Virus record (IMG/VR): IMGVR_UViG_3300030103_005374
Location: 1-21,747 of that record
Length of the DNA: 21,747 nt
Direction: 5' to 3' (one strand)
Origin: a virus
The notes beneath the pieces are model-generated. The model had not been told where the DNA came from. It ran no database searches and saw only the letters and a program-made list of their open reading frames with translations. Position numbers and translations under genes: made by a program. Of the stretch, positions 1-21,747 are shown in pieces (positions within the stretch are counted from its first letter, which is position 1; every line of letters begins with the position of its first letter).

Positions 1-177
1 TTGCATACGATGGGTAGATGGTTTGGATTGCCCTGGCGTAATCATAGGAAAAGTTCTCATTTTCCTGGCTTTTTCTATTTTACCATTTGTAGTACAGGTT
101 TTAAGAAAAATAATTAAAACTAAAGCGAATGTTAATCTAGTTCCCCATTTGTCAATAAATTCTACTAATTTTTTCAT
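1..177 (-). CDS. Small membrane protein, C-terminus cut by left window edge
   Basis: Reading the minus strand from the ATG at 177 gives 59 codons without a stop up to the window edge, so the end of the gene is outside. The protein starts MKKLVEFIDKWGTRLT, followed by one hydrophobic segment (about residues 15-26, FALVLIIFL), then KTCTTNGK and a basic stretch. This suggests a single-pass inner-membrane protein with a short N-terminal part. The Cys after the membrane segment sits in LKTC, which is not a canonical lipobox, so I do not call it a lipoprotein. It lies downstream of the intrinsic terminator that ends the sigma-factor transcript and so probably has its own promoter. The start fits an A-rich leader (AAAAAAGAT before ATG) without a real Shine-Dalgarno sequence. 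Function unknown. Confidence 0.6.
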   Translation of the reverse strand, partial: MKKLVEFIDKWGTRLTFALVLIIFLKTCTTNGKIEKARKMRTFPMITPGQSKPSTHRMQ

Positions 178-200
178 ATCTTTTTTTTTATTTTATATTA

Positions 201-232
201 TATAAATATCTATTACAATAAATAATAGCAAA
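201..232 (-). promoter_or_regulatory. Weak candidate promoter for the small membrane protein gene
   Basis: On the minus strand TTTG (232-229) is followed after exactly 20 nt by TATTTATA (208-201). The second box matches the Bacteroidota -7 consensus TAnnTTTG only partly. The gene lies after a strong terminator and needs some promoter here, and the 20-nt spacing is the same as at the better promoters of this window. Leader to the ATG would be about 20 nt. Confidence 0.25.
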
Positions 233-248
233 ACATAAAAAAGTATAT

Positions 249-280
249 AAAAAAAGGGGGTTATTTACCCCCTTTATATT
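249..280 (-). terminator. Intrinsic terminator after the sigma factor gene
   Basis: Read on the minus strand, AAAGGGGG (275-268), a 7-nt loop and CCCCCTTT (260-253) form a perfect 8-bp stem, and the T-run continues to 249. This is a textbook rho-independent terminator placed 14-20 nt after the stop codon of the sigma gene (295). In such an AT-rich window the five G-C pairs stand out. Confidence 0.9.
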
Positions 281-294
281 AAATAGTTGAAATT

Positions 295-1110
295 TTATAG
301 TTCATCTTCACCCATATAATCAAATATGTCTCCTACATTATTCCTAATTTTTCGTATTGCAGATTCTTTAATTTGTCGTATTCTCTCTTTAGTTAACCCT
401 AATTCTTCTCCAATAGTTTCTAAAGTCATAGGGCTCCCATAAATACCAAAATAACAATTAACTATCTCTCTTTCTCTGTCACTTAAATAAGACATAACTT
501 TTTTAAGTCTACCACTTAATGTATCATTTTTGTCTACATTTGAATCTGGACTAGCAAAAGTGTCATCTTTTATAAGTGCACCTAATTCATCACCATCTTC
601 ATTAATTTGTTTGTTGAGTGATCCACAAGTGGGTACATGTACATATTCTACTTCATCAGCAGTAGGTAATCTCTCAAACTCTTTTTCAAATTGTTCTATT
701 TCTTTTTTTATTTTAGATAATTTATTAACCATATTTGCAGGTATCCTTACCATTCTGGAATTATCATTTAAACATTGTAGTATAGCTTGTTTAACCCACC
801 ACACGGCATAAGATATGAATTTAAAACCTTTAGTGTGGTCAAATCTTTTAGCAGCAGTTATTAATCCGTAATTTCCTTCCGATATTAAATCTGCAAGTGA
901 TATACCTTGATTTTGATATTCTTTAGCTATTGCAATAACAAATCGTAAATTTGCCATAACTAATTCATCGATAGCCTTTTCATCGCCAGCAGCAATCCTC
1001 TTAGCAATTTCTATTTCTTGTTGTGGTGTAATCTGTTCACTTTTTCTCACATCTTTTAGATATTTAGACATGGAATCTTCCTTAGTGTTAATATATCTTC
1101 TATAATCCAT
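295..1110 (-). CDS. Sigma-70 family RNA polymerase sigma factor (RpoD-like, short Bacteroidota type)
   Basis: Directs host RNA polymerase to promoters. The 271 residues show region 1.2 (about 16-47, SKYLKDV...AAGDEKAIDELV), regions 2.1-2.4 (about 50-123, with NLRFVIAIAKEYQNQG, ISLADLISEGNYGLI, FISYAVWWVKQAI and RMVRIP) and region 4 with its helix-turn-helix (about 200-257, MTLETIGEELGL, TKERIRQIKESAIRKIR). It resembles the roughly 287-residue Bacteroidota housekeeping sigma more than T4 gp55. Region 3 (about 130-185) is shortened and diverged compared with the host type. The ATG at 1110 is 10 nt after the preceding stop; MSKYLKDV at residue 14 is an alternative start. It is the last gene before the terminator at 249-280 and is probably transcribed with the 164-residue gene. 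Its target promoters cannot be read from sequence, but the near-host region 2.4/4.2 pattern makes the TTTG/TAnnTTTG sites in this window plausible targets. Confidence 0.93.
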   Translation of the reverse strand: MDYRRYINTKEDSMSKYLKDVRKSEQITPQQEIEIAKRIAAGDEKAIDELVMANLRFVIAIAKEYQNQGISLADLISEGNYGLITAAKRFDHTKGFKFISYAVWWVKQAILQCLNDNSRMVRIPANMVNKLSKIKKEIEQFEKEFERLPTADEVEYVHVPTCGSLNKQINEDGDELGALIKDDTFASPDSNVDKNDTLSGRLKKVMSYLSDREREIVNCYFGIYGSPMTLETIGEELGLTKERIRQIKESAIRKIRNNVGDIFDYMGEDEL

Positions 1111-1120
1111 AATTTTTAGT

Positions 1121-1615
1121 TTATTGTTGTTTAGAATATTCTTTTAAATATTGTTTTTCTATTTTAGATAATTTATCTAACCCTACTTTACTAATTTTAT
1201 CTAAAAGTTCATCCATAGTAGGTTTAATTGGTTCTATATCAATTATTTTATTTAAATCAGGTATTTCCTCACTAGATGTCATTATATTTTCCATTTTTAA
1301 TCTAGCTTCAAATAATGGAGTAAACTCTGTATTATCTACTTTCCCACCAAATAAAGCTTCTTGAAATTTTTCAATTAATAAATTTGCAGAAAATGTTGCC
1401 GGTAACATTTCAAATACAATGTACGCCCTTTTTTCCATATTTAAAAATTCTTCTAATTCTATAATGTTTAATTCTGACTTGAATGTTGCGATTATAATTT
1501 CTTCTCCTGTCGCAAAATTTACAATATCGTTTGATATATACTCTAAATCTTTTTGTATTTGTTCTATATCGTCTAAACCTATCAAACAATATTTTTTTAA
1601 TCTTATTTGTTCCAT
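1121..1615 (-). CDS. Protein of unknown function, with a C-terminal helical motif known from Bacteroidota proteins
   Basis: The 164-residue protein is not recognised as a whole. The N-terminal two thirds are mixed alpha/beta, acidic, and without membrane segments or evident catalytic motifs. The last 35 residues (MDELLDKISKVGLDKLSK, then EKQYLKEYSKQ) follow the pattern (I/L)LDKISxxGxxxLxxxEKxxLxxxS, which I know from the C-termini of various Bacteroidota proteins; it looks like a small helical interaction module. The gene lies between gp46 and the sigma factor and is followed by it after 5 nt of spacer plus leader, so the two are likely one transcript from the promoter at 1677-1707. A role together with the sigma factor is only suggested by position. 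Confidence 0.8.
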   Translation of the reverse strand: MEQIRLKKYCLIGLDDIEQIQKDLEYISNDIVNFATGEEIIIATFKSELNIIELEEFLNMEKRAYIVFEMLPATFSANLLIEKFQEALFGGKVDNTEFTPLFEARLKMENIMTSSEEIPDLNKIIDIEPIKPTMDELLDKISKVGLDKLSKIEKQYLKEYSKQQ

Positions 1616-1676
1616 TTTAAAACTTTTAGTTATTAAATATATATGTACAAATTAAGTACCATTACCTAATTTTAGA

Positions 1677-1707
1677 CAAATATAAGTAAAATTATTTAAT
1701 CTGCAAT
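1677..1707 (-). promoter_or_regulatory. Bacteroidota-type promoter before the 164-residue gene and sigma factor
   Basis: ATTG (1707-1704), 19 nt, then TATATTTG (1684-1677), a perfect match to the -7 consensus TAnnTTTG. The ATG is at 1615, so the leader would be about 55 nt, unlike the near-leaderless sites elsewhere in the window. It starts inside the last codons of gp46 (stop at 1692), so it would give the sigma factor a transcript separate from gp47-gp46. Confidence 0.6.
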
Positions 1708-4073
1708 GACGAAACGTCATTATTTTTTTCAATTGTTATAATTTTGTCACCCCAATCTTGTGTAATAGGGTTATGTGTTATGAGTAAAATTACCTCATAC
1801 ATCTTTTTTATCTTATCAAAAAATATTTTAACATAATCTAAATTTATGTTTGCAACTTTACCCAATACCTCGTCAAATACTATTACATTTGGTTTTGGTA
1901 ATGTTGATATTCTACCTAAGACACATCTTAATGCTAAGGATGCTAAAGTTGTTTCTAAACCAGAACCAGACTTTAACTTTTTAGTAACGTCTTTTTTGAC
2001 TATATTAAAGTCTACTTCATTTTTATCATTAATCTCTAATTGTATTTGAAAATCACATACTTCATCTAACAGTCTGTCTAATTCATAATTGATTATAGGT
2101 ATTACTGAAGATAAAACTAGTTTAGATATACCATTTTTACCTATCATCCTATTATAAATCTCAAATATTTTTAATACTTCTTCTTCTCTTAATATTTGTT
2201 CTATTATATTTTGATTATCAATATTGTTTTGTTTTTTAACTTTATTATCGTTTTTTAAATCTTGTATTTCATTTCTAATACTGTCTCTTTTTTTATTTAA
2301 TTTTTCCAATAATTGATTGTAACCTAATATTTTACTTTCTAAATTTCTATTCTTCTCAATATATTCAATATTACGTTCATAGTTCTTATGTAGATTCATT
2401 TTTTCTTTTAAATCAACTCTTAACCCATCAATCTCTACTTCTAATCTGTCTCTACTTAATTCTAACTTATCTTTTTCATCGGAAATAGTTTTTAGATTAC
2501 TTTGTTTATCCAAAGACTTAAGTGTAACACCTAACTCTTTTTGTATTACTTTTATTAAATCTTTTATATTTTTTAAATTTTTCTTTTCCTCTTTTATTTC
2601 TTTGCTATGATCAACATCTTCTAATGCTCTTTTACATGTAGGACAAATTTCTCCCTCCTCCAAATTTTTTATTAATAATTCTTTTCTTTCTTTATTACTT
2701 AATTCTTTACTTTCTTTCAATAGTAAATCTTTTTCTTCTTCTCTAATCTCATCATGTTTGTCTTCATCATAATCTACATCACCTATCTTAGTAATGTTTT
2801 TTATAATATCATCTAAAGATTTTTTCTTAGTAACACCTTCATCAGTTAAAGTATCTATTTCATCTTTAAGTGTTTTAGGATTAACATTACTAACTTCATC
2901 ATCAATCACATATTTTTCGGATAATAAAATTTCTTTTTTAGAATTAGCTTCAGATATTTCACCATCTATTTTTAATAATTTATTATTATTTTCTTTTATT
3001 AATTCTTTATTTTCTTTTATCTTTATTAGATTATCCTCTATTTCAAATTCCAACTCTTTAGTATTATGAATATTAGATTTCATCTTACTTTTAAAATCCG
3101 TCATTAATCCTTTATTAATCTCTTCTTTTTTCTCAATAATTTCTAATCCAATAAATTTAGTTAAAAGTCTTCCTCTTTGGGTGGGTTTGGTTTCTAATAA
3201 ATCCTCTAGATTTTTTGCAGTTGCAACAATAGTTAACATAAAGTCATCAAAAGTACCTATAGTTTCAGAGATTAGTTTATCAGTTTCTCTTCTTTGTTCA
3301 CCCTCTAAATTTTCGTAACTACCATCAGATAATACCCTAAAGAAATTTAATTCTGAAGAAGTTTTATATTTACCAGTTTTACTTTTTTTTCTAAATAATT
3401 TTCTTTCAATTATATACTCATCCCCATCTATATTAATTTCTCCACCAACTACTACTTCATCTTTATCTGTAAATGTATTGAATATTTCTGATGCAGTGTC
3501 TGTCTTAGTAGTTTTACCAAAAAACAAAAACAAAAGAGAATCAATACTAAAAATAGTTTTACCACCTTGATTTGCAGGTAAAGAATTAACAATAGTTAAC
3601 CCTTTAAGTCCATTATAATCTATATTATTATCGTTACCAAAAGATAAAAAATTATCTATCCATAATTTATTTATACTCCATCTTCTATATCTTATATCTT
3701 CTTCACCTAAATTTACTAGTACATCATTAACTTTATCATCTAATCTACATAACCTATCAAAATCTATATCCACACCATTAATTTCAATCCATTGAGTAAA
3801 TAATTTACGTTGGTACGCAGTGTCCATTATATTATCGATTAAACCATCAGTAATATCTACTACTTTACCAACACTATTTTTTAAAATAGGTATAAAATTT
3901 ATTTTAATGGATGTTTTATTTAAACCATATTTATCAGAGAAATATGTTTTAACTCTACTAATTGTTTCTAATGTTCTATTTTCAGGATAATCTTGCCAAT
4001 CAACCCTTAACTGTGCGTTTTTAGGAACGTCTACTATTTTCTTTGTTCTTACCACTTCAATATTATTTTCCAT
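1692..4073 (-). CDS. gp46: SbcC/Rad50-like recombination ATPase (T4 gp46 type) with N-terminal extension
   Basis: ABC-ATPase subunit of the recombination nuclease complex with gp47; processes double-strand ends for recombination-dependent replication. Of 793 residues, about 133-310 form the N-lobe. Walker A is SLPANQGGKT (164-173): the Lys-Thr is kept, but the first Gly is Pro and the fourth position Gln. Long coiled coils follow (about 315-630) around a zinc-hook CPTC (477-480). The C-lobe has the signature SGSGLE (702-707, for LSGGE), Walker B NVIVFDE (729-735) and the switch His in LLITHNP (His767). T4 gp46 is about 560 residues and begins directly at the ATPase; here about 130 extra residues precede it (no motif recognised), and the coiled coils are longer. 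The ATG at 4073 lies 4 nt after the stop of the preceding gene, so it is translated in one operon with it and gp47. Confidence 0.95.
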   Translation of the reverse strand: MENNIEVVRTKKIVDVPKNAQLRVDWQDYPENRTLETISRVKTYFSDKYGLNKTSIKINFIPILKNSVGKVVDITDGLIDNIMDTAYQRKLFTQWIEINGVDIDFDRLCRLDDKVNDVLVNLGEEDIRYRRWSINKLWIDNFLSFGNDNNIDYNGLKGLTIVNSLPANQGGKTIFSIDSLLFLFFGKTTKTDTASEIFNTFTDKDEVVVGGEINIDGDEYIIERKLFRKKSKTGKYKTSSELNFFRVLSDGSYENLEGEQRRETDKLISETIGTFDDFMLTIVATAKNLEDLLETKPTQRGRLLTKFIGLEIIEKKEEINKGLMTDFKSKMKSNIHNTKELEFEIEDNLIKIKENKELIKENNNKLLKIDGEISEANSKKEILLSEKYVIDDEVSNVNPKTLKDEIDTLTDEGVTKKKSLDDIIKNITKIGDVDYDEDKHDEIREEEKDLLLKESKELSNKERKELLIKNLEEGEICPTCKRALEDVDHSKEIKEEKKNLKNIKDLIKVIQKELGVTLKSLDKQSNLKTISDEKDKLELSRDRLEVEIDGLRVDLKEKMNLHKNYERNIEYIEKNRNLESKILGYNQLLEKLNKKRDSIRNEIQDLKNDNKVKKQNNIDNQNIIEQILREEEVLKIFEIYNRMIGKNGISKLVLSSVIPIINYELDRLLDEVCDFQIQLEINDKNEVDFNIVKKDVTKKLKSGSGLETTLASLALRCVLGRISTLPKPNVIVFDEVLGKVANINLDYVKIFFDKIKKMYEVILLITHNPITQDWGDKIITIEKNNDVSSLQIK

Positions 4074-4077
4074 ATTA

Positions 4078-4737
4078 TTATTTTTTATCTATAAGATTAG
4101 AACCCCAATGTCCTCCAGTTCCCTCATCTTCATCGTATATATCTCTAAAAGATCTCCCTTTAGAAATAGTACTTTCGTTTTTTAAATTTGTTATATCTTT
4201 TTCTAAATCTAAAATAGTATTTTTAAGTTTTTTAATCTCTTTTTCTTTTTTATTTATAATACTTTTATTTTTTTTTATCTCTTCATCTTTATTTAAAGTT
4301 TCCGTTGTTTTTATTATATTATCTTTTTCTATTTTGTTTAGATTATTTTTAATATTAATAATATTTTTTTCTTTTTCATTAATAATGTCTTCTAATTTAC
4401 CTATTTTAATACCTAATTCATTTACTTGTTTATCATCTGTAATATAAACATCTTTCTCAATAGTTATTTCTTTAATAACTTCCTTTTCAACCGGTACTTC
4501 AACTAAAACCTCTTTAATAATTTCTACTGGAACTTCTTTCTCTACAACAACTTCCTTAATAACTTCAACAGGAACTTCTTTTTCAACTACTACTTCTTTA
4601 GTGACGGGTGCATTACCATATTTTTCTATATTAAATCCAGTCTTTATATTTTTTAAAATAAAATCGTCTATGTCTTCAATACCATTGAGTTTACAAAATT
4701 CTTTTATTTCGTCTCTTATTTTTTTAGGTATTCTCAT
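4078..4737 (-). CDS. Coiled-coil protein with VPVE-type repeats, between gp47 and gp46
   Basis: Unknown function. The 219 residues have three parts. An N-terminal helical head (1-45, starts MRIPKKIRDEIKEFCKLNGI) looks like a small folded domain. A repeat region (about 47-97) is built of 14-residue units such as KEVVVEKEVPVEVI, strongly alternating hydrophobic and charged. A long Lys/Glu/Asn/Ile-rich coiled coil (about 105-195) ends in a short tail with GTGGHWGSNLIDKK. The start codon overlaps the last base of the gp47 stop codon (TAATG type, shared base 4737), and gp46 follows after 4 nt; this is translational coupling. Position suggests a partner or regulator of the gp46/gp47 nuclease, for example a filamentous adaptor, but nothing in the sequence proves it. 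Confidence 0.85.
   Translation of the reverse strand: MRIPKKIRDEIKEFCKLNGIEDIDDFILKNIKTGFNIEKYGNAPVTKEVVVEKEVPVEVIKEVVVEKEVPVEIIKEVLVEVPVEKEVIKEITIEKDVYITDDKQVNELGIKIGKLEDIINEKEKNIINIKNNLNKIEKDNIIKTTETLNKDEEIKKNKSIINKKEKEIKKLKNTILDLEKDITNLKNESTISKGRSFRDIYDEDEGTGGHWGSNLIDKK
4447..4599 (-). repeat. Imperfect 42-nt coding repeat (14-residue units)
   Basis: Three full units and one partial unit encode KEVVVEKEVPVEVI, KEVVVEKEVPVEII, KEVLVEVPVEKEVI and KEITIEKDV. The protein repeat is much better conserved than the DNA, so selection seems to act on the alternating valine/charge pattern rather than on recent duplication. Confidence 0.85.
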
Positions 4738-5555
4738 TAAGCATTAGTTAGATATTCTTTACCTACTTCTAAATCTTCTAAAGAATTTATTTTAAAAACA
4801 TAATAACCATATTCTGTATCTATATCATGTTCTGTGTAATCTAAATGTTCTACATCCCATATTAAGTAACCATGTTCAGATACTCTCTCACCAAAGTCTT
4901 GTTGGATAAAACTACCACAATATGTTATATTTATACCTTTATGTACAAAATTTTGTCTGTGGTGGATATCACCCATAATAACTGCATCACACCCTTCAAA
5001 CTGTTTTAACTCTGCAGATTCATCAAATTCAAAACCTACTGAAGTTATTGCACCGTTAACTGGTGCATGAAATAAACCAATATATTTCTTGTCATTACCA
5101 TATTCTTTTCTACAAGCATCAATATCCGGTCTAGCGTTTTCTTCAAATATAGAATAACAACACCAAACTATGTTTTCATCTAAATAACACTTACTTTCAG
5201 TCATATAGTTCACATATGGGTTATTCATTATTTCTATTATTGGTGTTAAGGAATCCAACCTATCTTTATTATTTTCCAAAAGATCGTGATTACCCGCAAT
5301 TAAAACCACAGGACATAACTCACTACATTTATTAAGAAACCAAGAAACTAACATTGTTAACTCGTTTGATATAGTAATCTTTTGATGCACTATATCTCCT
5401 GCAATTACTATTCTACATTCTTCAAAAGATAAGTTGTTATCTTCTATATAAAATTTAACTTCATTGAGGAATTTGTTACAGACTTCTTTACATTCATTAT
5501 GTCTATTATAGGTTCTAAAATGTAAATCTGCAATGTGAAATAATTTTTTTATCAT
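4737..5555 (-). CDS. gp47: SbcD/Mre11-like recombination nuclease subunit (T4 gp47 type)
   Basis: Metal-dependent phosphoesterase that forms the recombination nuclease with gp46. In 272 residues the calcineurin-like motifs appear in order: DLH (Asp10, His12), GDIVH (53-57), GNHD (88-91), His163 in LFHAPV, and GDIHHRQ (195-201), which replaces the usual GHIH. All expected metal ligands seem present. The protein is shorter than T4 gp47 (about 339 residues); the C-terminal capping/partner-binding part after about residue 225 is short and ends in EDLEVGKEYLTNA. It is the first gene of a tight operon with the 219-residue coiled-coil protein and gp46, the T4 gene order. A promoter ends 4 nt before its ATG (5560-5591), so the mRNA may be leaderless. 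Confidence 0.95.
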   Translation of the reverse strand: MIKKLFHIADLHFRTYNRHNECKEVCNKFLNEVKFYIEDNNLSFEECRIVIAGDIVHQKITISNELTMLVSWFLNKCSELCPVVLIAGNHDLLENNKDRLDSLTPIIEIMNNPYVNYMTESKCYLDENIVWCCYSIFEENARPDIDACRKEYGNDKKYIGLFHAPVNGAITSVGFEFDESAELKQFEGCDAVIMGDIHHRQNFVHKGINITYCGSFIQQDFGERVSEHGYLIWDVEHLDYTEHDIDTEYGYYVFKINSLEDLEVGKEYLTNA

Positions 5556-5559
5556 ATCT

Positions 5560-5591
5560 TAAATATAATGATTTTTTATTGAAAAGACAAC
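5560..5591 (-). promoter_or_regulatory. Candidate near-leaderless promoter of the gp47-gp46 operon
   Basis: GTTG (5591-5588), exactly 20 nt, TATATTTA (5567-5560), AGAT, then the ATG at 5555. One mismatch in each box to TTTG and TAnnTTTG, but the 20-nt and 4-nt spacings equal those at four other genes in the window. Confidence 0.5.
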
Positions 5592-5595
5592 GCGA

Positions 5596-6129
5596 TTAGG
5601 CAGGAATTAGAGTAGTTAACATATTATCTACATGTTCACTATAATCTGCACATTTGATAACTTTATAATTTGGGTTGTCTTCATTAAACCAAACTAAATT
5701 ACATCTACCTAACTTTAAGTTAGTATTTTTCTCAATTATTTTTTTATAGATATTAAGTTGTAATGAATATGTATTAAATTCACATTTATCTAACATCCAT
5801 AAACACTCCTTCATTTTGTTACCATAATCATCCTTCATATTTAGACGAGTATTAGTCTTCCAATCCCATATCTCTAAAGTACCATATCTTTCATTCCAAA
5901 ATAACTGATCCACCATACCACATAACATATAGTCTTTATCACCAACCACTAACTCTGATTTAATTGGTACTAACTTACCTTTAGCTACTGTATCATTATA
6001 AAAGTTATGGAAATATCCTTCCATAATTTTATATGTTTCTTCTATCTCACTAAAATCCAATCCTTCAGGACTTTTAGTGGGGTAAGGCATTATCTTATTA
6101 TTTAGATAATTCTCAATATAAAGTTGCAT
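5596..6129 (-). CDS. PD-(D/E)XK (RecB-like) nuclease, catalytic C-terminal part in a separate frame
   Basis: Carries the nuclease core. Numbered from the ATG at 6129 (177 residues), the active-site pattern is Glu59 (SELVV), Asp74 (GMVDQL), EIWDWKT with Asp89-X-Lys91, and QLNIY (Gln124, Tyr128), the QxxxY motif of RecB/Cas4-type nucleases. The frame is open upstream to 6261, but that extension looks like the shadow of the N-terminal half in the other frame, so it is not used. The ATG at 6129 lies 17 nt inside the end of the upstream frame. Either a formerly single nuclease is now made as two coupled polypeptides, or one frame change (programmed, mutational or an assembly error) joins them. Likely role is DNA-end processing or degradation; it is followed 40 nt later by gp47. 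Confidence 0.7.
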   Translation of the reverse strand: MQLYIENYLNNKIMPYPTKSPEGLDFSEIEETYKIMEGYFHNFYNDTVAKGKLVPIKSELVVGDKDYMLCGMVDQLFWNERYGTLEIWDWKTNTRLNMKDDYGNKMKECLWMLDKCEFNTYSLQLNIYKKIIEKNTNLKLGRCNLVWFNEDNPNYKVIKCADYSEHVDNMLTTLIPA

Positions 6130-6469
6130 GATTGTTTTTATACTTCCATAACTTTTTGATGTCTTCTTCACTAGTACATTCCTCTGATGGTTTTGGTTTA
6201 GAGTAATCAGGTCTATCATACGGATCACCTTCCATAGGATAAAAGTTTTGTTTATGTGCAAACTTATCTGCCATACTTTTAGCCTTATATATATGTCCTT
6301 GTTTTTCTGCCCATTTATCTGGTTTATCTACATTAGATTCAAAGTCTTCTTCAAACTTATGAATGAAACCAGTACAGGATATTGTTTTCTCTCCATCAAT
6401 ATAATACGTATGAGGTTCGTCATAATATTTTATATTGTTGAATACGGATAATTCTTTAATAATCTCCAT
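6113..6469 (-). CDS. PD-(D/E)XK nuclease, N-terminal part (frame broken at 3' end)
   Basis: 118 residues from the ATG at 6469. The pattern HTYYIDGEKTISCTGFI (20-36) and the following Phe/Glu-rich helix match the usual beginning of phage RecB-like exonucleases (H.Y..dg..l.SvT.l...f). The frame ends in IKKLWKYKNNHATLY, just where the family normally has a Gly-Thr...His...Ile-Glu helix before the catalytic core; the continuation (LYIENYLNN) is in the frame of the gene at 5596-6129. The open frame extends up to 6502, but the promoter at 6490-6521 places the transcription start near 6484, so the ATG at 6469 is preferred. With the second part the product would be about 290 residues, a normal length for this family. 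Confidence 0.7.
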   Translation of the reverse strand: MEIIKELSVFNNIKYYDEPHTYYIDGEKTISCTGFIHKFEEDFESNVDKPDKWAEKQGHIYKAKSMADKFAHKQNFYPMEGDPYDRPDYSKPKPSEECTSEEDIKKLWKYKNNHATLY

Positions 6470-6489
6470 TTTTTGTATATTTATTATTA

Positions 6490-6521
6490 CAAAGATAAGC
6501 ATTTATTTTTAAAAAAACAAA
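6490..6521 (-). promoter_or_regulatory. Bacteroidota-type promoter of the split nuclease gene
   Basis: TTTG (6521-6518), 20 nt, TATCTTTG (6497-6490), both boxes perfect matches. The leader to the ATG at 6469 would be about 15 nt. The upstream box overlaps the start codon of the divergent plus-strand gene by one base, so activity of this promoter and initiation of the plus-strand gene may interfere. Confidence 0.65.
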
Positions 6522-8419
6522 TGGAATTAAAAGACATTATAAGAAATACTACTGATACCCAACCGTTCAATAATTTTGAGATTGCAGTATTAAGAGAAAT
6601 ATATAGAACTTTGGATGGTAGAGTAAAAAGTAATAAAAAAACTGATATTAACCTTTTAATGGATTCTAATATAATAGGTAACTTAGCATTAGATAAGGAT
6701 ATACTTATGTATTTTTATGCTTTATATAAAAATAATTTATTCAATGTTTTAAATAAAGATGGTGATTTTGCTTCTATAGAAGAAGTAGTTGTACCACAAA
6801 TGAAAGAGTATCAAATTAAATTTTATCAAAACGTAAATTCTTGGAGAGAAATCAAAAATACTGTCGTGTCAGATGATAGTGATACTGCCCTAGACGCAAT
6901 GGATTGGGAATACGATTATGGTAATATGGTGAATCCAGAATTAACAACTCACATAGATGATGAAATACATCAAGGAGATTATGATGAGGTTTTTGATACA
7001 GATGCAGATGTATTACGAACTTTAAATGAAAGTATTAAGAATATATTAAGAGAGGAACTGAATACTGAAAAAGAACCGGTAATTTTTATTGCAGGTTGTT
7101 CTTCTGCAGGTGAATGTGGTAAAAAATATAAGTATTCACACCAACAACAAGGTAATATGTTACAGACTGCTTTAGGTGATAATTTTAATGTAATAACCCT
7201 ATCACATGTACCCTCACCTTTATCAGAAATAAAAAAACATAATAATCCTTATGTAGTTATGTTTAGTGCTGGTGGTAAACACTCAGATAGGGTGGCAAAC
7301 GAAATAAACAATAGCGAAAAAGACTTAAATAAAATTTATATTGTTGAGCCTTATACTTGTGGTTCAAACACTCTAAAAAAAGTTAACTCCGCAATAACTA
7401 CGATAGGGAGTAATAATAATGTCTATGGTGGAACATCAAATTGTACAGGTAAAAATGTTGCGGGTAAAATAGATAGTGAAAGTAATCACTGGAGTGCCTT
7501 AACTACTGTTGGTAATGATATTAAAAAGACATATATACCCCCTATACCCCCTATTTCTACAAACCCCACATTAGATATTAATATACCAAATACAAACATT
7601 CCTATGGATAATACTTATGTGGCACCACCTTATTTAGGTATATACGAATCTAAAAAAAGAAAAATAAAAATTAGTGAGAGTCAATTATCCAAAATTGAGG
7701 AAGATTTAAAATACTGGAGTGTTAGTGATGCAAACCCAAACAAAAACAAATATGAAATGGGTGTGGAGTTAGAAGAAGAGGTAACTAGTATTCCAATATA
7801 TAAAGATAATAATCCCCATAAAAGAGTGTATGAAAAAATGAGAAGAGAGTTTCCTGATACACCAGAATATGTTTTACAAGATTATTACAGAAATATCATA
7901 CTAATGAGAGCACCAGGTCATCGTCCAGCGATGAAAGATATTTTAAACACTTATAATGGTGATCCAATACCATATATTAAGGGTGATGGAAATGGGTGGT
8001 GGTATAACTATTTAAAAGGTCCGTGGAAGTTACAAGTTTTAAACGTAAACCCAATGGACTTTGATAAACGTACAGTAAGAGCGTTTGAACAAAGAGATTT
8101 TGGTAATATAAATGCATACAACGTACCCAAAGATGAAGAACGAATGGACACTCAAATGAGTATGAGGAGAGATGATGGAATGAACGAACCAGTTATTATT
8201 CTACAAAATCCTGATGGTACTTATCAATTAATAGAAGGGTGGCATAGAACAATGTCTATATTAAAAATGGGTGATAAACCTACTGAAGATTATTATGATG
8301 AAGATGATTACAATGATGAATTGTGGGACGAAGAAACACCTACTGAGTTAAAAGATTGGGATAAAGTTAAACTCAGAGCATTTGTTGCACCAAATCCAGA
8401 CTTTAAAGAAAAAAAGTGA
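6521..8419 (+). CDS. Multidomain protein: possible serine-hydrolase domain plus ParB-like GWHR domain
   Basis: 632 residues; the only plus-strand gene. A TTG start at 6473 is possible, but the ATG at 6521 gives the more natural N-terminus MELKDIIRNT. Residues 1-180 are helical and acidic. Residues about 186-330 look like a small alpha/beta hydrolase: strand PVIFIAGC, strand VVMFSAGGKHS with candidate nucleophile Ser249, strand IYIVEPYT with a candidate acid (Glu276), and SNHW with candidate His323, in the order of that fold. A Pro/Asn-rich linker follows, then KRKIKISESQLSKI (379-392), then about 430-625, where NEPVIILQNPDG and LIEGWHRTMSIL resemble the ParB/sulfiredoxin fold with its GxHR motif (GWHR 573-576). 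Neither activity is certain. It is flanked by a divergent promoter and converges on tRNA-Arg, its stop codon lying inside the tRNA gene. A weak promoter-like TATATTTA is at 6476-6483. A host-modifying accessory gene is plausible. Confidence 0.8.
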   Translation: MELKDIIRNTTDTQPFNNFEIAVLREIYRTLDGRVKSNKKTDINLLMDSNIIGNLALDKDILMYFYALYKNNLFNVLNKDGDFASIEEVVVPQMKEYQIKFYQNVNSWREIKNTVVSDDSDTALDAMDWEYDYGNMVNPELTTHIDDEIHQGDYDEVFDTDADVLRTLNESIKNILREELNTEKEPVIFIAGCSSAGECGKKYKYSHQQQGNMLQTALGDNFNVITLSHVPSPLSEIKKHNNPYVVMFSAGGKHSDRVANEINNSEKDLNKIYIVEPYTCGSNTLKKVNSAITTIGSNNNVYGGTSNCTGKNVAGKIDSESNHWSALTTVGNDIKKTYIPPIPPISTNPTLDINIPNTNIPMDNTYVAPPYLGIYESKKRKIKISESQLSKIEEDLKYWSVSDANPNKNKYEMGVELEEEVTSIPIYKDNNPHKRVYEKMRREFPDTPEYVLQDYYRNIILMRAPGHRPAMKDILNTYNGDPIPYIKGDGNGWWYNYLKGPWKLQVLNVNPMDFDKRTVRAFEQRDFGNINAYNVPKDEERMDTQMSMRRDDGMNEPVIILQNPDGTYQLIEGWHRTMSILKMGDKPTEDYYDEDDYNDELWDEETPTELKDWDKVKLRAFVAPNPDFKEKK

Positions 8420-8490
8420 ACCGGGGAGGATTCGAACCTCCGACCGTCTGCTTAGAAGGCAGATGCTCTATCCAGCTGAGCTACCGGTCC
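8417..8490 (-). tRNA. trnR(ucu): tRNA-Arg (anticodon UCU)
   Basis: The minus strand folds as a full cloverleaf: acceptor GGACCGG with CCGGTTC (one G-U pair), D-stem GCTC/GAGC, anticodon stem TCTGC/GCAGA with loop CTTCTAA (anticodon TCT, reads AGA), T-stem GGAGG/CCTCC with loop TTCGAAT, discriminator A. CCA is not encoded. Seven T follow soon after the 3' end and may help termination. AGA is a common codon in this AT-rich genome. The 3' end overlaps the stop codon (TGA 8417-8419) of the convergent plus-strand gene. Confidence 0.97.
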
Positions 8491-8496
8491 AATATG

Positions 8497-8580
8497 TACT
8501 CGAAGCGGGAATCGAACCCGCACTCCCAAATGGGAACAAGATTTTAAGTCTTGCGTGTCTACCTATTCCACCACTCGAGC
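8497..8580 (-). tRNA. trnL(uaa): tRNA-Leu (anticodon UAA)
   Basis: Cloverleaf with long variable arm: acceptor GCTCGAG with TTCGAGT (G-U at the first and last pair), anticodon stem CAAGA/TCTTG with loop CTTAAAA (anticodon TAA, reads TTA), variable arm TTCCCATTTGGGAGT, T-stem GCGGG/CCCGC, discriminator A. CCA is not encoded. TTA is the dominant Leu codon here. It lies 6 nt before tRNA-Arg and is probably cotranscribed with it and with the 54-codon gene that runs into its 5' end. Confidence 0.97.
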
Positions 8581-8727
8581 ATCGAGTATGTTATTAAAAT
8601 ATTCAATAACATATTTAGCATATGAAGTGAGAACATCTCTACCTTCAAATACAAACATTTCTTTACCTTTAATTACTGCATCTTTATACTGTAATTTAAA
8701 CTTATCTATATTTTCTAAACTAATCAT
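8563..8727 (-). CDS. Small acidic/aromatic protein (54 residues) running into tRNA-Leu
   Basis: The ATG at 8727 opens MISLENIDKFKLQYKDAVIK and the frame ends with a TAG at 8563-8565; the last codons (from Ala49, ARVVE, plus the stop) are the first 18 nt of the tRNA-Leu gene. No known domain; predicted soluble and helical, with YAKYVIEYFNNI as an amphipathic segment. The main support is the near-perfect promoter that ends 4 nt before the ATG. A transcript from it would pass through this frame and both tRNAs, so the frame may serve as a leader for tRNA expression. A possible alternative is a non-coding leader. Confidence 0.6.
   Translation of the reverse strand: MISLENIDKFKLQYKDAVIKGKEMFVFEGRDVLTSYAKYVIEYFNNILDARVVE
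8587..8613 (-). other. Perfect 9-bp hairpin just upstream of tRNA-Leu
   Basis: TATGTTATT, a 9-nt loop and AATAACATA form a perfect inverted repeat inside the 54-codon gene, ending 6 nt before the 5' end of the tRNA. It contains only two G-C pairs, so stability is modest. It could be chance in AT-rich coding DNA or a processing/regulatory structure in the pre-tRNA. Confidence 0.4.
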
Positions 8728-8731
8728 ACCT

Positions 8732-8763
8732 CAAATATAGTAATAATTTTTTACTAAAACAAA
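8732..8763 (-). promoter_or_regulatory. Near-leaderless promoter of the 54-codon gene and tRNA genes
   Basis: TTTG (8763-8760), exactly 20 nt, TATATTTG (8739-8732), AGGT, then the ATG at 8727. Both boxes match the Bacteroidota consensus perfectly. The distance puts the likely transcription start at or within about 3 nt of the start codon. Confidence 0.75.
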
Positions 8764-8952
8764 TTAATTGTAAGTTTTTGATATTACATCTAAAAATAAA
8801 TCCGTATAAGAGTCCACTTTATTAGGGAAATTACGTTTCATACGTTTTGCCCAATCTTGTGCCCACTCATAGGCGTGTTCTTTTTGTTTTTCCGTTATAC
8901 AACTATTAACAACTTTATTAACATAATTAAACTGTTCTCTTAAATTTAACAT
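8764..8952 (-). CDS. Small soluble protein (62 residues), unknown function
   Basis: MLNLREQFNYVNKVVNSCIT, followed by an Ala/Trp/Lys-rich helix (EHAYEWAQDWAKRMKRNF) and a short C-terminal helix. No membrane segment and no recognised domain; predicted all-alpha with mixed charge. It starts 6 nt after the stop of the 50-codon gene and lacks the promoter motif of its own, so the two are likely one transcript. Its stop is next to the TTTG box of the promoter at 8732-8763. Confidence 0.7.
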   Translation of the reverse strand: MLNLREQFNYVNKVVNSCITEKQKEHAYEWAQDWAKRMKRNFPNKVDSYTDLFLDVISKTYN

Positions 8953-8958
8953 ATTTTA

Positions 8959-9111
8959 TTATTTAAAAATTATAGTATATAATATTGAATGTATCCCTTT
9001 TAAATGAACGGGATCTATTAACAATCTAATTTTCTTCATTAGTCTATACCTTTTTATTAATCTAAACTTATTAGTTGTGTGATATTCCTCTATTATGTTT
9101 TGTAATTCCAT
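8959..9111 (-). CDS. Small basic protein (50 residues), unknown function
   Basis: Frame from the ATG at 9111 (MELQNIIEEYHTTNKFRLIK) to a TAA at 8959-8961. The centre is strongly basic (KRYRLMKKIRLL), followed by DPVHLKGIHSILYTIIFK, so it may bind nucleic acid or a membrane. Support comes from compact packing (6 nt before the next gene, 23 nt after the previous stop) and from a promoter with the same TTTG-20-TAnnTTTA-4-ATG layout as its neighbours. An alternative is an untranslated leader for the 62-residue gene. Confidence 0.6.
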   Translation of the reverse strand: MELQNIIEEYHTTNKFRLIKRYRLMKKIRLLIDPVHLKGIHSILYTIIFK

Positions 9112-9115
9112 ATTG

Positions 9116-9147
9116 TAAAAATAAAAAAAATATTTTACTTTACCAAA
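9116..9147 (-). promoter_or_regulatory. Near-leaderless promoter of the 50-codon gene
   Basis: TTTG (9147-9144), exactly 20 nt, TATTTTTA (9123-9116), CAAT, then the ATG at 9111. One mismatch to TAnnTTTG. The upstream box lies inside the last codons of the cREC gene. Confidence 0.6.
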
Positions 9148-9530
9148 TGTTTTTTAAAATTTTCTAAATATTTTTTTATATTTTCTGCACCCACAGGATT
9201 TGCAGAATGTACCAAATAAAATGGTATATCTTTACCTTCATCTAAACAATATTCACACAACCATCTACAAGCATCATATCCCGTTTTTTCTTTAAGACTA
9301 CCATAATTAATATCACCCTTTTGATTTTCTGGTAAATATGCATCATACGACAAATCATGATCGAAAGATATGTGAGTTGGTAAACCAAATTTATTAATTG
9401 CGGAGATAAACTGATAATAATCTCTCACTATAACCCAATCGTTATCACTTTCATATAATGGATTAACTGTTAATTTAAATACACAATAAGGGGTCCTGAT
9501 ATCATCGAGAAATAGTTTATAATTTTTCAT
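9135..9530 (-). CDS. Cyclic-phosphate processing receiver-like (cREC) domain protein
   Basis: 131 residues that make up a single receiver-like domain. Diagnostic segments: YKLFLDDIRTP (4-14, acidic pair Asp9/Asp10), IVRDYYQFI (34-42), HISFDHDLS (53-61), KTGYDACRWL (82-91) and HSANPVG (108-114). Together these fit the cREC family, which comparative genomics links to processing of cyclic phosphates, possibly in RNA repair; the activity is a prediction for the family, not proven here. Its position close to two tRNA genes and small unknown genes would fit tRNA or RNA end repair during a host anti-phage response, but no ligase or kinase is in the window. A promoter with a 4-nt distance to the ATG (9535-9566) indicates its own near-leaderless transcript. 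Confidence 0.8.
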   Translation of the reverse strand: MKNYKLFLDDIRTPYCVFKLTVNPLYESDNDWVIVRDYYQFISAINKFGLPTHISFDHDLSYDAYLPENQKGDINYGSLKEKTGYDACRWLCEYCLDEGKDIPFYLVHSANPVGAENIKKYLENFKKHLVK

Positions 9531-9534
9531 ATCA

Positions 9535-9566
9535 TAAATGTACGAAAAAATTTTAACTATAACAAA
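9535..9566 (-). promoter_or_regulatory. Near-leaderless promoter of the cREC gene
   Basis: TTTG (9566-9563), exactly 20 nt, TACATTTA (9542-9535), TGAT, then the ATG at 9530. One mismatch to the -7 consensus; spacing identical to the other sites. Confidence 0.62.
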
Positions 9567-9593
9567 AAAAAATAAGAAATAATAAGGTTAATT

Positions 9594-10538
9594 TTAGGAC
9601 ATAGGTGAAAATATTTTATTTAAAAAAAGACCCGCTGGTTTGGTCCTACGGTATGCCCTCCAATAAGCTTTTTTATCTTCTTCATCCTCAGAATTTTTCC
9701 AATCGTCAATTGTATTATATTTTTTAGATATATTTATTAGATCTTCCTCAGTATCCAAATAGTTTTTATGATGTTTCATATGAGAAGTTACATCTTCCCA
9801 AAATTCTTTACCTCTTTTATATGCCTGCCAGTAAGTAAGTCTATCATCATTTTTCCACTCTGTCTTAGTTTTATATTTTAAAGCAATTTTTCTTAGAGTG
9901 TCGTCTGAGTTTAAATACTTCATACCTAAAGCACCTGTTTTAGCAATATTTAAAATTTGCCAACCATTATTCATATACTCAGTCTCATAAAAAGACTCTA
10001 ATTCTTTAGCCTCTTTAAACCCAACTTTTTCTGGTGTAAGTTTTTTAAGTTTAAGACGTAGTTGTGGGTTACTTTCTAAAAACTTACCTACTGCGGTTTT
10101 TTCTTGTTTTTTGCTATAAGAACAACTATCTGTTGTGTGTTCCAAATGTCTTCTATCAATATCACAAGACAACCCTATATATGCTGCTTTTGGTTTATCA
10201 CCATCCGCATCAGTAAATTCATAAACATATATATCTTTTTCACCAAACCAACCAGCAGGTTCCATATCAGAAGTTAATTCTCGCCAAAATTTATTTCCCT
10301 CACCCTCATTATCTGTGTTCATAACCTTTACCCTATTCTTTGCTGCAAAATAACTATTTTTATCTACACTATTTAACCATTCTTTTATAGTTCGATATTT
10401 TTTTGCTATCTTAATTAATTCGTCATTGGTGTACTTAACCTTTCTTCCAATTTTGTGAAATCTTGAACTTAATCTCCTATCATAAGACTCTCTTTCTTTA
10501 ATTTTTTTAAATTGGTTTTCAGTTATAATAATCTTCAT
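9594..10538 (-). CDS. GIY-YIG endonuclease with flanking repeat modules
   Basis: 314 residues. The catalytic domain lies at about 100-206: IYVYEF, AYIGLS (119-124), DRRHLEH with Arg129/Arg130 and His134, an acidic helix ELESFYETEYM with the likely catalytic Glu, then GWQILN and KTGALG. It is bracketed by short modules with the pattern KKYxTxxEW...Y..A: KKYRTIKEWLN (46-56), LKYKTKTEWKN (220-230) and KKYNTIDDWKN (272-282), the second ending in FWEDVTSHM. The modules probably bind DNA, as in phage-encoded GIY-YIG enzymes. The N-terminus MKIIITENQFKKIKERE resembles a segment of the plus-strand protein at 6521-8419. The third module is cut short. It starts 36 nt after the primase stop and lacks a clear promoter of its own. 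It may be a free-standing mobile endonuclease or a host/competitor DNA-cutting enzyme. Confidence 0.85.
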   Translation of the reverse strand: MKIIITENQFKKIKERESYDRRLSSRFHKIGRKVKYTNDELIKIAKKYRTIKEWLNSVDKNSYFAAKNRVKVMNTDNEGEGNKFWRELTSDMEPAGWFGEKDIYVYEFTDADGDKPKAAYIGLSCDIDRRHLEHTTDSCSYSKKQEKTAVGKFLESNPQLRLKLKKLTPEKVGFKEAKELESFYETEYMNNGWQILNIAKTGALGMKYLNSDDTLRKIALKYKTKTEWKNDDRLTYWQAYKRGKEFWEDVTSHMKHHKNYLDTEEDLINISKKYNTIDDWKNSEDEEDKKAYWRAYRRTKPAGLFLNKIFSPMS

Positions 10539-10574
10539 AATTATAAATATTTTGTCAAACCAAAAAAAAACATA

Positions 10575-11522
10575 TTATAATAAACTTTCTTTTATACGTT
10601 TTGCGGTAGTAATTAATTTAATTACACCCTTACTACCTAATTTTTGGTGTACGTCTGATAAATCAAATCGTTTAGGCATATATACCATTAGTACCCTTCC
10701 ATTCAATTTAGTACTATCTAATTTTTTATATAGGTTAATTGCGTCTTTTTCTGCATCGTTGTCTAAAACTATTATGACTTTGGCGGAAGCATTATCTATT
10801 AATTTTTTAAATAACAAATCATTTAGTACTTTACCCAACATAGGAATACTATTTGGTAGGGTGATATGATCGAATACACCTTCTACTAAATAAATGTTAG
10901 AATCCCAATTAATTTTTCCTTCATTAAATATAATATCCATTTTAGATACTTCAGGATTTTTATACTTTAGTTTAGTGTATTTTTCAAAACTCCTACCTAA
11001 AAAATAATTTATCTTACCTTCACTGTCATATGATGGAAATATAATTCTATTTCTGTAATCTCCTACGTTAGCGTAACCTAAATTATATTTTTTAATTAAG
11101 TCTATCCCTATATTTCTTTTACTAAGATATTGTAGTGCTTGTTGATACCCACTATCATTCCTTTCTATAGTTAGTGGTGTAAAATTTTTAGGTAATCCCG
11201 TTATAACCACCTTTTCTTTGTCTACTACAACCCTTTTATTATCAGGTATTACTAACTGATATTGTTTCATATGGTTTTTATTACCATACTTCCTAATAAG
11301 TTTATTAAGTGTCCCATGTGTACCATAGGTTTCTGAACAAGCCCAACATTTATAAACATGATGATAGTAATTAACTTCTAAATTACCTTTACCATCTCCA
11401 CAGTCTAGTCCTTTAATTGATGAACATACAGGACAGTCAAAAGATATCTGACTTTTGTTTTCATAATGTTTTTTAGAATTACCTAATACATCTTCTAAGA
11501 TTTCTACAACTAATTGTGACAT
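10575..11522 (-). CDS. dnaG: DnaG-type DNA primase
   Basis: Makes RNA primers at the replication fork. In 315 residues there is an N-terminal zinc ribbon (Cys30, Cys33, Cys59, Cys62: CPVC and CWAC), a linker/RNA-polymerase region with RNRIIFPSYDSEGKI, and a TOPRIM domain with VEGVFD (Glu214) and VLDNDAEKD (Asp254, Asp256). It lacks the C-terminal helicase-binding domain of bacterial DnaG and is close in length to phage primases such as T4 gp61 (about 342). A perfect promoter ends 4 nt before the ATG, so it starts its own transcript; the upstream RuvC-like gene ends 36 nt earlier. Confidence 0.93.
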   Translation of the reverse strand: MSQLVVEILEDVLGNSKKHYENKSQISFDCPVCSSIKGLDCGDGKGNLEVNYYHHVYKCWACSETYGTHGTLNKLIRKYGNKNHMKQYQLVIPDNKRVVVDKEKVVITGLPKNFTPLTIERNDSGYQQALQYLSKRNIGIDLIKKYNLGYANVGDYRNRIIFPSYDSEGKINYFLGRSFEKYTKLKYKNPEVSKMDIIFNEGKINWDSNIYLVEGVFDHITLPNSIPMLGKVLNDLLFKKLIDNASAKVIIVLDNDAEKDAINLYKKLDSTKLNGRVLMVYMPKRFDLSDVHQKLGSKGVIKLITTAKRIKESLL

Positions 11523-11526
11523 TTCA

Positions 11527-11558
11527 CAAATATATGAATTTTATTTTAAAAATCCAAA
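11527..11558 (-). promoter_or_regulatory. Near-leaderless promoter of the primase gene
   Basis: TTTG (11558-11555), exactly 20 nt, TATATTTG (11534-11527), TGAA, then the ATG at 11522. Both boxes match the consensus perfectly. The TTTG box directly follows the stop codon of the RuvC-like gene (11559), so the whole intergenic space is promoter. Confidence 0.75.
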
Positions 11559-12191
11559 TTAATTCCAGTCTCCACATTTTCTCATACCACCTAATACACA
11601 CGCATATGCATCAGTCATATCATAATTTTCTTTAGTTAATTTGTTGTGTTTATCGTATATCCATACTACTTGTGGTTCTATCTCACTTACTTTTTGATGT
11701 ATTATCACTTTTTTATCAATATCATATGGTAAACCCCCAAATAAAACTGGATTTTTCTTTTCTATTTCTTTGTCTGTATATCTTTCACCTGATTTTTTAA
11801 ATAACCTAACTTGCATTAAATCTGGGAAAGCAAATTTTCTAGCATCGTAAGATGAAACAAATTCAGGTACTATGTTTAAAACCTCATACACTGACCTACA
11901 TATCATACCATTAAATCGTAATAACGTTGCTACAGTATTTACATTATTAGATCTTAATAAAGGTTCTTCAATAAAAACCCTATCAATTTCAATATCACTA
12001 TATTTTTCTAAGAAATCCTCTTCAAATATTTGAACCTTTTTTATTAAAGTTTCTATATTATTTTTAGGTTTAGGTTTAACTTTAGGTGTTATATGTGTTA
12101 ACAATTGTAATTTACCATTATCACCTTTATCTTCAAAAAGTGCTATACCTATAGTTTTTGTGGACACATCTAGCCCTAGAATTCTACTCAT
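11559..12191 (-). CDS. RuvC-like Holliday-junction resolvase (RNase H fold)
   Basis: 210 residues. RNase H-fold motifs in order: ILGLDVSTKTIGIALF (4-19, Asp8 on the first strand), IDRVFIEEPLL (69-79, Glu75/Glu76), and a C-terminal helix with NYDMTDAYACVLGG (189-202, Asp191/Asp194). These give the acidic tetrad typical of RuvC enzymes. It probably resolves branched DNA before packaging, the role of T4 gp49, and would work with gp46/gp47. Length and insertions (about 125-185) differ from bacterial RuvC (about 170). It follows the fibre genes after 38 nt without the TTTG/TAnnTTTG arrangement, so it may be read through from the structural operon. Confidence 0.82.
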   Translation of the reverse strand: MSRILGLDVSTKTIGIALFEDKGDNGKLQLLTHITPKVKPKPKNNIETLIKKVQIFEEDFLEKYSDIEIDRVFIEEPLLRSNNVNTVATLLRFNGMICRSVYEVLNIVPEFVSSYDARKFAFPDLMQVRLFKKSGERYTDKEIEKKNPVLFGGLPYDIDKKVIIHQKVSEIEPQVVWIYDKHNKLTKENYDMTDAYACVLGGMRKCGDWN

Positions 12192-12229
12192 TATAAAACA
12201 TTTTTTTAATTAAAGTTTTTACACTTCAT

Positions 12230-13528
12230 TTATAAAACAACTTGTACATCAAATATTACAAAATCGTTTTTCTTTTTAATAATTTGTCTATCTACTTTTC
12301 CGATAGCCAATACTTCTCCCGTTACATCAGTTATACCAATTTCTGTTATTCTAACATCATCATTTAAATCAATTGTACCATTATTAGATCTAAAAAATTC
12401 TCCTCTTCCTGCAATACAAATAACATTTTGTACTAAGTTATTAACAACACTATCTACAGTAGTATTAAAAGTACCACCTGAATAATAATATAAACCTAAA
12501 TCATTAGTTATTATACCAGTTTCTGTATCACCACTAAAATCAGTTGCAATATTATTTACAATTGTTGGATCGGTGAATGCTAAAATTCCTTTATCTAAAT
12601 ATGCCACACCAATAACGTTATCTTTATTAATTCCTGTAGGTCCAACGGTTTTAGTATTTATAAGTTGTTTATTATTTACACTAAAAGGTTTTACTTGATC
12701 GTATCCTGTAGACCAACTCTTAGTTAAATCGTCATTAGGTCTTTGTACATTATCAGAAACCATATAACTTACAGGAAAATCTTTCCCAAAAATACCTTCA
12801 GTAAATACTGAACCATCTTTATATCTACCATCTAACTGTACTAAACTAAATTGTGCACTATTAACAAAAGTTGAATAACAATCATAGGTTGTGATACCTG
12901 TTGCTTCACCACCAGATGTATAACCGGTAACTATTGGTAAAGTTGTTTTTATAGTTTTACCATCAATCAATTCACCATAACTATCGTTATCTATTATCGC
13001 CATTAAAACTTTATCTGTAGCTAATCCACTAAATGCAGTGTCTGACCAACCACCGTTGGTTGATGTAGTTCCCGTAAATATTTTCTTTTTAGATTCTAAA
13101 ATCGGTAACCTTAAACTTTCAAAATAATTGGTAAAAGGAGAAGTATTATCTGTCTTATCAATTAAAATATAAGTTAAATTACTTCCACTTACTACTGTTT
13201 CCCCCAATGGTACTGTAGTATTAACAATAACATTGGACCCTGACTCAACCGATTTAATATTTATCTGTGTATTGTTTAAATAAAGTTTATTTTTAATTCC
13301 TACACCTACATCTATATTATCATTTGTTCCACCATTTTCACCTAAATCACCACTATTTGAAGGTACTAACCCAGATGTTAATAACCCACTAGTCCTATAA
13401 TTTGCATCAGAATCTCCTAAAACAAAGTGTGTTAGTATCTGATTACTTTGAGTTAATAATCTTTCTCTACCAGCTAATGTTAGTTTTGCCGTTATTGATA
13501 CCGTATTCGCTGAACTGATTAATCCCAT
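12230..13528 (-). CDS. Tail-collar/fibre-type virion protein A
   Basis: 432 residues. The N-terminus SITAKLTLAGRERLL...LGDSDANY (11-44) and the last 43 residues (EIGITDVTGEVLAIGKVD) recall the two halves of the tail-collar fibre domain of P2-like phages (first GDG/GDS, later EIGLxDxxGxLxAVG), here split by about 345 residues of beta-rich insert. The same N- and C-terminal modules occur in the next gene upstream (13540-15744), so the two are paralogues. The insert is rich in Ser, Thr, Gly and Asn, like receptor-binding or spike domains; no enzyme motif seen. The ATG at 13528 lies 11 nt after the preceding stop. Probable location: baseplate or tail-fibre attachment. The exact role is not clear. 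Confidence 0.78.
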   Translation of the reverse strand: MGLISSANTVSITAKLTLAGRERLLTQSNQILTHFVLGDSDANYRTSGLLTSGLVPSNSGDLGENGGTNDNIDVGVGIKNKLYLNNTQINIKSVESGSNVIVNTTVPLGETVVSGSNLTYILIDKTDNTSPFTNYFESLRLPILESKKKIFTGTTSTNGGWSDTAFSGLATDKVLMAIIDNDSYGELIDGKTIKTTLPIVTGYTSGGEATGITTYDCYSTFVNSAQFSLVQLDGRYKDGSVFTEGIFGKDFPVSYMVSDNVQRPNDDLTKSWSTGYDQVKPFSVNNKQLINTKTVGPTGINKDNVIGVAYLDKGILAFTDPTIVNNIATDFSGDTETGIITNDLGLYYYSGGTFNTTVDSVVNNLVQNVICIAGRGEFFRSNNGTIDLNDDVRITEIGITDVTGEVLAIGKVDRQIIKKKNDFVIFDVQVVL

Positions 13529-13539
13529 TTCTTTATAAT

Positions 13540-15744
13540 TTAAAAATCAATTGTTAGTTCAATAGAGGCAGTACTACTATCCGCTATTCTTATTGGTCTA
13601 GATAATTTACCTACCATTACTAAATTACCATCACTATCTAAAATACCTACTTCAGAAATAAATCTATCCTCACCTAAAGTATATGAAGTGTTACAACTAG
13701 TTGGTAATTGTGCCCCATCTACATTAATTGTAAATAAAGTTTTATAGATAGTCGCACCTATAAAAGTTCTTAAGTTACCATAAAATAATCTCTCATCCCC
13801 AAAATTTAATTTACCATAATTTTCCCCTTTTGGTAAATCTAATTCAACACCTAAATTAAATGTATTCCCACTAGCATTATTATATTGACTACCTTTAAGG
13901 ATGAATCCAGTGTTAGCACTATTTTGGTTTTCTAATAAAACTGGATTAATTGTTTCTCCTGAATTACCGGTAATATTATTACTAGTATAATTAATTTCTC
14001 TCCATTCTGATGGATTAGGTCTTGTTTGTGTCGACTTATTTATTTTTTGACTTAAAAGAACGAATTTATTAGCGTAAAAACCATAACCGTCATAAGATGA
14101 AGATTCTAATTTTCTCATATAAGGTAACTGATTAATATTATTAATTCTAAATTGTAAATCTTTATCCGTAGATGTATTATTATCTAAAATAGTGTACCTT
14201 TGACAAGGTAATACTGAAGTAAACCCACTGTTTCCACTAAATTGTAAACCGTATGTTAAAAACATAGTTTCACCCGCTTCTAAACAACCGCTACAGTCCC
14301 CATCTACTGATGGTATAAGGCTGGCAGATAGATCGGGTAACGTATAATTTCTATTAGACTTATAAGACATTGCTGCCAATAATTCTTCATTATCTATTAC
14401 AACTATTTTTAATTGTGGAAATACCTTACCTACCGCTAATGGTGCATCAGGTGTAACACTCATAGTAGGATCTTCGATTAAATCATAATATTGTATATCT
14501 GTTTGATTTAATTCTTTTTCTATTGTATCAGTAACAAATGTCATACCTAATGTTGTACCACTTCCTGTTACTTCGTTTCTTCTATGCCAAAGGATAGGAA
14601 TATCTAAATTTAACAATTTACCACTATTTCCATCTATATTAAACATTTCTCCATAAAAGTTAGAAATACAACTATTAGTATAATGAATAACTGAAATACC
14701 TTTTATAAAAGGATCCATATAACTTACGGATAACATATCACTACTCAAATTTATTTGTGGTGTTTCGTTATAGAGTAAATATTGTTTTGTTCCTGCGTAT
14801 TGTTCCGAGCCGAATAAATCATGACTATGATAATTTTCACTATTATCTCTAAATTGTCCTGCCATATTTTCAGTCCACACATTATTCATATTCCACACAG
14901 GTATATTTTCTACACAAATATCACAACTACTATCAAAAGAAAGTGTTCCTGTATTCCAATATGATGATAATGATGGTAATCCATAATATGTATCTTCGGG
15001 ATCATCTCCACCAGGTAAAGTATAATATGTAATAACTGTTCCCGAAAATCCACTAAAAGTTGGTAGTTCTCTGTCCACTTTAATTGTGGATCCACTTATA
15101 CTAGTTATATTATAAACTTGATTTACTGTAGCTGCAGTCATTGTTGGTGTAGTAATATCACCTAATGTAGGATTACTAAATCTAAACATTATAAAATCGT
15201 CTTCACTTGTGGCAGTTAACGTAATACCACTTAAAACTCCTTGTATAAATGGTGTAGTATCAATTTCACCCGTAAAATTACTTAAATCAATAGTACCACT
15301 CTCTTTGATAAATCTTTCTGAAGTTTGTGCAGTTAAACCCTCACTAACAGTTGATCCAGAAAAGAATCCTCTATCCGCAGCTTCATTACTTACCACACCT
15401 TTAATTAATTGTAGACTACTACTACTATCAATGGGTTGTATAAAATTGTTATTATTATCTAATAAAAAAGATGTTAAAAATGGTTGTTTATCTTTAGGTC
15501 GTAATACTTTAGAATAAATATTTTTAGTTACAGAACCATCACCACCATAAAAATAAAATTCTCCTGTGGAGGCGTTACTTTTGGGGACAAACTCTTTCCA
15601 CCCTTTTACGTAGTTATAATCTACTTCTGAATCACCCGCAATCCAAGAATTATAAGTTAATTTTCCTTGTGCTAGTTGTTCTCTACCAATGTCGGTTAAC
15701 TTAACTCTTACTAATGCAGTATTTTGTTTATTTATATAACTCAT
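13540..15744 (-). CDS. Tail-collar/fibre-type virion protein B (paralogue of A)
   Basis: 734 residues. The N-terminus ALVRVKLTDIGREQLA...AGDSEVDY (about 10-43) and the last 43 residues (SEVGILDSDGNLVMVGKL) align without gaps to protein A, showing duplication of an attachment domain. The large insert is beta-rich and repetitive in Ser/Thr/Gly, with several Cys pairs (SCDICVENIP, DCSGCLEAGE). No catalytic motif identified. It follows the propeller fibre after 44 nt without a recognisable promoter. Likely a virion protein at the baseplate/fibre junction. Confidence 0.78.
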   Translation of the reverse strand: MSYINKQNTALVRVKLTDIGREQLAQGKLTYNSWIAGDSEVDYNYVKGWKEFVPKSNASTGEFYFYGGDGSVTKNIYSKVLRPKDKQPFLTSFLLDNNNNFIQPIDSSSSLQLIKGVVSNEAADRGFFSGSTVSEGLTAQTSERFIKESGTIDLSNFTGEIDTTPFIQGVLSGITLTATSEDDFIMFRFSNPTLGDITTPTMTAATVNQVYNITSISGSTIKVDRELPTFSGFSGTVITYYTLPGGDDPEDTYYGLPSLSSYWNTGTLSFDSSCDICVENIPVWNMNNVWTENMAGQFRDNSENYHSHDLFGSEQYAGTKQYLLYNETPQINLSSDMLSVSYMDPFIKGISVIHYTNSCISNFYGEMFNIDGNSGKLLNLDIPILWHRRNEVTGSGTTLGMTFVTDTIEKELNQTDIQYYDLIEDPTMSVTPDAPLAVGKVFPQLKIVVIDNEELLAAMSYKSNRNYTLPDLSASLIPSVDGDCSGCLEAGETMFLTYGLQFSGNSGFTSVLPCQRYTILDNNTSTDKDLQFRINNINQLPYMRKLESSSYDGYGFYANKFVLLSQKINKSTQTRPNPSEWREINYTSNNITGNSGETINPVLLENQNSANTGFILKGSQYNNASGNTFNLGVELDLPKGENYGKLNFGDERLFYGNLRTFIGATIYKTLFTINVDGAQLPTSCNTSYTLGEDRFISEVGILDSDGNLVMVGKLSRPIRIADSSTASIELTIDF

Positions 15745-15788
15745 TACTAATTCTTATTTTAATATAAATATGCTCAATGTAAATATTA

Positions 15789-18713
15789 TTAATAAATATT
15801 TCCTCTATTTGTGACAATTTCTATAGGAATTGTCGTACTATAGGTAACACTTGTTATTATTTCCCCAACAATAGGTGTATATAATTTTTGGTTTTTAACT
15901 CTATAAATTAATTTATCACCAGCAACCGCTTCACTTAAATCAATAATCAAAGAATAATTATTTTGTCCTAATACATAAGGTGTAGATGCAATATATTTTA
16001 CGTCCTTAAAATCTTCGTCACTTACATCTGTAACTTCTATAGTAAATAATCCTTCTTGACATATTGTAGGTGCATTAGGTATTACCCAAGATAACTCAGG
16101 TTTATTTGTTTCCACACTTCCAAATACACCACTAATAGGATTAAAAAACACTTGAATTAAATCACCTTTTTTAATTTCTACTAAAATTATTAGTCTTCTA
16201 GGATCTGTATCTGATCTCATATACTCTATATTATATGAAAGTTGGTTACCATTTAAAGTTAACCCTACATCACCTATTGCATCAACCGGTAAATAATACT
16301 CATATGTTTGTTGAGTAGTATTATAATATAATTTATCTTCTTTCCCTTGTTGTCCTGTAGGTCCTGAAGAAATAGGTTCAGTTACGGTATAATTATCAAT
16401 TGATAATTCATTTGGATTACCGTCCTCCACAAATGCTAACGTAACCATTCTATCTGCTAATGTTGGTGTAAAAAAGTCTATATAAAATGCATTAGGTGTG
16501 TCTGTATTAGCACTATATTCAACCCCTTTTGATTGAATTACCCCATTATAAGACACTAAGGGATCTGATAAAGAGTTATAAAAAAATCTAGTGTCTCCAG
16601 ATTCAGTTTTAAATGAAGTTACTCTTAAATTACTGATGGTATTAGGTTCTCCTGGCTCATTAATGAAGGTTGGTTCGTCCGCTTCAAAAAGATTTAAAAA
16701 GTACCAATCTGTTTCGGGATTATATAAATTATATTCCGTACCTCTTTTATAGTTATTAACACTATTTCTTCTTCTACCTAATTCTTTTTGTATTAATGTT
16801 TTAATCGGATAATCAAAATATCCTTTTATTATAAATTCCCCCTCATCTATTTCATTTAAAGGTATTGTTAATGTAGTACCACTTTCTCCACTAAATAAAG
16901 TATAATCAAAATCCTCTACTAAAACGGGATTATCATTAAATACACCTCTCTCACAATCAAAAGAATAAATTTCTGCAGTGAAATTCAATTTATTTGGTTG
17001 TATGACATTTGAAACGTCATTTAATATTAAGTCAAACTCAAAAGGAGTTCTATCACGATCACTTATATAAACATATCTATCACAAGATAATGTCTTACTA
17101 GTTATAACATTTGGTAATCCCCATGTGGACGTAATACCTGTACTGATACCTGTTAATGAAAACCCTTCTTCTTCAAAATTACATTGTACCCCTAATCCGT
17201 TAGGTCTATGTATAATGTGTAAAAAATCTTTTAGATAATCAGCAACATATATTTTTTCATCAGGACCCATTTGTAACGCACCTAAACTAGCAGTAATAGG
17301 TAAGTCAGCCACAATAATACTATTATCTACCATTTCAGTAGAAGAAGTGTAAGTTAAATCATATTGTATTATTTTATTAGATGCACCATCACTTACATAG
17401 AATTTAGAAGAATCGGATGAAAATTCTAAACCATAAGGTCCGTTTATAAAAAATGTGTCACCACTTATTAATAACTCATTAGACAATGTACCACCTGTAT
17501 TATTAAAATCTAATACTTGAATTAGGTTCTCATCATAAAATAGTGAAACTAATTTACTACTATCTGGTGACGTTTTCATATACCCCCTATTAGTATTATA
17601 TGTAGTACCTGTATCACTTATTACTGCAGATGCTATACCACCACTCTTTACCCTAAACGAATAAAATTTAGAATCTCCACTAGTGTGTGTTATAACCCAA
17701 TAATCAGTTTCATTAAAATGAGAACAAGCGGTAACTTTTTCACAAATAGGGGTACTAATTAAAGGCATATTTTTAAAAATAATTTTACCATCTCCACCTG
17801 CCCTATTCATATCCACTAAACTATATTCAAAACCATTAGGGTTACCTTCAAAGTCAGTAGTAAATATATAATACTCATTACTATTTGGTCGAGGTACGAT
17901 TATACTAGATTGGGTAGAAGTACCTGAACTTCTCAAATTAGCCCCTTGTTGCATAATAGTATTAGCACTAGTAAAAACTGTTTCACCATCAGTATAAAAT
18001 AATAAATTACCTTCTTGATTAGATATACTACTACATCCTTCTTGTGATACTACTGCACCACTTATCACAACAGGTGTTGCCCCACTTTTTATGGGATCGA
18101 AACTTATACCAGCTCTCTGCCCAAACAACCAATTATAATTTAATCTATCATAAGTATATTCATTATTATCAAAAGTTACTGGACCACATAGTGTGTCATT
18201 ACTACCGGAAATAGGTATTTTTCGTGTTCCTCTAGGTGTAAATTGTGGATAATCAAAACCATAAACATCTGATCTTTCTTCATGTGAATACTTATCTTCA
18301 TTACTTACAGGCTCCCAACCTAAATAAATCTTTTTTTCACTTATTGCACCATAATGTTCATAAGTTTTACCACCATCTATATATTGCATAGGGATATTTG
18401 CAAAAATTTCTTTATCAATTAAATTTTCATCTTCATCTAATTCGTAATTAAAAAAACATAATTTGTTAATAGGTGCATCAGTTAAGGCGGTATTACCCAT
18501 ACTTTGTGGTACGGGCTTAAATATTAAATTTTTAACCTGTGAAAGATCATCCATAAAATATGCCCTATTAACTGTAAATAATGAAGGGGATAAAGAACTA
18601 GCTAGATAGTTAATATTTAAATTAATATCTACTTCAGTTCTAACCTCGTTTTCGGTTACTACTTTACCATTAACACTAATTGGGTTTATTATATTTGCCT
18701 TTATATTCGCCAT
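15789..18713 (-). CDS. Fibre/adhesin protein with a Bacteroidota gliding-type beta-propeller
   Basis: 974 residues, beta-rich, without signal peptide. Residues 1 to about 190 are a unique N-terminal region (MANIKANIINPISVNGK), probably for virion attachment. About 194-538 is a propeller domain matching, in order, the conserved blocks of the N-terminal domain in secreted Bacteroidota gliding/type IX secretion proteins: NWLFG, GNLLFYTDG, STQSSIIVPRP, YYIFTTD, EKVTAC, DYWVITH, GPDEKIYVA and GLPNVI. It is followed by beta domains, including two copies of a module with NG-x7-EY spacing (about 722-760 and 820-857). No C-terminal type IX sorting domain is present, in line with intracellular assembly into a virion. 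Transcribed with the neighbouring structural genes. Likely role: contact with the host surface; what it binds is unknown. Confidence 0.85.
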   Translation of the reverse strand: MANIKANIINPISVNGKVVTENEVRTEVDINLNINYLASSLSPSLFTVNRAYFMDDLSQVKNLIFKPVPQSMGNTALTDAPINKLCFFNYELDEDENLIDKEIFANIPMQYIDGGKTYEHYGAISEKKIYLGWEPVSNEDKYSHEERSDVYGFDYPQFTPRGTRKIPISGSNDTLCGPVTFDNNEYTYDRLNYNWLFGQRAGISFDPIKSGATPVVISGAVVSQEGCSSISNQEGNLLFYTDGETVFTSANTIMQQGANLRSSGTSTQSSIIVPRPNSNEYYIFTTDFEGNPNGFEYSLVDMNRAGGDGKIIFKNMPLISTPICEKVTACSHFNETDYWVITHTSGDSKFYSFRVKSGGIASAVISDTGTTYNTNRGYMKTSPDSSKLVSLFYDENLIQVLDFNNTGGTLSNELLISGDTFFINGPYGLEFSSDSSKFYVSDGASNKIIQYDLTYTSSTEMVDNSIIVADLPITASLGALQMGPDEKIYVADYLKDFLHIIHRPNGLGVQCNFEEEGFSLTGISTGITSTWGLPNVITSKTLSCDRYVYISDRDRTPFEFDLILNDVSNVIQPNKLNFTAEIYSFDCERGVFNDNPVLVEDFDYTLFSGESGTTLTIPLNEIDEGEFIIKGYFDYPIKTLIQKELGRRRNSVNNYKRGTEYNLYNPETDWYFLNLFEADEPTFINEPGEPNTISNLRVTSFKTESGDTRFFYNSLSDPLVSYNGVIQSKGVEYSANTDTPNAFYIDFFTPTLADRMVTLAFVEDGNPNELSIDNYTVTEPISSGPTGQQGKEDKLYYNTTQQTYEYYLPVDAIGDVGLTLNGNQLSYNIEYMRSDTDPRRLIILVEIKKGDLIQVFFNPISGVFGSVETNKPELSWVIPNAPTICQEGLFTIEVTDVSDEDFKDVKYIASTPYVLGQNNYSLIIDLSEAVAGDKLIYRVKNQKLYTPIVGEIITSVTYSTTIPIEIVTNRGNIY
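17100..18134 (-). other. Segment encoding the gliding-type beta-propeller
   Basis: Covers the part of the fibre gene from NWLFG to GLPNVI. The base composition is like the rest of the gene, so if acquired from a host it has been adapted to the phage for a long time. Confidence 0.7.
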
Positions 18714-18749
18714 TATTTATAAATATATTTTATTTTATAGTTTTTTATT

Positions 18750-19562
18750 TTATTCTAAACAATCAATTATTAGTTGATCATCTTGATCCCATTCATTATC
18801 TCCCACTACCGTAACATTACCTTCATATTCATTAGTTTCATATATTTGTGTTATAAACGCAGTATTATAAGTTGTTATATTTGTTGCAGTTGCATTTTCT
18901 CTACATTTTTTATACTTTTCTTTTAAAACATTTAAATATTGTAATAAACTATTATATTCAGAGTTTGACGTACAACCACTACTAACACTATTATTTTCTA
19001 AATTAATTAACTGTTGTTGTATCATTTCTATTTCAACACTTAAAGAATAACAATCATTTTTAGAATCTACAAAATTCTGTTGTGATAATTTTTCTTTTTC
19101 TGCTAACTCAATACACTCACTATTTTTTACTACTAATTCTTCTTTTAATTTATTAATTTGATTATTTAAATCTTTTTCACTTTTATTTATTACACTTAGT
19201 TGTGTTTGTAAATTATTTAACTGGTTTGTTAAATTATTTATAATTGTACTATTTCCTGTATTAGGATTGTCGTTAACATTGTCACCTACATTTGGTGTCT
19301 TTCCGTCACCTGACGAAGGTAATCTATATTCATCGTTTGGTGTTTTACCTTCGGGTGTCATAGGATTTTTACCTATATTAGGATTCTTACTAGTATTAGG
19401 ATTCTTACTAGTATTAGGATTCTTACTAGTATTAGGATTCTTACTAGTGGGGGGATTCTTACTAGTAGAAGGATTAAAAGGGTTAGTAGACAAAGGTGGA
19501 CTAACACTTTTGTTACTATTACTTTTACTACTAATTACTTTTATTTTAGATGATTTTCCCAT
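18750..19562 (-). CDS. Low-complexity and coiled-coil virion-associated protein
   Basis: 270 residues. Residues 1-30 are Ser/Lys-rich (SKIKVISSKSNSNKS), then a Pro/Asn/Thr repeat of the six-residue unit NPNTSK (about 33-66), an acidic linker (DNVNDNPNTGN), a long coiled coil (about 105-225) with several Cys, and an acidic C-terminus (DNEWDQDDQLIIDCLE). No domain recognised. It sits between the partial large protein (11 nt upstream) and the propeller fibre, which suggests a structural, chaperone or spacer role in fibre assembly. The extended NPNTSK repeat may act as a flexible linker. Identity uncertain. Confidence 0.75.
   Translation of the reverse strand: MGKSSKIKVISSKSNSNKSVSPPLSTNPFNPSTSKNPPTSKNPNTSKNPNTSKNPNTSKNPNIGKNPMTPEGKTPNDEYRLPSSGDGKTPNVGDNVNDNPNTGNSTIINNLTNQLNNLQTQLSVINKSEKDLNNQINKLKEELVVKNSECIELAEKEKLSQQNFVDSKNDCYSLSVEIEMIQQQLINLENNSVSSGCTSNSEYNSLLQYLNVLKEKYKKCRENATATNITTYNTAFITQIYETNEYEGNVTVVGDNEWDQDDQLIIDCLE
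19359..19466 (-). repeat. 18-bp tandem repeat (four exact, two degenerate copies)
   Basis: Exact copies of the 18-bp unit ATTAGGATTCTTACTAGT (plus-strand reading) at 19377-19394, 19395-19412, 19413-19430 and 19431-19448, with a diverged copy on each side (19359-19376 and 19449-19466). It encodes NPNTSK on the minus strand. Exact identity points to recent slippage, so the copy number may vary between genomes. Confidence 0.93.
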
Positions 19563-19573
19563 TTTTATTTTTT

Positions 19574-21747
19574 TTAACTTCTACTACTTCTACTATTTTT
19601 TTTATTACTACTTTGTTTATTTCTTTTTTGTCTTGCTTGTGTTGCTTTTTGTTTTTGTTCCTGATTAAGTTTATTTTTTATACTTTCACTTTGTTTTTCT
19701 TTTTTATTTGTTTGTTCTTCTTTTCTTTTATTTTCTTTCTGTTCTTTCTTTTGTTTTGTAGGAATATTTTTTGCTTTTTGGTTATTTAAATCATTTTTTA
19801 CTGTACTTATTGCTAATTCTGTAGAATTTTTTTGTTGTTTTAATATATTTAATTGTTCCTCTAAGTTTGTTATTTGATTCTGAATTAATATTTTTTCTTC
19901 TTCACATAATTTACTAGATTCTGGTAAACACCCACCACCTAAACAAATATCCTCTACAGATATTTCTACGCTTTGTTGTCCTATAGAATCTTGTGTTACA
20001 CCACTTACTTTACAATTATCATTAACATCCATATAATTTAAGACATATTTTTTATATACAAATTTATTATTATCAAAAATCGTATTTCTATAAACTTTAC
20101 CAGAATTATCACAACCTTCCATAATTGTTGTTGATGGTATCACTTGTTCTATTAATTCTAACCAGTAATCACCTATTAGATCCATAAATTGGAAAAGATT
20201 ATTATATGTTAGTTTTCCACTGTGTTGTTCACCACAACCATTAGCTCGTAAATAAAGTTCGTAAAATAATTTCAATGTAGGATAACCACTAATTGTTTGT
20301 CTGTTTTGTGCGTTAATCAAATTACTTTGTACCATTTCGTCAAACACCTCTTTTACTTTAATTTTAGATGGGGGTTGTTCTAAGAAATCCAATGGGTTAA
20401 CACATATTGTTTTGTCTACTACTTCACAAGTTACCCCACTACTATTTCCACTAAATGAAGAATGAGTGGTATTACCACAATGTGTACAATCTCCTTCATC
20501 ATTTAAATCTATCCAAGTACATCCGCTGATTGAATTATTCCATATATAATTTTTATCTAAGTTAAGTCCGTTTTTACCACTACTTGTTAGTATAGTATTT
20601 AGATTTGTACAACACTCAGAAGTCATACCAGAAGTTTGGTTGAATGTTTGTGCAGACACACCATTAATAATTTCTATTATTTCTCCACCACTATAAGGTG
20701 TTGTACCGCTATATACATACAAACCAAATAACGAAATAGTTCCATCCCCTTCTTCTACAATTAATCTCTGATCACTATTTAAAGTTTTTCTATCCCCAAT
20801 AACCAATGTTTGTGTGTTACAATCATTATCCACTATATAAAGTTCTTCGATACTACCACCCTTTTCAATTAAATCCCAATATCCTGCACTTAGTGATGAA
20901 GGATAATCTGCAGTTAATATATAATAATTTTCTTTTATGTCTTCTACAATATTCTCTAATGACCTATTATAAATCTTACAATCACTTAACATACTACCTA
21001 CTGAAGTAGTAGATAATGTTAATTCATAATTTTGTGTTGATTCACCAGTGTATGTAAATACACCCTCGTAGGTAACACTCTCACCACTACTACAAGACGA
21101 TGGACACTCATCACAATTAATATTTTTCCAAAAATTGTAAACATCACATTCAATAGATTTAGACGGATCTATCTGAAATGCTGCAGACTTAGAATTTATA
21201 ATTAAGTCAGAGTGATTGAAATCGTATTCCGTATATCTATATTCTAAATTTTGCCATAACCTATTTTGTGTAGTTATTTCTAATGGTGTTGCACATGTAA
21301 CTTCATTTTCTACACACTTACCGTCAGGTAAATTTTTAACTGGTTTTATACTATCCCCAACATATACCCAAGACTTTCTATTATCTATAGTACAATTTAA
21401 TTTAGGTAAACCATCACCCTGTGTATTATAAAATGGAAATATATCGTAAGTTTTATAATTTATTTGTATATTATCAATTAATAAACATACATCACACTCG
21501 TAGTTTTCTAACATTAACGATAAAAAGAATTGTTTATCTGGATATGCACCATTTAAATTATCTAATACGTCTTGTGGTATTTTTAATTCAAAGTTTTGCC
21601 ATTTAGGCTCAAATATAGCATTTAACCCACTATAACCTTGTTCTGACAATGCCACAGTTATTGAATCTTCTAATAAATTACTATTATAATCTGAACCACC
21701 TATTACAACACCACTATAATTTTGTGGATTAAACCTCCATATTGGAT
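19574..21747 (-). CDS. Large structural protein, N-terminus outside the window
   Basis: The frame stays open from the right edge (724 codons visible); a GTG at 21655 is only an internal Val codon, since coding continues upstream (YSGVVIGGSDYNSNLLED). The visible start contains a beta-sandwich-like part (FEPKWQNFELKIPQDV, QFFLSLMLENYECDVCLLID) recalling carbohydrate-binding or jelly-roll domains. The centre is beta-rich with many Cys (CDECPSSC, CTHCGNTTH, CLGGGC). The last about 130 residues are a coiled coil (CEEEKILIQNQITNLEEQ) followed by a very basic Lys/Gln/Asn tail (KKEQKENKRKEEQTNKKEK) ending in SSNKKNSRSSRS. No enzyme motif seen. Its place at the head of the fibre genes points to a baseplate or tail-spike component. 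Confidence 0.8.
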   Translation of the reverse strand, partial: PIWRFNPQNYSGVVIGGSDYNSNLLEDSITVALSEQGYSGLNAIFEPKWQNFELKIPQDVLDNLNGAYPDKQFFLSLMLENYECDVCLLIDNIQINYKTYDIFPFYNTQGDGLPKLNCTIDNRKSWVYVGDSIKPVKNLPDGKCVENEVTCATPLEITTQNRLWQNLEYRYTEYDFNHSDLIINSKSAAFQIDPSKSIECDVYNFWKNINCDECPSSCSSGESVTYEGVFTYTGESTQNYELTLSTTSVGSMLSDCKIYNRSLENIVEDIKENYYILTADYPSSLSAGYWDLIEKGGSIEELYIVDNDCNTQTLVIGDRKTLNSDQRLIVEEGDGTISLFGLYVYSGTTPYSGGEIIEIINGVSAQTFNQTSGMTSECCTNLNTILTSSGKNGLNLDKNYIWNNSISGCTWIDLNDEGDCTHCGNTTHSSFSGNSSGVTCEVVDKTICVNPLDFLEQPPSKIKVKEVFDEMVQSNLINAQNRQTISGYPTLKLFYELYLRANGCGEQHSGKLTYNNLFQFMDLIGDYWLELIEQVIPSTTIMEGCDNSGKVYRNTIFDNNKFVYKKYVLNYMDVNDNCKVSGVTQDSIGQQSVEISVEDICLGGGCLPESSKLCEEEKILIQNQITNLEEQLNILKQQKNSTELAISTVKNDLNNQKAKNIPTKQKKEQKENKRKEEQTNKKEKQSESIKNKLNQEQKQKATQARQKRNKQSSNKKNSRSSRS

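Follow-up and report, generated by a model that had tools for sequence, protein, structure and literature searches.

The stretch of DNA analysed here (the window) is the viral record IMGVR_UViG_3300030103_005374 of IMG/VR (G000; 21,747 nt, 29% GC), and all features described below lie on its minus strand. The genes of interest encode an SbcD/gp47-like phosphoesterase (4737-5555; PHROG 100, Pfam Metallophos), two small products without Pfam matches, of 54 aa (8563-8727, the 3' end of the ORF overlapping a tRNA-Leu gene) and 50 aa (8959-9111), a 131-aa protein (9135-9530) with a cyclic-phosphate processing receiver domain (cREC_REC; Pfam PF20274, E 1.8e-22; PHROG 1479, unknown function), and a DNA primase (10575-11522; PHROG 47, Pfam DNAG_N). 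A sigma-70-family factor is encoded at 295-1110, with Pfam regions 1.2, 2, and 4 above cut-off and region 3 below.

Promoter-start units in the window

An earlier note on this DNA had described TTTG (once GTTG), 20 nt, a -7-like box, and 4 nt ahead of the ATG at five starts, and a scripted check of the window found the shared pattern, (T/G)TTG-N20-TAnnTTT(G/A)-N4-ATG, to be exact at all five. The unit of the gp47/SbcD-like gene (5553-5591; GTTG 5588-5591, -7 box 5560-5567, ATG 5553-5555) reads GTTG-N20-TATATTTA-AGAT-ATG, that of the 54-aa gene (8725-8763; TTTG 8760-8763, -7 box 8732-8739, ATG 8725-8727) TTTG-N20-TATATTTG-AGGT-ATG, and that of the 50-aa gene (9109-9147; TTTG 9144-9147, -7 box 9116-9123, ATG 9109-9111) TTTG-N20-TATTTTTA-CAAT-ATG. 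Upstream of the 131-aa gene (9528-9566; TTTG 9563-9566, -7 box 9535-9542, ATG 9528-9530) it reads TTTG-N20-TACATTTA-TGAT-ATG, and upstream of the primase gene (11520-11558; TTTG 11555-11558, -7 box 11527-11534, ATG 11520-11522) TTTG-N20-TATATTTG-TGAA-ATG. The -33 element is thus TTTG at four sites and GTTG at one, with a spacer of 20 nt throughout, inside the range of about 17-23 nt given in the earlier note, while the -7 element is TAnnTTT at every site with a final G in two and a final A in three. The -33 box at 9144-9147 sits inside the upstream 131-aa gene. At all five sites the TA of the -7 box occupies positions -12/-11, as in TA-led genes, whose box lies about 12 nt upstream (PMC3160421).

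A sixth promoter, TTTG-N20-TATCTTTG (6490-6521), is leadered, lying 20 nt ahead of the exonuclease-region ATG at 6469; even within the window, abutment is not universal for this promoter type. The abutting share is 5/6 by hand, the mechanical count of 5/5 having omitted this leadered promoter.

Excess over chance and gap distribution

Five related phage records, with 519 called genes and 774 candidate ATGs, have TTTG-N20-TANNTTTR-N4-ATG in front of 14 genes, whereas 100 shuffles gave a mean of 0.02 and never more than 1, so that the scan of genome and relatives proposed earlier yielded a clear enrichment of the N20/N4 spacing. In 13 records the pattern occurs at 46 places (often one gene counted in several near-identical contigs), versus none for the pattern read backwards. 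When the gap between -7 box and start codon is tallied by family (seven records, 351 families), 10 families have a gap of 4, five a gap of 5, three a gap of 6, and none a gap of 7-9. In the same seven records a -7 box at gap 4-5 precedes 33/88 gene-start ATGs versus 6/220 other ATGs (Fisher p 6e-15, orthologs counted apart). A second set, 80 primase loci that partly overlap the seven records, gives 47/95 versus 5/114, and 26 of these 47 cases belong to genes other than primase. Because relatives are not independent samples, p values of this kind are too small.

It is extremely unlikely that the units are chance alignments in AT-rich DNA, or a translational signal (for ribosomal protein S1, or simply A/U-rich) that resembles a -7 box. 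The low GC content of the record favours such a reading, as does the count of the bare consensus TTTG-N18..22-TANNTTTR, which in the window stays at chance level (6 observed versus 4.63 expected in shuffles). AT-richness is nevertheless ruled out by the shuffles (14 versus 0.02) and by the contrast between gene-start and other ATGs, and a translational signal leaves unexplained why, among 26 primase upstream regions with TANNTTT at gap 4, 22 have TTG at the single spacing of 20. Of the two fixed distances only N4 is special, N20 being ordinary: promoters of the same type cluster at a spacer of 20 in Flavobacterium phage immuto and crAss001. Spacer rigidity was accordingly dropped as a novelty, since immuto, PTm1, and crAss001 likewise cluster at 19-20.

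Conservation in relatives and choice of start codon

A survey of 62 distinct primase upstream regions in IMG/VR, in which only ATG and GTG starts were considered, found the full promoter at gap 3-6 in 31 (27 at exactly 4; GTG start at gap 4 in eight), and the unit is kept down to 46% protein identity. Another 20 regions show no more than a loosely defined box at gap 3-6, a weak criterion that lacked a control and was left out of the counts; seven have gap 7-8, which by the Flavobacterium johnsoniae offset would leave roughly 2-4 nt of leader; three have a leadered full promoter; and one (L183) has neither, its -7 box standing at gap 16 without a -33 box. The spacers of regions with TANNTTT at gap 4 share a mean identity of 47%, versus 36% when shuffled, and TA occurs at -12/-11 in 30 of 53 distinct regions, the top position among 31 offsets. 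Of 11 distinct gp47 loci, 10 keep the gap of 4, and in relative G010 the gene is leadered (gap 16). The unit of the 131-aa gene recurs in G010 (spacer 21, gap 4); in G005, G007, and G009 the gene lacks a separate promoter and overlaps the primase gene.

At each of the five sites in the window an in-frame stop lies 6-60 nt upstream of the ATG, with no ATG/GTG/TTG codon between the two. That the called ATGs are wrong, with true starts downstream and ordinary leaders on the mRNAs, is very unlikely and has been largely refuted, even though start choice was mechanical. A second in-frame Met comes 67, 23, 24, and 84 codons further on in four of the ORFs and is absent from the 131-aa ORF; judged by eye, residues from codon 2 onwards are conserved despite silent substitutions, to identities as low as 62%; and the match begins at residue 1 in 10 of 11 gp47 loci and in most primase loci. 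Among ORFs of at least 60 codons that open at gap 4, 38 start with ATG and nine with GTG (two families, eight of the nine in primase), with no TTG or CTG; TTG counts at larger gaps stem mostly from internal codons, in frame, of those ORFs, and only the absence at gap 4 is used here. This restriction matches the mycobacterial rule (PMC4633059) by which leaderless genes begin with ATG or GTG and not with TTG or CTG.

A different objection accepts the promoters as real but holds that longer read-through mRNAs are the main source of protein, that transcripts from the abutting promoter are 5'-truncated or heterogeneous and contribute little to translation, and that the closeness of box and start reflects no more than intergenic compaction. 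We consider this improbable. Intergenic distances are indeed shorter in abutting families (median 42 nt in 15 families versus 67 nt in 25 leadered ones), a -33 box may overlap the upstream ORF, as at 9144-9147, and the seven primase regions at gap 7-8 point the same way. On the other hand, intergenic space amounts to 66-159 nt in five of the 15 abutting families, and compaction ought to fill gaps 7-9 as well, where the seven records have no case. The occurrence of GTG but not TTG or CTG at gap 4 also points to use as a first codon, although a polymerase preference for a purine at +1 would have the same effect. A Kozak-like A at -3 is present in 0.40 of the 15 abutting families versus 0.64 of the 25 leadered ones, numbers that are small, with -6 falling inside the box, so the difference is given no weight here.

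Abutting shares were counted as distinct genes with one pipeline for relatives and named phages. In G005, the largest relative, the promoter abuts the start in 13 of the 28 genes with such a promoter; smaller relatives give 13/26 (G004), 6/12 (G009), 5/14 (G007), 1/5 (G010), and 1/2 (G008). The G005 share exceeds the 4/65 of immuto, PTm1, and crAss001 combined (p 1.6e-5) and the 9/84 of all five named phages (p 1e-4), both p values being made too small by kinship. Other phages are not sharply set apart, since Cellulophaga phage phi14:2 (3/6) and Mel-JY01 (2/13) also have abutting promoters.

A leaderless reading and its context

In F. johnsoniae the transcription start lies 4 or 5 nt downstream of the -7 box (PMC6847099). 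Given this offset and the phage gap of 4-5, the phage mRNAs should start at the A of the ATG. The proposal of the earlier note that these mRNAs are leaderless is supported by this agreement as well as by the lack of a gap peak at other ATGs, the persistence of the geometry in diverged relatives, and the GTG but not TTG or CTG starts at gap 4. Its idea of a leaderless class stands in a broader form, extending beyond five genes to the phage lineage and accompanied by a second motif, TATTTAT. Taken together, the five sites are very probably Bacteroidota-type sigma-A promoters whose transcription start coincides with the start codon, yielding leaderless mRNAs of a lineage-wide class.

Under this leaderless reading, a sigma-A promoter (TTTG / TAnnTTTG, spacer 20) would fire at the first base of the start codon, and the ribosome would enter the mRNA at its 5'-terminal AUG, or GUG in some relatives. 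The abutting class would serve several small genes and some of those for replication and recombination (primase, gp47, a DNA-binding protein, a DNA methyltransferase), with other genes using promoters of this type at least 10 nt further upstream or the TATTTAT motif. Two advantages may follow: a full promoter packed into 36 nt ahead of the start, and a bypass of leader features otherwise needed for initiation in a phylum without Shine-Dalgarno signals.

TATTTAT is promoter-like and likewise divides into abutting and leadered subclasses. In the window it occurs at 10543-10549 (gap 4 to the ATG at 10538 of a 314-aa gene) and at 18719-18725 (gap 5 to the ATG at 18713 of a 974-aa gene), and one gene (G005 155086) carries both a leadered host-type promoter and an abutting TATTTAT promoter. 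The late promoter of phage T4, TATAAATA, is similarly an AT-only box near phage genes, relative to which TATTTAT is reversed. The phage sigma-70-family factor possibly reads one of the promoter classes. That it defines the abutting class is unsupported: G010 has the sigma factor, yet only one of its five promoters abuts, and immuto is enriched in TATTTAT, yet has no match to the phage sigma (E 0.01) or to PHROG 1190. We tentatively suggest a dual leaderless programme, in which sigma-A promoters (early/middle) and phage-specific TATTTAT promoters (later) each have an abutting subclass, and genes such as G005 155086 might pass from leadered to leaderless during infection. If so, their protein would possibly stay translatable when leader-dependent initiation is impaired.

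Judging from promoter type, these phages probably infect Bacteroidota, in which initiation does not rely on Shine-Dalgarno pairing. By primase, immuto is one of the closest named relatives (33% identity). The only relative among genome contigs is part of a Prochlorococcus single-cell genome and matches IMG/VR record G007 in length and range. Published Bacteroidota sigma-A promoters share the boxes and spacer found here, but host promoters are mostly leadered: 87% have leaders longer than 10 nt in F. johnsoniae (PMC6847099), and leaderless or very short leaders make up 5.5% (leaderless) in F. psychrophilum and about 3.7% (<10 nt) in B. thetaiotaomicron (PMC9723704, PMC7366714). These transcriptomes thus span 3.7-13%, against the 13/28 abutting in G005, a figure from a sequence pipeline rather than from transcripts.

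Leaderless mRNAs themselves are already known; a literature search, which took in few subscription journals and no bioRxiv preprints, found no comparable phage lineage. The leaderless genes of lambda, P2, and Tn1721 in E. coli (PMC4633059; lambda also PMC3160421) are, like those considered here, phage or mobile-element mRNAs starting at AUG, but they are few and isolated, whereas here many families in one lineage share a conserved geometry in a phylum without Shine-Dalgarno use. In TA-led leaderless genes of Actinobacteria and Deinococcus-Thermus a -10-like box likewise stands some 12 nt ahead of the start codon, but the sigma consensus differs, and such genes were detected in one of 37 Bacteroidetes/Chlorobi genomes (PMC3160421).

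The geometry gives a simple means of verifying start codons and promoters in phages of this lineage. Leaderless mRNAs are rare in the three mapped Bacteroidota transcriptomes, whereas up to half of the recognisable promoters of the sigma-A type in this phage lineage abut a start. That share, and a primase unit kept to about half protein identity, suggest that host ribosomes handle leaderless mRNA well, and the phage units, with leadered orthologs as matched controls, would provide natural leaderless starts for studying those ribosomes.

Promoter-start codon units in the window

The window spans positions 1-21,747 of the IMG/VR virus record G000 (47,545 bases, 29% GC), and the window's genes include phage-family matches to SbcC/gp46, SbcD/gp47, an exonuclease, a primase, RuvC, and a sigma-70 factor. 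Five rigid promoter-start codon units had been claimed in the earlier note, and all proved exact: on the minus strand, (T/G)TTG, 20 nt, TAnnTTT(G/A), and 4 nt precede the ATG of gp47 (5555), a 54-aa gene (8727), a 50-aa gene (9111), a 131-aa gene (9530), and the primase gene (11522). In each of these ORFs the ATG is the earliest usable start past the preceding in-frame stop.

Several features of the surrounding genes were also recorded. The 131-aa protein (9135-9530) has a match to the cyclic-phosphate processing receiver domain cREC_REC; given that such domains are found in conflict systems, a role in counter-defence is conceivable. Behind the 54-aa gene lie tRNA-Arg(tct) and tRNA-Leu(taa) (8416-8580), the latter overlapped by the 3' end of the gene, and the promoter of this gene (8732-8763) may also drive transcription of both tRNAs. 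The exonuclease region (5596-6502) is covered by one ORF at 6113-6502 and another, overlapping it in a different frame, at 5596-6261, where the related phage record G005 has a single 309-aa ORF (134386-135315); the split may represent a frame break, sequencing error, or programmed shift. A 314-aa gene (9594-10538; PHROG 20046, without Pfam match) lies between the primase and 131-aa genes, which overlap in the related records G005, G007, and G009, and it looks like an insertion bringing its own TATTTAT-N4-ATG.

Spacing, start codons, and predicted transcription start

In the window, the promoter consensus alone occurs at chance level (6 found, 4.63 expected). The N20/N4 spacing, which according to the earlier note should exceed shuffled sequence, did so clearly: TTTG-N20-TANNTTTR-N4-ATG precedes 14 of the 519 genes called mechanically in five records (774 candidate ATGs), against a mean of 0.02 and a maximum of 1 in 100 shuffles. 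A scan of 13 records, which include many near-identical contigs, gave 46 occurrences of the unit pattern and none of the backwards-read pattern; in three of these records the unit had no match. When the gap between the -7 box and the start codon was tabulated for TTG-N19..21-TANNTTTR in seven records, gene-start ATGs numbered 22 at gap 4, 11 at gap 5, 3 at gap 6, and zero at gaps 7-9, and non-start ATGs had no peak over gaps 0-45. Gaps 4-5 accounted for 33/88 start ATGs and 6/220 other ATGs (p 6e-15, a value that is too small because orthologs of related records were counted apart); by protein family (351 overall), gaps 4, 5, and 6 were found in 10, 5, and 3 families, respectively.

Among ORFs of at least 60 codons opening at gap 4 after TTG-N20-TANNTTTR (seven records plus 80 primase loci, the best 80 of 561), ATG was the start in 38, GTG in 9, and TTG or CTG in none; the GTG cases belong to two families, and eight are primases. 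A mycobacterial study describes leaderless initiation as served by ATG and GTG, not by CTG or TTG (PMC4633059), and the counts therefore agree with an mRNA whose 5' end is the start codon. A purine preference of RNA polymerase at +1 would give the same ATG/GTG-only pattern, and would likewise mean that +1 falls on the first base of the codon. In Flavobacterium johnsoniae, many -7 elements are described as lying 4 or 5 nt from the transcription start (T-12 to G-5; PMC6847099), so that a gap of 4 or 5 would place the start at the A of ATG or one base before.

Abutting promoters among phages and conservation of the unit

Figures given for Bacteroidota hosts include a leader of more than 10 nt in 87% of F. 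johnsoniae mRNAs with a probable promoter (PMC6847099), 5.5% leaderless in F. psychrophilum (PMC9723704), approximately 3.7% of 5' UTRs below 10 nt in B. thetaiotaomicron (PMC7366714), and, among 37 Bacteroidetes/Chlorobi genomes surveyed, a single one in which TA-led leaderless genes were detected (PMC3160421); these are survey figures or derive from mapped transcription starts, not from the gap pipeline applied to phages. In that pipeline, genes with a recognised promoter (TTG-N19..21-TANNTTTR at gap 0-45) form the denominator, and promoters at gap 3-6 are termed abutting. Abutting shares in related phage records were 13/28 (G005), 13/26 (G004), 6/12 (G009), and 5/14 (G007), with small counts in G010 (1/5) and G008 (1/2). 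G000 gave 5/5, or 5/6 when a leadered promoter overlooked by the gene call (6490-6521) is counted. The same pipeline returned 2/31 for immuto, 2/24 for PTm1, 0/10 for crAss001, 2/13 for Mel-JY01, and 3/6 for phi14:2; the G005 share differs from the first three combined (4/65, p 1.6e-5) and from all five (9/84, p 1e-4).

Conservation was followed at the primase gene by scanning IMG/VR with a seven-primase alignment and keeping as a sample the best 80 of 561 confirmed loci, to which all primase figures here refer. The sample gave 62 distinct upstream regions. A full promoter lies at gap 3-6 in 31 of them (exactly 4 in 27), at gap 7-8 in 7, and at a gap of at least 10 in 3; another 20 show no more than a loose box at gap 3-6, and the remaining one has neither. 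Primase identity to that of the window runs from 100 down to 46% over the 31 full-promoter loci, eight of which start with GTG. A narrower start rule kept 53 regions and left 7 loci without a start; five of the eight GTG loci (L141, L149, L153, L170, L191) had no ATG by this rule. TANNTTT stands at gap 4 in 26/53, with TTG exactly 20 nt upstream in 22 and 19 nt in 2, and the 22 N20 spacers share a mean identity of 47%, compared with 36% when shuffled.

Beyond the primase, gp47 has the gap-4 unit in 10 of 11 distinct loci, those ten being 74-100% and the eleventh 35% identical to the window protein; as an exception, the G010 copy of gp47 is leadered, at gap 16. For the 131-aa gene, the unit is present in the window and G010 and absent from G005, G007, and G009, where the gene overlaps that of the primase. 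In distant relatives, abutting promoters near the primase precede gp47 and a protein starting like MAKIKKW. The exonuclease-region promoter (6490-6521 in the window) is leadered in all seven relatives listed, and thus both layouts are kept, gene by gene. Ten G005 proteins were scanned, nine behind abutting host-type promoters and the tenth at 155086; genes after abutting host-type promoters include a PHROG 624 DNA-binding protein, a DNA methyltransferase, and a Nudix-like protein, and among the ten, six small proteins had no PHROG match and one matched a family of unknown function.

A second motif, host questions, and proposed mechanism

TATTTAT (aTATTTATaaatAAA) dominates upstream regions in G005, where it is the top enriched upstream 7-mer (60/200 genes, 6.2 expected), and in G010. 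The motif was noted in upstream regions of G005, G004, G009, G007, and G010 and in the window, which has boxes at 10543-10549 and 18719-18725. The box differs from TAnnTTTG in having T two bases ahead in just 26% of 50 sites. It falls into two subclasses, one abutting at gap 4-6 and one leadered at gap 12-21: of 215 gene-start ATGs, 44 lie at gap 4-6, 4 at 8-11, and 90 at 12-21, compared with 32, 43, and 104 of 501 other ATGs. Per family, gaps 4, 5, and 6 gave 12, 12, and 8, against approximately 1 each in shuffles. Of ten abutting TATTTAT genes scanned, eight had no match; the other two were a baseplate wedge subunit and a gene matching a family of unknown function. At G005 155086 the two promoter types occur together, host-type at gap 23 and TATTTAT at gap 4. 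TATTTAT is a candidate phage-specific late promoter, and its class would also be partly leaderless if transcription starts 4-6 nt past the box. The motif is enriched in Flavobacterium phage immuto as well (34/222 genes, 4.0 expected); in Tenacibaculum phage PTm1 (NC_049340.1) the strongest upstream 7-mer is ATACATA (42/305 genes, 4.0 expected), another candidate phage promoter.

Microcystis phage Mel-JY01 (PP395634.1) carries Bacteroidota-type TTG-N19..21-TAnnTTT(G/A) promoters (e.g. 129081-129880, 143155, 69524), at gap 31-45 in 10 genes against 0.3 in shuffles; its host may therefore be a Bacteroidota from the culture, though recorded as Microcystis. A contig of the same length as L050/G007 (83,794 bases), with Bacteroidota-type promoters, is filed under Prochlorococcus single-cell genome AG-409-L21, and is perhaps a co-sorted virus.

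Most likely, the host's RNA polymerase, carrying its primary sigma factor, would initiate on the first base (A or G) of the start codon, and the ribosome would then bind the 5'-terminal AUG or GUG. Leaderless genes are already described for phages lambda and P2 (PMC4633059), but a conserved class of predicted leaderless genes across a phage lineage with this promoter type appears to be new within the literature searched. For such phages, we infer, the advantage would be space saved and freedom from leader structure.
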